The notes under the pieces were generated by a model, which saw nothing but the letters and a program-made list of their open reading frames with translations, had not been told where the DNA came from and ran no database searches. From contig MGTV01000010.1 in NCBI GenBank assembly GCA_001799635.1, positions 108,228 through 172,227 on the forward strand: 64,000 bases of DNA. Direction: 5' to 3'. The translations under genes were made by a program, and so were the position numbers. Positions 1 through 64,000 of the stretch are shown piece after piece. This DNA is from Elusimicrobia bacterium GWA2_62_23. Lineage in GTDB: Bacteria > Elusimicrobiota > Elusimicrobia > Elusimicrobiales > UBA9959. How positions within the stretch are numbered: position 1 is the stretch's first letter; the number at the start of each line of letters is the position of its first letter.

Positions 1-639
1 GTACTTGTCGTGCTCGAGGTAGGTCTTGGCCGAGCTGTTAAGGATGATGATCTCCCCGTTGACGTCGGTGAGGATCGCCCCTTCCTTGATGCGTTTGAAA
101 ACTATCTCCATCTTGCGCTTCTCTTCCTTCACGGAGGAGAAGAGGCGGGAGTTCTCTATGGCGATGGCGGCCTGGCTGGCGAAGGCCTCGAAGGAGTTCT
201 TGTCGGTGTCGGTGAAGTCCCCGTCGGCCTTGTTGATGGCCTGCACCACGCCTATAGCCTTGCCCTTGATGATCATGGGGCAGGTCAAGAGCGAGCGCGT
301 GACGAAGCCGCTCTTGTTGTCGGCCTTCTTGGAGTGGCGCGGGTCGCTGGCCACGTCGTTGATGATGGTGGACTTGCCTTCCTTGGCGCAGGTGCCGGCC
401 ACGCCCTCGCCCAGCCTGAAGCGCATCTTCTGCACGTCCTCGGGCAGGCCCAGGGCCACGTCGAAATAGAGTTCCTGCGTTTTCTCGTCGAGCAGGTACA
501 GGGAGGCGCGCTCCGCCCCCACCACGCGCGAAGCCAGGCGCATGATGGTGGTCAGCAGCTCGGAAATGTCCAGTTTGGAGGAAAGCAGCCGGCTCACCAT
601 CACCAGCATTTCCAGGCTTTCCTGCGACTGCGTTATCAT
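1..639 (-). CDS. GAF-domain sensor protein, C-terminus cut by window edge
   Basis: The first 213 codons are visible; the gene continues off the left edge. Start is ATG at 637-639 with GGGGAC just upstream; the in-frame codon at 652-654 is a stop, so no longer start exists. Residues about 30-180 read as a GAF domain (GEGVAGTCAKEG, then GVVQAINK near the end of the fold), a ligand or redox-sensing module. A charged helical linker (SSVKEEKRKMEIVFKRI) leads into EGAILTDVNGEIIILNSSA, which looks like the start of a PAS domain. A histidine kinase, cyclase or diguanylate cyclase output domain probably follows outside the window, but this cannot be seen. It starts 12 bp after the upstream gene's stop, so the two are probably co-transcribed. 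Confidence 0.85.
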   Translation of the reverse strand, partial: MITQSQESLEMLVMVSRLLSSKLDISELLTTIMRLASRVVGAERASLYLLDEKTQELYFDVALGLPEDVQKMRFRLGEGVAGTCAKEGKSTIINDVASDPRHSKKADNKSGFVTRSLLTCPMIIKGKAIGVVQAINKADGDFTDTDKNSFEAFASQAAIAIENSRLFSSVKEEKRKMEIVFKRIKEGAILTDVNGEIIILNSSAKTYLEHDKY

Positions 640-651
640 CTTGTCCCCGTT

Positions 652-1512
652 CTAGAAAAATACCTGCAGCAGTATTTTATAATAATTCTTCCAGACCGCG
701 CCTTCTTCCTTGTAGAGGTTGTAGGCCAGGTCCAGCATGGACCTTTCATTGAGGCCGAGTTTCAGGCCGACCACCCCTGAGTTCGCCGCGCGCGTCCGTC
801 TGAAGGATATTTTACTATATCCCGCGTAAATGTGGCTGTCGAATTCGGGGCGCATGTTGCGCGCGATCTGGGCGGACAGCGTCCAGTCAGGCAGGGCCGT
901 TATCTGGCGGAACGTGCCCAGGTTGGCGAGTTCGGACTGGTCCATGGCGGGGGTGACCAGGGTGGCGTTGGAGACCCCGGAAGGTTTGGTGAACGCCGCG
1001 CCCGAGACCAGGAAGTAGAACTGGCCGTAATAGGACTTCTCCACTTGCACTTCATAGGAGGCCTGGGAGAAGGTCTTGCGCGACAGGGCGGCGCCGTCCA
1101 GGACGCGGGCCTTCTGGCTGGCCCAGGCGCCGGAGACGGTGAGGCGCGTGTAGCTCTCGTCCCCGCCTTCGTCCAGGGAGGTCAGCAGGTAGAGTTTCCC
1201 GCCCGAGGCGCCGGAACGCGTTTCAGCGGACAGAGGGTAGATGAAAGGCTTGAGGGAGACGGAGATCTTGTCGCCGGAGTACATCAGCGGCAGGCGGAAG
1301 GACCACATCTTTTCCCGGTAGGCGGCCGTATCCCGGTAGAAGGCGGCGTTGGCGCCGGCCACCAGGCGGGGGGTCACCTTGGTGAAGACGGTGAAGGAGT
1401 CTTTCTTGAGGCCGTTGGAACCGGAAGAGTAGTCGTTCTCCAGCCACCAGGCGGCGTTGGCGCTGACAGCGCAGGAGACGGAAAAAAGGGCCGCCAGAAG
1501 CAGGGATTTCAT
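652..1512 (-). CDS. Predicted outer-membrane beta-barrel protein
   Basis: A 286-residue protein with an N-terminal signal peptide (MKSLLLAALFSVSCAVSANA). The rest is rich in alternating beta strands with aromatic residues and ends in ...LLQVFF, the terminal aromatic typical of barrels recognised by the BAM machinery. I do not recognise a named family. An upstream in-frame ATG at 1548 would add 12 residues before the signal peptide, so I chose 1512. There is no clear Shine-Dalgarno sequence; a TATAAT on this strand at 1527-1522 lies 9 nt upstream. It probably shares a transcript with the GAF gene. Barrel assignment is inference from composition and C-terminus. Confidence 0.7.
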   Translation of the reverse strand: MKSLLLAALFSVSCAVSANAAWWLENDYSSGSNGLKKDSFTVFTKVTPRLVAGANAAFYRDTAAYREKMWSFRLPLMYSGDKISVSLKPFIYPLSAETRSGASGGKLYLLTSLDEGGDESYTRLTVSGAWASQKARVLDGAALSRKTFSQASYEVQVEKSYYGQFYFLVSGAAFTKPSGVSNATLVTPAMDQSELANLGTFRQITALPDWTLSAQIARNMRPEFDSHIYAGYSKISFRRTRAANSGVVGLKLGLNERSMLDLAYNLYKEEGAVWKNYYKILLQVFF

Positions 1513-1521
1513 AGTGGCTAT

Positions 1522-1527
1522 ATTATA
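1522..1527 (-). promoter_or_regulatory. Candidate -10 box (TATAAT) of near-leaderless transcript
   Basis: TATAAT on the minus strand, 9 nt before the ATG at 1512, in a short AT-rich gap. No good -35 box or Shine-Dalgarno sequence is visible. One of several such boxes very close to start codons in this window. Confidence 0.4.
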
Positions 1528-1551
1528 TATTATTAAATAGAATTTCAAATG

Positions 1552-1584
1552 AAAAAGCCCTCCCGCTGCCGGAAGGGCTTTTTT
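1552..1584 (-). terminator. Rho-independent terminator
   Basis: Inverted repeat AAAAAGCCCT / AGGGCTTTTT with a short extra GC pairing around a small loop. It lies just downstream of the minus-strand gene ending at 1598, and the T-run works in that direction after reverse complementing. It separates that gene from the promoter of the 652-1512 gene. Confidence 0.85.
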
Positions 1585-1597
1585 GCGTCCCGTCCCG

Positions 1598-2545
1598 TTA
1601 CTTCAGGAACAGGAAGAAATGCTGCAGGAAGTCGTAGATGTCGCAGTTGACCAGGTTGACGTCCACCGGCGCGTGGTTCATGTAGCCGCCGAGGTGGCCG
1701 TTGACCTTGTTGAAGGTGAGTTCCACGGGCGCGTAGGCCGCGTAGCCCTTCAGGCTGACGATGGTCTGGTCCGCGTAGCCCTGGCCCAGGTCGAACTCCA
1801 CCTTGACCGGGGAGTGGTTGTACTGGCCTTCCAGGAGGCCTTTCTTCCAGTTCACGGTGTAGCGGAGCAGGGCGGGGCCGGAGTTGCCCAGCACGGTTAT
1901 TTCCTCGGTGCTCCAGTCGAACTTGAGGCCCACGGTGGAGGCGTTGGCGCCGCCGGTTATGACGCTCTGCTCGTGGTTGATGCCGAGGTCCACGGGATAA
2001 TTGTTGATGCCGCCCTTTATGGTCCAGTCCAGCTTGTTGATCTTGAGGTTCACCGGGCCGTTGTTCATGACGCCCTTTATGGAGCCCATCTTCACGGCGT
2101 AGGTGGACTTGTTGCGGGAGGGGAAGAGCCGGTCGTACACCTTCTGGCCCACGCGGACCTCGGTGACGTAGTAGTAGCGCGCCAGGCCTATGGCCCGGTC
2201 GGCCGCGTCCTGGCCGGTCACGTCAGCGAAGACCATGTAACCGCCGGTGTTGCTCTGGTAGGCCTGCACCTTGAAGCCGGCCTGGGTGAGCTCGCGCACC
2301 GCGGTGTAGGAATCGAAGCTTTTATCCAGCAGGCCCACCAGCCGGTCGTTCATTTCGGGGGCGGCGGTGTTCAGCTTGATCTTGCTGAGAGTCTGCCAGT
2401 GGTTGTTCTTGGGGGCGCCGGGGGCCGGGAGCTCCACGGAGGGGAGCGAGAGGCCCGCGCCGGTTATGGCGAGGTTCTCGGCGGCGGAAACGAGGCCTGA
2501 AAAGGAAAGGAGCACTGCGGCGGCGATTTGCGGTAACTTGTTCAT
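1598..2545 (-). CDS. Secreted protein with 20-residue NxxPVxL beta repeats
   Basis: A 315-residue protein of no family I recognise. It has a signal peptide (MNKLPQIAAAVLLSFSGLVSA). Residues 60-145 form a mixed alpha/beta domain. From about 155 to 300 there is a regular repeat with core N-x-x-P-V-x-L: NNGPVNL 161, NNYPVDL 181, NASTVGL 201, NSGPALL 221, NHSPVKV 243, AYAPVEL 270, NHAPVDV 290. The first four are exactly 20 residues apart, implying a stacked beta structure. The chosen ATG has GGAGG 7 nt upstream; an upstream in-frame extension to 2704 encodes low-complexity, non-protein-like sequence. Its stop is followed by a terminator. Location is periplasm or outside. Confidence 0.75.
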   Translation of the reverse strand: MNKLPQIAAAVLLSFSGLVSAAENLAITGAGLSLPSVELPAPGAPKNNHWQTLSKIKLNTAAPEMNDRLVGLLDKSFDSYTAVRELTQAGFKVQAYQSNTGGYMVFADVTGQDAADRAIGLARYYYVTEVRVGQKVYDRLFPSRNKSTYAVKMGSIKGVMNNGPVNLKINKLDWTIKGGINNYPVDLGINHEQSVITGGANASTVGLKFDWSTEEITVLGNSGPALLRYTVNWKKGLLEGQYNHSPVKVEFDLGQGYADQTIVSLKGYAAYAPVELTFNKVNGHLGGYMNHAPVDVNLVNCDIYDFLQHFFLFLK

Positions 2546-2692
2546 TCGGTAACCTCCGAAACTTGAGTTCTGTGTATATTGTTCCAGAAAAGGAGGCCCC
2601 GCACAATGACCGCCGGACCCCCGGGGGCGGCGTTTTTTGGCCCCGGCGGCGTAGGCCTTCCGGTCTGGGCCTTGCCGGGGCCCCCGCGGCCC

Positions 2693-2720
2693 TTGACAGG
2701 TCAATCGGCTCTGCTATAAT
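2693..2720 (+). promoter_or_regulatory. Sigma-70-type promoter (TTGACA-N16-TATAAT)
   Basis: Perfect -35 TTGACA at 2693-2698 and perfect -10 TATAAT at 2715-2720 with a 16-nt spacer. Predicted start of transcription is near 2727, giving a leader of about 20 nt with GGAGG before the ATG at 2749. Confidence 0.85.
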
Positions 2721-2748
2721 ATTGGCGTAAACGCAAGCCGGAGGCCTT

Positions 2749-4137
2749 ATGACGAAACTTCTCCTTTCCCTGCTGCTGGTGCCCGCCGTGGCCATGGCGG
2801 ACCCAATAAAGATCAATTTCGGCGGCGACACCTACAGTGCCGACGCCCTGGCCGCGCCCGAGGCCGCCCCCGCGGCGGACAAGGCCGCGGTCCCGTCCAG
2901 TTTCAAGGGAACGCCCGCCAAAAAGAAATGGACCGTCATGGTCTTCGTGAACGGCAAGAACGACCTGGAAGCGGCCGGCCTGCTGAACCTCAACATGATG
3001 GAGATGGTGGGCTCCAACAAAGACCTTAATATCGTGGCCGAACTGGGCCGCATGAAGGGCCAGGAGCGGGACACCGACGCCGACGGCGACTGGGCCGGGG
3101 CGCGCCGCATCTACGTCAAGAAAGACAAGGACATGGGGAAGATCACCTCGCCCGTGGTGATGAGGACCGAGAAGGTGGACATGGGCGACTACAAGCGCGC
3201 CATAGACTTCGTGAACTGGTCCAAGAAGAACTACCCCGCGGAGAAATACCTGCTCATCCTCTGGGACCACGGCACCGGCTGGATGGACCCCCGCGTGGAG
3301 AAGCCCGCCGACGCGTCCAAGGGCATCTCTTTCGACGACGAGACCGGCAACTACATCCGCACCCGCGAGATCGGCCTGATAGCCAAGGAGGCCGGCGGCG
3401 TGGACATCATGGCCTTCGACGCCTGCCTGATGCAGATGGCCGAAGTGCTCAGCGAGCTCAAGGGCAACGCCAAGGTCATGGTGGGCTCGGAAGAGACCAT
3501 CCCCGGCGTGGGCTACCCCTACCACGTCTTCCTGGGCGCGCTGGCCAGGGAGCCGGGCATGAGCGCCGAGAAGCTCGGCGGCATCCTGGTGGAGGCGTAC
3601 AAGCTGTTTTACGAGCAGGATATAAAGCGCGGCGCGCAGCTCTCCGCCGTGCGCGTGGCCAAGGCCGGCGAACTGGAAGCCAAGGTGAAGGAACTGGCCG
3701 CGGCGCTCAAGGCCGTGAACGACACCGCGGCGCTGAAGGCGGCCCGCAACGGGGTGCTCCGTTTCGACGCGGTGGGCGCCGGCTCGGACCCGAAAAAGCA
3801 GATCTCCTTCTACGGCGACCTATTCAACTACCTGGAGCTGGTGGAAAAGAACATGACCGCCAAGGGCGCCTCGGCGGACTTCATCAAGGCCCGCTCCGTC
3901 TCGCTGCGCGAGTTCATAGTCAAGGACCTCGTCATCCACAACAACTACTTCGACAAGGACCGCACGGGCCGTTCCTTCGCGGACTCGCACGGCATTTCCG
4001 TCTACCTGCCGCCCGTGATAGACAAGATAGACCAGGCCAAGCTGGAGGGGATCTTCGAGGGCAAGTACCAGGATTTCGAGTTCTCCAAGAAGACCGGCTG
4101 GCACGACTTCGTGACGTACCTGTACGGCGTGAAGTAG
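2749..4137 (+). CDS. Secreted clostripain-family (C11) cysteine peptidase
   Basis: A 462-residue protein with a signal peptide (MTKLLLSLLLVPAVAMA), predicted to act in the periplasm or outside the cell. It matches peptidase family C11: KKKWTVMVFVNGKNDLE opens the caspase-like fold, the catalytic His is in ILWDHGTGW (His174) and the catalytic Cys in AFDACLMQM (Cys226). Members cleave after basic residues and are often self-activated. GGAGG precedes the ATG, behind a canonical promoter, and a strong terminator follows, so this is a single-gene transcription unit. Substrate unknown. Confidence 0.9.
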   Translation: MTKLLLSLLLVPAVAMADPIKINFGGDTYSADALAAPEAAPAADKAAVPSSFKGTPAKKKWTVMVFVNGKNDLEAAGLLNLNMMEMVGSNKDLNIVAELGRMKGQERDTDADGDWAGARRIYVKKDKDMGKITSPVVMRTEKVDMGDYKRAIDFVNWSKKNYPAEKYLLILWDHGTGWMDPRVEKPADASKGISFDDETGNYIRTREIGLIAKEAGGVDIMAFDACLMQMAEVLSELKGNAKVMVGSEETIPGVGYPYHVFLGALAREPGMSAEKLGGILVEAYKLFYEQDIKRGAQLSAVRVAKAGELEAKVKELAAALKAVNDTAALKAARNGVLRFDAVGAGSDPKKQISFYGDLFNYLELVEKNMTAKGASADFIKARSVSLREFIVKDLVIHNNYFDKDRTGRSFADSHGISVYLPPVIDKIDQAKLEGIFEGKYQDFEFSKKTGWHDFVTYLYGVK

Positions 4138-4156
4138 CCGGGCCCCGCCCCGGCAG

Positions 4157-4186
4157 AAGCCCCCCGGCCACCCGGGGGGCTTTTTT
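4157..4186 (+). terminator. Rho-independent terminator
   Basis: AAGCCCCCCGG / CCGGGGGGCTT stem with a short loop, followed by TTTTTT. It ends the C11 peptidase transcript. Confidence 0.93.
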
Positions 4187-4209
4187 GTCCCCGCCGCCCG
4201 CCTTTATAG

Positions 4210-4215
4210 TAGAAT
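4210..4215 (+). promoter_or_regulatory. Candidate -10 box (TAGAAT), leaderless start
   Basis: TAGAAT ends 7 nt before the ATG at 4223, directly after the preceding terminator. No Shine-Dalgarno sequence is present. Confidence 0.4.
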
Positions 4216-4222
4216 TTCAACC

Positions 4223-5248
4223 ATGAAGCGCCTGCTGCTCGTGAACTTCGCCGAGTGCCCGGAGAACCTGCACTTCGAGCGCGCCCTGGCGCGCGCCGCG
4301 GCGCGCCGCCGCGGGCTGGCGCTGGACGTGCTGCACGACTTCGACTACCATTACGATTTCATCGGCGCGCCCCTGCCGCCGCGCGGCCGGCGGCTGCGCT
4401 GCGCGGGCCTGGACGCGCTCAAAAAAAGCTTCGGACGTTACGACGTTGTCGTCCTGCTGGATTTTCCCAAGCGCGCCCGCTGCGCCACGGCCTTCCTCTG
4501 GCTGGCGCGCCAGGCCCCGGCCGGCGCCAAGGTCTTCGTGGCTAATCACCTCATCCCGATGCCGGGCCAGAACCTGGCCGCCGACCTGGCCCGCAAGTGG
4601 AAAGCGCTCGCCGGGGCGAAGGCCGGCTGGATGCTGGAGGCCGACGACAAGGAACTCTGGCGCGAGACCGGCTTGGCCGGGACGCGCCTGCGGCGCCGCG
4701 GCTACGCCACCGACTGCGTCTATTACAAACCCTCCGGCGCGGTTGCGGGCGGCTACGTTTTTTCTGCGGGTTCCGCCGGGCGGGATTACGCCGCGCTGGC
4801 CGCCGGCGCCAAGAGAGCCGGGTTCGGCATAAAGATCTTCACGGATTCCAAACCCGGCCGCCTGCCGGCCAACGCGGAAGTGCTGCCGCTGGCCAAGAAC
4901 CTGCACAACCTGAAGGAAGCGGCCGAGCGGGCGCGGGCGGTGGCTATCCCGGTAAAGGACTCGCACGTGAACGAGTCCGCCGGCAATTCCATAGCCTTCC
5001 TGGCCATGGCGCTGGGCCGCCCTGTCCTGCTCAAGCGCACGCCCTACTGGGAGCGGCTCATAGAGGACGGAAAGAACGGCTTTCTCTGCGACAGTCTGGC
5101 CCCGGCCGCGCTGGCGGCGGGCCTTAGGCGTGTGGCCGCTCTTTCCCCCGCGGGCGCGCGCCGGCTGGGCGCCGCCGCCCGCCGCACCGTGCTTAAAAAA
5201 GCCAGTCTCGACAGCTTCTGCTCCGAATTCCTGCGCGGCCTTCTTTAA
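4223..5248 (+). CDS. GT-B-fold glycosyltransferase-like protein
   Basis: A 341-residue cytoplasmic protein with the two-domain look of a GT-B glycosyltransferase. The C-terminal half carries a GT4/GT1-like nucleotide-sugar region: YVFSAGSAGRDYAALAAGAK, then VKDSHVNESAGNSIAFLAMA and GRPVLLKRTPYWERLIEDG, the usual place for donor-binding residues. Donor and acceptor cannot be named. There is no Shine-Dalgarno sequence before the ATG, and a TAGAAT box sits 7 nt upstream, so the mRNA may be leaderless. It lies alone between a terminator and guaA (56-bp gap). No neighbouring polysaccharide genes help with function. Confidence 0.6.
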   Translation: MKRLLLVNFAECPENLHFERALARAAARRRGLALDVLHDFDYHYDFIGAPLPPRGRRLRCAGLDALKKSFGRYDVVVLLDFPKRARCATAFLWLARQAPAGAKVFVANHLIPMPGQNLAADLARKWKALAGAKAGWMLEADDKELWRETGLAGTRLRRRGYATDCVYYKPSGAVAGGYVFSAGSAGRDYAALAAGAKRAGFGIKIFTDSKPGRLPANAEVLPLAKNLHNLKEAAERARAVAIPVKDSHVNESAGNSIAFLAMALGRPVLLKRTPYWERLIEDGKNGFLCDSLAPAALAAGLRRVAALSPAGARRLGAAARRTVLKKASLDSFCSEFLRGLL

Positions 5249-5304
5249 TTTGTTAGAATTTCCCTGTCGTCCTACATTCTGGCGGGTCTTGAGGTGAATA
5301 ACTG

Positions 5305-6837
5305 ATGGATCAGATCCTTATCCTGGACTTCGGCAGCCAGTACACCCAACTTATCGCCCGCAGGCTGCGCAGCCTGCGGGTTTATTGCGAAATACTCCCC
5401 TTCGGGGCCCCGGTAGAGGACATCCTCGCCAGGTCGCCGCGGGGCATCATCCTTTCGGGCGGGCCGTCGAGCGTTTACGCCAAGGACGCGCCCAAGCCCG
5501 ATCCCGCGGTGTTCAACCTCGGCGTGCCGGTGCTGGGCGTCTGCTACGGCATGCAGCTGCTCGCGCACGAATTCGGCGGCCGGGTCTCCAAGGCCGCCGC
5601 CCGCGAATACGGCTTCAGCAAGTTGAAGGTCCTCAAGGGTTCCCGGCTTTTCAAAGGCATCCCCGGCGGCGTGAACGTCTGGATGAGCCACGGCGACGAG
5701 GTGAAGCGGGTGCCGCAGGGCTTTCGCGTGACCGCCAGGGCGGCCGGGTCGGACATCTCCGCCATGGAGAACCCGGAGAGAGATCTCTACGCGCTGCAGT
5801 TCCATCCCGAGGTGCACCACACCGAGAGCGGCGTGAAAATGCTCGAGAACTTCGCCCGCGGCATCTGCGGCTACAAGGAGCGCTGGTCCCCGGCCTCTTT
5901 CCTGGCCGGCAGCGTGGCGGAAATTAAAAAGCAGGCCGGCGGCGCGGCGGTCATCTGCGGGCTTTCCGGCGGCGTGGATTCCTCCGTGGCCGCGGTGCTG
6001 GCGCACCGGGCCATAGGCAATAAGCTCAAGTGCATCTTCGTGGACACCGGCGTGCTGCGCCACGGCGACCGCAAACGCATGACCGAAGTTTTTAAAAAGA
6101 AGTTCCGCTACAGCCTCAAGATAGTGGACGCATCCAAACTCTTCCTCGGCCGCCTGAAAGGCGTGACCTCCCCGGAGAAGAAACGCAAGATCATAGGGCA
6201 TACTTTCATAGAGGTCTTCGACAAGGAAGCTAAGAAGGTAAAGGGCGCGAAGTTCCTACTGCAGGGCACGCTTTACCCGGATGTGATCGAGTCCGTGTCG
6301 GTGAAGGGCCCCTCCGCGGTGATAAAGAGCCACCACAACGTGGGCGGCCTGCCCGCTAAAATGAAGATGGGCCTGATAGAGCCGCTGCGCTACTTCTTCA
6401 AGGACGAAGTGCGCGAGCTCGGCCGCAGCCTGAAGATCCCGGAGAGCGTGCTGATGCTGCACCCGTTCCCCGGGCCGGGGCTCTCCATCCGCGTGCTGGG
6501 CGAGGTGACCCCGGACAGGCTCAAGATCCTGCGCGAGGCCGACCGCGTGATGCGCGAGGAGATACAGACGGCCGGCTGGTACTCGAAGATCTGGCAGGCC
6601 TTCTGCGTACTGCTGCCGGTGCGCTCCGTGGGCGTGATGGGCGACGAGCGGTCCTACGAATACACCATAGCCATCCGCTGCGTGAGTTCGGTGGACGGCA
6701 TGACGGCCGACTGGAGCCGCCTGCCGCACGACCTGCTGCAGAAAATTTCGTCCAGGATAGTCAGCGAGGTGCGCGGCGTGAACCGCGTGGTCTACGACGT
6801 CACCTCCAAGCCGCCCGCCACCATAGAGTGGGAATAA
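5305..6837 (+). CDS. guaA: GMP synthase (glutamine-hydrolysing)
   Basis: A 510-residue cytosolic enzyme converting XMP to GMP with ATP and glutamine, the last step of guanine nucleotide synthesis. The N-terminal class I amidotransferase has the nucleophile in GVCYGMQ (Cys80) and the His/Glu pair in FHPE (His168, Glu170). The ATP-pyrophosphatase domain has the PP-loop SGGVDSS at 221-227. The C-terminal dimerisation domain ends ...SKPPATIEWE, as expected of the family. Length is normal. GAGGTG lies 8-9 nt before the ATG. guaB follows 22 bp downstream, forming a guaAB operon in reverse of the E. coli order. Confidence 0.98.
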   Translation: MDQILILDFGSQYTQLIARRLRSLRVYCEILPFGAPVEDILARSPRGIILSGGPSSVYAKDAPKPDPAVFNLGVPVLGVCYGMQLLAHEFGGRVSKAAAREYGFSKLKVLKGSRLFKGIPGGVNVWMSHGDEVKRVPQGFRVTARAAGSDISAMENPERDLYALQFHPEVHHTESGVKMLENFARGICGYKERWSPASFLAGSVAEIKKQAGGAAVICGLSGGVDSSVAAVLAHRAIGNKLKCIFVDTGVLRHGDRKRMTEVFKKKFRYSLKIVDASKLFLGRLKGVTSPEKKRKIIGHTFIEVFDKEAKKVKGAKFLLQGTLYPDVIESVSVKGPSAVIKSHHNVGGLPAKMKMGLIEPLRYFFKDEVRELGRSLKIPESVLMLHPFPGPGLSIRVLGEVTPDRLKILREADRVMREEIQTAGWYSKIWQAFCVLLPVRSVGVMGDERSYEYTIAIRCVSSVDGMTADWSRLPHDLLQKISSRIVSEVRGVNRVVYDVTSKPPATIEWE

Positions 6838-6841
6838 ATAG

Positions 6842-8317
<1,476 letters not shown>

Positions 8318-8335
8318 GCGCCTTCGGCCGCAAAA

Positions 8336-8368
8336 AAAAGGACCGCCGGGAGAACCGGCGGTCCTTTT
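8336..8368. terminator. Bidirectional rho-independent terminator
   Basis: AAAAGGACCGCCGG / CCGGCGGTCCTTTT, a 14-bp perfect stem with a 5-nt loop, with an A-run on the left and a T-run on the right. It sits between the convergent ends of guaB and the minus-strand gene ending at 8383 and can serve both. Confidence 0.92.
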
Positions 8369-8382
8369 GCGTGCGTCGGGCG

Positions 8383-8847
8383 CTATTTCTCCGCGGAAAG
8401 TTCTTCCTCGAACTTGTTCATCAGGACGGAGTTGTAGTAGGTGTCCTTGCCTACCTGTTTTATTTTGTTGAAGTAGCCGCAGGCCTTTACCCTGGCGCCC
8501 TTGCCGAAGGCCGGCAGGCGCAGCGAGATCACGTTGATGAAATCGTAGCTGCCGTCGGGCGCGGTCTCCTGCAGGCTGAAGACCGTGTAGGGGCGCACCA
8601 GTTTGTTGTCCTCCACGCGCAGGTCCAGCACTTCGCCACGCACGCAGACGGGCTTGGCGTCGTAGGCGCCCGGGGCCTTGTTCAGGTCCATCACCGACAC
8701 CGGTTCGGGGCCCCGGCTGAAGCGGGGCAGCCGGCACAGCCCCAGCAGGAAGCCCAGCAGCGCCAGGCCCGCCAGGACGCCGGCGCAGCGGCCCCAGAAG
8801 TGGCCGAAGAACCAGGCGAGGATGTTCTTTTTGTTCTCGTCGAGCAT
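8383..8847 (-). CDS. Membrane-anchored protein with predicted OB-like domain, paralogue 1
   Basis: A 154-residue protein with one N-terminal membrane segment (about 22-40: VLAGLALLGFLLGLC), then a soluble domain rich in beta strands. I recognise no named family. Its sequence is clearly repeated in the gene just upstream: both share V-S-V-x-D-L-N-x-A-P, VCVRG, FINVIS, ACG(Y/V)F and KQVGKDTY. The VCVRG...F...GYF pattern is like an OB fold, which is only a guess. It begins 8 bp after the upstream paralogue's stop, so they form an operon of tandem duplicates. A bidirectional terminator follows. Confidence 0.75.
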   Translation of the reverse strand: MLDENKKNILAWFFGHFWGRCAGVLAGLALLGFLLGLCRLPRFSRGPEPVSVMDLNKAPGAYDAKPVCVRGEVLDLRVEDNKLVRPYTVFSLQETAPDGSYDFINVISLRLPAFGKGARVKACGYFNKIKQVGKDTYYNSVLMNKFEEELSAEK

Positions 8848-8855
8848 GGATCCGC

Positions 8856-9359
8856 CTAGAAGGCCCTGCTCCTTTTCGCGCCGCGCAGCGGGGCGTCCGG
8901 CCGCCCGTTGGCTTCGTCTTTGAAACGGTTGAGCAGGATGACATTGTGGTAGGTGTCCTTGCCTACCTGCTTCATGGCGCTGAAGACCCCGCAGGCCAGC
9001 ACCAGGCCCTCCGGGGCGCTTTCGCGCTCCTTGAAGGAGATGACGTTGATGAAATCATAGTCGCCGGCGCCGCGCGTTTCTTTAAGGCTGAAGATGGCAT
9101 AGGGCAGATCGGCGGGCTCCGCGCCGGCGTCCTTGAGGTTCAGGATCATACCGCGCACGCAGACATTGCGCGCGTTATACCTGTCCGGGGCGGCGTTGAG
9201 GTCGAACACCGAGACCGGGCTGTTGGCCGCTAGCCGGGCCTTACTGAAACAGCCGAAGGCGTAGCCGGCCGCGAGCGCCACGGCTCCGGCGAGCAACAGT
9301 TGGGCCCTGAATTCCTTCAGGGTCCAGAATACCAGCCTCCTGGCGTTGTAGTCGAGCAG
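8856..9359 (-). CDS. Membrane-anchored protein with predicted OB-like domain, paralogue 2 (probable CTG start)
   Basis: A 167-residue paralogue of the following gene. No ATG or GTG lies in the 5' part of the frame. The only conventional alternative, a TTG at 9296, would cut off the membrane-proximal residues aligning with the sister protein. Reading instead from CTG at 9359-9357 gives (M)LDYNARRLVFW, which aligns with the sister's MLDENKKNILAWF. GGAGGGG stands 3 nt upstream (9369-9363). I therefore call CTG as the start codon. The rest is a membrane segment and the shared beta-rich domain with VCVRG, FINVIS, ACGVF and KQVGKDTY. Function unknown. Confidence 0.72.
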   Translation of the reverse strand: MLDYNARRLVFWTLKEFRAQLLLAGAVALAAGYAFGCFSKARLAANSPVSVFDLNAAPDRYNARNVCVRGMILNLKDAGAEPADLPYAIFSLKETRGAGDYDFINVISFKERESAPEGLVLACGVFSAMKQVGKDTYHNVILLNRFKDEANGRPDAPLRGAKRSRAF

Positions 9360-9457
9360 AAACCCCTCCGTATCGCTACGGCACCCATTGAAAAATAATT
9401 TTACTTAAGACTCCCAAACCTGCCCGGTAAATATAGCAAATTTTCCGCTGCCCGGCG

Positions 9458-10237
9458 CTACTCGCCCTTGAAGCTGGGCTTGCGCTTTTCCATGAAGGCT
9501 TTTATGCCTTCTTCGTAGTCGCCGCTGTTGTAAACTTTGCGGCGCAGGGCCTGTATGCGTTCGAACGATTCCGGGCTTATAGGGTGGGCTTCCGAAAGGA
9601 TGCGGAACTGTTCCTTTATGACCGAGACCGCCAGCGGGGAATTGCCGGCTATGGTGCGGGCCAGCTGCATGGTGAACGCCTCTATCTCTTTGGAGCTCAC
9701 GAGGTGGTTGAGGATGCCGAAATGGTAGGCGCGCTCGGCCTTCACCGGCTCGGCGGTGAAGAACATCTCCTTGGCGATGTTGCTGCCCACGCGGTTGATG
9801 AAGTGCATGATGCCCGAAGCGTTGTAGGGGAGGCCCATCTTCACCGGCGTGATGGCGAAGGTGGAGGTCTCGTCGCCCACGGCCAGGTCGCAGGTAACGG
9901 CCAGGTCGGTGGCGCCGCCCCACACGCTGCCCTGGATCATGGCTATGACCGGGCCGGGATAATTCTGGATGGCGCGGAAGGCGGTTTCCATGGGGCTGTC
10001 GTAGGCCAGCGGGTCGTGGTGGACCTTCGGCAGCTGGGTGATGTCGTGGCCCGCGGACCAGACCCGGGCGTTCTTCTCGGCGCGCAGCACTACCACGGTC
10101 ACCTTCTTGGCCTTGAAGTCCTCGAGCGCGGCCACGATCTCGCCGCAGAGTTCCAGGCTCAGCGCGTTGCGCCGGGCCGGGTTGTTGAGGGTGAGTACGC
10201 CTATGCTGCCTTCGGTCTGTTTAAGTATCAGCGCCAT
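9458..10237 (-). CDS. scpB: Methylmalonyl-CoA decarboxylase (crotonase fold)
   Basis: A 259-residue crotonase-superfamily protein close to E. coli ScpB/YgfG, which decarboxylates methylmalonyl-CoA to propionyl-CoA. Diagnostic stretches are VWSAGHDITQLP, HDPLAYDSP, IQGSVWGGATD, STFAITPVKMGLPYN and NSGDYEEGIKAFMEKRKP. The residues matching the E. coli active site are His64 and Tyr138. AAGGAG is positioned well for the ATG. No mutase, epimerase or CoA transferase lies nearby in the window, so its pathway partner must be elsewhere. A generic enoyl-CoA hydratase is less likely because of the AGHDI and TPVKMGLPYN motifs. Confidence 0.88.
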   Translation of the reverse strand: MALILKQTEGSIGVLTLNNPARRNALSLELCGEIVAALEDFKAKKVTVVVLRAEKNARVWSAGHDITQLPKVHHDPLAYDSPMETAFRAIQNYPGPVIAMIQGSVWGGATDLAVTCDLAVGDETSTFAITPVKMGLPYNASGIMHFINRVGSNIAKEMFFTAEPVKAERAYHFGILNHLVSSKEIEAFTMQLARTIAGNSPLAVSVIKEQFRILSEAHPISPESFERIQALRRKVYNSGDYEEGIKAFMEKRKPSFKGE

Positions 10238-10266
10238 GGGGTCTCCTTAAAGCCTTTCCAGCATTG

Positions 10267-10272
10267 TATAAT
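10267..10272 (+). promoter_or_regulatory. Candidate -10 box (TATAAT), leaderless start
   Basis: A perfect TATAAT ends 6 nt before the ATG at 10279, so transcription would begin at about the A of the start codon. No Shine-Dalgarno sequence is present, and the divergent scpB start is only 41 bp away. Confidence 0.5.
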
Positions 10273-10278
10273 TTAAAA

Positions 10279-11538
10279 ATGAAAGAATTCCTCCTGCCGC
10301 TGCTCCTCGCGCTGCCGCTGCCCGCCCAGGCCGGCGGCCCCTGCGGGAATTTCGACCGGCCCGCCAAAGAACTGGCCGCGCTGGTGACCGAAGCCCCCTC
10401 GGGCCTGGAAAAAGTTTTCGACAAGAGCCTGTTCTCCTACGTCTCCAGGGAAAAACTCGCCCTGGTCCTGTCGGACCTGCGCCGGGACAGCGGCGCCGTC
10501 AGGGCGCGGGTCTTCGTGAGCTCCGACAACGCCTGCTCCGCCCATTTCCTCTTCGATACCGACAAGGGGTACCGCGTTCCTACGGCCCTGACCCTGAACC
10601 CCGACACCGGCCGCCTCAGCGGCGTTTTCTTCGGGGTGCCCTACCGGGCCGACATGACGCTGGCCAAGGCGCGGGCGGAGCTGGCCGCCCTGCCCGGCCG
10701 CACCAGCCTGCTGGCCATTAAACTGGGCGAAAAGCCCGAGGCCGTGGAGACGCTCAACGAGAACGAACAGTTCGCCTCCGGCTCCGCCTTCAAACTTTAC
10801 GTGCTGGGCGCCCTGCTGGAGGAGAAATTCCCCTGGGACAAAGTAGTGCGCCTGCGCGACGAGGACAAGTCCCTGCCTTCCGGCAAACTGCGCGGCTGGC
10901 CAGAGGGCGCCCCGCTTACGGCGCACACGCTGGCCGCCCTGATGATCTCCGAGAGCGACAATACCGCCACCGACGCGCTGATAGCGGCCCTGGGCCGCCG
11001 CCGCATAGAGGCCGCCCTCCCCGCGCTCGGGCATTCCAACCCGTACCTGCTGCGGCCGTTCCTGACCACCGGGGAGTTCTTCCGGCTCAAGGCCGACAGC
11101 GAGGCCGCCCTGAAGTACCAGAACCTCGCCGTGGAGGAGCGCTACGATTTCCTGAAATCCCTGAAGAAGCGCCCGCTCTCCCCCGAGGGCCTGCGCCAGA
11201 GCCCTTTCGCCCTGAACGGGGTGGAGTGGCTGATCTCGCCCGGCGACATGTGCCGCGCCATGGATTATTTTCTGCGCAAGGACAGCCGGGAGGCGCTGGA
11301 GATCCTGGCGGTGAACACGGGCCTGGCCATGCCGCCCGGGAAATACCTTTACGCCGGCTATAAGGGCGGCAGCGAGCCCGGGGTGCTCTCCATGGCGTGG
11401 CTGCTGAAAAATTCTCGCTCCGAATGGTACTGCCTGGCCGCCGCCTGGAACAATGAAGCCGCCAACCTGGAAGAGAAAAAGTTCTTCGCCGTCATGCAGG
11501 GGGCGCTCAGCGCCCTGGCCGGCCGCGGCGCCGAATGA
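10279..11538 (+). CDS. Secreted serine hydrolase, class A beta-lactamase-like
   Basis: A 419-residue exported protein (signal peptide MKEFLLPLLLALPLPAQA). An N-terminal domain of about 100 residues resembles the NTF2-like domain found before beta-lactamase folds in LpqF/ORF12-type proteins. The catalytic domain has all three penicillin-recognising motifs: S-A-F-K (Ser169, Lys172), S-D-N (226-228) and K-G-G (362-364). Members include beta-lactamases, DD-peptidases and esterases; a class A Glu166 equivalent is not obvious, so hydrolysis of beta-lactams is uncertain. It precedes amgK-rapZ-murU on the same strand, which fits a role at the cell wall. A start 15 nt upstream would overlap the -10 box. 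Confidence 0.82.
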   Translation: MKEFLLPLLLALPLPAQAGGPCGNFDRPAKELAALVTEAPSGLEKVFDKSLFSYVSREKLALVLSDLRRDSGAVRARVFVSSDNACSAHFLFDTDKGYRVPTALTLNPDTGRLSGVFFGVPYRADMTLAKARAELAALPGRTSLLAIKLGEKPEAVETLNENEQFASGSAFKLYVLGALLEEKFPWDKVVRLRDEDKSLPSGKLRGWPEGAPLTAHTLAALMISESDNTATDALIAALGRRRIEAALPALGHSNPYLLRPFLTTGEFFRLKADSEAALKYQNLAVEERYDFLKSLKKRPLSPEGLRQSPFALNGVEWLISPGDMCRAMDYFLRKDSREALEILAVNTGLAMPPGKYLYAGYKGGSEPGVLSMAWLLKNSRSEWYCLAAAWNNEAANLEEKKFFAVMQGALSALAGRGAE

Positions 11539-11546
11539 CCCTGTAG

Positions 11547-11552
11547 TATAAT
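11547..11552 (+). promoter_or_regulatory. Candidate -10 box (TATAAT) before the amgK-rapZ gene
   Basis: TATAAT ends 8 nt before the ATG at 11561. The predicted transcript would have almost no leader. Confidence 0.4.
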
Positions 11553-11560
11553 GGATGACT

Positions 11561-13024
11561 ATGCCAGTTAAAAAAACCGAAAAAGAGACCGCCGCCCCGA
11601 AACTGCCGCAGGAGGCCCCGCTGCGGGCGCTCTACAAGAAGACCTTCGGCGCGGAGCCGGAGAGTTTCGAAGCGCTGCGGGCCGACGGCTCGGCGCGCAG
11701 GCTGTTCAGGCTCGGGGACGGCAAGAGGTCGGTCATCGGCGCTTTCGGCCCCGACAAGCTGGAGAACCGGGCCTTCCTGGATTTCTCGCGGCGTTTCCGC
11801 GCCGAGAGGCTCCCGGTGCCGGAGATCTACGCGGCCGACGAGGCGCAGGGTTTCTACCTGGAGGAGGACCTGGGCAGCACCACCCTCTTCGAATATCTCA
11901 CGGCGGAGCGGAAGGGGGGCGACCTGCCGCCGCCCGTGCTGGAGGCCTACAAGAAGACGCTGGGCTGGCTGCCGCGCTTCCAGGAGCAGGTGCGCAAGGG
12001 CATGGACCTGAAGGCCTGCTACCCGCGCGCCGGCTTCGACCGGCAGTCCATCATGTGGGACCTGAATTATTTCAAGTACTATTTCCTGAAACTCGCCAAG
12101 ATCCCGTTCAACGAGCAGAAGCTGGAGGACGATTTCGCCCGCTTCGCCGATTTCCTGCTGGAGGCGCCTTCGGACTACTTCCTGTACCGCGACTTCCAGA
12201 GCCGCAACGTGATGCTGCGCGGCGGCGAGCCGTGGTTCATAGACTACCAGGGCGGGCGCCGCGGCGCGGCCCAGTACGACGTGGCCTCGCTGCTCTACGA
12301 CGCCAAGGCCGACCTGGCCCCGGAGACCCGCTCGCTGCTGCGCAAGCATTACCTGGAGGCCGCCGGGCTGGAGTCCAAGGCCTTCATGCGGCATTACCAT
12401 GCCTTCGTCTATATCCGCATCATGCAGGCCATGGGCGCCTACGGCCTGCGAGGCTTCTACGAGGGGAAAACGCATTTCCTCAACAGCGTGCCTTACGCCG
12501 TGAAGAACATAGAGTGGCTGCTGCGCAACGCCGAGCCCGGTGTGAACGCGCCGGAACTGCTGCAGTGCTTTAAGCGCATCGCGGCCTCCTCCTATCTGCG
12601 GCAGTTCGGTAAGACCAAGCTGGGCCTGACCGTGCGCGTTATGAGTTTTTCCTTCAAGAACGGTCTGCCGCTCGACGAGAAGGGCCACGGCGGCGGCTTC
12701 GTGTTCGACTGCCGGGCGCTCCCGAACCCGGGCCGCTACGAGCAATATAAGCAGCTCACCGGCCTGGACAAGTCCGTGGCCGAGTTTCTTAAAAAGGAGC
12801 CGGAGGTGGCGAAGTACCTGGAAAGCGTGTTCGCCATCACCGACATGAGCGTGGAGAATTACCTCTCCCGCAATTTCACCTCCCTGATGGTCAACTTCGG
12901 CTGCACCGGCGGCCGCCACCGCTCGGTGTATTGCGCCGAGGCGCTGGCCGCCAGGGTGAAGGCTAAGTACGGCGCCCGGGTGGAGCTGCTGCACCGTGAA
13001 CTTTCCGGCGGGGTCCTGAAGTGA
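11561..13024 (+). CDS. Fusion: AmgK-like cell-wall amino-sugar kinase + RapZ C-terminal domain
   Basis: A 487-residue, two-domain cytosolic protein. Residues about 20-340 are an aminoglycoside-phosphotransferase-fold kinase. The catalytic loop is LYRDFQSRNVML (Asp211) and the metal site is FIDYQGGRRG (Asp228), as in AmgK, which phosphorylates MurNAc/GlcNAc at the anomeric position during peptidoglycan recycling. From about 354 the sequence matches the RapZ/YvcJ C-terminal domain: FSFKNGLP, DCRALPNPGRY, LTGLDKSVAEF and GCTGGRHRSV (447-456). In E. coli that domain binds GlcN6P and controls GlmS synthesis. The N-terminal P-loop kinase domain of true RapZ is absent. murU overlaps its stop by 4 nt, supporting the recycling role. 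ATG at 11555 is an alternative start. Confidence 0.87.
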   Translation: MPVKKTEKETAAPKLPQEAPLRALYKKTFGAEPESFEALRADGSARRLFRLGDGKRSVIGAFGPDKLENRAFLDFSRRFRAERLPVPEIYAADEAQGFYLEEDLGSTTLFEYLTAERKGGDLPPPVLEAYKKTLGWLPRFQEQVRKGMDLKACYPRAGFDRQSIMWDLNYFKYYFLKLAKIPFNEQKLEDDFARFADFLLEAPSDYFLYRDFQSRNVMLRGGEPWFIDYQGGRRGAAQYDVASLLYDAKADLAPETRSLLRKHYLEAAGLESKAFMRHYHAFVYIRIMQAMGAYGLRGFYEGKTHFLNSVPYAVKNIEWLLRNAEPGVNAPELLQCFKRIAASSYLRQFGKTKLGLTVRVMSFSFKNGLPLDEKGHGGGFVFDCRALPNPGRYEQYKQLTGLDKSVAEFLKKEPEVAKYLESVFAITDMSVENYLSRNFTSLMVNFGCTGGRHRSVYCAEALAARVKAKYGARVELLHRELSGGVLK

Positions 13025-13728
13025 AGGCCATGGTCTTCGCGGCGGGGCTGGGCACCCGCCTGCGCCCGCTGACGAACGACCTCCCCAAGGCCCTGGTGGA
13101 CGTGAACGGAGCCACCATGCTGGAGCTGGTGCTGCGGCGCCTGGCCGCCGCCGGCGTCACGGAGTTCGTGGTGAACACGCACCATTTCCACGACAAGATC
13201 GCCGCCTGCCTGCGCGAGAAGAGTGACTTCGGTTTCAAAATAACGCTTTCCCGGGAAGAGGAATTCCCGCTGGAGACCGGCGGAGGCCTTAAGAAGGCTG
13301 CGGCCCTGCTCGGCGGCGGGCCGTTCTTCGCGTATAACGCCGACGTCTATTCCGAAATGGACCTGACCGGGCTTTACCGGGCGCACGCCGCGGCCGGGGC
13401 CCTGGCCACGCTGGCCGTGCGCGACCGGGGGTCCAAACGGCGCCTGCTGTTCGACGGTAACATGGCCCTGCGCGGCAGGGAGGGCGAGGCGGCCGGAGAG
13501 CGGCTGCGCCCGCTGGCCTTCAGCGGCATCCAGGTGATCTCGCCTGGGATCTTCGACAAAATGACCGAGAGCGGGGTCTTCTCCATAACCGGCGTCTACC
13601 TGCGGCTGGCGGCGGCCGGGGAGCGGATAAAGGGTTTTGAAGATAAGTCCGGTTTTTGGTGCGACATAGGGGACCTGGAGCGCCTGGAGACCGTCCGGCG
13701 CCGCGCGGCGGTTGACCGGGCCGCATAA
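13021..13728 (+). CDS. murU: N-acetylmuramate-1-phosphate uridylyltransferase-like nucleotidyltransferase
   Basis: A 235-residue sugar nucleotidyltransferase with the N-terminal signature MVFAAGLGTRLRPLTNDLPKAL and the NADVYSEMD metal-binding site. Placed after an AmgK-like kinase, it is most likely MurU, making UDP-MurNAc from MurNAc-1-phosphate and so bypassing de novo synthesis. The family alone would also allow a glucose- or mannose-1-phosphate transferase; context decides. The start is GTG at 13021, overlapping the preceding stop (GTGA), so translation is probably coupled. Confidence 0.85.
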   Translation: MKAMVFAAGLGTRLRPLTNDLPKALVDVNGATMLELVLRRLAAAGVTEFVVNTHHFHDKIAACLREKSDFGFKITLSREEEFPLETGGGLKKAAALLGGGPFFAYNADVYSEMDLTGLYRAHAAAGALATLAVRDRGSKRRLLFDGNMALRGREGEAAGERLRPLAFSGIQVISPGIFDKMTESGVFSITGVYLRLAAAGERIKGFEDKSGFWCDIGDLERLETVRRRAAVDRAA

Positions 13729-13738
13729 TTTATATAAT
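13712..13738 (+). promoter_or_regulatory. Candidate promoter (TTGACC-N15-TATAAT)
   Basis: TTGACC at 13712-13717 inside the end of murU and TATAAT at 13733-13738. The -10 box ends 8 nt before the ATG at 13747, so the transcript would have almost no leader and no Shine-Dalgarno sequence. Confidence 0.5.
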
Positions 13739-13746
13739 AGCCCTGA

Positions 13747-14766
13747 ATGAAAGCCTCCCTTATAAGTCTCCTTTTTTCCCTGCTTGCCGCCGCGCCCGCC
13801 GCGGCCGCTCCGGCCCTTCCGGCCTTTACCGGCTTTGACAACGCCGGGGCCGCGCTGGCGCCGGCCGTAGCCGAGCCGCTCGCCCCCGCCCCCACGGCCC
13901 TGGCCAGGCCGGTGGTCATTTCCATAGTGGGAGTGGATTTCACCGAGGTCGGCTTCGGGAAGCTGGAGCTGGCTTATTTCAAGGCGATAATCGCGCACTT
14001 CAGGCCGGGGGGCAAGCTCGACGAGCGCCTGTTCGACGAGCGCCTTTCGAGCGTGGGCAAGGACGCCGAACTGGCCGAATTTTACAAGCGCCAGCCGGAC
14101 AATTACCTGGACGCGCGCCTGGCCGGAGTGCTGCCCGCGGACCGCTATGAGATAGTCCCCGTGCGCTGGTCGCGCGATCCCGAGGAGAGCGCCGCCGCTC
14201 TGCCCGTGGTGGAAAAAGAGATAAAGAAGATCTTCGCCGCGGCCAAGGCCGAGGGGCGGCCCGTGTACCTGGTGGCCCACAGCTGGGGCACCGTCCTGGC
14301 CCATACCGTGCTGCACCGCCTCGCCGCCTCCAGCCCCGAAGTGCGCATAGAAAAATTCATAACGCTGGGCTCGCCGCTGGTGCCGGGCCACTGGTGGATG
14401 GAGCTCTTCATGGAGCTGGAGATAAACACCGGCCAGCTGCAGGCCTACGTGGCCAAGCCGCGCAACGTGGGCGCCTGGATGAACCTCTGGGCCCGGAACG
14501 ATTATTTCTCCAACGAGATAAAGGCCGCCGACAAGAACGTGCGCCAGGACGGCCTGACCGTGGCGCTGGAGGCCAGGGTGAAGAAGGCGGCCGAGCAGGA
14601 CCATTCGCTGCGCCCCGAGGCCCTGCGCGACCTGTTCTTCCTGAAGAGCCTCAAGACCTGGCATTTCGCCTACATTTTCGACTTCAGGATCTTCCTGAAA
14701 ACCCTGAAAGAATACCACGAGCAGCGCATCTTCGAGCCGGCCATCTCGCAGGAGCTGGCTTACTAG
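13747..14766 (+). CDS. Secreted alpha/beta-hydrolase (lipase-like)
   Basis: A 339-residue protein with a signal peptide followed by an Ala/Pro-rich linker (to about residue 55). VYLVAHSWGTVLAH is the nucleophile elbow with Ser179 in a GxSxG-like setting (A-H-S-W-G), and ITLGSPLVPG follows at the distance seen in lipases and PGAP1-like esterases. Substrate unknown. The start is taken at the ATG just after a TATAAT box. The YhcH family gene follows 12 bp downstream and is probably co-transcribed. Confidence 0.72.
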   Translation: MKASLISLLFSLLAAAPAAAAPALPAFTGFDNAGAALAPAVAEPLAPAPTALARPVVISIVGVDFTEVGFGKLELAYFKAIIAHFRPGGKLDERLFDERLSSVGKDAELAEFYKRQPDNYLDARLAGVLPADRYEIVPVRWSRDPEESAAALPVVEKEIKKIFAAAKAEGRPVYLVAHSWGTVLAHTVLHRLAASSPEVRIEKFITLGSPLVPGHWWMELFMELEINTGQLQAYVAKPRNVGAWMNLWARNDYFSNEIKAADKNVRQDGLTVALEARVKKAAEQDHSLRPEALRDLFFLKSLKTWHFAYIFDFRIFLKTLKEYHEQRIFEPAISQELAY

Positions 14767-14778
14767 CCGGGAACCGCC

Positions 14779-15243
14779 ATGATAGCCGTTAAGCTGGAGG
14801 ACGCGGCCCGCCAGGCGCCTGGCGGGAGCGGCCTTCGGAAAGCCATCGACTTCCTGAAGCGGCCGGGCGCCGCAAACCTGCCCGACGGGCGCCACGGCAT
14901 AGACGGGGATAAAGTTTTCGCGCTGGTGCAGCGCTACGAAACGCTGGCCGCGCAGCGCCCCCGGTTCGAGGCCCACCGCAAATATGTCGACGTACAGTTC
15001 ATCGCCTCCGGAGCCGAGGTCATAGGCTGGGTCCCGCTGGGTTTTGTGCGCGTGGACGAACCTTATGACGCGGACAAGGACGTCTGCTTCGGCGAGGCGG
15101 CCGGCGGCTGGACCCCGGTGCGGCTGGAGGCGGGACAGCTCGCGGTGCTCTACCCGGAGGACGCCCACGCCCCGCGGCTCGCGGCCGGCGCCCCGGCCCG
15201 GGTGGCAAAGATCGTGGTGAAGGTCGCGGTCACGGAACTTTAA
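14779..15243 (+). CDS. YhcH/YjgK/YiaL family protein (cupin-like sugar protein)
   Basis: A 154-residue protein with the family hallmarks FEAHRKYVDVQFIASGAE, the metal-binding YPEDAHAP and the terminal KIVVKV strand. Relatives (YhcH/NanQ, EbgC, YiaL) act on sugars such as sialic acids, in some cases as anomerases. Its place just after amgK-rapZ-murU makes an amino-sugar substrate plausible, but this is inference. Length is normal for the family. Confidence 0.85.
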   Translation: MIAVKLEDAARQAPGGSGLRKAIDFLKRPGAANLPDGRHGIDGDKVFALVQRYETLAAQRPRFEAHRKYVDVQFIASGAEVIGWVPLGFVRVDEPYDADKDVCFGEAAGGWTPVRLEAGQLAVLYPEDAHAPRLAAGAPARVAKIVVKVAVTEL

Positions 15244-15248
15244 AATTT

Positions 15249-15659
15249 ATGACATTCAAAGAACTTATCCGCACGGCGATCTACAACGAGATGGACGACG
15301 TGACCTCATTCGGCGAGGAGGCCGAGACCTTCGGCGGCGATCCCCGCGTCGGAGAAGAAATGAAGGCCCTGTTCGGCAAACTGGCCGACGAGAAGCGCGA
15401 GCGGCTCAAGGAGCTGGGCAAGATCTTCAAGGAAGGCACCGGGTTCAGGCAGCGCGCCGCGGCGCCCGCCCGCTCCCTGGAGGCCGCCCTCCGGACGCAC
15501 GTGACCCGCTCCGAGCTGACCGTGCGGGTGTACGCCGGCCTGCTCAAGGAACTCAATAAACCCGAATTCAAAGAAGCCGTCGCCGCCATGCTCCTGCGCG
15601 AGCGGGAGGAGACCCTGGCCGGCGTCCGGCGGCTGCAGGCCGCCCTGAAGGGGAGCTGA
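15249..15659 (+). CDS. Ferritin-like (rubrerythrin-type) four-helix protein
   Basis: A 136-residue all-helical protein. Glutamates spaced along the helices (YNEMDDVTSFGEEAE, then LADEKRERLKEL and LREREETLAGVRRLQ) look like the ferritin/rubrerythrin fold, which binds a di-iron centre for peroxide detoxification. The usual ExxH motifs are incomplete, with E..K in place of E..H, so iron binding is uncertain. It has no rubredoxin domain. It follows the YhcH family gene by 5 bp and precedes the methyltransferase gene by 4 bp. Confidence 0.55.
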   Translation: MTFKELIRTAIYNEMDDVTSFGEEAETFGGDPRVGEEMKALFGKLADEKRERLKELGKIFKEGTGFRQRAAAPARSLEAALRTHVTRSELTVRVYAGLLKELNKPEFKEAVAAMLLREREETLAGVRRLQAALKGS

Positions 15660-15663
15660 GGCG

Positions 15664-16437
15664 ATGGCCGCGCATAAGCTGGCCGACGGCTCCGAGGTCT
15701 ATTGGGACGGGGACCAGTACGACGCCTTCAACCAGCCCTACCAGGATGATTTCCCTTTCTACCTCGCCGCGGCTAAAAAGGCGCGGGGGGCCGTGCTGGA
15801 GCTGGCCTGCGGCACCGGCCGCCTGACCATCCCGCTCAGGAAGTCCGGCGTTGAGATAACCGGACTGGACTATTCCCCGGCCATGCTGGCCCGGGCCAGG
15901 GCCAAGGCCGCCGCGGCCGGGCTGCAGGTCCATTTCCTGCGCGGGGACGCAAGGAAATTCGCGCTGGGGAAGAAATTCAAGCTCATCTTCATGGCCTTTA
16001 ATTCCATGCAGCACCTCGGCCGCCGCGAGGACCTGGAGGGCCTGTTCGCCTCCGTCGCCCGCCACCTGGCGCCGGGGGGGCTCTTTATTTTCGACGTCTT
16101 TAACCCGGAGCCGCGCTTTTTCACCCGCGACCCCGAGGAACTGCTGCCGGTGGCCTATTACCCGGACCCGTCCGGGGAGGGGAAAATGCTGGTGAACGAG
16201 CAGTATTCCTATGATAAGGCGGCCCAGACCTCGCGGCTGACCTGGCATTACCGCAGCGAAAAGACGGGTAAAACCCTTAAAAAAAGCCTTAATCTGCGCT
16301 GCTTTTTCCCGGAAGAGCTGCTGGCGCTGGTCCACTACAACGGCTTTAAAGTGCTCAGGCGCTACGGCGATTTCAGGCGCCGCCCCTTCTCGGCCGAGGC
16401 CGGCAAGCAGATCCTGGTCTGCGCCCCCGGGTTGTAA
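15664..16437 (+). CDS. Class I SAM-dependent methyltransferase
   Basis: A 257-residue cytosolic protein with motif I VLELACGTGRLTIPL, the acidic loop at GLDYSPAMLARARAK and motif post-I LHVHFLRGDARKF-like sequence; LAPGGLFIFDVFNPE matches motif III. The substrate cannot be told; the C-terminal part resembles ubiquinone/menaquinone-type or small-molecule methyltransferases. Start is ATG at 15664 after GGGGAGCTGAGGCG. Confidence 0.8.
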   Translation: MAAHKLADGSEVYWDGDQYDAFNQPYQDDFPFYLAAAKKARGAVLELACGTGRLTIPLRKSGVEITGLDYSPAMLARARAKAAAAGLQVHFLRGDARKFALGKKFKLIFMAFNSMQHLGRREDLEGLFASVARHLAPGGLFIFDVFNPEPRFFTRDPEELLPVAYYPDPSGEGKMLVNEQYSYDKAAQTSRLTWHYRSEKTGKTLKKSLNLRCFFPEELLALVHYNGFKVLRRYGDFRRRPFSAEAGKQILVCAPGL

Positions 16438-16455
16438 ACCCCCCCGCTGATTTGC

Positions 16456-16461
16456 TATTAT
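16456..16461 (+). promoter_or_regulatory. Candidate -10 box (TATTAT) before rpsF
   Basis: TATTAT ends 9 nt before the rpsF ATG, in an AT-rich gap without a Shine-Dalgarno sequence. Confidence 0.35.
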
Positions 16462-16470
16462 TAACCTACT

Positions 16471-16779
16471 ATGAATACCTATGAGTTAATGCTGATTATC
16501 AATCCCCAGCTGACCGACGCCGAAGTCGGGGAAGCGGTGGAAAAGGCCAAAAAGATCCTGACCGACGAAAAGGGCGAAGTGCTCGCCGAGGACAGGCTGG
16601 GCCGCAAGAAGTTCACCCATAACGTGGGCAAGAACCGCGACGGCTTCTACGTTTACATGAAGGTGAAGGCCGCGCCGGAAAGCGTGAAGGCCATCAACCA
16701 CAGCCTGAAACTGCAGGAAACCGTTCTGCGCGCCCTGATGATGAAGGCGACCGTGGAACAGCCTGTAAAGAAAGCTTAA
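16471..16779 (+). CDS. rpsF: 30S ribosomal protein S6
   Basis: A 102-residue protein with the S6 fold: YELMLIINPQLTD at the start, AEDRLGRKKFTHNVGKNRDGFYVYMKV in the middle, and helix 2 containing NHSLKLQETVLRAL. It binds 16S rRNA with S18. First gene of the conserved rpsF-ssb-rpsR-rplI-dnaB block; ssb starts 21 bp downstream. Confidence 0.97.
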   Translation: MNTYELMLIINPQLTDAEVGEAVEKAKKILTDEKGEVLAEDRLGRKKFTHNVGKNRDGFYVYMKVKAAPESVKAINHSLKLQETVLRALMMKATVEQPVKKA

Positions 16780-16800
16780 GCGGCCCTCACGGGGGACACT

Positions 16801-17250
16801 ATGGACTTAAAGATCCCTGAGATCAACCAGGTCATGATAGCCGGAAGGCTGACCCGCGATCCCGAGCTGCGCTTCACGCAGAAGCAGCAGGGCGTGGTCT
16901 CCCTCTCCATCGCCGTGAACCGGCGCTACCAGGACCAGGCTTCCGGAGAATGGAAGGACGACACCACCTTCGTGCCGGTCACCGTCTGGGGTCCCGCCGC
17001 CGAGCGCTGCAAGGACAAGATGAAGAAGGGCAGCCCGGTGCTCATCGAAGGCCGCCTGACCGCTTCCGAGTACACGGACAAAACCGGCCAGAAGCGCAAA
17101 GAGATGAAGGTCACCGCCCGCCGCGTGCAGCTGATGGCGTACGGCGAGCAGGGCGGCGCCGAAGCCGCGCCCAAGGGCGAGGCCGAAGAGGTTTCCGCGG
17201 ACGCGGAGCCCAAGAGCGATCCCTCCGGCATAGAAGAAGTGCCGTTCTAA
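16801..17250 (+). CDS. ssb: Single-stranded DNA-binding protein
   Basis: A 149-residue protein with an OB fold (residues 1-110): NQVMIAGRLTRDPELRFT, VNRRYQD and FVPVTVWGPAAERC. A flexible acidic linker follows, ending DPSGIEEVPF, the acidic tip that recruits replication and repair partners. Its position between rpsF and rpsR is the widespread arrangement. Confidence 0.97.
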   Translation: MDLKIPEINQVMIAGRLTRDPELRFTQKQQGVVSLSIAVNRRYQDQASGEWKDDTTFVPVTVWGPAAERCKDKMKKGSPVLIEGRLTASEYTDKTGQKRKEMKVTARRVQLMAYGEQGGAEAAPKGEAEEVSADAEPKSDPSGIEEVPF

Positions 17251-17286
17251 AGAATTCGTTTTCTAAAACCAGTAGGAGCAAACATT

Positions 17287-17604
17287 ATGGAGAACAAAGA
17301 AACCACCCCCAAGCCGGCCGAAGCAGCGGCGGCCCCCCGGCCCCACGCCGGTCCTCACGCCGGTCCCGGCCCGCGCCGCCCCGGCGGCCGCAGGTTCGCC
17401 CCGCGCCGCAAGGTGTGCCGCCTGTGCGCCGAGCACATAGACCTGGTGGACTACAAGCAGGCCCAGATCGTGAAAACTTTCTGCACCGACACCGGCAAGA
17501 TCCTTTCCCGCCGCATCACCGGCGCCTGCGCCAAGCATCAGCGCCAGATCATGAGGGCCGTGAAGATCAACCGCAACCTGAGCCTCATGCCCTACAACGG
17601 CTAA
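17287..17604 (+). CDS. rpsR: 30S ribosomal protein S18 with N-terminal Pro/His/Gly-rich extension
   Basis: A 105-residue protein. Residues 38-105 are a standard S18 core (KVCRLCAEHIDLVDYKQ ... LSRRITGACAKHQRQI), keeping the cysteines and histidine of the zinc-binding form. The first 37 residues are a disordered Pro/Ala/His/Gly/Arg-rich tail (PHAGPHAGPGPRRPGGRRF) longer than usual. AGTAGGAG lies upstream of the ATG. Confidence 0.96.
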   Translation: MENKETTPKPAEAAAAPRPHAGPHAGPGPRRPGGRRFAPRRKVCRLCAEHIDLVDYKQAQIVKTFCTDTGKILSRRITGACAKHQRQIMRAVKINRNLSLMPYNG

Positions 17605-17616
17605 CGGAGCACTAAA

Positions 17617-18066
17617 ATGAAAGTCATACTCAAGAAAGACATTTACAACCTCGGCCGTTCCGGCGAGATCAAGACCGTGAAAGACGGCTACGCCCGCAAC
17701 TTCCTCATGCCCCGCGGCCTGGTGGAAGCCGCCACCGAAGGCGCCCTGAAGGCCTGGAAGAACTCCGCCGACAAGCGCGCCAAGCGCGTGGCCTCCGAGG
17801 ATTCCGCCCTGAAGGAACTGGCCAAGCGCCTGTCCGCCATCACCCTTTCCTTCTCCCGCCCCGTTTCCGAAGAGGGCGTCATGTACGGGTCCGTGGCCAA
17901 GAGCGACATCATAAAGAACCTGGCCGCCGCCGACATGGAGATAGACAAGGACATGATCCGCCTGCCGGCTTCCATCAAGGCCGTGGGCACCTTCGAAGTC
18001 GAGATCGCCCTGAAGCCCGACATCACGGCCAAGATCAAGGTCGCCGTTTCGGCCCAGAGCAAGTAA
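17617..18066 (+). CDS. rplI: 50S ribosomal protein L9
   Basis: A 149-residue protein with the L9 signature GRSGEIKTVKDGYARNFLMPRG at its start, a long connecting helix and a C-terminal domain with VMYGSVAKSDI. It binds 23S rRNA near L1. Starts 12 bp after rpsR with GGAGC upstream. Confidence 0.97.
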   Translation: MKVILKKDIYNLGRSGEIKTVKDGYARNFLMPRGLVEAATEGALKAWKNSADKRAKRVASEDSALKELAKRLSAITLSFSRPVSEEGVMYGSVAKSDIIKNLAAADMEIDKDMIRLPASIKAVGTFEVEIALKPDITAKIKVAVSAQSK

Positions 18067-18087
18067 GCGCTTCTTAAGACGTCTACC

Positions 18088-18119
18088 GCCCGGGTCCGGC
18101 TTCAACGCCCGGCCCGGGC
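18088..18119 (+). other. GC-rich intercistronic hairpin between rplI and dnaB
   Basis: GCCCGGG (18088-18094) pairs with CCCGGGC (18113-18119), with a further CCGG/CCGG pairing inside. No T-run follows (TTAAAATC), so it looks like a processing, pausing or attenuation element rather than a full terminator. Confidence 0.5.
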
Positions 18120-18150
18120 TTAAAATCTCCCAGCCCTGCAGGGGGGGCAT

Positions 18151-19533
18151 ATGGCCTACAACAAGGTTCCTCCACATTCCACCGAGGCGGAAATGGCCGT
18201 TCTCGGCGCCATGCTCATTGAGAAAGAGGTCATGGACAGCGTGGCCGAGATCCTGCAGCCCAAGCACTTCTACAGCGACACCCACAGCAAGATCTACGAA
18301 GCCATCATGGACCTGCGGCAGCGCAACCTGCCGGTGGACGTGGTCACTTTGTCCGAGGAGCTCAAGAAGAGCGGCCGCCTGGAGGAACTGGGCGGGAATA
18401 AGTACCTGGCCGATCTCATGGAGAAGGTCTCCACCGCGGCCCATACCAACGCCTACGCCAATATCGTAAAAGAGAAGGCCCTGCTGCGCGAGCTCATCCG
18501 CGTGTCCACCGCCGTGGTGGAAAAGTCGTTCGAGGCATCGGACGACGTCAGCAAGATCATGGATTTCGCCGAGGCGCAGGTGCTCTCGGTAGCCCAGAAG
18601 AACACGGACCACGGCTTCGCCAACGCGGCGTCGCTGGCCACCGAGACCCTGGGCCGCATAGAAAAATTCTACTCCAACCATTCCGCCATCACCGGCGTGC
18701 CCACGGGCTTCACCAAGCTCGACGACATGACCGGCGGCTTCCAGAAATCGGACCTGATCATCCTCGCGGCCCGCCCGTCCATGGGCAAGACCGCCATGGC
18801 GCTGAACATGGCCTACCACGCCTGCGTGGAGAAGAAGTTCCCCACCGCGTTCTTCTCGCTGGAAATGAACCGCTACTCCATCATGCAGCGCCTCATCTGC
18901 TCCGCGGCCCGGGCCAACCTGGGCGGCGTGCGCAACGGCCGCCTGCCGCGCGACATCTGGCCCCAGCTCACCCGCTACACCGCCACCGTCGCGGAAGCCC
19001 CGCTTTACATCGACGACACGCCCGGCCTCACCATCCTGGACATCCGCAACCGGACCAGGAAGCTGGTGAGCCAGCTCAAGAACGAGGGCAAGGAACTGGG
19101 CCTCATCGTCATCGACTACCTGCAGCTCATCCGCGGCGCCGGCCGCACCGAGAGCCGCCAGCAGGAAGTGGCCGAGATCTCGCGCCTGCTCAAGGACCTG
19201 GCCCGCAGCCTGGAAGTCCCGGTGATAGCGCTTTCCCAGCTTAACCGCCGCAGCGAGGACAAGGGCCGCGAAGGCAACCGCCCGCAGCTCTCCGACCTGC
19301 GCGATTCCGGTTCCATAGAGCAGGACGCCGACGTGGTGGGCATGATCCACCGCGAGGAATATTACAAGCGCGAAGACCCGACTTTGAAGAACAAGGCCAC
19401 GCTCATCATAGCCAAGCAGCGCAACGGCCCCGTGGGCGACGTGGACCTGGCGTTCTTCCACGAGTACACCAAGTTCGAGAACCTGACCGTCTCCGCCATG
19501 GAGACCGCGGTGCCGGAAGAGGCCGTCTTCTGA
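18151..19533 (+). CDS. dnaB: Replicative DNA helicase
   Basis: A 460-residue hexameric helicase. The N-terminal helical domain (PPHSTEAEMAVLGAMLI) is followed by the RecA-like motor: Walker A ARPSMGKTAMALN, Walker B LIVIDYLQLI, the H3 motif ALSQLNRRSEDK and DLRDSGSIEQDADVV. No intein is present. It follows rplI by 84 bp with a hairpin in the gap. The C-terminal half is complete. Confidence 0.97.
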   Translation: MAYNKVPPHSTEAEMAVLGAMLIEKEVMDSVAEILQPKHFYSDTHSKIYEAIMDLRQRNLPVDVVTLSEELKKSGRLEELGGNKYLADLMEKVSTAAHTNAYANIVKEKALLRELIRVSTAVVEKSFEASDDVSKIMDFAEAQVLSVAQKNTDHGFANAASLATETLGRIEKFYSNHSAITGVPTGFTKLDDMTGGFQKSDLIILAARPSMGKTAMALNMAYHACVEKKFPTAFFSLEMNRYSIMQRLICSAARANLGGVRNGRLPRDIWPQLTRYTATVAEAPLYIDDTPGLTILDIRNRTRKLVSQLKNEGKELGLIVIDYLQLIRGAGRTESRQQEVAEISRLLKDLARSLEVPVIALSQLNRRSEDKGREGNRPQLSDLRDSGSIEQDADVVGMIHREEYYKREDPTLKNKATLIIAKQRNGPVGDVDLAFFHEYTKFENLTVSAMETAVPEEAVF

Positions 19534-19550
19534 CGACGGCGCAAGCGCCC

Positions 19551-20651
19551 ATGGCCACCACCCTCAGGCCGACCGTCGCCGAAATACGGCTCTCCGCCGT
19601 AAGAAAGAACCTGCAAAAATTAAAGCGCACCGCCGCGCCCGCGCGCGTGCTGTTCGTGGTGAAGGCCAACGCCTACGGCCACGGCGCCCTGCCGCTCGCG
19701 CGCCTGGCCGAGCGCGAGGCCCTGTGCTGGGGCTTCGGCGTCTCCTCCGTGGAGGAGGGCCTGGCCCTGCGCGAAAGCGGCGTCATCAGCCCGGTGCTGG
19801 TGCTGGGCAGCCTCTACCCCTTCGAAAGTTTCGTGGAAGCCATAAACGCCGACCTCATGGTGACCATCGCGAGCCTCGACGCCGCCCGCCAGGTGACGGC
19901 AGCCGCGAAGGAGCTGGGCAAGAAGGCGGTCTGCCATATCAAGCTGGAGACCGGCATGGGCCGCATAGGCGCCCGCCGACCCTCCGTGCTTAAAATTTAC
20001 GACGAGCTCGAGGGGTCCGGCGCGGTGGCGGTGGCCGGCATGTACACCCACCTTTCCAGCGCCGACACGGACCCGGCGTACACCGCCGAACAGCTCGGCT
20101 TTTTCGGCGAGACCGTGAAGGAGCTGAAAGAGCGCGGCGCGCGCGGCCTCACCTTCCACGCGGCCAACTCCTGCGCCGCGGTGAATATCCCGGCGAGCCG
20201 TTTCGACATGGTGCGCTGCGGCATCGCCGCCTACGGCCTGGCCGACGGGTTCGAGCCGGCCATGACGCTGAAGACCAAGATAGTTTTCATCAAGAACGTG
20301 CGCGAGGGCGCTTTCATCAGCTACAACAAATCCTTCAGGGCGGACCGGCCCATGAAGATAGCCACCATCCCGGCGGGCTACGGCGACGGCTACCTGCGCC
20401 GCTTCTCCAATAAGGCCGACGTGCTGATAGGCGGCAGGCGCTGCCGCGTGCTGGGCAACGTGACCATGGACATGACCATGGTGGACGTCACCGCGGTAAA
20501 GGACGCCGCCGTCGGGTCCGAGGCGGTGCTGCTCGGGCGCCAGGGAACGGAAGAGATAACCGCGCAGGAACTGGCCGACATCGCCGGCACCATAACCTAC
20601 GAGATCGTCACGCTGGTGTCGGGCCGCGTGCCGAGGGTTTACGCCGAATGA
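19551..20651 (+). CDS. alr: Alanine racemase
   Basis: A 366-residue PLP enzyme interconverting L- and D-alanine for peptidoglycan. The PLP lysine is in VVKANAYGHG (Lys38), the Arg-containing GMGRIGAR loop follows, and the second catalytic Tyr is in the C-terminal barrel motif FISYNKSF, with IPAGYGDGYLRR nearby. Starts 17 bp after dnaB; mlaE overlaps its end by 4 nt. Confidence 0.96.
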   Translation: MATTLRPTVAEIRLSAVRKNLQKLKRTAAPARVLFVVKANAYGHGALPLARLAEREALCWGFGVSSVEEGLALRESGVISPVLVLGSLYPFESFVEAINADLMVTIASLDAARQVTAAAKELGKKAVCHIKLETGMGRIGARRPSVLKIYDELEGSGAVAVAGMYTHLSSADTDPAYTAEQLGFFGETVKELKERGARGLTFHAANSCAAVNIPASRFDMVRCGIAAYGLADGFEPAMTLKTKIVFIKNVREGAFISYNKSFRADRPMKIATIPAGYGDGYLRRFSNKADVLIGGRRCRVLGNVTMDMTMVDVTAVKDAAVGSEAVLLGRQGTEEITAQELADIAGTITYEIVTLVSGRVPRVYAE

Positions 20652-21436
20652 AATATTGCGTGACGGAAAAGATAGGACATGAGTTCCTGAACCTGGCGGA
20701 AGCGCTGGGCGGGGCCGCGCTCATGATCAAGTCGGTGGCCTTCTGGCTGGTGCGGGCCAAGTTCGAGGCCGGCGAAGTGGCCAAGCAGGCCGTTAAGATC
20801 GGAGTGGATTCCTTCACGGTCACCGCGCTCACCAGTTTCTTCACCGGCATGGTGTTGGCCCTGCAGATGGGGCAGTCCACCAAGAACCTTTTTAACGAGC
20901 CCCTCTATATAGGCACCATGGTGGCCTTCTCCATGCTAAAAGAGCTGGGCCCGGTGCTGACCTCCATAGTAGTGGCCGGCCGCGCCGGCGCGGTGGTGAC
21001 GGCGGAGATAGGCACCATGCAGGTGACCGAGCAGATAGACGCGCTCTATACGCTGGGCACCAACCCCACGCGCTACCTGCTGGTGCCGCGCTACCTGGCC
21101 TTCCTCATAACCCTGCCGCTCTTGACCGTGTTCGCTGATTTTATCGGCGTGTTCGGCGGCTGCATAGTGGGCATGGTGAAGCTGGGCATTCCCAGCTCGG
21201 TGTATTTCGACGATATCCTCACCTATCTGGAGATAGGCGACTTCATGCACGGCTTCCTGAAGACCTACGTGTTCGCTTTCATGATCGCCACCGTGAGCTG
21301 CTACAAGGGGCTCAACACCCGCGGCGGGGCCGAGGGCGTGGGTAAATCCACGACGGAGGCGGTGGTGGTGAGCATGGTGCTGGTGATGGTGCTGGACTAC
21401 TTCATAAGCGCGGCGCTGGTGGCGGTGGGCATATGA
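20648..21436 (+). CDS. mlaE: MlaE-type ABC permease for phospholipid transport
   Basis: A 262-residue inner-membrane protein of the MlaE family with about five membrane segments. Conserved parts are FFTGMVLALQMG, ELGPVLTSIVVAGRAGAVVTAEIGTM and the C-terminal VSCYKGLNTRGGAEGVG coupling region. It forms the permease of the Mla/MCE lipid transporter with MlaF and MlaD. ATGA overlaps occur with alr and with mlaF, giving coupled translation. Confidence 0.96.
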   Translation: MKYCVTEKIGHEFLNLAEALGGAALMIKSVAFWLVRAKFEAGEVAKQAVKIGVDSFTVTALTSFFTGMVLALQMGQSTKNLFNEPLYIGTMVAFSMLKELGPVLTSIVVAGRAGAVVTAEIGTMQVTEQIDALYTLGTNPTRYLLVPRYLAFLITLPLLTVFADFIGVFGGCIVGMVKLGIPSSVYFDDILTYLEIGDFMHGFLKTYVFAFMIATVSCYKGLNTRGGAEGVGKSTTEAVVVSMVLVMVLDYFISAALVAVGI

Positions 21437-22173
21437 TAGAGATCCGCAACCTCGTAAAGAATTTCCCCGGCCGCAAGGTCATAGACGGCATTTCCGCCGA
21501 GATCCGGGAGGGGGAACTGTTCAGCGTGATAGGCCCGTCGGGCACCGGCAAGAGCACGTTCATAAAATGCCTCATCCGCCTGCTCCGGCCGGACTCCGGG
21601 GAGATCCTGGTGGACGGGCAGGACATCGCCGCGGCCAAGAACGAGTTCGTGCTGGCCAAGATCCGGCGCAATTTCGGCTACCTGTTCCAGGAGGGGGCAC
21701 TGTTCGACTCCCTGACCGTGCTGGAGAACGTGTCTTTCGGGCTGAAGTACCTGACCGACACCCCGAAGAGCGATTACCCGCGCATCGTCAAAGAGAAGCT
21801 TGCGCTGGTGGGCCTTAAGGACGTGGAGCACCTCAAGCCGGCGGAGCTTTCGGTGGGCATGAAGAAGCGCGTGTCGCTGGCGCGCTCCATAGCGCCCTCG
21901 CCCAAGTACATGCTTTACGACGAGCCCACCACGGGCCTGGACCCGGTGACCACGGGCATGGTGAAGGACCTCATTACGGACATGCGCGCCAAGCTGGGCA
22001 TCACGTCCATAGTGGTGACGCACGACCTGAACCTGGCCCTTGAGATCTCCAGCCGCGTGGCCATGCTCACGGGCGGCAAGTTCGTGGAAGTGGGCGAGCC
22101 CGCCAAGTTCCGCCAGTCGGAGAACCCCGCCGTGAAAGAATTCATGGAGATCTCCCACCTCTCCCGCAAATAG
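21433..22173 (+). CDS. mlaF: MlaF-type ABC ATPase
   Basis: A 246-residue ATPase powering lipid transport through MlaE. Walker A GPSGTGKST, Q-loop YLFQEGALF, signature LSVGMKKRVSLAR, Walker B YMLYDEPTTGLD and the switch His in VVTHDL are all intact. The family-typical LSVGM signature distinguishes it from other ABC ATPases. Overlaps mlaE by 4 nt. mlaD follows only after a 453-bp structured gap. Confidence 0.96.
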   Translation: MIEIRNLVKNFPGRKVIDGISAEIREGELFSVIGPSGTGKSTFIKCLIRLLRPDSGEILVDGQDIAAAKNEFVLAKIRRNFGYLFQEGALFDSLTVLENVSFGLKYLTDTPKSDYPRIVKEKLALVGLKDVEHLKPAELSVGMKKRVSLARSIAPSPKYMLYDEPTTGLDPVTTGMVKDLITDMRAKLGITSIVVTHDLNLALEISSRVAMLTGGKFVEVGEPAKFRQSENPAVKEFMEISHLSRK

Positions 22174-22219
22174 TCGCAGGCGTATTCCCTTCGTTCGCTG
22201 AGCGGGCGCGGCTGATAGG

Positions 22220-22239
22220 GCCGGCGTGCCTCCGCCGGC
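22220..22239. other. Hairpin in mlaF-mlaD gap
   Basis: GCCGGCG (22220-22226) and CGCCGGC (22233-22239) form a perfect 7-bp stem with a 6-nt loop. It is the first strong hairpin in the 453-bp gap; CTGAGC and GCTCAG flank it at a distance and could close a longer stem. Confidence 0.45.
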
Positions 22240-22389
22240 GTCGAACTCGCCTCGCACACAGTGCTCGGCTCAGACAGCGCCGCCGCGGCCTTAATGATAG
22301 GCCGTCCGCTCCGGCACTTGGCCCTGCGCCCTAACGCTCACTGCGGGAACACGCCTGCTCCTTAGCTCCCTGCCCCGGCCGGACCGACA

Positions 22390-22582
22390 GGCAGGCTGAA
22401 TAACAGGAGCGGGCGGCGAGGGTATGCCTTCCGAGGGATTTCCCGGAAGCCCGAGCTTGCGCAAGCGCGAGGGCTGAGGGATAAACGGCGCGCACGGTGT
22501 GCGCGACCGTGTGCCCGAGGAAGGCATACCCTCGGCACCCGCGAACTTGCAGGCCTGCCGCCCCCCAAAAGGGGGTTTTTTT
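22390..22582 (+). ncRNA. Candidate structured RNA with nested stems and terminator
   Basis: Between mlaF and mlaD the sequence folds as a nested, multi-branch structure. Outer stems are GGCAGGC 22390-22396 with GCCTGCC 22553-22559, and GCGGG 22409-22413 with CCCGC 22538-22542. A perfect 16-bp stem follows, 22417-22432 with 22519-22534 (CGAGGGTATGCCTTCC and its complement). Two inner hairpins are AGCCC...GGGCT at 22448-22475, around the palindrome GCTTGCGCAAGC, and CGCGCAC/GTGCGCG at 22489-22505. An intrinsic terminator immediately follows. Frames through it give low-complexity Arg/Ala/Pro text, so I do not believe it is coding. It could be a small RNA, a leader of mlaD, or one copy of a palindromic repeat family. 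No known RNA family is recognised. Confidence 0.45.
22561..22582 (+). terminator. Rho-independent terminator upstream of mlaD
   Basis: CCCCC(C)AAAAGGGGG stem followed by seven T. It would end either the mlaE-mlaF transcript or the candidate structured RNA just upstream. Confidence 0.8.
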
Positions 22583-22583
22583 A

Positions 22584-22589
22584 TATAAT
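22584..22589 (+). promoter_or_regulatory. Candidate mlaD promoter -10 box with GATATC dyads
   Basis: TATAAT at 22584-22589 directly after the terminator T-run, followed by two copies of the palindrome GATATC about 15 bp apart, which could be an operator. The mlaD leader would be about 30 nt and carries AAAGGA before the ATG. No clear -35 box, so the call is tentative. Confidence 0.45.
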
Positions 22590-22626
22590 GGATATCGTAT
22601 ATAGATATCATTAGGCAAAGGACGAC

Positions 22627-23919
22627 ATGAACGGCGAGATGAAGGTCGGTTTGTTCGTGCTGGCCGGCTCTATCCTTTTCGGGGCCGCGCTTTTCCTGCT
22701 GGGGGATTATTCCTTCCAGAGCTATTATTCCATCAACGCGGAATTTTCCGACGTGGCCGGCCTGCCGGATAAAGCCACCATCAAGCTCTCCGGCGTAGAG
22801 GTGGGCAAGATAAAGCGGATCTACCTCAAGGACGACAAAGTGGTGGTGCAGCTGGCCATCCAGGAAGGCGTAAAGATCTACCGCGGCGCCAAATTTTCCG
22901 TGGGGTCCACCAGCGTCATCGGCTCCAAGTTCCTGCAGGTGGACCAGGGCTCCCCGGCCCTGGGCCGCGTAGAGGCGGGGGAGACGGTGCTGGGCGAGGA
23001 GATAGTGCCCCTCGACAAGGCCGTGGCCCGCGCCGTGGCCAGCATGGAGTCCCTCGTCATGGATATCCGCGGCGAGGGCAAGCTCGCCAAGAGCATGCAG
23101 GAGATCCTGGACAACCTGCGCGACATCACCGCCAACGTCAACGACCTGGTGGCCAACAGCCAGCCGCACGCCGAGAAAGCCATTGAGCGCATGGATTCCA
23201 TCACCGCGCGCCTGGACGAGGTGCTGCGCAAGACCGACGAGATAGTGGACAAGGTCAACCGCGGCGACGGCGTGGCCGGCGCCCTGGTGTCCGACGCCAA
23301 GATGAAGAACAACGTCAACGAGGCCATTTCCAACCTCAAGGACGCGAGCGTTTCCGTGAAGGACGCCCTGGCGCGGGTGGGCGGCTTCCGCACCTATCTC
23401 AAATGGGACTACAAGTACGAGCCGCTGGCCAAGGGCTCCAAGAGCGATTTCGGCGTAAAGATCTCCCCGCGCGAGGGCCGCTACTACTACCTCGGCGGCG
23501 CCAACATGATGAACACCAAGGACGTGGCCAAGGGCACGGACTACGAGGTGATGAACACCGTGGACGCGCGCCTTGGCTGGGAGATAAAGGCCTTCGACCT
23601 GTACGCGGGAGTCATCCGCGGCTCCGGCGGGGCCGGCGCGCGCTGGCGGCCTTTCTTCAATTCCAAGTGGGACCGGTTCACCCTGTTCGCGGAAGGCTCG
23701 GAGTTCGGCCGCAACCGGCGCATCAAGGACCGCTCCTTCAACGACCCCCGCTACGACGTGGGCGCCGAGGTGGCGGTCAACCGCTATATCTCCGCCGGCC
23801 TGCGCGTGAACGACCTGGCCGAGACCAAGCGCGTGAACTATACCACCCGGGTGCTCTTCGAGGATAAGGACATAAAGTACCTCTTCGGCTTCGCCGCTTT
23901 AGGGGCGTCCGCGAAATAA
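22627..23919 (+). CDS. mlaD: MlaD-type MCE protein with long C-terminal beta domain
   Basis: A 430-residue protein anchored by one N-terminal membrane helix (about 7-25). Residues 33-115 are an MCE domain: FSDVAGLPDKATIKLSGVEVGKI and VGSTSVIGSKFLQV. A long helical stretch (about 120-250, with ANVNDLVANSQPHAEKAIERM) would form the tube or needle of MCE assemblies. The last 175 residues are beta-rich and barrel-like (YYYLGGANM, VDARLGWEIKAFDLYAGVI, YISAGLRVNDL, YLFGFAALGASAK), unlike short MlaD. It probably receives or delivers lipids across the periplasm with MlaE/MlaF. It has its own promoter-like region and is followed 1 bp later by radA. Confidence 0.9.
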   Translation: MNGEMKVGLFVLAGSILFGAALFLLGDYSFQSYYSINAEFSDVAGLPDKATIKLSGVEVGKIKRIYLKDDKVVVQLAIQEGVKIYRGAKFSVGSTSVIGSKFLQVDQGSPALGRVEAGETVLGEEIVPLDKAVARAVASMESLVMDIRGEGKLAKSMQEILDNLRDITANVNDLVANSQPHAEKAIERMDSITARLDEVLRKTDEIVDKVNRGDGVAGALVSDAKMKNNVNEAISNLKDASVSVKDALARVGGFRTYLKWDYKYEPLAKGSKSDFGVKISPREGRYYYLGGANMMNTKDVAKGTDYEVMNTVDARLGWEIKAFDLYAGVIRGSGGAGARWRPFFNSKWDRFTLFAEGSEFGRNRRIKDRSFNDPRYDVGAEVAVNRYISAGLRVNDLAETKRVNYTTRVLFEDKDIKYLFGFAALGASAK

Positions 23920-23920
23920 C

Positions 23921-25327
23921 ATGAAGCTCAAGACCGTCTACCGCTGCCAGCAGTGCGGCCAAGCCTCCGCTAAATGGGCCGGGCAATGTCCCGGCTGCGG
24001 CGGCTGGAACACGCTGGTGGAGGAGGCGGAGGAAGTGCTGACCAAGGCGGCCGCCAAGGCCCGCGGCCTCACCGATTTTTCCGAGGCGCCCGTGAAGCTT
24101 TCCGAAGCCCGCGCCATGAAGGCCGAACACGCCGCCACCGGCCTGGCCGAGCTGGACCGCGCGCTGGGCGGCGGCCTGGTGAAGGGCCAGGTGGTGCTGC
24201 TGGCGGGCCCGCCCGGCATAGGCAAGAGCACGCTGACGCTGGAGACCTGCGCGGCGCTGGCGGCCGGGGCCTACGCGGCCGGCAAGGTGCTTTACGTGTC
24301 TGGCGAGGAGTCGCTGGGGCAGGTGGGTTCGCGCGCCGAGCGCCTGGGCGCCCGGGCCGACAACGTTTACCTCATGAGCGAGACCAACCTCGCGCGCATC
24401 ATAGAGGAGTTCCGCAAGATAAAGCCGGCTTTCCTCGTGATAGATTCCATTCAGACCGTTTACCACCCGGAGTTCGTGGGCAGTCCCGGCTCCGTGGGGC
24501 AGATCCGTGAATGCGCCTCCGAACTGCTCAAGACCGTGAAGGCCGCCGGCGCGCCGCTGTTCCTGCTGGGGCACGTCACCAAGGAAGGCTCGCTCGCCGG
24601 CCCCAAGGTGCTCGAACACATAGTGGACACCGTCCTTTATTTCGACGCGGAGAAGAACAACGCCTTCCGCGTGCTGCGCCCGCACAAGAACCGTTTCGGC
24701 CCGGTGGAAGAGACCGGCATCTTCGAGATGACCGCCAAGGGGCTGCGCTCGGTGGAAGAAGCGGGCCTGATGCTGGCCGAGTCGGACCGCGACAAAGCCA
24801 TAGCCGGCCGGGCCTTCACCATAGCTTTCGAGGGCGCGCGCCCCATGCTCGCCGAACTGCAGGCGCTGGCGGCCAGGTCCTACCTGCCGTACCCGCGCCG
24901 CACCGTGACCGGCCTGGACCTCAACCGCGCGCAGATGCTCATAGCCGCGCTGGAGAAGAACGTGGGCCTGCGCTTCGACGAGATGGACGTGTTCGCGTCT
25001 CTGCAGGGCGGCATCAAGCTGAAAGACCCGGCGCTGGACCTGGCTTTCTGCGCCGCGCTCGTGAGTTCCGCCAAGGATATCCCGCTGCCGCCCGACTGCG
25101 TGTTCATCGGCGAGGTGGGCATCCTGGCGCAGGCTTCCAGCCCGGGCTTCATGGACCGGCGCCTGGCCGAGGCCGAGCGCCTCGGGTTCAAGACCGCTTT
25201 CATCCCGCGGCAGCCTAAAAAGGACGAGGCCCGGTTCAAGGGCCTGCGCCTGGAGGTTGTCCGGGATATGGGCGCGCTGTACGCCGCCCTGGTAAAATTA
25301 ACCCCCGCGAAGGCGGGCAAGCAGTAA
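23921..25327 (+). CDS. radA: DNA repair protein RadA (Sms)
   Basis: A 468-residue RecA-like branch-migration helicase. N-terminal zinc finger YRCQQCGQASAKWAGQCPGCGGW, Walker A AGPPGIGKSTL, Walker B FLVIDSIQT, the RadA-specific KNRFG motif and a C-terminal Lon-protease-like domain ending in the PxxGxxG-type YLPYP...LQGGIKLKDP region are present. It starts one base after mlaD stops. Confidence 0.96.
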   Translation: MKLKTVYRCQQCGQASAKWAGQCPGCGGWNTLVEEAEEVLTKAAAKARGLTDFSEAPVKLSEARAMKAEHAATGLAELDRALGGGLVKGQVVLLAGPPGIGKSTLTLETCAALAAGAYAAGKVLYVSGEESLGQVGSRAERLGARADNVYLMSETNLARIIEEFRKIKPAFLVIDSIQTVYHPEFVGSPGSVGQIRECASELLKTVKAAGAPLFLLGHVTKEGSLAGPKVLEHIVDTVLYFDAEKNNAFRVLRPHKNRFGPVEETGIFEMTAKGLRSVEEAGLMLAESDRDKAIAGRAFTIAFEGARPMLAELQALAARSYLPYPRRTVTGLDLNRAQMLIAALEKNVGLRFDEMDVFASLQGGIKLKDPALDLAFCAALVSSAKDIPLPPDCVFIGEVGILAQASSPGFMDRRLAEAERLGFKTAFIPRQPKKDEARFKGLRLEVVRDMGALYAALVKLTPAKAGKQ

Positions 25328-25339
25328 TAAGGAGCTAAC

Positions 25340-26347
25340 ATGATAGTATGGATCTTCAGGGCGGTCGCCCTGCTCGGCACCCCGGTGCTGACCTGGCTGA
25401 CCGTGTCAAAGGACCTTAAGGGCGTCGCTTTCGGCGTGCTTATAGGCCTCGTCATAATCGGCATCGAGTACGTCTTCGAGAACGTCAGCCTGTTCTCGCT
25501 CATTATCGGCATCATCGGCGCGGTGGTGGGCATCATCCTGTCCAAACTGCTCGACTACACCGTGTTCCAGATAGACAACGACGGCTTCAGCGCCCTGTGG
25601 CTGCGCTACAACATCATAGTGCGCTACGCGCTGGCCCTGCTGGGCATGATAGTCAGCGTCAAGAAGATCCCCGAGCTCGACGATCTGGACAAGAACATCC
25701 TGTCGCTGGGCCGCAAGGGCGGCAAGAACATGAAGGTGCTGGACCTCAGCGCCATCGTGGATGGCCGCGTGCTCGACATCTGCGACACCCACTTCATCAC
25801 CGGCGGCATCATCACGCCGCGCTTCATAGTGCAGGAACTGCACGCGCTGGCCGAGTCTTCCGAGCCCATCAACCGGGCCAAGGGCCGCCGCGGCCTGGAT
25901 ATTCTCGCCCGCCTGCAGGAATCGCGCGATATCCCGTTCCGCGTGATAGACCGCGACATCCGCGAGGTCCAGGATAACCAGATGAAACTGGTGACCATCG
26001 CCAAGGAACTGGGCGCCTCCATCGTCACGATAGATTTCAACATCAACAAACTGGCCGCGCTCGAGAACGTGACCGTGCTCAACATCAACGACCTGGCCAT
26101 CGCCCTTAAACCGGTGGTGCTGCCCGGCGAGGACACCAGCGTCTTCGTGATGAAGGAAGGCAAGGAGAAGGAGCAGGGCGTGGGCTACCTCGACGACGGC
26201 ACCATGATCGTCATCGAGGACGGCCGCGAGTTCATAGGTAAGAAGGTGGACGCCGTGGTGCAGTCCATCCTGCAGACCTCGCAGGGCCGCATAATTTTCA
26301 CGAGGGTGAAGGGGAAGTCGGCGCAGCAGGGCCCCAAGCTGCCCTGA
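25340..26347 (+). CDS. Membrane-anchored PIN-TRAM domain protein (YacL type)
   Basis: A 335-residue protein with three to four N-terminal membrane segments (1-110), a PIN nuclease-like domain (about 130-255: VLDLSAIVDGRVLDICDTHF, FIVQELHALAES, DNQMKLVTIAKELGASIVTIDFN) and a C-terminal TRAM domain (about 275-330: EGKEKEQGVGYLDDGTMIVIEDG). The acidic residues of the PIN site are kept, so RNA cleavage at the membrane is possible; the physiological target is unknown. AAGGAG upstream of the ATG; 12 bp after radA. Adjacent to ispD as in many genomes. Confidence 0.92.
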   Translation: MIVWIFRAVALLGTPVLTWLTVSKDLKGVAFGVLIGLVIIGIEYVFENVSLFSLIIGIIGAVVGIILSKLLDYTVFQIDNDGFSALWLRYNIIVRYALALLGMIVSVKKIPELDDLDKNILSLGRKGGKNMKVLDLSAIVDGRVLDICDTHFITGGIITPRFIVQELHALAESSEPINRAKGRRGLDILARLQESRDIPFRVIDRDIREVQDNQMKLVTIAKELGASIVTIDFNINKLAALENVTVLNINDLAIALKPVVLPGEDTSVFVMKEGKEKEQGVGYLDDGTMIVIEDGREFIGKKVDAVVQSILQTSQGRIIFTRVKGKSAQQGPKLP

Positions 26348-26354
26348 GGTTAAC

Positions 26355-27548
26355 GTGCCGGCAAGAAAGAAAACATCCGCCGCCGAGGCCATAATACTGG
26401 CCGGCGGCTCGGGGACCCGGATGGGCGGCGACAAGCAGTACCTGCCGCTGGCCGGGCGCCCGATGATCGAATGGACAGTGGAGGCCTTCGCCTCCAGCGG
26501 CCTGTTCGACGGGATCGTGCTCGCTCTCGGCCCGGAGAATTTAAAGAAGTACGGCCCGGCCTGGGCCCGGGCCGGGGTAAAGACCGCGCCGGCCGGGGAG
26601 ACGCGCACCGAATCCCTGCGCAACGCTTTCAGGCTGGTGAGCCCGGGGGCGGAGCTGGTGGCCGTACACGACGGCGCCAGGCCCTTCGCGGACGCGGCCC
26701 TGATAAAAGCCTGCCTGGCCGGGGCCGAGGCGGCGGGTGCCGCGGTGCCGGCGGTGCCGCTCAAGGACACGGTGAAGACCGTGTCGGGGGACGGCAAATC
26801 CTTCGAAAAGACGCCGCCGCGCTCCTCGCTGATGGCGGTGCAGACGCCGCAGTGCTACCGCAGGGCGGTGCTGGCCGGGCTCCTGGAAAGGGCGGCCGCG
26901 GGCAAGGATTACTCGGACGAGTCGCAGGTGCTGGAAGAGATGGGGATCAAGGCCGCGGTGGTGCCGTCCAGCTACCGCAACATCAAGGTGACCACCCCCG
27001 AAGATCTGATCATAGCGGAGGCTTTTATGAAAGACGAAAAAGAAAAAACCGCGACGGGCCGCATTAAGATGCCGGTGAGCCGCGCCGGTTTCGGCTACGA
27101 CATCCACCGCCTGGTGGAGGGCCGCCCGCTGATACTCGGCGGCATCAAGATAGAGCACACCAAGGGGCTGCTCGGCCATTCCGACGGCGACGTGGTGCTG
27201 CACTCGGTCTGCGATGCCCTGCTGGGCTCCATCTCCGCCGGGGAAATAGGCGTCTATTTCCCGCCTACCGACCTGACCATCATGGGCATCTCGAGCATAG
27301 AGATCGCCGAGAAGACCCTGGAAGTGCTGGCCTCCAAAAAAGCCAGGATCGTCAACGTGGATATCACCATAGTGGCCGAGGAGCCCAAGCTCAAGCCGCA
27401 TTACGAGGCCATCCGGGATTCCGTGGCGAAAATACTGAAACTGGACAAGAGCGACGTGAGCGTGAAGGCCAAGAGCCGCGAAGGGCTTGGCGACATCGGC
27501 CACGGCGAGGCTATGGTCTGCTACGCCGCCGCCAGCGTGGTGAAATGA
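26355..27548 (+). CDS. ispDF: Bifunctional IspD-IspF isoprenoid enzyme
   Basis: A 397-residue fusion of two MEP-pathway enzymes. Residues 10-225 are IspD (MEP cytidylyltransferase): LAGGSGTRMGGDKQYLPL, VAVHDGARPF and IKVTTPEDL. Residues 237-397 are IspF (MEcPP synthase): GFGYDIHRLVEG, GLLGHSDGDVVLHSVCDALLG and the closing EGLGDIGHGEA. IspE is not here. Start is GTG at 26355 with TGAGG upstream, 7 bp after the PIN-TRAM gene. Such fusions occur in several bacterial lineages. Confidence 0.96.
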   Translation: MPARKKTSAAEAIILAGGSGTRMGGDKQYLPLAGRPMIEWTVEAFASSGLFDGIVLALGPENLKKYGPAWARAGVKTAPAGETRTESLRNAFRLVSPGAELVAVHDGARPFADAALIKACLAGAEAAGAAVPAVPLKDTVKTVSGDGKSFEKTPPRSSLMAVQTPQCYRRAVLAGLLERAAAGKDYSDESQVLEEMGIKAAVVPSSYRNIKVTTPEDLIIAEAFMKDEKEKTATGRIKMPVSRAGFGYDIHRLVEGRPLILGGIKIEHTKGLLGHSDGDVVLHSVCDALLGSISAGEIGVYFPPTDLTIMGISSIEIAEKTLEVLASKKARIVNVDITIVAEEPKLKPHYEAIRDSVAKILKLDKSDVSVKAKSREGLGDIGHGEAMVCYAAASVVK

Positions 27549-27940
27549 GGATAAAGCTTTTTTTAGCCGGCGCCTGCGCCGCCCTGCTCTGCGCCTGCGG
27601 CGGCGGCGGGCTGCGGCCCGCTAAGGACGGCGCCGCGGTGGCCATGCAGCGGCAGAGCTTCAAGCTGTTTAAAACCCCCGACCCGGAGTTCGAGGCGGAG
27701 CTGGAGGGCATCCTTTCCTCCAGCTACGAGACCGTGACCAGGGCTCACGCCGACGGGACCGGCTTTTTCGCTTACTCACTCTCTCCTAAGGGCGCGGCCT
27801 ACCCGCTGTCGGAGATAGAGGTTTCCTGCCTGGTGCAGGAAGGCGGTCCCCGCTTGGCGGGCAAGAGGCTCTGCGCGGAATTTTTCGGCGAACTGGAACT
27901 GAGGATAGGAAAGGCGCTCGCCGCCAGGCAGCAGGAGTAA
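27545..27940 (+). CDS. Small predicted lipoprotein, unknown function
   Basis: A 131-residue protein with a short signal peptide ending in the lipobox LLCAC, giving lipidated Cys18 followed by GGGG. The mature part is short and mixed alpha/beta with two cysteines (EVSCLVQ, GKRLCAEF) that may form a disulfide. Family not recognised. Its ATG overlaps the ispDF stop by 4 nt, and cysS starts 10 bp downstream, so it is in the operon. Confidence 0.75.
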   Translation: MRIKLFLAGACAALLCACGGGGLRPAKDGAAVAMQRQSFKLFKTPDPEFEAELEGILSSSYETVTRAHADGTGFFAYSLSPKGAAYPLSEIEVSCLVQEGGPRLAGKRLCAEFFGELELRIGKALAARQQE

Positions 27941-27950
27941 GGAACATCGT

Positions 27951-29363
27951 ATGGACTTCAGGATATACAACACTCTTACCAGGCAGAAAGAACTCTTTAA
28001 ACCGTTGAAGGCGGGCGAGGTCGGCATTTATACCTGCGGGCCCACCGTTTACCACTACGCGCACATAGGCAACTTGCGCACGTATATCACCGAGGATACC
28101 TTCGTGCGGATGCTGAAGTTCTTCGGCTGGAAGGTCAAGCGCGTCATGAACATCACCGACGTGGGCCACCTTACCTCCGACGCCGATACCGGCGAGGACA
28201 AGATGGAGCTGGGCGCCAAGCGCGAAGGCAAGACCGCCTGGGAAGTCGCCAGGTTCTACGCGGAAGCTTTTTTCAAGGACTACAAGGCGCTTAACTGCCT
28301 GCCTCCGGACGTGCTCTGCCCGGCTACCGATTATGTAAAAGAAATGATAGATATGGCGCTGGTCCTGGAGAAGAAGGGCTACACCTATGACATTCCGGGA
28401 GACGGGGTCTATTTTGATACGGCCAAGCTGTCGGACTACGGCAAGCTCGTGGGTAAGGCCCACGTGGAAGGCATCAAGGAAGGCGCGCGCGTGGAGGCCA
28501 ACGCCCAGAAACGCCACCCCGCCGATTTCGCCGTCTGGAAATTCGCCGCCCCCGGCGAGAAGCGGCAGATGGAGTGGGATTCTCCCTGGGGCCGCGGGTT
28601 CCCCGGCTGGCATATGGAATGTTCCGCCATGGCGGTAAAGCACCTGGGCGAGACCATAGACATCCACTGGGGCGGAGAGGACCACGTGGCGGTGCACCAT
28701 ACCAATGAGATAGCCCAAAGCGAGGCCGCCAGCGGCAAGCCTTTCGCTAATTACTGGATGCACGCGCGCTTTCTGGTGACCGGGGATGAAGGGAAGATGT
28801 CTAAAAGCGCCGGGGATTTCCTCACTACCTCCACACTTCCGGAAAAAGGCTACGACCCGCTGGCCTACCGTTATTACTGCCTGCTCACGCATTACCGCAA
28901 GCAGCTCGAGTTCACCTGGGAAGGCGTGGAGGCGGCCGCACGCGGCCTGGACGGCCTGCGCACACTCGCGCAGAAGGTGAAGGCGGAGGCCGGCACGGCC
29001 ACGCACTCGCTGGACCGCGAGGCGAAATATTTCAAGGACTTCGAGGCCGCCCTGGCCGACGACGTGAACCTGCCGGCGGCCCTCGCCGTGCTGTGGGAAA
29101 CCCTCAAGGACGGCTCCGTCCCGGCCGCGCAGCGCCTGGCTTTCGCGCTGAAGGCCGAGGAGGTCACCGCGCTGGACCTCTTCAAGGCGAAAGAGGAGGG
29201 GGAACTTCCCGCCGAGGCCGCGGCGCTCATCGCCGAGCGCGAGCTGGCCCGCAAGAACAAGGATTGGAAGAAGTCCGACGAACTCCGCAAAGCCCTCGCC
29301 GAAAAGGGCGTGTTGATAGAGGACACCCCGAAAGGCACCAAATGGAAGCTCGCTCGCGGATGA
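27951..29363 (+). CDS. cysS: Cysteinyl-tRNA synthetase
   Basis: A 470-residue class I synthetase. YTCGPTVYHYAHIGNLRTY carries the zinc-binding Cys and the HIGH signature; the KMSKS loop is GKMSKSAGDF; GWHMECSAMAVKHLG and HWGGEDHVAVHHTNEIAQ supply the other zinc ligands and substrate site. The C-terminal helical domain is complete. AGGAAC precedes the ATG. The next gene overlaps its stop by 4 nt. Confidence 0.97.
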   Translation: MDFRIYNTLTRQKELFKPLKAGEVGIYTCGPTVYHYAHIGNLRTYITEDTFVRMLKFFGWKVKRVMNITDVGHLTSDADTGEDKMELGAKREGKTAWEVARFYAEAFFKDYKALNCLPPDVLCPATDYVKEMIDMALVLEKKGYTYDIPGDGVYFDTAKLSDYGKLVGKAHVEGIKEGARVEANAQKRHPADFAVWKFAAPGEKRQMEWDSPWGRGFPGWHMECSAMAVKHLGETIDIHWGGEDHVAVHHTNEIAQSEAASGKPFANYWMHARFLVTGDEGKMSKSAGDFLTTSTLPEKGYDPLAYRYYCLLTHYRKQLEFTWEGVEAAARGLDGLRTLAQKVKAEAGTATHSLDREAKYFKDFEAALADDVNLPAALAVLWETLKDGSVPAAQRLAFALKAEEVTALDLFKAKEEGELPAEAAALIAERELARKNKDWKKSDELRKALAEKGVLIEDTPKGTKWKLARG

Positions 29364-30322
29364 AGGGTTTCGCCGCCGCGCTGTTCCTGCTGTTGTCCTT
29401 CTGCGCCGCCCCGCTGCGCGCGCAGGAGGCCGCCTCGCGCACCTATACGCTGAAGGACGGCTCCACGCTGACCTACGCCAAGCCCGGGCTCTGGCGCACC
29501 ATAGGCGCCGGGCCCTCCGATTGGGGCTTGTTCGTAAAGCAGAGCTTCACCAAGGAAAGCCTGCCGTGGCTGGCCGCCATCGGCGCTTCCACCGTCCTGC
29601 TGATAAAATACGACCAGGAGATCTACGAAGAAACGCGCCGCGTCGGCGACCGGCTCAATATCTCCAGCGTGGATAAGACCAAGACCTACCTCAGGATCGG
29701 CGGGGTTTCGGTTTTCCGCGGCCCGAGTGACCTGGGTTCGGCTTTCTACTTCATCGGCGACGGCTGGGTGAACCTGGGCCTGATGGGTTATTTTGAAGCG
29801 CGCGGCCTGATGAAGGACGACTGGCGCGCCCTGCAGACCGGCCACCAGCTGGCTGAAGGCCTCCTGGTCACCGGCTTCACCACCCAGGTGATGAAGCGCG
29901 TTACCGGCCGCGAGACGCCCCGCGCCGCCACCGCCGACCGCGGCGTGTGGCGCATGTTCCCGTCCTTCAATGATTTTCAGGCGCACCGCACGCGCTACGA
30001 CGCTTTTCCCTCCGGCCACCTCGCCACCTGCATGATGACGCTCACCGTGATAGCCGAGAACTACCCGGAGAAAAAATATATAAAGCCGCTGGGCTATACG
30101 CTGCTGACGGCGCTCAGTTTCCAGATGGTCAATAACGGTGTGCACTGGGCGAGCGACTACCCGCTGGGCCTGGCCGTGGGCTATGGCATAGGCAAGGCCA
30201 TCGCTGCCGGCGGGCGCACGTCCGCCAAGCGGTCCCCGGCCGCAACGGCCCAGGCCATACGCTTCGCGCCTTACCTGTCTCCTGAGGGGGCCGTTGGGGC
30301 GGCCATGACTTACCGGTTCTAA
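29360..30322 (+). CDS. Exported PAP2-family phosphatase
   Basis: A 320-residue protein with a signal peptide (MKGFAAALFLLLSFCAAPLRA) and several hydrophobic stretches. The PAP2 phosphatase motifs are present: K-R-V-T-G-R-E-T-P, P-S-G-H (AFPSGHLATC) and the closing VHWASDYPLG. Lipid phosphate or undecaprenyl diphosphate phosphatase activity in the envelope is likely. The ATG overlaps the cysS stop (ATGA). The final MTYRF has the terminal aromatic of an outer-membrane protein, which is unusual for PAP2 enzymes. Confidence 0.85.
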   Translation: MKGFAAALFLLLSFCAAPLRAQEAASRTYTLKDGSTLTYAKPGLWRTIGAGPSDWGLFVKQSFTKESLPWLAAIGASTVLLIKYDQEIYEETRRVGDRLNISSVDKTKTYLRIGGVSVFRGPSDLGSAFYFIGDGWVNLGLMGYFEARGLMKDDWRALQTGHQLAEGLLVTGFTTQVMKRVTGRETPRAATADRGVWRMFPSFNDFQAHRTRYDAFPSGHLATCMMTLTVIAENYPEKKYIKPLGYTLLTALSFQMVNNGVHWASDYPLGLAVGYGIGKAIAAGGRTSAKRSPAATAQAIRFAPYLSPEGAVGAAMTYRF

Positions 30323-30339
30323 AAAGCGTCTTTTTTTGG

Positions 30340-30345
30340 TAAAAT
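30340..30345 (+). promoter_or_regulatory. Candidate -10 box (TAAAAT) of tRNA-Gly
   Basis: TAAAAT lies 22 nt before the 5' end of tRNA-Gly, following a run of seven T. No convincing -35 box. Confidence 0.35.
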
Positions 30346-30367
30346 ATTAGGGTAGTAACGCCATTAA

Positions 30368-30441
30368 GCGGGCGTGGTTCAATGGTAGAACGGGACCTTG
30401 CCAAGGTTCAGACGAGGGTTCGATTCCCTTCGCCCGCTCCA
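30368..30441 (+). tRNA. tRNA-Gly (anticodon GCC)
   Basis: A 74-nt tRNA with acceptor arms GCGGGCG / CGCCCGC, D-arm around TGGTTCAATGGTAGAA, anticodon stem-loop CCTTGCCAAGG giving GCC, T-loop GTTCGATTC, and an encoded 3' CCA at 30439-30441. It is followed 15 bp later by an IS element and an AT-rich island, a usual integration site. Confidence 0.96.
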
Positions 30442-30455
30442 AAATTTTAGGGGTA

Positions 30456-30476
30456 TATACCGGACACACCGGTAAC
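30456..30476 (+). repeat. IS left inverted repeat, outer copy
   Basis: A 21-bp sequence starting TATACCGGACACA and ending GGTAAC. It shares the first 13 bases with the right end (reverse complement). Confidence 0.65.
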
Positions 30477-30479
30477 ATA

Positions 30480-31667
30480 TTATACCGGATACATAGGTAA
30501 CACTTTGAGCCCAAAGGGATTCCCGATGGGCTCAAATCTTTTATCCTCCAGATCAAAATACCCCAGGTCATAGTCCATAAACGTCACCAGCCATATTCCT
30601 TCCCCGACCTCTTTGATCCCGACGTGCTGCCCGGCCAGCGGCTTGCACAGATTAATCTTCTTTTTCCCCATGCAGATCCTACCGCAATGCGTCACCAGGA
30701 CCGTCTTATCGTGGAACGGATACTCCGGGGTGATCAATCCCCGGTATGGCTTTACCGAGGGCGTATACACCTCTCCCGGGCATTTCATCCCCAGCGCCTC
30801 GTGCGGCCTCTCGCTATTGAATTCATCAACGAATTCGTCGAACCGCGCCTGCTGCTGCAGAAAATTCTCTCCCGGCGGCCTCGTGGTCTCTTTCTTCAGC
30901 GTCAGATGCATCCGCTCGTGCCGCCCGTTCTGCTGCGGGTTCCCTGGCTTGATACGCTCTATATCAATACCGAGCCTCAACCACCACACTGAAAGTTTAC
31001 TGAGCTGGAACAACGCCCCAGGCGAGGCAAAAGGCACGCCATTGTCGGTACGGATGGCCCTCGGCAGCCCACGCTCCCTGAATACACGCTCGAACACGCC
31101 GAACGAGGGGTTCTCTTTGGTTGTCTCAAGGGCCTCGCAGGCCAAGATGTACCGGCTCGCCTGATCCGTTATCGTCAGCGGGTAGCAGTAGCGCCTGTCG
31201 CCCATCATGAATTCGCCCTTGAAGTCCGCGCACCATAAGTCGTTAGGCTGCCGCCCCTCCGACAGCGGCGTCCCTGTTGCCCTGTTCCTTCTGCGGCCGC
31301 GTCTGGTCACCAGCCCGTGCCTGTCCAGCACCGCGTGCACGGTGCTTTTGGCGGGCGGTTTTATTTCTGGATATTTGCGAAGGATCAGTTCCCTGATCTT
31401 CGGCGCGCCCCAGTGGGGTTTCTCCTGCTTCAGTTTCAGGATGGTGTGCTCCACCTGGACCGGCAACTGATTGGCGTAGCGGTACGGCCGGCGGCTCCGG
31501 TCGGCGAAAGATTGCGCGCCGCTCATACAGTACCTGTTCCAGAACTTATACCCGGTCTTCCGGGAGATGCCGTACTCGCGGCACAACGAGCTCATCTGCT
31601 CCCCGTCCAGCAGCCTTACCACGAATTTCATTCTTTCGTCCATAACAGAATATTCCTTCCATGGCAT
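30480..31667 (-). CDS. IS481-family transposase
   Basis: A 395-residue DDE transposase. An N-terminal helix-turn-helix (MSSLCREYGISRKTGYKFW) is followed by the rve-type catalytic core with Asp148 (DLWCADFKGEF), Asp208 (IRTDNGVPF) and Glu251 (NGRHERMHLTL). The C-terminal 90 residues carry the small beta-rich tail seen in IS481 members. Start is ATG at 31667 with AGGAGG upstream; a longer frame to 31751 runs through the inverted repeat and is rejected. The gene looks intact. Its GC content is lower than the host genes. Confidence 0.9.
   Translation of the reverse strand: MPWKEYSVMDERMKFVVRLLDGEQMSSLCREYGISRKTGYKFWNRYCMSGAQSFADRSRRPYRYANQLPVQVEHTILKLKQEKPHWGAPKIRELILRKYPEIKPPAKSTVHAVLDRHGLVTRRGRRRNRATGTPLSEGRQPNDLWCADFKGEFMMGDRRYCYPLTITDQASRYILACEALETTKENPSFGVFERVFRERGLPRAIRTDNGVPFASPGALFQLSKLSVWWLRLGIDIERIKPGNPQQNGRHERMHLTLKKETTRPPGENFLQQQARFDEFVDEFNSERPHEALGMKCPGEVYTPSVKPYRGLITPEYPFHDKTVLVTHCGRICMGKKKINLCKPLAGQHVGIKEVGEGIWLVTFMDYDLGYFDLEDKRFEPIGNPFGLKVLPMYPV
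30481..30501 (+). repeat. IS left inverted repeat, inner copy
   Basis: TATACCGGATACATAGGTAAC, matching the reverse complement of the right end at 19 of 21 bases. It encodes the last residues and the stop of the transposase. It lies 25 bp from the outer copy. Confidence 0.75.
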
Positions 31668-31696
31668 AGGTGACCTCCTGGTCCTATGCCAGAATT

Positions 31697-31717
31697 GTAA
31701 CCTATGTGTCCGGTATA
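31697..31717 (-). repeat. IS right inverted repeat
   Basis: The reverse complement reads TATACCGGACACATAGGTTAC, matching both left copies. It lies 30 bp upstream of the transposase start. Confidence 0.75.
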
Positions 31718-31723
31718 GACTCC

Positions 31724-31980
31724 TGTATGCCATGTTGGCACATACTAACACGTTGCAAATTAGTATGAAAGTGTGTATGCTATGTCAACACATACTAATG
31801 CATTGCAAATTAGTATGAAAGTGCGTGTCACATGTCAGCACATACTAATCTATTGCAAATTAGTATGAAATAGTGTATACTATGTCAACACATACTAATC
31901 CATTAAAAATTAGTATGTCTTGGTACATGTTATTCAATATGTGCTAATTCGTCGCAAATTGGCATAGAAAGCGTGTATAG
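31724..31980. repeat. Array of 50-bp palindromic repeats upstream of fic
   Basis: Units begin at 31741, 31791, 31841 and 31891, exactly 50 bp apart, with a partial unit before (31724-31740) and a degenerate one after (31938-31980). Each holds the dyad CATACTAAT-N9-ATTAGTATG followed by a conserved linker like GTGTATGCTATGTCAACA. Because the linkers are conserved too, this is not a CRISPR. It fills the 329-bp gap between the transposase and fic and looks like an iteron or multi-operator array. Confidence 0.85.
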
Positions 31981-31996
31981 TGAGGGCTATAAATAT

Positions 31997-33340
31997 ATGC
32001 AAATACCCGAAAATCCTCCAGACTTTATCCAAATGTTTAAGGACAATTCCGATGTTGTAAAAGAACTTTTAAAGCCAGAAGTCAGAAATCTTGTCGATAA
32101 AAGCATAAGGGAGTACCCATATTGGAGCAAGTTTAAATATTGGCAAATGCCTGCTGGGTTAACCCCTGAAATCGCCTGGGTTTTGAGAGAGTTTTTGGCT
32201 ATAGGTGAGCGGAAAAATATTCCGTTGCGGGATACGAAATCCCAACCGTTCTCGTATTGGTTGCCAGATTCGGCTCAAGAGACGTTGCATAATATTGACC
32301 GGCAAAATCCAGGCGAAAAATCTTTTACTGGTGAGATCCCGTCTCCGCAAGAGAGAGACCGATATATAGTTAGTTCATTGATGGAAGAAGCTATTGCCTC
32401 AAGTCAAATTGAGGGTGCTGCAACAACACGGCGAGTGGCAAAAGAGATGCTTAGAACGGGGCGTCCTCCGGCCAATAAATCGGAGAAGATGATTTTGAAC
32501 AACTATCGGGCCATGGAGCGGCTCCGTGAGTTGAAAAAACATCCTCTTACCCTTGAAGTCCTGAACGAATTGCACGTAATACTTACAGAAGGCACCTTGG
32601 ACGATGAGGCGGCTTCTGGTCGGTTACGGCAAAGTCCGAAGGATGATGACGTTTGTGTGTATGATGATGAAAACAATATTATTCATCGTCCTCCCAATGG
32701 GGATGAATTGCCCGCGCGTCTTGATGTGTTTTTAAAATTCGCGAACGATGAGGATTCGCGACATTTTATCCACCCAGTAGTAAAAGCCATACTTCTGCAT
32801 TTTTGGATAGGGTACATTCATCCATATGTTGACGGAAATGGAAGAACTGCAAGAGCGGTGTTTTATTGGTATTTATTGAGAAAAGGTTATTGGCTATTTG
32901 AGTTCGTGTCGCTATCCCGAATGGTTCTTCGGGCGTGGAAGCAATACGCCAGGGCCTTTGTGTATTCAGAGCGTGCTGGAAATGATGTTACCTATTTCAT
33001 AATGTTCAATCTTCAGGCAATTCAGTTGGCAGTAGGAGAGGTCCATCGGTATATAAACAAAAAACAGGCGGAAATCAATCAGGCGGCTACACTGTTAAGG
33101 GGTGTCGACGATTTTAATAGAAGGCAGAGAGAGCTGCTTCTTGATGCACTTAGGAAGCCAGGAAGAATATATTCGATCTACAATCACCAAAAAATACACA
33201 GCATATCTTACCAGAGTGCGCGAACGGATTTGCTGGATTTGGTGGCGAAGAAGTTGTTCCATGTTTCGAAATCCGGGAAAACCCATGAGTTTATGGCAGT
33301 CAATAATCTGCGCGAATTAATTGATGCAAAGAATCAGTGA
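31997..33340 (+). CDS. Fic family AMP-transferase with N-terminal inhibitory motif
   Basis: A 447-residue Fic protein. The catalytic motif HPYVDGNGRTAR begins at His275. The inhibitory helix motif S-S-Q-I-E-G lies at 135-140 (Glu139), marking class II Fic proteins that hold themselves inactive until the helix moves. A winged-helix-like C-terminal domain (RIYSIYNHQKIHSISYQSARTDL) follows, common in DNA-associated Fic proteins. Known members transfer AMP to Tyr/Ser/Thr of target proteins. The ATG at 31997 has TGAGGG upstream; a GTG at 31973 lies inside the last degenerate repeat and is less likely. The gene is AT-rich, unlike its neighbours, which suggests transfer. Confidence 0.9.
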   Translation: MQIPENPPDFIQMFKDNSDVVKELLKPEVRNLVDKSIREYPYWSKFKYWQMPAGLTPEIAWVLREFLAIGERKNIPLRDTKSQPFSYWLPDSAQETLHNIDRQNPGEKSFTGEIPSPQERDRYIVSSLMEEAIASSQIEGAATTRRVAKEMLRTGRPPANKSEKMILNNYRAMERLRELKKHPLTLEVLNELHVILTEGTLDDEAASGRLRQSPKDDDVCVYDDENNIIHRPPNGDELPARLDVFLKFANDEDSRHFIHPVVKAILLHFWIGYIHPYVDGNGRTARAVFYWYLLRKGYWLFEFVSLSRMVLRAWKQYARAFVYSERAGNDVTYFIMFNLQAIQLAVGEVHRYINKKQAEINQAATLLRGVDDFNRRQRELLLDALRKPGRIYSIYNHQKIHSISYQSARTDLLDLVAKKLFHVSKSGKTHEFMAVNNLRELIDAKNQ

Positions 33341-33498
33341 TAGATGGGTGAGGTGTGCGGCGTTGATGTCTGTTGGGTGTCCAAACTGGCAAAGTGGCAA
33401 AACGGAATTGGCAGGCATTGCGAGGTCCGGCTGACCCTGGTCTGGCTGTAGTGATATTGGCCCCTTGGCGCATACCGGGACACTCTGACCTTAGGATA

Positions 33499-33593
33499 GG
33501 GCCGCCCCGCGGCCCCTTATATATAAATACCTATGAGATGGGGGGGATGCGGGCCAGAGGGCCCAGGGAGGGCCTATGCGCAGACCTAGGCCC
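33499..33593. other. Cluster of three GC-rich hairpins in 331-bp gap
   Basis: The gap 33341-33671 contains no credible gene. It holds GGGCCGC-CCC-GCGGCCC (33499-33515), GGGCC-AGAG-GGCCC (33551-33564) and GGGCCTA...TAGGCCC (33570-33593). The first is followed by an AT stretch and may end the fic transcript. It marks the return to GC-rich sequence at the right side of the island. Confidence 0.45.
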
Positions 33594-33658
33594 CGGGTAG
33601 GCATTAATACGGCGCTGCTCTGGGCCTATGGCCTCTTATGAAAAGGCCGCGTTTACGT

Positions 33659-33664
33659 TAAACT
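33659..33664 (+). promoter_or_regulatory. Candidate -10 box (TAAACT), leaderless start
   Basis: TAAACT ends 7 nt before the ATG at 33672; no Shine-Dalgarno sequence is present. Confidence 0.3.
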
Positions 33665-33671
33665 ATTGGTA

Positions 33672-35966
33672 ATGAACTACCACAAAACCACCTCTGCGGT
33701 CTTCGCGGCGTTCTTCCTTTCACTCAACTCTGTCGCCTCCGTCCCGGCTTTCGCCGCGGACGAGTTCGCTTCCTTCTTCGAGGGTTCCAACAGGGGCTCC
33801 ATGGCCGACCTGATAGGCGAAATGAAAGCCGCCAAGGCCGTCGATCCCAAGGCCCCCGAGGCCCAGCCCGCCCAGCCCCAGACCGGCAACAACGAACTGC
33901 TGCACTTCTGGGAAGACCTGAAGTCCGACGTTTTCGACGACATCTGTAAGGACGTGGAGATTCCCCTGGACCAGAGCTTCGACATAGGCAGCATAGCCGG
34001 GGTGGAAGGCAAGTTCAAGCGCTACATGAAGCAGTTCCCCGACAATAAGATCGCCGTTATAGACGAGGTGGGCGTGAAGCTTCACGGCGGCCATACCTTC
34101 AGCGACATCCTCAACGTGGACGGCAACTCCTTCAATATCGGTTTGTCAGGCGCCCTGGAAGGCAAGTCCATAGTGGTGCGCAAGACCAACGAGGACAAGT
34201 ACTGCAAGAACCTGCTGAAACTGGCCGACCTGCGCCAGGTCAAGACCATCCTGCCGGTCAACGCCAAGCGCATCTCCGGCATGAAGACCAACGAGATCTG
34301 GAAGTTCCCCGCCATCATGCGCGTGGGCATCAGCGGCGGCATCGGCGCGGCGGTGCAGCCCTGGGCCACCGTCTCCTTCTCGCTGGGCAGCACCCGCGAA
34401 ATGAAGCCCTCCGTCACCCTTTACCGCATGGACGAGAAGCACTTGCGCATGCGCGTCCGCCTGGACCGCATCCACGTCAAGAGCGGCGGCGCCTCCGTGG
34501 GGACTTCCTTCGACGCCGGCCTGATCGGCCTGCCCGAAGCCGAAGGCCTGCTCATGAAGGAGCTGAACAAGCAGATAGTCAAAGAATTCAACCGTTATCT
34601 GAGCTTCCAGCTGGGTCTGTCCGCCAGCCGCGTGAAGGGCAAGAAGATCCTCCTCGAGTTCGTGATGGATCCCACCGACGCGGCGCAGGTGGACCGGCTG
34701 GTGGAGTTCCTTAACGGCGACCTGGGCATTATCCGCAAACTCATAAAGATGGGCGTGCGCTTCAACGACTTCTCCGACATGGACGACACCGCCCAGGGCG
34801 CGCAGGCCCTGCAGAACGTGGAGCAGGTGGCCGGCAGCGAGCTGGGCCTCAACGCCACGTTCGCCGGCTCGGACCACTTCACCGGCAACTCGCACGCCTT
34901 CAACGCCATGATCCCCGTGCTGCTGCACCGCGAGTCCAGCGCCGGCCAGCGCTACGACCGCTACCAGACCCTGGGCAACGACCAGGTGCTGCACGTGCAC
35001 AACACCTCTAGGAACACTTCGGTCAGCAACATCAACGTGCCCATCCTCGGCAAGATCTTCAAGCACAATACCAACCAGAACTTCTACGTGGTGAACTACG
35101 AGAACAAGGAAGGCGTGGTCTCGGACGCCGCCATGGTGTACCAGCGCTACGAAGGCTACATCAAGCACGATGAGCGCGACGCCCGCGGCATGGTGGAGGA
35201 GATGAACGAGATCCTGAAGTTCGCCGGCACCCAGGGCAACGGCGTCAACAACGACTTCGTGATAGACACCAACAGCCTGTTCCCCCGCCTGGCGGCCGAG
35301 GAACTGAACCCCTCCGCCGTGGACGCGGACGGCAACCCCATCCCCGACACCAAGCGCTATAAATCCGCCATCATGTCCTTCTCCCTGGTCTTCACCAAGG
35401 AAGCCGTGCGCGACATAGTGACCGCGCCCCCGGCCGTGCTCATGAAGGCCGTGCTGAACGTGATGGACGGCCTGGAGCGGGAGATAGTCGGCGTGGTGCA
35501 GCACCTCTTCAAGATAGACGCCGCCGGCAAGATAGATTATGACTGGAAGGCCGCCCGCAAACTGCTGGCCAAGTACGAGCAGACCGGGGAGAACGCTTTC
35601 GACCCTCTCACCGCGGTGAACAACTTCTGCCGCAACGTGGCGGCCGTGGTGGCCGACATCGCCAGCGTGCGCAACGCCCCGGACCAGAAGGTCCGCGCGG
35701 AGCGCCTGTCGCAGATCATGGCCGGCAAGAGCAAGAGCAATGTGGGCTATGAGAACATGCTGCAGGTGGTAGTACAGCTGGTCAGTACCAAGGATATCTA
35801 CGCTTCGCTCAACGTGCAGACCGACAAGCGCATAAAGGGCGAAGAGAACATCGCCAGCACCTACGGCATGTACAATACCAACCTGCAGGCCGGCTACGGT
35901 TCGCAGCTGGGCAGCGCCAACGCCCTGCGCGACCGCTTCGCCGACCCTTCTATCCTGAGCGACTAA
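33672..35966 (+). CDS. Large secreted protein of unknown function
   Basis: A 764-residue protein with a signal peptide (to about residue 28, ...SVASVPAFAA). I recognise no family. After a Pro/Ala linker (about 55-70) there is a beta-rich central region (about 130-310; MRVGISGGIGAAVQPWATVSFSLGS) with a polar, lipid-binding or barrel look, a middle section with many strands (430-500) and a long mostly helical C-terminal part (570-740). No catalytic motif is obvious. It forms a single-gene unit bounded by a TAAACT box and a strong terminator. Codon use is host-like, so it lies outside the AT-rich island. Confidence 0.7.
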   Translation: MNYHKTTSAVFAAFFLSLNSVASVPAFAADEFASFFEGSNRGSMADLIGEMKAAKAVDPKAPEAQPAQPQTGNNELLHFWEDLKSDVFDDICKDVEIPLDQSFDIGSIAGVEGKFKRYMKQFPDNKIAVIDEVGVKLHGGHTFSDILNVDGNSFNIGLSGALEGKSIVVRKTNEDKYCKNLLKLADLRQVKTILPVNAKRISGMKTNEIWKFPAIMRVGISGGIGAAVQPWATVSFSLGSTREMKPSVTLYRMDEKHLRMRVRLDRIHVKSGGASVGTSFDAGLIGLPEAEGLLMKELNKQIVKEFNRYLSFQLGLSASRVKGKKILLEFVMDPTDAAQVDRLVEFLNGDLGIIRKLIKMGVRFNDFSDMDDTAQGAQALQNVEQVAGSELGLNATFAGSDHFTGNSHAFNAMIPVLLHRESSAGQRYDRYQTLGNDQVLHVHNTSRNTSVSNINVPILGKIFKHNTNQNFYVVNYENKEGVVSDAAMVYQRYEGYIKHDERDARGMVEEMNEILKFAGTQGNGVNNDFVIDTNSLFPRLAAEELNPSAVDADGNPIPDTKRYKSAIMSFSLVFTKEAVRDIVTAPPAVLMKAVLNVMDGLEREIVGVVQHLFKIDAAGKIDYDWKAARKLLAKYEQTGENAFDPLTAVNNFCRNVAAVVADIASVRNAPDQKVRAERLSQIMAGKSKSNVGYENMLQVVVQLVSTKDIYASLNVQTDKRIKGEENIASTYGMYNTNLQAGYGSQLGSANALRDRFADPSILSD

Positions 35967-35981
35967 GCCTCGGACGGACGC

Positions 35982-36014
35982 AAAAAAGCCCCCGGGACCT
36001 CCCGGGGGCTTTTT
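35982..36014. terminator. Bidirectional rho-independent terminator
   Basis: AAAAAGCCCCCGGG / CCCGGGGGCTTTTT with a 4-nt loop between two convergent genes (33672-35966 and pyrB). Confidence 0.93.
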
Positions 36015-36027
36015 ATTGGCTGGCGGC

Positions 36028-37089
36028 TTAGCGGATCTTGCCGTCCACGCCGAAGACGTAGGCCATGAGCGCGGCGCGCGCCCACATGCCGTTGCGCTCC
36101 TGCCGCCAGAACACGGCGCGCGGGTCGTCGTCCACGCTCACCTCTATCTCGTGGCGGCGCGGCAGCGGGTGCAGGATGACGCAGGTCTTTTTAATGTCCT
36201 TCAGGTTCTCCTTGCGGAAGTAGAAGGGGGAATAGTCCACGCCCTTGCTCTCACCGGCCTTGTCATGCTCGTCCTGGATGCGCGTCATGTAGATGGCGTC
36301 GGCCGTCTTCATGACGCCCTTGAAATCCTCGGTTTCCTGGTAGGGGATCTTGTGGCGCTTGAGGAAGTCCAGGATGTCGGTTTCCATCTTGAATTCCTTG
36401 GGCGAGACGAAGGACAGGGTTATCTTGTTGTAATTCTTCATCAGGTAGGAGAGGGAACGCACCGTGCGCCCGCGCTTGAGGTCGCCTACCATCACGATAT
36501 GTTTGTTGTCCAGGTCGCCGTTGAAGCTGCGGTAGAGCGTATAGGTGTCCAGCAGGGCCTGCGTGGGGTGCTGGTCCTTGCCGGAGCCGCCGTTGATGAT
36601 CGGGACCGGGCGGCCGGTGCGGTTCATGAGCCACGCGGTCTTCTCCACGAAGCCGGGCGTGGGATGGCGCATGATGATCATGTCCACGTAGCTCGAGAAC
36701 GTGCGCACGGTGTCCTCGGGGGTTTCGCCCTTTACCTCGGAGGAAGTGGAGGTGTCGCGGATCTCGCTGGTCTTCATGCCCAGGATATGACAGGCGTTCA
36801 GGAAAGACATGAACGTGCGGGTGGAAGGCTGCGCGAAGTAGAGCATGGCGCGCTTGTCCGAGAGCAGCGAGGAAATGTAGTCGGAGCCTTCCTTGTGCTG
36901 CGTCACTTCGCGCAGGCGGTCGGCCGTGCGGAACAGCAGCGTCAGCAGGTCGCGGTTGAGCTGCTGGGCGAAAAGGCAATCGTATACGCGCCCGTCCTTG
37001 TTGAAGAACGGGACCTTCTCGGAGATGGGGAGGGGATGGAACTTCTCCCAGTCGGGCTGCACGCTGGTCATTTCCTGCGTTCTCTGCAT
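36028..37089 (-). CDS. pyrB: Aspartate carbamoyltransferase, catalytic chain
   Basis: A 353-residue cytosolic enzyme joining carbamoyl phosphate and aspartate in pyrimidine synthesis. Carbamoyl-phosphate binding is at QPSTRTF (88-94), the 80s loop equivalent at SSEVKGETPEDT, the aspartate side at HPTQALLDTYTL and GDLKRGRTVRSL, and HPLPR at 307-311. The N-terminus is about 30-40 residues longer than E. coli PyrB. Ornithine transcarbamylase is less likely given KRGRTVRSL. AGGAG precedes the ATG. No pyrI is adjacent. Confidence 0.93.
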   Translation of the reverse strand: MQRTQEMTSVQPDWEKFHPLPISEKVPFFNKDGRVYDCLFAQQLNRDLLTLLFRTADRLREVTQHKEGSDYISSLLSDKRAMLYFAQPSTRTFMSFLNACHILGMKTSEIRDTSTSSEVKGETPEDTVRTFSSYVDMIIMRHPTPGFVEKTAWLMNRTGRPVPIINGGSGKDQHPTQALLDTYTLYRSFNGDLDNKHIVMVGDLKRGRTVRSLSYLMKNYNKITLSFVSPKEFKMETDILDFLKRHKIPYQETEDFKGVMKTADAIYMTRIQDEHDKAGESKGVDYSPFYFRKENLKDIKKTCVILHPLPRRHEIEVSVDDDPRAVFWRQERNGMWARAALMAYVFGVDGKIR

Positions 37090-37110
37090 GTGGGCTCCTT
37101 TTTTAAGGCA

Positions 37111-37126
37111 AACCGCCCGGGCGGTT
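37111..37126. promoter_or_regulatory. Perfect 16-bp palindrome upstream of pyrB
   Basis: AACCGCCCGGGCGGTT lies 21 bp before the pyrB start in the 79-bp gap. In the pyrB direction it is followed by an A-run, not a T-run, so it looks more like an operator than a terminator. Confidence 0.45.
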
Positions 37127-37168
37127 CGCGCCAGCGGGCGGTAGACGGCGGGATCGCCGGCTGGCGGG

Positions 37169-37678
37169 CTAAAGTTTCTGTACGAGGTCCAGCAGCACCA
37201 GCGCGTTGCGCCGGCCCGGCTTGACCTTGGCTACCACGGAACCGCTGCCCGCGTTCTTGCGAGGGTCGTTCTCGTTGAGATAAAAACGTTCTATGCCGTA
37301 GAGGGCGCGCAGCGGGCCGGCCCCGCCGCCCTGCACGGAGGCCCTGACCCAGACGCCGTCGCCGGGATGCTCGGCGCAGTCGGTGGCCTCGTAAAGCTTT
37401 ACGGGGCCGGCTGGCGTGGTGGCGGAGAACAGCCCCTCCTCGAGTTTTACGTAAACCTGGGCGAAGGAGCGCGAACCTATGACCTTTCGGCATGGCTCAG
37501 GGGCGGAGATCTTATAGGTGAGCGCCACGAAAGTGCCGCTCAGGAAGTCCCGCGGGTCCACCGGTACGGTTTCCAGGTAGAATTCGGGGGCGACGGTCCC
37601 CTTGGAGGACAGCAGCCAGCCGCCCCACGCGGCGAACAGCAGCAGCTGGGCGGCGAGTACGATGCGCAGCCTGGTCAT
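37169..37678 (-). CDS. GDYXXLXY-family membrane-anchored protein
   Basis: A 169-residue protein with an N-terminal membrane segment (about 5-24), then a beta-rich extracytoplasmic domain. VDPRDFLSGTFVALTY is a variant of the DPRD...GDYxxLxY motif that names the family, with GTF replacing GDY. The function of the family is unknown. These proteins usually sit next to DUF2157 membrane proteins, as here: its ATG overlaps the stop of that gene by 4 nt. Confidence 0.82.
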   Translation of the reverse strand: MTRLRIVLAAQLLLFAAWGGWLLSSKGTVAPEFYLETVPVDPRDFLSGTFVALTYKISAPEPCRKVIGSRSFAQVYVKLEEGLFSATTPAGPVKLYEATDCAEHPGDGVWVRASVQGGGAGPLRALYGIERFYLNENDPRKNAGSGSVVAKVKPGRRNALVLLDLVQKL

Positions 37679-38994
37679 TTCTTCACCGCCTCTATCAGGG
37701 CCTTGCGGCCCCGGTTCACGAAGTAGGCGAGCGCGGCGAAAGCGAGGCCGGTAACGATGAAGGCCACGCCGCTCTTGAGCAGGCCGCCGAAAATGTCCAC
37801 GAAGCGCGTGACCGCGGTGAGCGTTATCACCAGGACGCCGCGGTTGATGAGCTTCTCGTCGGAATTCCTGGCGCCGCTCATGATGCAGCCGACGCCGAAA
37901 GCGGCCAGGATGAAGTTGGCGAGCACGCCCAGGAGTTTGGCCGAGCTCTCGGTGGCCCCGAAGAGCAGGAACGCCCCCAGCATGGACGCGGCCAGCAGGC
38001 CTTTGCCAACGTAATTCTCTTCGCGGCCTTCGGGCAGCAGGCGCTGGGGCCGCAGGAGCGCGGTGAGCAGGGCCCCGGCGAAAATGAGCCAGGTCAGGGC
38101 GGCGCCGTAAGCGGTGTCGGTCCCGCGGAAGCTGTTATAAGCGTGCGGCTTGTAGTGCCAGAAGAAGGTCATGGCGTAGACCGAGGCCGTCCAGACGGTG
38201 AGCGGCAGGCCTGCCTTTTCCCCGTCCGGCCGGCGGCTCCAGGAGAGCCACAGCACGGCGAGGGACATGCCGGCCAGCAGCACCAGCGCCTCCGAGCGCA
38301 CTTTAATGGCGGTGTCGGCCGCCAGCATGAAGAAGGTCCAGACGGCGGCGGCGCCCAGCGGCATGCCGAGTTTCTGGCCCGGGTAGAGGGCCGCGCCGCC
38401 GGCCAGTACCGCCAGGGCCAGCGCCCAATGCCACAGCGGCTGCGCCGTGTTCCCGTAGCTGGCGGTCAGCGCCAGCATATTGGAAGAACCGAGCGTGCCC
38501 CAGAAAAGCACGGCGAACAGCAGGAACGAGACCAGGTAGGCGGCCAGCGGCCTTCGGGAGAAGGCGGCCAGCGGAGCGGAGATGGCCGCCCAGGCCAGGT
38601 AGGGTTTTACGGGGTCCCCGCTGAGGTTGAAGATCTGCGCGTACAGGCCTATGCCGAGCGCCGGCATGAAGAACCAGAGCGTTTCCAGCGGGATGGCCGC
38701 GGCGGGTCTCTCCTCCAGGCGCAGCGAGGCTTCGGCGGCGCCGGCGAAGAGCAGCAGGAAGGCGCCCATCTTGGCCATCGCGCCCAGCTTGTCCCAGTTA
38801 TGGGCGGCTACCAGAATGACGCCGAGGGCGATGAACAGGCCGGCGGCCGCGGCTATCCAGTGGACGGCCTTAAAAGAGGCGAACAGCCGGCCGGAGTAGG
38901 ACAGTTCCCAGACCTTAGCGGCCTGCTCGGGCGTGATAATGCCCGCGGCCGCCGCTCCCTTAAGGTCCGCCCTGAATCTTTTGTAGTAGGACAT
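37675..38994 (-). CDS. DUF2157 polytopic membrane protein
   Basis: A 439-residue inner-membrane protein with about twelve hydrophobic segments. The cytosolic N-terminus (KGAAAAGIITPEQAAKVWEL) is the DUF2157 signature, followed by IAAAAGLFIALGVILVAAHNWD. Function unknown. It is co-transcribed with the GDYXXLXY gene, the usual partner, suggesting the two form an envelope complex. Confidence 0.85.
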   Translation of the reverse strand: MSYYKRFRADLKGAAAAGIITPEQAAKVWELSYSGRLFASFKAVHWIAAAAGLFIALGVILVAAHNWDKLGAMAKMGAFLLLFAGAAEASLRLEERPAAAIPLETLWFFMPALGIGLYAQIFNLSGDPVKPYLAWAAISAPLAAFSRRPLAAYLVSFLLFAVLFWGTLGSSNMLALTASYGNTAQPLWHWALALAVLAGGAALYPGQKLGMPLGAAAVWTFFMLAADTAIKVRSEALVLLAGMSLAVLWLSWSRRPDGEKAGLPLTVWTASVYAMTFFWHYKPHAYNSFRGTDTAYGAALTWLIFAGALLTALLRPQRLLPEGREENYVGKGLLAASMLGAFLLFGATESSAKLLGVLANFILAAFGVGCIMSGARNSDEKLINRGVLVITLTAVTRFVDIFGGLLKSGVAFIVTGLAFAALAYFVNRGRKALIEAVKK

Positions 38995-39049
38995 GGTTCA
39001 ATTACTACCCCGGGTTAATTATATTAAAAAAACGGGGGCGCCTATTTTA

Positions 39050-39055
39050 TAGAAT
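39050..39055 (+). promoter_or_regulatory. Candidate -10 box (TAGAAT), leaderless start
   Basis: TAGAAT ends 6 nt before the ATG at 39062, so transcription should begin at about the start codon. No Shine-Dalgarno sequence is present. Confidence 0.45.
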
Positions 39056-39061
39056 TAGACG

Positions 39062-40825
39062 ATGCCAAACCGCGACAGGCTCGTTAATATTCTCGGCTGG
39101 GGGGCTTTCGCCTTCGCCTGCACGGTCTTTTTCCTGCCGGTCATCAATCCCGACATCTTCTGGCACCTCTCGGCCGGGCGGTACGCGCTGGAACACCTGC
39201 GCCCCCCGTCCTCGGATTTCCTCTCCTGGCCGCTCGCCGGGGCCGAGTGGGTGGATTTTGAGTGGCTGACGCAGGTGGTGTATTACCTGCTGCACAAGGC
39301 CGGCGGCTTCTGGGCGCTCCTGCTGTTCAAGGGCGGGCTGCTGGCGGCCACCCTGCTGGTCTTCCGGGCCGTCATCCTTCTTTACGGCCGCGCCGCCGCG
39401 CTGCCGCTGGCGCTGCCCTTCTGCGCCGCCGCCATAGTCACCAACAGCGACCTGCGCCCGGAAAATTTCACGCTGCTCTTCTTCACGGTCACGCTCTATT
39501 TCCTGGAACGGGCCCGCCTGCGCGGGCTGCCGGCCGGCTGGCGCCCGGCGGCAGCGGTCTTCTTTTTCTTCGCGCTTTGGACCAACCTGCACGCCGGCTA
39601 TCTGTACGGCCTGGCCCTGATAGGCCTTTACTCCGCCGGCGCTTTCTTCGAGGAGCAGCTGCCTTTCGTCTACGGCAAGGGGGCTTTCGCGCGGCCGCGG
39701 GCGGGCCTGCGCCACCTCGGGCTTTTCTTTACCGGCCTGCTGGCGAGCCTCGTCAACCCCTACGGCTGGAAGATCTACGCGGTCATCGCCAACCACCAGC
39801 AGCATATCGTCACGCTGCAGGAGCATATCCAGGAGTGGAACACCTTCGACCTGACCAACGCCTACCAGTGGCCTTACGTGCTGGCGCTGGCGGTGGTGCT
39901 CCCGGCCTTCGCGTTCTTCCTGCTGCGCCGGCGGCACGTGGTGTACACGCATTTCATGGTGCTGCTGTTCTTCGCCTGGGCTTCCGCCAACCACGCCCGC
40001 CACATCCCCTTCTTTATCCTGGCCGGTCTGGCCGCGCTGCTGGCCCTGCCCTGGGGCGGCTTGCCGGAAACCGGCGCGCGCCGGCGGCTGGTGCTCGGCG
40101 GCGGCGCCCTGTTCCTGGCCGTCACGGCCTGGTTCTACGCCGGCTTTATCTGGCCCAACTACACCGGCCGGCCTATCCTGTTCAAATGGGGCTCGCCGGG
40201 CCTGGCCGGGTTCCTGAAGACCAATAGAACGGAACTGGCCGGGCTGAAACTCTACAACCCCTGGGGCTGGGGCGGCTGGCTGGGCTGGGAGCTGGGGCCG
40301 GAGTACAAGGTCTTCATCGACGGGCGCTATCTTTTTCACGACAAGATCACCGAGGTGACCGGCGTGAGCGGCGGTTCGCGCAACTGGAAGGGGCTCATAG
40401 ACAAGTACGGTTTCGACCTGATGCTGATAACCCTCGACGAGCCCAAGATCCCGCGCAAGCAGAAGCTGGCCAACGGCAGCGAGACCATCTTCTGGCGCCC
40501 GGCCTACCTTTACTACCTGCCGAGGTCGGAATGGGCGGTGGTATACTGGGATTACTCCGTGGCGGCCCTGGTGCGCCGCCGGGCGGTGCCGGCCGGCTGG
40601 CTCGCGGCCCGGGAGTTCCGCTACCTGCGGCCGGCCGATACCCTGAACCTGGTGGCGCCGCTGCTCGCCGGCGAGATAAAGCTTTCGGATATAAAACGCG
40701 AGGCGGATCACTACCTTAAGACCAATACGATGGCCTGGGACAATTCACCCTCGGCCGATATCGTCAGTTTCATGGGCGGGCTGGATAAGCTCTGCGCCAG
40801 GAAGGGGGCGGCGTGCAGGCGCTGA
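39062..40825 (+). CDS. Polytopic membrane protein, possible GT-C glycosyltransferase
   Basis: A 587-residue protein with about ten membrane segments in the first 410 residues and a soluble C-terminal domain. NPDIFWHLSAGRYALEH (Asp31) in the first periplasmic loop resembles the acidic D-x-x-W-H loop of GT-C (GT39/OST-like) lipid-linked glycosyltransferases. WTNLHAGYLYGLAL and NPYGWKIY are further conserved-looking loops. A lipid-linked sugar substrate is a guess. No Shine-Dalgarno sequence; a TAGAAT box is 6 nt upstream. The MFS gene overlaps its end by 13 nt. Confidence 0.6.
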   Translation: MPNRDRLVNILGWGAFAFACTVFFLPVINPDIFWHLSAGRYALEHLRPPSSDFLSWPLAGAEWVDFEWLTQVVYYLLHKAGGFWALLLFKGGLLAATLLVFRAVILLYGRAAALPLALPFCAAAIVTNSDLRPENFTLLFFTVTLYFLERARLRGLPAGWRPAAAVFFFFALWTNLHAGYLYGLALIGLYSAGAFFEEQLPFVYGKGAFARPRAGLRHLGLFFTGLLASLVNPYGWKIYAVIANHQQHIVTLQEHIQEWNTFDLTNAYQWPYVLALAVVLPAFAFFLLRRRHVVYTHFMVLLFFAWASANHARHIPFFILAGLAALLALPWGGLPETGARRRLVLGGGALFLAVTAWFYAGFIWPNYTGRPILFKWGSPGLAGFLKTNRTELAGLKLYNPWGWGGWLGWELGPEYKVFIDGRYLFHDKITEVTGVSGGSRNWKGLIDKYGFDLMLITLDEPKIPRKQKLANGSETIFWRPAYLYYLPRSEWAVVYWDYSVAALVRRRAVPAGWLAAREFRYLRPADTLNLVAPLLAGEIKLSDIKREADHYLKTNTMAWDNSPSADIVSFMGGLDKLCARKGAACRR

Positions 40826-42042
40826 TAACCGCCGTCAAGGCGCATCCCCTCGCGCTGTTCCCGGATTTTCGCCGGCTTTTCACCGGGCGCGTCATTTCCG
40901 CCGTCGGCGACAAATTCTTTTCCATCGCCATCGCCTGGTGGGTGCTGTCCGAGGCCGGCGCGGCCTCCAAGTTCCACCTCGGCCTGGTCATGGCCGTGAA
41001 CGTGCTGCCGGTGGTGGCCTTCGGCCCGCTGCTGGGCACGCTTTCCGACCGGTCCGACAAGCGCCGGGTGATGCTGGGCGCCGACGCGGCCAGGGCCGCC
41101 CTGGTGCTGCTCCTGGCCGGCCTGCTCTGGAGCGGCCGCCTCAGCCTCCTCTGGCTTTACTCCATCTGTTTCCTCATTTCCGGCTTCGGCCCGCTGTTCG
41201 AATCGGCCGTGGCGGCTTCCATAGCGCGCCTTACCTCGCCCGAGAAAATGCCGCAGGCCGTGGCGGCCGACGCCTCCGTGCTGCAGCTGTCCAACGTGGT
41301 GGGCTCGGCCCTGGGCAGCGTGCTCATGGCGGCGGCCGGCGTGGCCGGCGCCTTCCTGTTCAACGCCGCGGGCTACGCCGCCTCCTTCGCCGCGGTCCGG
41401 GGCATCAGGACGGAATTGAAGCCGGAAGAGCGCGTCAGCAGCTCTTTCATCGCCGAATTCAAGGAGGGGCTGGCCTACACTTTCGGCAACAGGCCGGTGC
41501 TGTGCCTGATCCTGACCTTCGCCACGTTCAATTTCTTCGTGTCGCCGATCCTGATCCTGATCCCGATGATAGTGAAGTTCACGCTGAAGGAGTCCGTGAC
41601 CTGGCTGGCCGTCTTCGAGACTTTTTTCGCGGCCGGGTCGGCCGCGCTGGCCGCCTGGCTGAGCTTCAGGGAAGTGAAAGGGGATATCTACCGCTGGCTG
41701 TTCCTGTCGCTGCTGGTGATGGGGCTGGCTTTCGCGGGGCTTTACCTGGCCCCCAATAAATACCTGGTCTGCCTGCTGCTGCTCCTGGCCGGGGCGGCCC
41801 TGGGCGGCGGCAATACGCTGGCCATCACGCTGTTCCAGACCACCGTGCCCGACGAGATGAAAGGGCGCTTCTTCTCGGTGCTGACCACGCTGGCCTACGC
41901 CGTGATGCCGCTGGCCTTCATGACCAACGGCCTGCTGGCGGAAAAATTTTCGGTGGGGTTCTGCCTGGCGATGAACGCCGCGGCGGTGCTGGGCCTGTCC
42001 TTCGTTATCCTGCTGATCCCCCGCGTTAAGTTCAGCTCCTGA
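40813..42042 (+). CDS. MFS transporter (EntS-like)
   Basis: A 409-residue inner-membrane protein with about twelve membrane segments. FRRLFTGRVISAVGDKFF at the start, the MFS loop motif GTLSDRSDKRRVML between helices 2 and 3, and the repeated half from about 215 onward fit the MFS_3/EntS export subfamily. Substrate unknown. Start is GTG at 40813 with AGGGGG upstream, inside the end of the preceding gene. It overlaps the convergent cyclase gene by 11 nt. Confidence 0.85.
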   Translation: MQALITAVKAHPLALFPDFRRLFTGRVISAVGDKFFSIAIAWWVLSEAGAASKFHLGLVMAVNVLPVVAFGPLLGTLSDRSDKRRVMLGADAARAALVLLLAGLLWSGRLSLLWLYSICFLISGFGPLFESAVAASIARLTSPEKMPQAVAADASVLQLSNVVGSALGSVLMAAAGVAGAFLFNAAGYAASFAAVRGIRTELKPEERVSSSFIAEFKEGLAYTFGNRPVLCLILTFATFNFFVSPILILIPMIVKFTLKESVTWLAVFETFFAAGSAALAAWLSFREVKGDIYRWLFLSLLVMGLAFAGLYLAPNKYLVCLLLLLAGAALGGGNTLAITLFQTTVPDEMKGRFFSVLTTLAYAVMPLAFMTNGLLAEKFSVGFCLAMNAAAVLGLSFVILLIPRVKFSS

Positions 42043-43207
42043 CCACTTTAGTGCCGGCGATGATGTCGTGCCAGGTGCGGTGGTCCTTTTCCCAGAGGGC
42101 CCAGATGTAGCCCAGCAGCATGAACAGGGAGACGAGGGAAAAGAAAGCCCTCAGGAACACCTTGTCCGCCGCTGCCGGCCCGCCGGTTGCGAAATCCGCC
42201 AGCTTCAGGTTCATTATCTTCATGCCCGGGGTCGCGCCGAAACGCCACAGCAGCAGGCCGCCGTAAAGGGCCCAGAGCAGCATGCCGAAAGGCACTTTGC
42301 TGCGGTCGCTCTTGCCTTCCAGCTTCACTCCCGTCTTTTTGCGCCAGGTGCGGCCCTTGCCGTCCTTCACCACGGCGCCGTCCTTGCCTATGGAGATGCT
42401 CTCCCCGTTCTTGCCGGTGATGTTGACGCCGCCGGAGTTGATGTTGACGTTCTCTATCTTTATGTTCGGCGGGTTGTCGCCGGTTTCGGCGGAGGTGATC
42501 TTGGCCTCCGGGCCGCAGGAGCTGAGGTTGAAGGTGTGCAGCACTATCATTACTACCACGACGTCCAGCAGCAGCGAAAGCAGCCTGCGGAAGAAAGGGG
42601 CGGAGCGCTGGGGCTCGCCGGCGGCCGCGGCCGCGGGTGAGGCGTCGGCCAACGGGGCCGCGGCCTCGCCGGGCGGCTGGCCGCCCACGGGGATCTCCTG
42701 CAGCACGCGGAAAACCTTTATCTTTTCGGGGATGCCCTTGAACTGGCGGTAGCCGATCTCGCTGGAGGGGACTTCCTTCTTGTTCATGGAGAGGTAGACG
42801 GCCTCGGTGAAGAAGACCGCGCCGGGCTCGGCTATGCTCTCGAGGCGAGAGGTGATGTTCACCGCGTCGCCGTAAATGTCGCCGTCGTCGTGCACCGCCA
42901 CCTCGCCGGCGTTGATGGCTATGCGGATCTCTATCTTGTCCTGCTGGGGCTTGTCGGCGTTATGGGCCTTCAGGACGTCCTGTATCTGGACGCCGCAGAT
43001 GACCGCGTCGGTGGGGCTGTTGAAGGCCACCAGGAAGGCGTCGCCGATGGTCTTGACCAGGCGGCCGTGGAATTTTTCTATGACCGGCAGCACCAGCTCG
43101 CGGTGCTTGGAGAGCAGCTCCTGCGTCTGGGCCCGGGAGAAAGAGGCCGTCTTGGACGTGAAGCCCTTGATGTCCGTGAGCATTATCGCGATATTCCTGG
43201 TTTCCAT
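42032..43207 (-). CDS. Class III nucleotidyl cyclase fused to RDD membrane domain
   Basis: A 391-residue protein. Residues 1-170 are a class III adenylate/guanylate cyclase catalytic domain: the metal-binding aspartates are Asp12 (MLTDIKGF) and Asp56 (KTIGDAFLV), and IYGDAVNITSRLESI carries the Asn/Arg transition-state pair. A Pro/Ala linker leads to an RDD-type membrane module (RRLLSLLLDVVVVMIVL at about 210-228, then RFGATPGMKIMNLKL and the final HRTWHDIIAGTKVV). Between the first two membrane helices there is a Gly/Asn/Lys-rich beta-type insert of about 80 residues (NVNINSGGVNITGKNG). AGGAG precedes the ATG. It is last in a five-gene operon. Confidence 0.85.
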   Translation of the reverse strand: METRNIAIMLTDIKGFTSKTASFSRAQTQELLSKHRELVLPVIEKFHGRLVKTIGDAFLVAFNSPTDAVICGVQIQDVLKAHNADKPQQDKIEIRIAINAGEVAVHDDGDIYGDAVNITSRLESIAEPGAVFFTEAVYLSMNKKEVPSSEIGYRQFKGIPEKIKVFRVLQEIPVGGQPPGEAAAPLADASPAAAAAGEPQRSAPFFRRLLSLLLDVVVVMIVLHTFNLSSCGPEAKITSAETGDNPPNIKIENVNINSGGVNITGKNGESISIGKDGAVVKDGKGRTWRKKTGVKLEGKSDRSKVPFGMLLWALYGGLLLWRFGATPGMKIMNLKLADFATGGPAAADKVFLRAFFSLVSLFMLLGYIWALWEKDHRTWHDIIAGTKVVRS

Positions 43208-43229
43208 GGTTTCTCCTGTCGGGCTGGCG

Positions 43230-43985
43230 TCAGGCCGGGTTCGGGATATCTATGAATTCGGTCTTTACGCCGAACTTTTTTTCCAGTACGGCGGCCAGCG
43301 CCTGCACGCCGGGCTTTTCGGTGTTGTAGTGGCCGGCGGCTATGAAATTGGAGCGGGTCTCCCGCGCGAGTTCCTGCACGGGTTCGGCGGCCTCCCCGGT
43401 AATGTAAAGGTCCAGCCCGGCCGCCACGGCCTGGTCGAACATCCTGGCGGCCCCGCCGCTGACCACCCCTACGGTCCGTATCTTCTCCGTGCCGAAGCGG
43501 AAGCACAGCGGCTCGGCGTCCAGTTTTATGGCCAGCCTGGCGGCGATGTCGCCTATGGACGCGGCCCTGGGCAGCGTGCCGCTGAAGCCTATAGTCTCGC
43601 CGTCGTACGTTCCGAAGGGCTTCTGCCTGCCTGCCCCGAGCAGGGCGAGCAGGCGGGCGTTATTGCCCACTACGGGATGCTTGTCGAGCGGCAGGTGCCA
43701 GGCGCAGAGCGACATCTCCGCGGCGAAAAGCGTTTCCAGTTTGCGCTTGAGCGGGCCGGTGAAAGTCTGGGGGAGGCCCCACAGCAGGCCGTGGTGCGTC
43801 ACCAGCATGTCGGCTTTCCACTGGGCGGCGCGCAGGATGCACTCCAGCGAAGCCGAGACCCCGAAGGCTACCCGCCGGACTTCGCGGGCACCCTCCGCCT
43901 GCAGCCCGTTCCGGGAGTGATCTTTTATGTTCCCGGAGTCCAGATAGGTGTTGACGAAAGAAACCAGCTTATCCCTGTCGGCCAT
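43230..43985 (-). CDS. Nif3/YqfO-family dinuclear metal protein
   Basis: A 251-residue protein of the Nif3 family (annotated variably as GTP cyclohydrolase I type 2). Metal ligands are in VTHHGLLWG and AGHYNTEKPGVQAL, with the second-site YITGEAAEP (normally TGE) between. The central PII/CutA-like insert of the longer family members is absent. The actual reaction is unresolved across the family. ATG at 43985 has GGAGGG upstream; a longer frame upstream overlaps the neighbouring gene and is rejected. 16 bp after the preceding gene's stop. Confidence 0.88.
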   Translation of the reverse strand: MADRDKLVSFVNTYLDSGNIKDHSRNGLQAEGAREVRRVAFGVSASLECILRAAQWKADMLVTHHGLLWGLPQTFTGPLKRKLETLFAAEMSLCAWHLPLDKHPVVGNNARLLALLGAGRQKPFGTYDGETIGFSGTLPRAASIGDIAARLAIKLDAEPLCFRFGTEKIRTVGVVSGGAARMFDQAVAAGLDLYITGEAAEPVQELARETRSNFIAAGHYNTEKPGVQALAAVLEKKFGVKTEFIDIPNPA

Positions 43986-44001
43986 AGTTGCCCTCCGCGC
44001 C

Positions 44002-45690
44002 CTATTTTTTCCCGGGGCGCACGGCGTAGATGTAACCGTTGGAGACATCCGCCGCGATGTAGTCCGTTATCGCGAAATTTTTGGGGTCCCGGGGCGTCAG
44101 CATCAGGGCGGCGTAGCCCCACAGCAGGGGGTTGCCTTTCAGGACGGAGCGCGGGATCTTCACCGTCACGGCCCCGTTCTCGGCCTTCGGCGAAAAAACG
44201 CCCGCCTGGGCCGGGCCCTTGGGCGTGACCAGGTAGAGCGTCGCCTTGGAGGGGGTGATCTCCAGCGCGTACTCCCAGGCGTTGTCGGGGAACATGCGCA
44301 GCGGCCTGCCCTCCAGCGGGCGCGTCATGCCGGCCCGCGGGCGGTGGTTGATATCTATGTAGAGGTCCAGCCGCACGTGGCTGAAGCCCGACGGCAGGCG
44401 GGAAGAATTGCTGAGTTCCCCGGGCACGAAAGAGAAGGTGATGTCCTCCGGTCCCGCCGAAGCCTTGAAGGCGGCCAGCTTCCACAGGGCGTAGGGGTCG
44501 CCGCTGGCCGGGGACTGGAAGCCGGGCGGCAGTTCCGGGCGGCGCGAAACGTTGGTTATCTCGAACCCGGCCGCCCGCGCGGAGATCTTGAGTTTGTCGC
44601 GCTGCTCGGCGGCTCCGGCCGCGTCCGCCAGGGCCGAGAAGACCCAGGGCGGGGCCGTGCGGCGCATAAGGCGGTAGGCGTTGGCCAGGGAGGTCTGTAT
44701 GCCGGCTTCCCGCTCGGCGGCCTCGGCGGAGCCGGGCGCGCCCAGCGCGAGCAGGCCGGCCCCTTCCTCGGCGGAGAAATATTCTTCGAAAGCCGGCGCG
44801 GCCGGCCGGTAGTTGCCCTGCTGCGCGTTAAGGTGGAGCATCAGGTCGGCCCTGGTCTTGGCCAGGGCGGCCAGGGTCCCGGCCTGGGCGGGGGCGCCGG
44901 CCCAGCGCGAAAAGTCTCCGCTCCAGGGCGAGGCCAGGGCGGCCAGTTCCCCCGGCGCGGCAACGGTGGAGGACGCGAGCGCGAGCGCTTCGGAGACAGT
45001 GAGGCGCTTGTAAGGCGCGGACGGAGAGAGTTCCGCCAGCAGGGCGGCGCGCAGGGCGGCGGGGTCGGCCGCGAGGGTCTCGTCGAAAACCGAGAAGGCC
45101 GGGGGGGCGCCGGCCTGCGTCTGCGTGGAGAAAGGCACGAACGGCACGGCGTAAACGCCTTCCGCCTCGAACACGGCCGCGGCGGTGGAAGCCAGCGGGC
45201 CGCAGGCTATCCATTTTATCCCCATGGCCCTGGCCAGCGGGAAGTAGTCCGCCGCCAGCCCGCCGGGAGAGGAGGCCAGCCCGGCCGGCGCCTTCTTGAA
45301 GTCCTTCAGGGCCGCTTCCCGCGCCAGGCCCAGGCGCAGGCCCATGAAATACTGGTCGTTGGAGAGCGACCCGGTGGAGGGCTTGCCCGCCCACCGTACC
45401 GAGTCGTCCGCGGGGGCGTAAAGCAGCGGCAGCGGCGGGTCTCCCGCCGGCCGCAGCGCCAGTTCCAGGCGCCCTTCTTTTTCCAGGCGCCGCACCAGTT
45501 CCTCTTCCGCCTTGGGCAGTTCCGAAAGGGCCGCGGTCAGGCGCAGACCCTTGTCCGCTTCCAGGGCGGAAAGAACGGCGCGGTCCGGTCTGCCGTCTGC
45601 GGGGATCCAGAGCAGGGCCTGCTGGGCCCCGGCGGCGGCGGCCCAGAAGAGCAGCAGCGCGGCGGCGGGATAGCGTGAGAGCTTGGGCAT
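44002..45690 (-). CDS. Secreted protein, possible GH57-like and C-terminal carbohydrate-binding regions
   Basis: A 562-residue exported protein (signal peptide to about residue 22, ...AAAAGAQQ). The N-terminal 300 residues have a degenerate look of the GH57/polysaccharide deacetylase barrel (LLYAPADDSVRW, FSVFDETLAADPAALRAALLAEL), without an active site I can point to. The region from about 395 (DITFSFVPGEL, VRLDLYIDINHRPRAGMT, WEYALEITPSKATLYLV, DYIAADVSNGYIYAV) resembles the beta-sandwich of glucodextranase C-terminal/CBM-like domains. A role with alpha-glucans is supported by the adjoining glycogen-binding-domain gene, whose stop directly abuts its ATG. Assignment is tentative. Confidence 0.55.
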   Translation of the reverse strand: MPKLSRYPAAALLLFWAAAAGAQQALLWIPADGRPDRAVLSALEADKGLRLTAALSELPKAEEELVRRLEKEGRLELALRPAGDPPLPLLYAPADDSVRWAGKPSTGSLSNDQYFMGLRLGLAREAALKDFKKAPAGLASSPGGLAADYFPLARAMGIKWIACGPLASTAAAVFEAEGVYAVPFVPFSTQTQAGAPPAFSVFDETLAADPAALRAALLAELSPSAPYKRLTVSEALALASSTVAAPGELAALASPWSGDFSRWAGAPAQAGTLAALAKTRADLMLHLNAQQGNYRPAAPAFEEYFSAEEGAGLLALGAPGSAEAAEREAGIQTSLANAYRLMRRTAPPWVFSALADAAGAAEQRDKLKISARAAGFEITNVSRRPELPPGFQSPASGDPYALWKLAAFKASAGPEDITFSFVPGELSNSSRLPSGFSHVRLDLYIDINHRPRAGMTRPLEGRPLRMFPDNAWEYALEITPSKATLYLVTPKGPAQAGVFSPKAENGAVTVKIPRSVLKGNPLLWGYAALMLTPRDPKNFAITDYIAADVSNGYIYAVRPGKK

Positions 45691-46152
45691 TTATTTCACC
45701 GTGAGGAGGGAGACTTTCCGGCCGGCTTCCAGGTCGGTGTCGGGATTGAGCGGGTCAAGGACGTCCTGGCCGTCTATGCGGCAGATGTAGCGGTACTTGC
45801 CGGGCGGCAGCGGAACCATGGCTTCCCAGCGGTCGCCGGTTTTTTTGACCAGCAGCAGGGCTTCGGCGTTCCACTTGTTGAAGTCGCCGGCTATCTTCAC
45901 TTCCCTGGCGCCGGCCACTTTCACCGAAAATTTCACAAAGCGCAGTTCCGGCTGGGGCGGCTCCGCCCGCCTGTCGGCCCTGCCGCGCAGGGGGGGCATG
46001 GCGGTGGAGCGGGAAGGCTTCAGGATGGCCGTGTTCCAGTGCCCGATGAAGGAGAAATATTTTTTTATGGCGTTATTGAACAGCACGCTGGGCACGCTGA
46101 CCAGGGCGAAGGCGGCCAGCGCGGCGGCCATCAGCAGGGATTTTCTTTCCAT
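45691..46152 (-). CDS. Membrane-anchored glycogen-binding (CBM48/AMPK-type) protein
   Basis: A 153-residue protein with one N-terminal membrane segment (about 7-25) and a C-terminal domain (72-153) of CBM48/AMPK1 type: VKFSVKVAGAREVKIAGDFNKWNAEALLLVKKTGDRWEAMVPLPPGKYRYICRI is the core, of which GDFNKW and GKYRYICRIDG are diagnostic. Such domains bind alpha-1,4-glucans. No enzyme domain is attached. Its ATG shares a base with the radical SAM gene stop (TAATG), giving coupled translation. An upstream extension would run through the radical SAM gene and is rejected. Confidence 0.85.
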   Translation of the reverse strand: MERKSLLMAAALAAFALVSVPSVLFNNAIKKYFSFIGHWNTAILKPSRSTAMPPLRGRADRRAEPPQPELRFVKFSVKVAGAREVKIAGDFNKWNAEALLLVKKTGDRWEAMVPLPPGKYRYICRIDGQDVLDPLNPDTDLEAGRKVSLLTVK

Positions 46153-46808
46153 TACTTCTTGCCCTCTTCTTCCAGGCGCGGCCTTACACGGGGCTCCGCC
46201 CCGAGCCTGGCCGCCAGTTCCTTGAATTTTTCGAGGTCCACGTCCCCGCTGTCCACGGCCGTGGCGAAGGCCTCGGGCAGCAGCAGCGCCGCCTCCCTTA
46301 TGAATTCCTTCACTTTTTCGAAGCCGGTGGCGGCCCACGGCTCCATGGGGCGCATCAGGGCGGCCCATTGCGCCGGGTCGGCGGTGTTCAGGCTGACGTG
46401 CACGGAATCTATGAGGCCCTTCATCTCGGGCACCACGTTGCGGCCCCAGACCGCGTTGGCCAGCCCGTTGGTGTTGAGGCGGATGCGAAGGTTCCGCGGC
46501 AGTGGCTCGGCCCGGCCGTTACGTATCAGGCGCGCGCAGGCCAGCATGGCCTCCAGGCGCATGGTGGGTTCGCCGAAGCCGCAGAAGACCAGTTCCCTGA
46601 ACTGCGAGGCCTCCCACTCTTTTTTCGCCAGGGCGATGATCTCGGCCGGGGCGGGTTCGGCGCCGCCCAGGTTCAGGTCGCTGCCGCGGTAATCCATCTT
46701 CCACGCGGTCTTTATGCAGAACACGCAGGCGGTGGGGCACCTGTTGGTCAGGTTGACGTAGAGCCCGTCGCGGTAGCGGTAGACGATGGTGGGTTTGTTC
46801 GTATCCAT
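46152..46808 (-). CDS. Radical SAM protein, TatD-associated type
   Basis: A 218-residue small radical SAM protein. The [4Fe-4S] motif is CPTACVFCIK (CxxxCxxC), preceded by YRYRDGLYVNLTNR. LVFCGFGEPTMR is the GxGEP glycine-rich SAM motif and RIRLNTNGLAN follows. This pattern fits the TatD-linked radical SAM family; no tatD gene is in the window. Substrate unknown. Start could be ATG 46808 or TTG 46817. First gene of the minus operon running to 42032. Confidence 0.85.
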   Translation of the reverse strand: MDTNKPTIVYRYRDGLYVNLTNRCPTACVFCIKTAWKMDYRGSDLNLGGAEPAPAEIIALAKKEWEASQFRELVFCGFGEPTMRLEAMLACARLIRNGRAEPLPRNLRIRLNTNGLANAVWGRNVVPEMKGLIDSVHVSLNTADPAQWAALMRPMEPWAATGFEKVKEFIREAALLLPEAFATAVDSGDVDLEKFKELAARLGAEPRVRPRLEEEGKK

Positions 46809-46859
46809 TTTTGACAAGGGGCCGGCCAGGCGGCGCTTACCAGCCTCCTTTATTTATTC

Positions 46860-46865
46860 TATCAT
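46860..46865 (+). promoter_or_regulatory. Candidate -10 box (TATCAT) before glycerate kinase
   Basis: TATCAT ends 6 nt before the ATG at 46872; the gap includes AGGA but at too short a spacing for a usual Shine-Dalgarno sequence. Confidence 0.35.
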
Positions 46866-46871
46866 TTAGGA

Positions 46872-47978
46872 ATGAGGATTTTAGTGGCTCCGAACGCCTT
46901 TAAGGGCACCCTGACGGCCGCGGCCGCGGCCGGGGCGGCGGCGCGCGGCGCGCGGAGGGCCCTGCCCGGGACCGTGACCGACGAACTGCCCATTGCCGAC
47001 GGCGGCGACGGCCTGCTGGAGTCCCTGCGGGGGTCGGTTGGCGGGAAACTGGTGCGGACCCGGGTGGAAGGACCCCTGGGAAAACCCGTGCTCGCGCGCT
47101 GGCTGCTGGCCGGCCGCATGGCCGTGATAGAGATGGCCGAGGCTTCCGGCCTGCGGCTGCTGGGCGCCGGCCGCCTGCTCCCGTTGGACGCCTCCACACG
47201 GGGCGTGGGCGAACTGATCCGCGCCGCGGCGGCGCGCGGCGCGCGGGAGATAGTTGTAGGCCTCGGCGGCAGCGCCTCCAACGACGGCGGCGCCGGCTGC
47301 GCGGAAGCTTTCGGGTTCGCCTTACTGGACGCCGCCGGGCGGCGGGTGCCGGCCGGCGCGCGCGGGCTGGCCGTGCTGGATTGCGTGGTTCCCGGAACAG
47401 CCGGGGCGGCCGCGCGGCGGCTCAGGGTGACCGGCCTGGCCGACGTGCGCAACCGGCTTTGCGGGCGCCTGGGCTCGGCCCGGGTCTTCGGACCGCAGAA
47501 AGGGGCGGGCCCGGCCGAGGTGGAATTCATGGAGAAGGCCCTGCTCAATTACGCGCGGGTCCTGAAGCGCCGCCTGGGGCGCGACGTGGCCGCCCTGCCG
47601 GGCGGGGCCGCGGCCGGGGGCCTGGGGGCCGGCCTGGCCGCGTTCTTCGGGGCGCGCCTGGAGGATGGCTCCGCTTTCGTGCTGGAGCGTACCGGCTTCG
47701 GCCGGGCGCTGGCGAAGGCGGACCTGCTGATAACCGGCGAGGGCCGTTTCGACAGCCAGACTTTTTACGGCAAGGCCCCGGGAGCCGCCATTGCGGCGGC
47801 GCGCAAAGCGGGGGTGCCGGCGGTAGTGGCCTGCGGGAGGTCCCTTATAACCGATAAAAAGGCCCTGCGCCGGCTCGGGGTGGCCGGGGTCATAGAGGCC
47901 GGCGGCGGCCGGGACCCGGGCCGGGCGCTGGAGCGGGCGGTGGAGCGGGACTTGCCGGCCATCCTGGCCGGGATTTGA
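46872..47978 (+). CDS. Glycerate kinase (GlxK/GarK type)
   Basis: A 368-residue cytosolic enzyme phosphorylating glycerate to 2- or 3-phosphoglycerate. The family opening VAPNAFKGTLTA, the DELPIADGGDGLLESL motif, EMAEASGLRLL, VGLGGSASNDGG and LITGEGRFDSQT are all intact. Length is standard. It stands alone on the plus strand between the divergent radical SAM gene and the phosphohexomutase gene; no glycolate or tartronate genes are near. Confidence 0.93.
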   Translation: MRILVAPNAFKGTLTAAAAAGAAARGARRALPGTVTDELPIADGGDGLLESLRGSVGGKLVRTRVEGPLGKPVLARWLLAGRMAVIEMAEASGLRLLGAGRLLPLDASTRGVGELIRAAAARGAREIVVGLGGSASNDGGAGCAEAFGFALLDAAGRRVPAGARGLAVLDCVVPGTAGAAARRLRVTGLADVRNRLCGRLGSARVFGPQKGAGPAEVEFMEKALLNYARVLKRRLGRDVAALPGGAAAGGLGAGLAAFFGARLEDGSAFVLERTGFGRALAKADLLITGEGRFDSQTFYGKAPGAAIAAARKAGVPAVVACGRSLITDKKALRRLGVAGVIEAGGGRDPGRALERAVERDLPAILAGI

Positions 47979-48070
47979 ACTCGGCCTTATATTTTTATAT
48001 TATATTAGTCCTTTGTTCTGGCGGCGGCGGCGCCTGCCGGGCTTTTGTTTCTTAAAAAGTGAGGGCAATA

Positions 48071-49483
48071 ATGAGTTCCCACCAGGCAAACCATATCTCT
48101 TTCGGTACCGACGGCTTCCGCGGGATAATAGCCCGTGATTTCACCTATGACGTGGTCCGCAAGACCGCCCAGGGCATGGCCGACTACATAGCCTACAAAT
48201 ACATGCGCACCGAGAAGCCCACCGTGGCCGTGGGTTACGACCGCCGTTTCATGTCCGACCGCTTCGCCCGGACGCTCGCCGAAGTGCTGGCCGCCAACGG
48301 CCTCAACGTCACCCTCTCCTCCACCCCGCTGCCGACCCCGGCCGTGAGCCTGCTGACCGCCAAGGGCTACGGCCTGGGCGTGGTCATAACGGCCAGCCAC
48401 AACCGCCACTATTACAACGGCATCAAGGTAAAGCAGAACGGGCGCTCCGCCCCGCCGGCCGTGACCGCCGAGATCGAGAATTACGTGGCGAAGGCCGTGC
48501 CCATGAAGCCCTCGGGCGCGCCGCTGCAGGTAAAGGATTTCCGCCAGGCCTACGTGGATTACCTGAATTCCAAGGTGCCCTCGGCCAAGGTCCTGAACAA
48601 GCTCCCCGGCAAGGTGGTGGTGGACTTCATGCACGGCGTGGGCGCCGAGACCGCGGGCGAGGTGTTCAATTCCAAGAACGTGGTGAAGCTGCGCGACCGG
48701 CACGACCCGCTGTTCGGCGGCATGGCCCCAGAGCCGGTGGAGAAGAACCTCCAGGAACTCGTGGAGGCCGTCAAGAAGAACAAGGCCATGTTCGGCGTGG
48801 CCCTGGACGGCGACGCCGACCGCTTCGCGCTGGTGTCGGACAAGGGGCAGTACATGACCCCCTGCCAGACCGGCCCGCTGCTGCTGAGCTACCTGCTTTC
48901 CAAAGGCGCTTATAAAGGCAAGATCGCCCAGGCCGTGTCCATGGGCTTTCTGACCAAGCGCATCGCGCGCGCCGCCGGCCTGCCCTTCGAGGAGACGCCC
49001 GTCGGCTTCAAATACCTCGCCGAGAAGATGCTGCACGAGGACGTGACCTTCGCGGTGGAGGAGTCCGGCGGCTACGCCTGGAAAGGCAACCTGCCCGAGC
49101 GCGACGGCGCGCTGACCGCCCTTTTCGTCATGGAGATGGCCGTGAAGACCGGCAAGCCGGTGTCCGCGCTTTACGCCGAGATAGAGAAGAAGTACGGCAA
49201 ATCCTGCTTCGTGCGCCGCGACTTCACCCTGGAAAAGGCCATTCCCAATAAGCACTCTTTCGCGGTCAAGATAAAAAAGAAGCTCCCGAAGATCCTGCTC
49301 GGCCGCAAGATCACGGAGACCAACACGATAGACGGCCTGAAGATAGTGCTCGACAACGACTGGTGGGTGCTCATGCGCCCGTCCGGCACCGAGCCGCTGC
49401 TTCGGACCTACGCCGAGACCGACAGCCAGGAAAACACCAAGAAGTTCCTGGACTTGGCGTTCAAGCTGGTGGAACAGAAGTAG
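48071..49483 (+). CDS. Phosphohexomutase (phosphoglucomutase/phosphomannomutase)
   Basis: A 470-residue alpha-D-phosphohexomutase. The phosphoserine loop is [14 protein letters not shown], the metal loop ALDGDADRF, the sugar loop [11 protein letters not shown] and the phosphate-binding loop [11 protein letters not shown]. Specificity (glucose, mannose or glucosamine phosphate) cannot be decided; GEESGH would be usual for PMM/PGM, and VEESGG with FGTDGFRGI is seen in archaeal/deep-branching types. ATG at 48071 has GTGAGGG upstream; the GTG at 48059 is an alternative. metK follows 22 bp downstream. Confidence 0.92.
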
Positions 49484-49505
49484 GGAAATAAAAAAGGAGA
49501 AGAAC

Positions 49506-50705
49506 ATGAACTTCAAAGGTAAAAGGTATGTCAGCTCAGAATCGGTGACCGAGGGGCACCCCGACAAGGTTTGCGACCAGATTTCGGACGCCGTCCTTGA
49601 CGCCATCATGAAGGACGACGCCAAGGGCCGCGTGGCCTGCGAGACTTTCATAACCCGCGGCATGGTAGTGGTGGGCGGTGAGATCACCACCACCACCTAC
49701 GTGGACGTGGACACCCTGGCCCGCCAGGTGATCAAGGACATCGGCTACACCCATTCCAAATACGGCTTCAACTATGAGACCTGCGCGGTCATCAACGTGA
49801 TCGGCCGGCAGAGCCCGGACATCGCCCAGGGCGTGGACACCGGCGGCGCCGGCGACCAGGGCCTGATGGTGGGCTACGCTTCCGACGAGACCCCGGAGCT
49901 GATGCCGCTGCCGCTGCAGCTGGCCCAGCGCCTCTCCATGCGCCTCACCGAGGTCCGCAAGAAGAACATCCTCCCCTACCTCGGTCCCGACGGCAAGACC
50001 CAGGTGACCGTGGAATACCACGACGGCGAGCCCGTGCGCATCGAGACCATCGTGGTGTCCTCGCAGCACACCGAGGAGATCCTCGACAAGTCCGGCCACC
50101 AGATCACCGAGAAGTCCCGCAAGGAGATCATCGAGGCCGTCATCAACCCCATCATAGACAAGAAGATGATGGACAAGAACACCAAGATCTTCATCAACCC
50201 CACCGGCAAGTTCGTGGTGGGCGGCCCGCAGTCCGACACCGGCGTGACCGGCCGCAAGATCATCGTGGACACCTACGGCGGCGTGGCCCCGCACGGCGGC
50301 GGCGCGTTCAGCGGCAAGGACCCGACGAAGGTGGACCGCTCCGCGGCCTACATGGCCCGCTATATCGCCAAGAACATAGTGGCGGCCAAGCTCGCCCGCG
50401 AGTGCACCGTGCAGCTGGCCTACGCCATCGGCGTGGCCGAGCCGGTCGGCCTCTACGTGGACACCCACGGCACCGGCCGCATCGCCGACGAGAAGCTGGT
50501 GCAGATCGTCCGCTCGCTCTTCAAGCTGACGCCCAAGGGCATCATCGAGACGCTGAAGCTGCGCGCCCCGGTCTTCCGCAGGACCGCCGCCTACGGCCAC
50601 TTCGGCCGCACCGGCTTCGCGTGGGAGAAGACCGACATGGCCGCCGCGCTGGCCAAGAAGGCCGCCGGCGTGCCGAAGACCCAGTGCGAGTGCGCCTGCT
50701 GCTGA
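49506..50705 (+). CDS. metK: S-adenosylmethionine synthetase
   Basis: A 399-residue enzyme making SAM from methionine and [21 protein letters not shown] opens the protein; the hexapeptide GAGDQG (in [10 protein letters not shown]) and the P-loop-like [17 protein letters not shown] are present; the C-terminus ends in a cysteine cluster ECACC. AAGGAG upstream of the ATG. No SAM riboswitch is possible in the 22-bp gap before it. Confidence 0.97.
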
Positions 50706-50706
50706 A

Positions 50707-50754
50707 CTGACATGAGCGCGCCGGAAGAGCGGGGGCTCCTTCCGGCGCGGTCAG
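50707..50754 (+). other. Long hairpin between metK and the response regulator gene
   Basis: CGCGCCGGAAG (50717-50727) pairs with CTTCCGGCGCG (50739-50749), with AGC/GCT extending it inward and CTGAC/GTCAG outward. No T-run follows, so it may stabilise the metK mRNA or attenuate the downstream gene rather than terminate. Confidence 0.55.
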
Positions 50755-50780
50755 TGTGGTTACGGATGGGGGGGAGAACT

Positions 50781-51134
50781 ATGAGAGTACTGCTTGTAGA
50801 AGACAACGCGCTGACCCGCTACACCATCAAGTCCCTGCTCGTGAAGCTGGGGCATGAGGTGGTGGCGGAGGCCGAGGACGGGCCGGGAGCGGTAAAGTAT
50901 TTCACCGAACTGAAGCCGGACGTGGTATTCCTCGACCTGATCCTGCCCGGCAAGTCCGGCGTAGAGATACTGGAAGACCTGCGGGCGGTGGACCCGGCCG
51001 CCCGGATAGTGGTGGTTACGGCCGTGGAGCAGGACGAGATAGACCGGCGCCTGGCCGACAAGGGCGTGAACGCGATACTGCGCAAGCCCTTTTCTTACGA
51101 GGATTTTAAGGCGCTCATGAAGGACCTGGTCTGA
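50781..51134 (+). CDS. Stand-alone CheY-like response regulator
   Basis: A 117-residue receiver domain: VLLVEDNA (acidic pocket), phosphoacceptor Asp52 in VVFLDLILPGKSG, conserved Thr in VVVTAVEQ and Lys in LRKPFSYEDF. It has no output domain. GGGGGAG precedes the ATG at 50781; an in-frame upstream start at 50712 lies within a hairpin and is rejected. The CheC-like gene follows 20 bp later, its probable phosphatase or binding partner. No cognate kinase is in the window. Confidence 0.93.
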   Translation: MRVLLVEDNALTRYTIKSLLVKLGHEVVAEAEDGPGAVKYFTELKPDVVFLDLILPGKSGVEILEDLRAVDPAARIVVVTAVEQDEIDRRLADKGVNAILRKPFSYEDFKALMKDLV

Positions 51135-51154
51135 GCGGCCCCCGGACACACTGA

Positions 51155-51748
51155 ATGGACGATAAAGCGGCTAAAATACTGGAACGGATAGCGCTGGCCG
51201 GCCTGGAGAAATGCGTGGCCAAGCTGTCTCGCATCTCCGCGGGCCGCTGGAGCGTCGCCGACGTAAAAGTGTCCTACCGCAGCATGCAGGAGGCCATCAA
51301 CGACCACGCCGCCAGCCGCGGCACGGGCGCGGCGGCCTATTTCGAGGTCAAGGGGGAGTTCCCGTTCACCTCGATGATAATTTTCAGGCCCCAGGACATA
51401 GAGATCATCTCGAAGGGCTTCATGGGCTTCTCCTTCTCGAAGATGCCCAGCCTGAACCAGGCCCAGGAACTGCTGCTCTCCGAGCTTGGAAATATTATTT
51501 TAAACTCGCTCGTGAGTTCCCTTTCCAACGCCCTCAAGAAGAGCTTCCTCCCCACGGCGCCCAAGTGCGTACAGGGGGAGACGCAATTCCTGCTCGAGGC
51601 GCTCTGGACCGCAGTGGACCGGGGGCCTCACAAGCTGGTGACGGTGACGCTGGACCTGCAATGCGACGGCAACGTCACCCGCAGCGAACTTATAACCCTG
51701 ATCCCGGAGAGCATGGAAAAAGCCCTGCTCGCCGGGCAGGGAATCTGA
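51155..51748 (+). CDS. CheC-like phosphatase/adaptor protein
   Basis: A 197-residue protein of the CheC/CheX/FliY fold. LNQAQELLLSELGNIILNSLVSSLSNAL matches the E...N active-site helix of CheC, which dephosphorylates CheY-P. Only one such helix is clear. It directly follows a stand-alone receiver gene, which supports the pairing. No other chemotaxis or flagellar genes occur in the window, so the pair may serve another output such as pili. Confidence 0.75.
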   Translation: MDDKAAKILERIALAGLEKCVAKLSRISAGRWSVADVKVSYRSMQEAINDHAASRGTGAAAYFEVKGEFPFTSMIIFRPQDIEIISKGFMGFSFSKMPSLNQAQELLLSELGNIILNSLVSSLSNALKKSFLPTAPKCVQGETQFLLEALWTAVDRGPHKLVTVTLDLQCDGNVTRSELITLIPESMEKALLAGQGI

Positions 51749-51764
51749 CCGCCGGAGAGTACCC

Positions 51765-52304
51765 ATGACCCCGCACCGCGCCGCCTTTCTTTCCGCCCTC
51801 GTGATCGCTTTTTGCGCCGTTGTTCCCGCGGCCGCGCCCGCCCAGTCCGAGATCCTGAAGGTGGACTGGGAGCTTTCCAGGCTGCGGGGCAAGGAGCGCA
51901 CGCCTTACGCGCCCGTGGCCGAATTGCGCGCCTCTCCCGAGCTGAAGTTCTCCGACCACCTGCGCGCGCTGGTGACCCTGCGGAACCCCGCCGCCAAGCC
52001 GGTGGAGGGCGTGGTGCTGCGCTACTCCGTGCGGATGAAGCTGCTCCGCAAGGGCGACGCCCCCGAGAAGGCCTTCTGGGGCGTGCCGTTCTATACCGAG
52101 GAGATCCGCGTCTCCAAGATAAATCCCGGTTCCGAGCGCCAGGCCCGGATCATCCATTTCGACCTTCCCGCCCAGCTGCGCAAGCTCCGGAACTCCGGGT
52201 TCAGCCCGGAGGAACTGAAGCTTGAGATCATGGTCTGCCCCAGGCAGGGCGACGAGCCCGGCGCCATAATGCGGGAAGCCGTCATCAACATAGTCAAACC
52301 CTGA
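51765..52304 (+). CDS. Exported protein of unknown function
   Basis: A 179-residue protein with a signal peptide (to about residue 27, ...AAAPAQS). The mature part reads as one beta-sandwich (LRALVTLRNPAAKPVEGVVLRYSVRMKLL), like an Ig or FixG-type accessory domain. Family not recognised. GGAGAG precedes the ATG. It lies between the CheC-like gene (16 bp) and serS (20 bp) on the same strand. Confidence 0.7.
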   Translation: MTPHRAAFLSALVIAFCAVVPAAAPAQSEILKVDWELSRLRGKERTPYAPVAELRASPELKFSDHLRALVTLRNPAAKPVEGVVLRYSVRMKLLRKGDAPEKAFWGVPFYTEEIRVSKINPGSERQARIIHFDLPAQLRKLRNSGFSPEELKLEIMVCPRQGDEPGAIMREAVINIVKP

Positions 52305-52324
52305 CCCCACGCGGAGCCGCCAAC

Positions 52325-53593
52325 ATGCTGGATATAAACCTCATCAGGACCGACGCCCAAAAAGTTAAGAAAGCGCTGCTCAAGCGCCTGGACTCGGTGG
52401 ACCTGGAGCCGGTGCTGACCCTGGACCGCCGCCGCCGCGAGATCATCGTGGAGGCCGACGCCCTCAAGATGAAGAAGAACGCCGCTTCCGCCGGGGTCAA
52501 AAAGCTCGACCCCGCGGCGCAGCAGGCCGTTTTCGCCGAGATGAAAGAGATCTCCGCCAGGGTGAAGGCCCTGGACGCCGAGGCCGCGAAAGTGGAGGCC
52601 GAACTGGGCGCGCTCATGGCCGGCCTGCCGAACCTGCCCGCGGACGACGTGGTGGCCGGCGGCAAAGAGCACAACGCCGTGGTGCGCGAGTGGGGGAAGC
52701 TGCCGGAGTTCGGCTTCGAGCCTAAGGCGCACCTGGAGCTTTCCAAAGAGCTGGGGCTGATAGATTACGACCGCGGCGCCAAGCTGGGCGGCACCGGTTT
52801 CTGGGTCTACAGGAACATGGGCGCGCGGCTGGAATGGGCCCTCCTCAATTTTTTCGTAGACACTCACCTGCAGAGCGGCTATTCCTTCACCCTGCCGCCG
52901 CACATCCTGAATTACGAATGCGGCTACACCGCCGGGCAGTTCCCCAAGTTCAAGGACGACGTGTTCCTGCTCGCCGGGCCCGAAGATAAGACGCAGTTCC
53001 TGCTGCCGACGGCCGAGACGGCCCTGATCAGCCTGCACCGCGACGAGATCCTCAAAGAGGAAGAGCTTCCTAAAAAATATTTCGCCTATACCCCCTGCTA
53101 CCGCAAAGAGGCCGGCGGCTACGGCGCCAACGAGCGCGGCATGATCCGCGGCCACCAGTTCAACAAGGTGGAGCTGATCCAGTTCGCACGGCCGGAGGAG
53201 TCCGCGGCCGCCTTCGACGAGATGGTGGGGCACGTGGAAAGCGTGATGCGGGCGCTGGGCCTGCACTACCGCCTGGTGAAGCTCGCCGCGAAGGACTGCA
53301 GCGCCTCCATGGCCAGGACCTATGACATAGAGGTCTGGATCCCGAGCATGAAGGGCTACAAGGAAGTCAGTTCGGTGTCCAACGCGCACGATTACCAGGC
53401 CCGCCGCGGGAACATGCGTTTCAAGCGCGCCGTCACGGGCAAGAACGAATTTCTGCACACGCTCAACGGGTCGTGCCTGGCCACCAGCCGGCTGTTCCCG
53501 GCCATCCTCGAGCAGTTCCAGCAGGCCGACGGCTCGGTGCTGGTCCCGGAGCCGCTGCGCAAATACCTCGGGACCGACAGGATAACCATATGA
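52325..53593 (+). CDS. serS: Seryl-tRNA synthetase
   Basis: A 422-residue class II synthetase. The N-terminal long coiled coil (residues 30-100) binds tRNA-Ser. Motif 2 is YRKEAGGYGANERGMIRGHQFNKVE (core), and motif 3 lies in LNGSCLATSRLFPAILEQFQ; the TAETALI serine-binding segment is intact. The next gene overlaps its stop by 4 nt. Confidence 0.97.
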   Translation: MLDINLIRTDAQKVKKALLKRLDSVDLEPVLTLDRRRREIIVEADALKMKKNAASAGVKKLDPAAQQAVFAEMKEISARVKALDAEAAKVEAELGALMAGLPNLPADDVVAGGKEHNAVVREWGKLPEFGFEPKAHLELSKELGLIDYDRGAKLGGTGFWVYRNMGARLEWALLNFFVDTHLQSGYSFTLPPHILNYECGYTAGQFPKFKDDVFLLAGPEDKTQFLLPTAETALISLHRDEILKEEELPKKYFAYTPCYRKEAGGYGANERGMIRGHQFNKVELIQFARPEESAAAFDEMVGHVESVMRALGLHYRLVKLAAKDCSASMARTYDIEVWIPSMKGYKEVSSVSNAHDYQARRGNMRFKRAVTGKNEFLHTLNGSCLATSRLFPAILEQFQQADGSVLVPEPLRKYLGTDRITI

Positions 53594-54786
53594 GGAAACT
53601 GGTCATGGCCGCCGCGCTGGCCTTCTGCGCCCTGCCCGCGCTGGCCGCTACCCCCAAGCTGGAGCCGCTGCCCGAGGACCTGCGCCTGCTTTCCAAGAAG
53701 GGCATAGACGCCATTTATTCCGTGGACATCCCCGAGGCCGTGAAGAATTTCTCCGCGGCCCTGCAGAAGTACCCGGAGCACCCCTACCCGCATTTCGGCA
53801 TGGCCATGACCAAGTGGGCCACGCTGGAATACCTCGAGGACGAGTCCGACCCGAAGCTGGACAAGGAATACGCGGAGATGACGGACAAGGCCATAGAAGT
53901 GGGCCTGGCCTGGATCAAGAAGCATCCCGGCGACGCCAACGCCTACCTGTGCCTGGGCGGCATGTACGGGCTGCGCGCGCGCCTGGCCGTGCTGCAGCAC
54001 CGCTGGATCAAGGCTTATTTCGACGGCAAGAAGGCCATTTCCAACACCCGCATGGCCCTGAAGATAGATCCCGAGCTCTATGACGCCTACTTGGGCCTGG
54101 GCATGTACGAGTATTACGCGGACACGCTTTCCGGCGTGGTGAAGATCCTGGCCAAGTTCTTCCTGCGCGGCGACGCCAAGCACGGCATAGAGCTGCTTAC
54201 GACCTGCAAGGAAAAGGGCTACTTCAACGCGCTCGCGGCCAAGCTGCTGCTCATAGAGATCTACACCACCACCCGCAGCAGGCACGGCAATTCCGGCCTG
54301 GCCGTGAAATGGTCCAAAGAGCTGCGGGCCGACTATCCCAACCACCCGCAGATGCATTTCGTGGAGATCGTCTCGCTTTACGAGGACAAGCAGTACGCCG
54401 AATCCCGGCGCGAAGCGATGGCGTACCTGAAGGCCGTCAACGACGGGCACCCCGCCTACCGCCGCCGTTACCTGCCGCGCGTGCTCACCGCCATAGGCAC
54501 CACCTACCTGGTGGAGAAGAAGTACGACGAGGCCGAGGAGTATTTCGCCAAGGCCGCCGCCACCCTCAAAGAGGACGCCGCCGCCCATCCCGCCCGCTGG
54601 GGCGTCTGGGCCATAGTGCGCCTGGGCAACGTTTACGACCTGAAGGGGCTGCGCGAGAAGGCGCTGGGCTATTATAAGGAAGCCAAGGCCTACAAGGACG
54701 AATGGGGTTTCTCGGAAAGCATAGCCGGGTACCTCAAGCGCCCGTTCGGGGAGATGGAGCTGCCGGGCCAGATGCCGCCTCCGTAA
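53590..54786 (+). CDS. Exported TPR-repeat protein
   Basis: A 398-residue protein with a signal peptide (MRKLVMAAALAFCALPALA) and helical repeats of TPR type throughout (for example YSVDIPEAVKNFSAALQKYPEHPYPHFGMAM, EKKYDEAEEYFAKAAATLKED, DLKGLREKALGYYKEAKAY). Periplasmic scaffold or assembly role is likely; specific function unknown. Its ATG overlaps the serS stop (ATGA); an upstream in-frame extension lies inside serS and is rejected. Confidence 0.8.
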   Translation: MRKLVMAAALAFCALPALAATPKLEPLPEDLRLLSKKGIDAIYSVDIPEAVKNFSAALQKYPEHPYPHFGMAMTKWATLEYLEDESDPKLDKEYAEMTDKAIEVGLAWIKKHPGDANAYLCLGGMYGLRARLAVLQHRWIKAYFDGKKAISNTRMALKIDPELYDAYLGLGMYEYYADTLSGVVKILAKFFLRGDAKHGIELLTTCKEKGYFNALAAKLLLIEIYTTTRSRHGNSGLAVKWSKELRADYPNHPQMHFVEIVSLYEDKQYAESRREAMAYLKAVNDGHPAYRRRYLPRVLTAIGTTYLVEKKYDEAEEYFAKAAATLKEDAAAHPARWGVWAIVRLGNVYDLKGLREKALGYYKEAKAYKDEWGFSESIAGYLKRPFGEMELPGQMPPP

Positions 54787-54793
54787 GGATCCG

Positions 54794-55222
54794 ATGGAAC
54801 TGTCTACCGTTATCTTCCTGCTGCTGGCCATCCTCGGCTGGGGCCTCGGCGCCTTCTTCGACAAGGCCTGTCTCAAGCACATGGACCCGTCGGGGGCCTT
54901 CTACGTGCGCTCGCTGTTCATGATCGGCATCTTCGCGCCGCTGGTGGCCTGGAAGTATTCCCAGACCAAAGCCGCCCTGGTAGGCTCCGACCGGCTGGGC
55001 CCGTTGTTCGTGCTGGGCAGCGTCATAGTCTCCATGGCGGGCGTCTTCTTCTACCTGAAGGCCCTCAGCGGCGGCGCGGCCACCAAGATAGTGCCGCTCT
55101 CCTCCACCTACCCTTTCGTCACTTTCGCGCTCGCGGTCATATTCCTCGGCGAGAACATCACGCTGAATAAACTGGTGGGCACCCTGCTGCTTTCTGGCGG
55201 CATCTACTTCATCTCTAAATAG
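54794..55222 (+). CDS. EamA/DMT half-size transporter-like protein
   Basis: A 142-residue membrane protein with four to five helices: a single EamA unit (GWGLGAFFDKACLKHMDPSGAFYVRS ... FVTFALAVIFLGENITLNKLVGTLLLSGGIYFI). Full-length DMT transporters have two such units, so this would act as a dimer, as in small multidrug-resistance-like proteins. Substrate unknown. Follows the TPR gene by 7 bp. Confidence 0.8.
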   Translation: MELSTVIFLLLAILGWGLGAFFDKACLKHMDPSGAFYVRSLFMIGIFAPLVAWKYSQTKAALVGSDRLGPLFVLGSVIVSMAGVFFYLKALSGGAATKIVPLSSTYPFVTFALAVIFLGENITLNKLVGTLLLSGGIYFISK

Positions 55223-55265
55223 CCGGGGCCGCAGGCCTCCGGCGCAAGCGGGTCAGGAGGACGGA

Positions 55266-55562
55266 ATGGACAGGCAGAAAGAAGCTGTTGACGTGCGGCG
55301 GAACAAATTCCCCGTGGCGGAGTACACCGCGGCGGGCGCGCTTATCTCCCTCTTCTCCATCTTTCTCGGGTTCTACGCTTCGGCCATCACCTTCGCGGCC
55401 CAGTCTTACCCGGAACTCAACGTCTCCGTCATCAACGAGATCCACCGCCGGATAATCTCCAACCTGATCCTCACCTCCGCGGTGGCCACGCCGCTGATAG
55501 CCGGCCTCTTCTACCTGCTCGCCCGCCGCTACCAGGCGCTGACGGGCGGGAAGGGGGAATAA
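55266..55562 (+). CDS. Small two-helix membrane protein
   Basis: A 98-residue protein with two predicted membrane helices (about 22-45 and 68-88) and charged ends. Family not recognised. TCAGGAGGACGG places an excellent Shine-Dalgarno sequence before the ATG. It is 6 bp ahead of the minor pseudopilin genes and may belong to their operon. Confidence 0.7.
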   Translation: MDRQKEAVDVRRNKFPVAEYTAAGALISLFSIFLGFYASAITFAAQSYPELNVSVINEIHRRIISNLILTSAVATPLIAGLFYLLARRYQALTGGKGE

Positions 55563-55568
55563 CAGGTC

Positions 55569-57272
55569 ATGGGGGCCATCCCGTCCCGCCTGCGGCCCGG
55601 TTTCGGGCTGGTGGAGGCCATGATGGCCGTCTTCGTGCTGTCCATCCTGGGCCTGAGCGTGGCCTACATGTACCAGTACCTCGCGGTGGTTTCGGTGAAG
55701 ACCCGCGAGAACGTCTATACTTCCCGCCTCTCCGCTGCCGTTTTCTCCAAATTCAAGACCGTCGAGTACTACTATCTATTCGATTACGATTCCTCGCTGC
55801 CGAATTACGGCCTGGCCGGCAATTACGGCCCGGTTTCTCTCCAGAAAGCCGCCTACCCTTACCTGGGGCTGCTCAACGAGGTTACGGCCCTGGCTTCCAG
55901 GTACTCCGTGGACCGGTGGACCCTGGAGACCAAGTTCAAGCTGCGAGACGTCTCCGACGCCAACGGCAACGGCCTCTTCAGCGACCTGCGCGATTTTACC
56001 GACGCCGACGGCGACCTGCGCGACGACTACGACGCCGGGGTGAGGTACTACAAGGCCAACGCCGACGCCGATTACTACGACACCTACGTTTCCACCTCGC
56101 TCAACAAGACCGCCAGCGAACTGCCAGACACCAACCTCAAGGAAGTGACGCTCAGGTTCTATAAGCGCGGCAAGATCATCCATACCCAGACCGACCTGAT
56201 CTCCCTGGAAATGCTGTCCGGCATAGAAAGCAAGTCGAGCGGCGCCGAGCTCAAGATGTTCGTTAACCAGCCGGCCAACGATACCTGCCTTTACGACCTG
56301 TCCCTGCCGGCCAGGCAGGCCGCCTTCGCCCTGGGGCTCTCCAAGGCGTATCCCGCCGAGGTGACCGCCTACCGGGCCGACAATTCCTCGTTCCTGCGCC
56401 TTTGGGGTGAGACCACGCCGCTCGCTACGGTCAAGTTCTACGTCAATTCCATGACCACGGTGCGCGACAGTATACCGGCCAACGCGTCCGGGACTTTTGA
56501 TTACCAGTCGCTGGCCGTCACCAACGCGCTCGCGGAGGGCGAGAACACCATCTACGCGCAGGCCACCAAGGACACCTACTATTCCCCGTTCGCCCCCCGG
56601 CGCGTGACCAGGGACCTGAACCCGCCCTCCATAAGCGCCGCCGCGCCGGCCGGGACGATAGGCGACCTGATGCCCTACGTAGGCGCGGTGCTCCTGGACG
56701 AGCCGGCGGCTTCCGGCACGCCTTGCGGCGTGTGCCAGGAAGTTATCACCCTGAAAGTGAACGGGGCCGAGGCCCCATACAACTATTCCCTTTCTGACGG
56801 GAAACTGTCCTGGGCGGACCCCGCAACCGGCCTGCCGCACAAGCTGGCCAACAACACGGCCTATACCGTTTATCTGGAAGGCGGGGACAACGCCTATTAC
56901 AAAGTGAATTCCACCTGGACCTTTACGGTCTCGGTGCCTGGCACGGACAACTCCAAGCCCACGGTGGCCAACAAGACGCCGTCGGGCGCCTCCGCGCCGG
57001 CCCTGCCCGAGATCTCCTGCCGGCTCTTCGATAACCAGTCCGGCATAGATCCGTACAGCATCACGCTGGCGGTAGACGGGGTGGTGGAGGTCTCTTCCAC
57101 CAATATCTCGGGTTTCTGGGACCCGGCCACGGGCACGGTGTCCTATACCCCGGCCCAGGCATTCTCTCCCGGTTCTTCCCATACCGTGGACGTGGCCGTG
57201 AGCCACTGGGCGGACGACCCGGCCGACAAGAAGACCCACGCCGAATCCTGGAACTTTACGGTGGAGAACTGA
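55569..57272 (+). CDS. Minor pseudopilin (PilV-like) with Ig-like domains
   Basis: A 567-residue protein with a type III (prepilin) signal: cleavage would be after the Gly of PGFGLVEAMMAVFVLSIL, leaving a methylatable N-terminus and Glu5-equivalent. The hydrophobic helix follows. Around residues 125-160 an Asp-rich stretch (DANGNG, DADGDLRDDYD) looks like calcium-binding loops. From about 230 there are three to four Ig/fibronectin-type repeats (NPPSISAAAP, SKPTVANKTPSGAS). Much longer than typical PilV, so it may be a tip adhesin. First of three pilin-type genes. Confidence 0.8.
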   Translation: MGAIPSRLRPGFGLVEAMMAVFVLSILGLSVAYMYQYLAVVSVKTRENVYTSRLSAAVFSKFKTVEYYYLFDYDSSLPNYGLAGNYGPVSLQKAAYPYLGLLNEVTALASRYSVDRWTLETKFKLRDVSDANGNGLFSDLRDFTDADGDLRDDYDAGVRYYKANADADYYDTYVSTSLNKTASELPDTNLKEVTLRFYKRGKIIHTQTDLISLEMLSGIESKSSGAELKMFVNQPANDTCLYDLSLPARQAAFALGLSKAYPAEVTAYRADNSSFLRLWGETTPLATVKFYVNSMTTVRDSIPANASGTFDYQSLAVTNALAEGENTIYAQATKDTYYSPFAPRRVTRDLNPPSISAAAPAGTIGDLMPYVGAVLLDEPAASGTPCGVCQEVITLKVNGAEAPYNYSLSDGKLSWADPATGLPHKLANNTAYTVYLEGGDNAYYKVNSTWTFTVSVPGTDNSKPTVANKTPSGASAPALPEISCRLFDNQSGIDPYSITLAVDGVVEVSSTNISGFWDPATGTVSYTPAQAFSPGSSHTVDVAVSHWADDPADKKTHAESWNFTVEN

Positions 57273-57273
57273 G

Positions 57274-58137
57274 ATGACCCTGATGCCGCTGAAGAACCGC
57301 CGGGCCCGGCGGGGAGTAACGCTTACCGAGCTGATGATCTATGCCGCGGTAGTGAGCATAGCCCTCGTGGCTTTCTCCAAGTACTTCTTCGGTTTCAGCC
57401 GGACGGCCAAGAGGGCGGATAATGAGATGAAGGGCTCGTTCGAGATGCGGCTGCTGCTGTCCCGCGCCGAGAGCGATCTCTACGAGGCCAACCAGGTAGA
57501 GGCCGTGAACGCCAGTTCCATAACCTTCCGCTGCGACGCCGTTAAGGCCCCCGGGTACCAGCTGGAGGGCGACTTCGACGCGGACGGGATCCCCAACATC
57601 AAGGATACGGACGACGACAACGACGCCAGCTCCAAGTTCTCCCTGCCGGCGGCCCAGCAGTGGCAGGCCGGCTACGACCTGGAGGACGACGACGACAATA
57701 ACGACGGCGCGCCCGACGTGCGCGTTTCCCTCTATTACGTCCCGGCGGAGAAAAAGGTTTACCGGGCGCTGTATCTCAACGGCGGCGCGCCGGAGGTGAA
57801 GGCGCTGGCCGTGAACGTGAGTTCCTTTTCGCTGACCTGCTACGGCTCCAAACGCGAGGACCTGGGCCGCAACATTGACCTGGGCCCGGACGGGGCGGCC
57901 GGCACCGGCGACGCCGGCGAGGAGGACGGGATCATTTCCGCCAGGGAAATAGACTGGACCCTGCCTCCGACCGGTCACGGCAACCGCAACGGACGGCTGG
58001 ACACCCCCGGGGAACTTAAATACGTCACCTCGGTCGCGGTCTACGCCGAGGCCGACGCCAACGGCGACGGGACCTCCGATTCGGCGCTGGGCACCGAGAT
58101 CATGCCCCCGCTGCTGGCCCTCAAGAGGAGGCGGTGA
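57274..58137 (+). CDS. Minor pseudopilin (PilW/PulJ-like)
   Basis: A 287-residue protein with a prepilin leader (MTLMPLKNRRARRG) and cleavage site RRG-VTLTELMIYAAVVSIAL. The globular part carries two Asp-rich loops, DFDADGIPNIKDTDDDND and DLEDDDDNNDGAPDV, and a third ADANGDGTSD near the C-terminus, all in the DxDxDG style of calcium-binding type 3 repeats. Starts 1 bp after the PilV-like gene. Part of a type IV pilus or type II secretion tip complex. Confidence 0.85.
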   Translation: MTLMPLKNRRARRGVTLTELMIYAAVVSIALVAFSKYFFGFSRTAKRADNEMKGSFEMRLLLSRAESDLYEANQVEAVNASSITFRCDAVKAPGYQLEGDFDADGIPNIKDTDDDNDASSKFSLPAAQQWQAGYDLEDDDDNNDGAPDVRVSLYYVPAEKKVYRALYLNGGAPEVKALAVNVSSFSLTCYGSKREDLGRNIDLGPDGAAGTGDAGEEDGIISAREIDWTLPPTGHGNRNGRLDTPGELKYVTSVAVYAEADANGDGTSDSALGTEIMPPLLALKRRR

Positions 58138-59420
58138 TGCCCGTGGAACGAAGAAGGGGCGCGGCCCTGGTGCTGGTCAACCTGATGGTCCTGGTCCTGG
58201 TGCCGCTGGTGCTCTATTTGCTGGTCAACACCGTGGCCTCGCTGAAGCACGCGTACAAGGAAAAGCAGCTGGGCATGTCCGGCGCGCTGGCCAACGCCGC
58301 CCTGGTGGACTTCATGCGCCAGTTCTCGCAGAACTACTACGAGGGGCATTATGACGCCGCTTCGCTGTCCCGGAACGAGCCCTTCTATTCCGCCGGCTTC
58401 TCCTCCGCCTCCACCGAAGCCGACCCGGCGGGACACCGCCTCTACATAGAGGCCGCCGGCAAGTACGGCAAAGACCCAGCCCACCCGCTGGCGGACAAGA
58501 CGCTGTATTCGGCCGTGCAGTTCCTGTCCGACCTGACTGACTACGGCACCATGATAAACGGCGCTTTCACCATAAGCGCCAGCAACATCACCTATTTCGG
58601 CAAGTGGTGGATAACCGGGAACCTTTCCATAACCGGCTCCAACGTGCGCTTTGCCGGCGGGCCGCTGATAGTGGGCGGCAACCTGAGCGTGACCGGCTCC
58701 AACGTCGCCGTGGACGGGGACGTCTACTACGCCGGGTCCGTTTCCGGCAGCCCCGCGGTGAACGGCACCAGTTATAATTTTTATCCTTCGGACATGGTCT
58801 ATCCCGCGCTGAAGGAGGACTATTACAAGGTCAACTACGCCTACAAGATAACCTCCGACAGGACCCTGCGTTTCAACGCTTACCCGTCCTCCGGCACCTT
58901 CTCCATAGTCGGTACCACCATCACGGTGCCGCTGCTGGATTCCGGGATGATAATCCTCGGTGAGAACGTTAACCTCTCAGTCTATGGCGCCGTCCGGGGG
59001 CGGGTGACCGTGGCCACCACTAATACCAGCGCCTCCAAGGGAGCTATTACCGTCGGCCTGTCCAATGCGGACGCGGACCTTGTGTACTACAACCCCCTTA
59101 CCGGCGGCACCACAACCTCCGCGCTCTATGGCAATTCCATCGCTCTGATCGCTTCCAACGGCATAGCCTTCCAGGGCAAGACCACCAATCCGGCTGCTGA
59201 CCTTACAGCCTGCGGCGTCTTCTTCAACAGGGGGAGCGGCAATATCAGCGCCACCGGTGGGAGTTCTAAAAAACTTTACGTTTACGGCACCCGCAATAAG
59301 CCGGTCACTCTCTCCGGCTTCGGCGGCGGCAACTCCATGTCTTACGACGTCTGGCTGAACGCGTCGCCGCCGCCCGGCCTGCCCGAGCGGCCGGTGCTCA
59401 TGACCTGGCACATGAGGTAA
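58137..59420 (+). CDS. PilX-like minor pilus protein with beta-helix region
   Basis: A 427-residue protein beginning RRRGAALVLVNLMVLVLVPLVLYLL, the hydrophobic N-terminus of PilX-type proteins without a Glu5. Residues about 140-200 and 260-400 have repeated short strands (ITGNLSITGSNVRFAGGPLIVGGNLSVTGSNV, of which GNLSxTGSNV recurs) that should form a beta helix, as in DUF7305-like domains. AGGAGG is 5 nt before the ATG at 58137, which overlaps the previous stop by one base (TGATG). Third gene of the pilin set. Confidence 0.75.
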   Translation: MPVERRRGAALVLVNLMVLVLVPLVLYLLVNTVASLKHAYKEKQLGMSGALANAALVDFMRQFSQNYYEGHYDAASLSRNEPFYSAGFSSASTEADPAGHRLYIEAAGKYGKDPAHPLADKTLYSAVQFLSDLTDYGTMINGAFTISASNITYFGKWWITGNLSITGSNVRFAGGPLIVGGNLSVTGSNVAVDGDVYYAGSVSGSPAVNGTSYNFYPSDMVYPALKEDYYKVNYAYKITSDRTLRFNAYPSSGTFSIVGTTITVPLLDSGMIILGENVNLSVYGAVRGRVTVATTNTSASKGAITVGLSNADADLVYYNPLTGGTTTSALYGNSIALIASNGIAFQGKTTNPAADLTACGVFFNRGSGNISATGGSSKKLYVYGTRNKPVTLSGFGGGNSMSYDVWLNASPPPGLPERPVLMTWHMR

Positions 59421-59421
59421 C

Positions 59422-60018
59422 ATGGAAGAAGTCGGGTTCGAAAAATTCATGGAGCTGGGCGAACGCCACGCGTCCGCCGGCGATCCCGACCGCGCCATCC
59501 ACTATTACAATTCCGCCCTTAAGCTCTCCCCGGCCGCCCCCGCCGCCCAGCGGGGGCTGGCGCGGGCTCTGTCCCTGAAAGCCGACAAGGGCGCCCCGGT
59601 CTTCAGGGTGCTCGCCCTGGAGGCGCTGCGCAAGGCCGCGGCCGCCGAGCCGGACTCCCAGGAAACCCACGCCCTGCTCATAGGGGCGGCCATAAAGGCC
59701 GGCCGCCTCGGCGAACTCGCCGCGGAATACCGGGCGAAGCTCAAGGCGGACCCGGAGAACGCGGCGCTGAAGAAGCGCCTGAAAGATATCTACGTGGTCT
59801 CGCTGCTGGAGAACGACGTGACGGTCCCTTCCGTGGGCTACAAGCCGGTCTTTTTTATCAAGGTGTTCTTCGATTGCGTCCTGCTGCCTCTCGGGGCCTC
59901 CATAATAGTCGCGGCGAACGTCATGCCCAAGGCGCGCCCCTCGCTGATGATAGGCGTGTTCATTTTTTTCTGCTACGCGGTGTACCGGTCGCTGGTCTGG
60001 TTCTTTAGCCGAAGGTAA
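59422..60018 (+). CDS. TPR protein with two C-terminal membrane helices
   Basis: A 198-residue protein: three to four TPR-type helical repeats (GDPDRAIHYYNSALKLSP, FRVLALEALRKAAAAEPDSQE, GRLGELAAEYRAKLKADPENAA) then two membrane helices (about 140-160 and 168-192). The TPR part would face the cytosol. One base after the PilX-like gene, so probably co-transcribed and possibly linked to pilus assembly. Function otherwise unknown. Confidence 0.75.
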   Translation: MEEVGFEKFMELGERHASAGDPDRAIHYYNSALKLSPAAPAAQRGLARALSLKADKGAPVFRVLALEALRKAAAAEPDSQETHALLIGAAIKAGRLGELAAEYRAKLKADPENAALKKRLKDIYVVSLLENDVTVPSVGYKPVFFIKVFFDCVLLPLGASIIVAANVMPKARPSLMIGVFIFFCYAVYRSLVWFFSRR

Positions 60019-60025
60019 AACGGGA

Positions 60026-60382
60026 ATGGAAACGATCGAATTCGAAAAACTCGCGGCCAGGGCCATGCGGCGCCTGCCGCGCTGGTTCCGCGAACGTCTG
60101 GATAACGTGGTGGTGACGGTGCGGCCGGCGCCTACCCGCGCGCAGGCGGCCCGGTTCGGGCGCGGTCTGCTGGGGCTTTATGAGGGCGTGCCGCTGCTCG
60201 ACCGCGGCGCCTTTTACAGCGGGGCCATGCCGGACAAGATCACGCTTTTCAAGAGCAATATCGAGGCCGGCTGCGCCGACGCCGGGGAAGTGGAGGCCAA
60301 GGTCCGGCACACTCTGATGCACGAGATCGCCCACCATTTCGGCATGAGCGACGAGGAACTGCTGGAGAAAGGCCTTTACTGA
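60026..60382 (+). CDS. Minimal zincin metallopeptidase (MMP-like, DUF1025)
   Basis: A 118-residue protein with the zinc motif HEIAHHFGMSDEEL (HExxHxxG-type) near the C-terminus, typical of the minimal metallopeptidase family PF06262. Small, no signal peptide, so cytosolic. Substrate unknown in the family. Follows the TPR gene by 7 bp. Confidence 0.9.
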   Translation: METIEFEKLAARAMRRLPRWFRERLDNVVVTVRPAPTRAQAARFGRGLLGLYEGVPLLDRGAFYSGAMPDKITLFKSNIEAGCADAGEVEAKVRHTLMHEIAHHFGMSDEELLEKGLY

Positions 60383-60405
60383 GGGCGCCAGCGCAGAAAA
60401 AAGAA

Positions 60406-60437
60406 AACGCCCGGCTTCAGGCCGGGCGTCGTCGTTT
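60406..60437. terminator. Terminator-like hairpin between convergent genes
   Basis: ACGCCCGGC-TTCA-GGCCGGGCGT stem with an A-rich run on the left and GTCGTTT on the right. The A-run makes it a better terminator for the minus-strand transcript than for the plus strand. Confidence 0.7.
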
Positions 60438-60449
60438 GTGAGGGTGACG

Positions 60450-60668
60450 CTATTTCTTTATGGCTTTGTGGAGGGGGGCGGACGAGGCCGCTGGCGCCTG
60501 AAAGAAAGGCGATACCGGGGAATCAAAGGCGTCATCACCGAAAGAGGTTCTCCTCCAGGCTGTGATGAGCTCGGCCGCGCAATCTCTTGGATTTGCGCTC
60601 CTGTATTTTCCCTTTTTAGCGATATTCAACTGTGTGCGGCGGAGGTCTCTGCCGGCGCGCGCCGGGTG
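60450..60668 (-). CDS. Possible small ORF in frame after the TAG of the TIGR02147-like gene
   Basis: Directly after the TAG at 60671-60669 the same frame stays open for 72 codons, ending in TAG at 60452-60450, 13 bp before a terminator. The text looks protein-like (LNIAKKGKYRSANPRDCAAEL, then AWRRTSFGDDAFDSPVSPF). It has no ATG; a TTG at 60629 could start a 59-residue protein, but there is no Shine-Dalgarno sequence. It may be a separate small gene, a C-terminal extension split by a stop, or 3' untranslated sequence. No family recognised. Confidence 0.3.
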   Translation of the reverse strand, partial: HPARAGRDLRRTQLNIAKKGKYRSANPRDCAAELITAWRRTSFGDDAFDSPVSPFFQAPAASSAPLHKAIKK

Positions 60669-61520
60669 CTAAAAGTCACGAATTTTGACCACCTTGCACT
60701 CTACGCCAAAAAGAGCGGAATCCTTTTCTTTCCTGAAGGTGGCGTAGGTCTGGGCCGTAGAGACATTCAGCGATAACAGGGGGAAGCAATTGACAAGTTT
60801 CAACAGTGACGCGCGTATGATGCCGCTCCTTCTGAACATAAGCCGTCCGGAGGCTATCATTTCGTTCCTTATGGCGAGCAATCTCTTCGATATTTCTGCT
60901 GTGGAACTGTGGGGGGGCGGGTACTCTATCATGGCGCCGGCCATGGGGAATTTGTAAGCCCCCGTCTTAAGGCGCTTGATCAATTTCGCCTTGGCCAGTT
61001 CCCGCAGGGAATTGCCTGACTCGGTCAAGGATATTCCCAACGTCGCGGCCAGATCTTTTGCTTTCCAGGCCTCTTCGTCATTGCAGAGAGCCGTCCAGCA
61101 TAAAGCGTTGCTGCGATTCCTTGCTATGGCTCCCAATTGCTTGTGGCTGATATGGAAAGTCCTATCCATCAGCAGTTTATCGATAGCCTTGTGGAGCGGC
61201 GAGGCTACGGATTCTTCCGGACTTTTTATAAGGATAGGCGCCAGCAAAGTGCCAAAAGCCTCTTCCCCATACGCAGCCTTAAACCAGGCGGTAAGGAAAT
61301 TTATGCCGGAGGAGGTTCCCGGCATTATGTGGAGTGCGTACATATAAAGGGGCAAGTCTTTGAAGGGCGGCAGGAACTTGCCATGCTCTATATGAAGATA
61401 CATCCGGTACGAGGTTTTCAAGTACCCTTCTCCTCCGTTCTTATGAAAGAACTGATATGCGGTACTGAAACCGGCCTCTTCCCTGTGCTTCTTCAGGGTT
61501 TTGGCGAATAATAGTTTCAT
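60669..61520 (-). CDS. TIGR02147-like predicted regulatory protein
   Basis: A 283-residue protein. The N-terminus (LLFAKTLKKHREEAGFSTAYQFF) looks like an HTH/XRE-type helix set, and the middle has a winged-helix-like stretch (KDLAATLGISLTESGNSLRELAKAKLIKRL). Length and layout resemble the TIGR02147 family described from Fibrobacter and related bacteria, of unknown function; the match is by style only. GGAGGAATTC precedes the ATG. It is divergent from the large surface-protein gene, 244 bp away, which it may control. GC is lower than in the neighbours. Confidence 0.6.
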   Translation of the reverse strand: MKLLFAKTLKKHREEAGFSTAYQFFHKNGGEGYLKTSYRMYLHIEHGKFLPPFKDLPLYMYALHIMPGTSSGINFLTAWFKAAYGEEAFGTLLAPILIKSPEESVASPLHKAIDKLLMDRTFHISHKQLGAIARNRSNALCWTALCNDEEAWKAKDLAATLGISLTESGNSLRELAKAKLIKRLKTGAYKFPMAGAMIEYPPPHSSTAEISKRLLAIRNEMIASGRLMFRRSGIIRASLLKLVNCFPLLSLNVSTAQTYATFRKEKDSALFGVECKVVKIRDF

Positions 61521-61642
61521 GAATTCCTCCGAAACCAGAATTAAATCATATATGTTTGCCGGCGCAATAGTGAATAAAAAATCTCTAGTTGCGAGTGGTT
61601 AGCCAAGAGCAGTTGGTAAGCAATCTGGCTCTTTTATCTGGG

Positions 61643-61671
61643 CACATGGCCTCATGTGACGCGTAGCGCGT
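61643..61671. promoter_or_regulatory. Paired dyads in the divergent gap
   Basis: CACATG-GCCT-CATGTG (61643-61658) and ACGCG-TAG-CGCGT (61659-61671) abut each other and are followed by TATATTTTAAACTAT, a -10-like stretch for the plus-strand gene. Either dyad could be an operator. Confidence 0.45.
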
Positions 61672-61764
61672 ATATTTTAAACTATCCGAATATTAAAGCG
61701 AAGTTATGGCGAAGCAAGCCGCGGTGCGGCATGAACGCCGCTTCGGGAGATGCACAAAGGAAAC

Positions 61765-64000
61765 ATGAATTGCGAAGGCCTGTTCGCGGGTTTTGCGCGC
61801 GCCGCCCTTGTCTCGTGGCTGGCGGCGCTGCCATCCTTTGTTTCCGTTCTGAACGCCGCCGAATTCGAGGTGGTGGATAAGCTCACTGCGAACGGCTACA
61901 CGCTGTTCAGGTCTTCCGTAGAGGTTCGCGGCGTAGTTGGTGTTTCCACCGGCACGCCGCAGGCGGCGCTGGATATTGTTTCCACCGGCACCACCCACGC
62001 CGAGATGTCGCAGCTCTGGCGCGCCGGCGACGGGGTTATAAAAGGCTCCATGAGCGCCACCGGCTACCTGCAGGCCGTAAAATTCATCGGCGACGGCTCC
62101 GGGTTGACAGGTATTGCCGCCGGCGACAACCTGGGCAACCATATCGCCACCACCACGCTGAACATGGCGGCTTTCGATATAACCGGAGTTTCCACCATAA
62201 GCGCCAGCGGCATATACATAAGCAGTTACGGGGTCATGCAAACTACCGGGATCGGCCTGGGGAGCGTCGTCGGCAATGTGCGGGGCAAGGGGGCCGTGGA
62301 CCTGCAGCCCAGGCGCATAGCCGCGGCCCAGGTGGCCTCGGGGCAGTATTCGCTAATAGGCGGCGGCCAGGAGAACACGGCCGCCGGGACCAGCGCCGTG
62401 GTGGGCGGCGGAAAAAACAATACCACTTCGGATGATTACGCGGTGGTATCAGGGGGAAGAAACAACACCGCTTCAGTAGGGGACGCAACCGTGGGAGGCG
62501 GTGCCGATAATCTTGCCTCTGGTTACGGTTCCGTCATAGCCGGCGGCTGGGATAACATCTCCGCGGGGGATGCATCTGCGATTTCAGGGGGATGGAATAA
62601 TTCGGCGCCAGGATACTACTCCTCGGTCCCGGGTGGCCGGGGCAATATAGCCTCAGGGTTCTATTCTTGGGCTGGGGGATACAATTCAGTTTCGTCGGCC
62701 GACGGCGCATTTACCTGGTCAGATTCCGCCGGTTACGACACTCAAAATACTGTGGTTGACCGCACTATTTTCAAGAACCGGGGCGGGTTCCTGGTGACCG
62801 GGTCCACCAACCCGGCCATGACCGGTACGCTGGACCGCGGTGTGCTGATGGCAGGTAACGGCCTTGTGGGTATTTCCACCGGCGCGCCGTATGCCGCCTT
62901 GGACGTAGTATCCTCCGGCACCGCCTCCAATATCTACGCACAGATCTGGCGCAACGGTTCGGGCGTAGAAGTAGCCTCCATGACGTCGGAAGGTACGCTG
63001 TACGTAACCGCCATGGGCAAAGGCGACAACCTGGGTAACCATATCGCCACGCAGAACCTGGACCTGGCGCAATTCCCGGTCATAAATGTTTCTTCCCTCG
63101 CGATGGTCGGCGATGGGATACGGATAGCCACCTCGGTGTACGCTGGGGCTAGCGGCGTGTTTATTTCCACCTCGGGACAGATGATGACGCTCGGCCTCGG
63201 CAACGGCACGGCCTTGCCCAATGCCCGCGGCTTGGGGGCTATGGACTTCCAGACCTATAGGTACGCTTCCACTAATGTGGCCAGCGCCAGATATTCCGGG
63301 ATTTTTTCCGGAACCGGCAATACAGCATCAGGTTCGTGGGCTGTTGTTTTAGGCGGAGATTCAAATGTTGCCAGTGGCTATGAAGACGTGGTTGTGGGAG
63401 GTTCGTGGAACACGGCCAGCGGTGGTGATTCCGTTGTCTCTGGCGGGTATAACAATTCCGCCACCTCGGAAAATGCAGTGATCTCTGGCGGGAATGATAA
63501 CACAGCAAGCGGAAACAGTTCTGTCATTGCCGGCGGTTCGAACAATACTGCGGCTGGCACTTGGGCCTCGATAGGCGGCGGCGGCTACAATGATGCCAAC
63601 GCTTCCAATTCGACGGTCTCCGGAGGTTACGATAATCATGCCCTTGGAGATTATTCCTCCATCCCCGGAGGACGGGGGAACTCTCTGACGAACAGCTTTT
63701 CGTTCGCTGCCGGATATTATGCGCAATCCACCTCCTCGGGTACGTTCACCTGGGCAGATTCCCAAGGCACGGTTGTTCTGAATAACTTTATAGACCGTAC
63801 CGTATTCAAGAACCGCGGCGGGTTTAAGATCACCGCCCAGACCGGGGCAATTTCGGCGAACCTGGCCATGCTCGAAGTGGTTTCCACAGGCACGGCTTCC
63901 AACATTTACGCGCAGATCTGGCGCAATGGCGGCGGCGTGGTGGTGGCGAGCATGACTTCGGAAGGGAAGCTCTTTGCCGACGGTTCCGGTTTGACCGGGG
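61765..64000 (+). CDS. Modular beta-roll surface protein, C-terminus beyond window
   Basis: At least 745 codons with no stop to the window edge. A signal peptide (residues 1 to about 31, ...SFVSVLNAA) is followed by repeated modules of about 320 residues. Each has (i) D/E-(I/V)-V-S-(T/S)-G-T...Q-(L/I)-W-R, (ii) a GDGSGLTG or GDNLGNHIA turn as in phage tail fibres, (iii) a roll of 14-15-residue units such as NNTASGNSSVIAGGS, and (iv) a cap with DRT(I/V)FKNRGGF. Rolls lie at about 62330-62700 and 63270-63720. The units resemble YadA/Hep_Hag head repeats, so it is probably a trimeric or fibre-like adhesin. Start: ATG 61765 with AAAGG; ATG 61750 in frame is possible. Confidence 0.8.
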   Translation, partial: MNCEGLFAGFARAALVSWLAALPSFVSVLNAAEFEVVDKLTANGYTLFRSSVEVRGVVGVSTGTPQAALDIVSTGTTHAEMSQLWRAGDGVIKGSMSATGYLQAVKFIGDGSGLTGIAAGDNLGNHIATTTLNMAAFDITGVSTISASGIYISSYGVMQTTGIGLGSVVGNVRGKGAVDLQPRRIAAAQVASGQYSLIGGGQENTAAGTSAVVGGGKNNTTSDDYAVVSGGRNNTASVGDATVGGGADNLASGYGSVIAGGWDNISAGDASAISGGWNNSAPGYYSSVPGGRGNIASGFYSWAGGYNSVSSADGAFTWSDSAGYDTQNTVVDRTIFKNRGGFLVTGSTNPAMTGTLDRGVLMAGNGLVGISTGAPYAALDVVSSGTASNIYAQIWRNGSGVEVASMTSEGTLYVTAMGKGDNLGNHIATQNLDLAQFPVINVSSLAMVGDGIRIATSVYAGASGVFISTSGQMMTLGLGNGTALPNARGLGAMDFQTYRYASTNVASARYSGIFSGTGNTASGSWAVVLGGDSNVASGYEDVVVGGSWNTASGGDSVVSGGYNNSATSENAVISGGNDNTASGNSSVIAGGSNNTAAGTWASIGGGGYNDANASNSTVSGGYDNHALGDYSSIPGGRGNSLTNSFSFAAGYYAQSTSSGTFTWADSQGTVVLNNFIDRTVFKNRGGFKITAQTGAISANLAMLEVVSTGTASNIYAQIWRNGGGVVVASMTSEGKLFADGSGLTG

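Follow-up and report, generated by a model that had tools for sequence, protein, structure and literature searches.

A family of modular β-roll fibre genes with exchangeable C-terminal tips in Elusimicrobia, probably encoding three-stranded surface fibres

Fibres of the MAT superfamily sit on the surface of the predator Bdellovibrio bacteriovorus, where one of them binds prey glycans, and their tips adopt S74, TNF/C1q-like and C-type lectin folds (PMC10769870). Elusimicrobiota are noted for very large proteins (PMC11573180). We analyzed a stretch of 64,000 nucleotides (the window) from Elusimicrobia bacterium GWA2_62_23, at the end of which lies the first half of a gene whose product is a long, probably three-stranded, surface fibre. 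The family to which this gene belongs shares with the MAT superfamily about 10–20 paralogs per genome, a signal peptide, a β-rich fibre body and, at the level of the family, a common body with exchanged S74, TNF/C1q-like and lectin-type C-terminal tips. It differs in several respects: PMC10769870 makes no mention of rolls of the UspA1/YadA type combined with connector and cap modules, MAT proteins carry a conserved β-rich domain of ~130 aa after the signal peptide where the window gene has ~25 aa, and the bearer belongs to another phylum with no evidence of predation. A subset of paralogs (YQGRL type) has a longer N-domain than the window gene. By its overall design, the family may be regarded as a variant of the mosaic trimeric adhesin design; we do not claim membership of the MAT superfamily proper.

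The fibre gene is a single open frame on the + strand, running from the ATG at 61765 (or 61750), with AAAGGA just 5′ of the 61765 start, to the last base, 64000, and encoding at least 745 aa. The first-pass annotation placed its end outside the window; the end is indeed missing, but the contig itself (MGTV01000010.1, 172,227 bases) also stops at window base 64000. A search across the genome for a second copy of the last 22 bases found none, so no continuing contig was found. Because the contig end cuts the gene, its C-terminus is absent from the assembly and relatives stand in for it. The protein begins with a putative signal peptide, MNCEGLFAGFARAALVSWLAALPSFVSVLNA (61765–61857, +), read by eye from the sequence and ending VLNA/AEF, and most paralogs have similar n and h regions. 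A short conserved N-terminal segment follows (EFEVVDKLTANGYTL..SSVEVRG, 61858–61917, +), which is 62–66% identical to two paralogs from the same genome; about 25 aa separate the putative signal peptide from the first connector. Pfam gave a single match for this protein, to LbR_Ice_bind (1.4e-8, over the gathering score), and searches of PHROGs and NCBIfam returned no match.

The window gene comprises two full modules and the beginning of a third, each ordered as a VSTG..QIWR connector, GDNLGNHIA, a β-roll of 14–16-residue turns and a DRTxFKNRGGF cap. Module 1 consists of the connector GVSTG..ALDIV..QLWR with GDGSGLTG (62089–62112) and GDNLGNHIA (62122–62148) (together 61918–62187, +), a β-roll of at least seven turns of 14–16 residues (62326–62700, +) and the cap DRTIFKNRGGF (62758–62790, +). 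Module 2 comprises the connector GISTG..ALDVV..QIWR with GDNLGNHIA (62859–63048, +), a β-roll of at least eight turns, which carries the LbR_Ice_bind and UspA1 head matches (63280–63714, +), and the cap DRTVFKNRGGF (63793–63825, +). Module 3 starts with LEVVSTG..QIWR..ADGSGLTG and is ended by the contig end (63862–64000, +). The modular repeat described by the first-pass annotation is confirmed: landmark motifs return every 900–1035 nt, with spacings of 930 nt for the VSTG connector (61929, 62859), 972 nt for QIWR (62902, 63874), 900 nt for GDNLGNHIA (62122, 63022) and 1035 nt for the cap (62758, 63793), and roll self-identity at lag 15 (or 30) is 0.34–0.37, far above the shuffled maximum of 0.17 ± 0.015 (2000 shuffles each). 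Its module order needs one refinement: GDGSGLTG stands ahead of GDNLGNHIA in module 1 only. Modules 1 and 2 share 43% protein identity (E = 5e-85), and their alignment contains two roll gaps, each worth one 15-residue turn, indicating that the turn is the structural unit.

The likeness of the rolls to YadA heads, which the first-pass annotation had suggested, proved well founded. The roll of the window gene (type A, see below) matches the UspA1 head (3pr7) with E = 3.7e-20 as a single sequence and with E = 6e-47 over 128 residues as a profile of five sequences; the corresponding value for the Lolium ice-binding protein (3ult) is 1.5e-6. At the level of sequence, then, the rolls and the trimeric head of UspA1 are homologues. 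AlphaFold2 modelled the isolated roll as a regular β-solenoid with a pLDDT of about 90. In a longer construct, predicted as a monomer, the roll was again the confident part and the linkers and connectors fell below 50, as would be expected, though this is not proof, if the linkers need partners. A Foldseek search with the roll model retrieved only generic solenoids (LpxD, GlmU, HK620 tailspike), and UspA1 was absent among the candidates; the sequence match, not fold comparison, therefore carries the UspA1 claim. A structure search with the long-module model (pLDDT 46) was discarded as meaningless.

The same genome contains nine further complete genes of the family (664–2865 aa) on contigs C8, C2, C42, C27 and C31. 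In a collection with one genome per species, all 32 genomes of the genus have relatives with significant matches, as do three of the five others from the family, and the 24 genomes of the sister family have none. The named relatives are Elusimicrobia MAGs, an affiliation that puts the organism in Elusimicrobiota. From 54 loci we extracted 67 family frames, in which three roll types alternate: type A, with the GG turn and 15-residue spacing (69 rolls, 4–28 turns), type B, with 17-residue spacing (59 rolls), and type C, with 14-residue spacing (10 rolls). A cap lies within 90 residues after 47 of the 69 type A rolls. In a Verrucomicrobiia MAG (L021), the same roll is joined to a WADS..F..RASGG collar that runs directly into an S74-like SDRNAKNNF motif, so the roll–cap pair exists outside Elusimicrobiota.

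Repetition at two scales had been taken to suggest rapid length variation, a proposal that the data do not support. The fibre gene contains no DNA tandem repeat at a TRF score of at least 30, its module copies match at the DNA level only in short blocks of 74–86% identity, and the best paralogous DNA is 68–83% identical for most matches. The lack of tandem repeats together with the short, diverged blocks indicates that duplication took place long ago. Window module 2 and a module of L018, the closest pair between species, are 73% identical and align with no unit gap along the turns they share, while modules further apart differ by entire turns. Roll length thus appears, from these alignments, to change over long times, and nothing shows rapid change.

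Fifty-nine of the family frames reach a stop codon (58 distinct, as L060 and L061 are one gene), and their complete C-termini sort into 12 recurrent classes, with 11 singletons left over. Four relatives from the genus that consist of the same modules terminate in S74, with the motif SDRRLK, SDRRMK or SDARLK in three and SSRRYK in the fourth. Six members end in a C1q/TNF-like tip (profile matches to adiponectin, 1.1e-12, and C1q, 8.6e-12), the singleton tip of L088 matches Pfam C1q (8.1e-13) and the tip of L068 matches Pfam Lcl_C (1.2e-12), whereas for the VTIQAA class, with eight members, sequence searches gave no relative in the PDB. The nine complete paralogs of the window organism carry six tip classes, none of them S74, and a search of its whole genome for S74 found none. 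The first-pass annotation had linked the gene to tail-fibre-type proteins that often end in S74. The link is borne out by the tail-fibre-like linkers, the four S74-bearing relatives and a single cyanophage tail-fibre gene whose roll is similar, but S74 is only one among many tips and is missing from this genome. A type 9 sorting domain, which that annotation had named as evidence against its reading, was not found in any family member or tip scanned with Pfam. In 34 of 47 cases the best-matching body carries a tip of another class; in the remaining 13, against 4.1 expected by chance, the two share a tip class, which indicates that tips have often been exchanged among bodies, though not at random. 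A diversity-generating retroelement was considered as a source of tip variation and rejected, as no reverse transcriptase was found in the window organism's genome or on the listed fibre contigs. Directly after two fibre genes of the same genome lies a short separate gene with a strong Lcl_C match (L016:5643–6368, −; 3.5e-33).

On the basis of this MAT-like design (signal peptide, β fibre, S74/TNF/C1q/lectin-type tips and paralogs), we propose an adhesin repertoire. We consider it likely that the window gene encodes a secreted modular fibre, most likely a homotrimer, and that the roughly ten genes with different tips act as a repertoire of adhesins. In such a fibre, UspA1/YadA-type β-rolls and phage-fibre-like connector and cap segments would follow one another in turn, leading to a separate, exchangeable binding or assembly tip; the N-terminal end would be held at the cell with the tip pointing outward, as in Bdellovibrio MAT fibres. 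Some of the tips belong to folds known to trimerise, and from homology to trimeric heads and tips we infer trimerisation of the whole; export, orientation and adhesion are likewise predicted.

Several other readings share part of this evidence. Since the rolls are those of UspA1/YadA heads by sequence, the gene might encode a trimeric autotransporter adhesin (type Vc) whose C-terminal YadA-type anchor lies beyond the contig end. Yet no genus genome searched (that of the window organism and 22 others) has a YadA_anchor match over the cut-off, with a positive E. coli control, and the 59 complete relatives end in tips, not anchors. The absence of the anchor from the genus implies that these fibres are not trimeric autotransporters, from which they also differ in having several rolls per protein between fibre connectors and other C-termini; we regard this as the least credible of the alternatives. 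An ice-binding or ice-recrystallisation-inhibiting surface protein, laying flat roll faces on ice, is scarcely easier to accept. The roll repeat is similar to that of the Lolium perenne protein, and both LbR_Ice_bind and 3ult are matched, but the UspA1 match is far stronger, elsewhere in the family its place is taken by two roll types (17- and 14-residue units) whose side chains differ from those of this roll, and ice binding has no need for exchangeable lectin-like tips. The Lolium protein, moreover, is a single small plant protein with neither modules nor tips.

Phage fibres commonly contain GDGSGLT and S74 modules, and the connector motifs, the S74 endings with SDxxxK in some members and the roll match to one cyanophage tail-fibre gene (E = 4e-9) would all suit a prophage or tailocin tail fibre instead of a cellular surface protein. 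Against this, N-termini are signal-peptide-like throughout the family, about ten dispersed chromosomal copies occur per genome, most members lack S74, and the genes around it in the window are of pilin-like, TPR and housekeeping kinds; no relative was found in IMG/VR contigs, and 50,697 phage records yielded just one. A phage origin of this kind is accordingly very unlikely. The long repetitive β architecture and the many paralogs would also fit a structural matrix or S-layer-like fibre without a specific ligand, but the tips include C1q/TNF and Lcl_C, which are known binding folds, and we hold this explanation to be improbable. We therefore retain the secreted, probably trimeric adhesin fibre as the preferred interpretation.

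Upstream of the fibre gene lies a conserved promoter-like element (61608–61684, +), with GTAAGCAATCTGGC..GGGCACATGGCCTCATG at 61640–61656 followed by a TA-rich −10-like stretch. Its consensus is about CTCCTAAGC.AAA..GG..N14..TGGGNCTNNNGCCTCATG, with the −10-like box about 20 nt further. Of 57 fibres, 10 have the string GCCTCATG upstream, as do 14 of 57 regulators, compared with 0.0135 expected per 700 nt. The core GGGN6GCCTCATG is present at 11 genomic sites and the reversed pattern at two. Signal-peptide-type genes follow nine of these 11 sites, a response-regulator gene adjoining the L015 fibre follows a tenth, and one lacks such a gene. The core with the upstream AAGC..AAA and the −10-like box was also seen in L151–L161 of the same genome and in L113, L137 and L143. 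Two other identities for the element were rejected: a GEMM-like riboswitch, suggested by eye, had no such Rfam match, and the spacing does not fit a sigma-54 promoter. Divergently oriented from the fibre gene is a regulator-like gene of 283 aa (60669–61520, −), whose matches to winged-helix and DUF4423 domains are weak. It belongs to a large family found across the genus, with over 100 matches in 30 genomes and as many as 19 in a single genome. Its members are usually divergent from exported-protein genes; in the fetched loci, about nine lie opposite a fibre gene and many opposite genes encoding other exported proteins. It is conceivable, though doubtful, that these form a surface-display regulon, in which tip-swapped fibres and exported proteins would share an activator-type element, many with their own divergent regulator, and would be switched individually to the target.

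A UPF0164/PorV-like outer-membrane barrel gene lies immediately upstream of nine of the 20 fibres with the YQGRL N-domain, and of L068, but of none of the 28 fibres with the window's N-terminal types. Examples are found at L014:9198–10289, L055:4220–5743, L062:4558–5490, L066:4042–5463, L075:3668–4642 and L079:12569–13543. The barrel is a possible export or anchoring partner for the YQGRL subset only. A search for SprA of type 9 secretion gave no match, nor did its controls, which makes it uninformative. A neighboring kelch protein has a sub-threshold match to the type 9 sorting domain Por_Secre_tail. Very large kelch, fn3 and TPR proteins adjoin fibre genes at L055:14444–19057, L053:15269–19999 and ~15 other loci. 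In the window, a run of prepilin-like genes (55569–59420; N_methyl motifs, PilV/PilW/PilX-like) lies just upstream of the fibre region.

If this interpretation is correct, the mosaic-trimer strategy, which the literature we searched describes for Bdellovibrio alone, would extend to a mostly uncultured phylum, in which heads of the UspA1 type serve as interchangeable modules of the shaft. The repertoire of tips would then provide direct candidates for learning which targets these cells bind.
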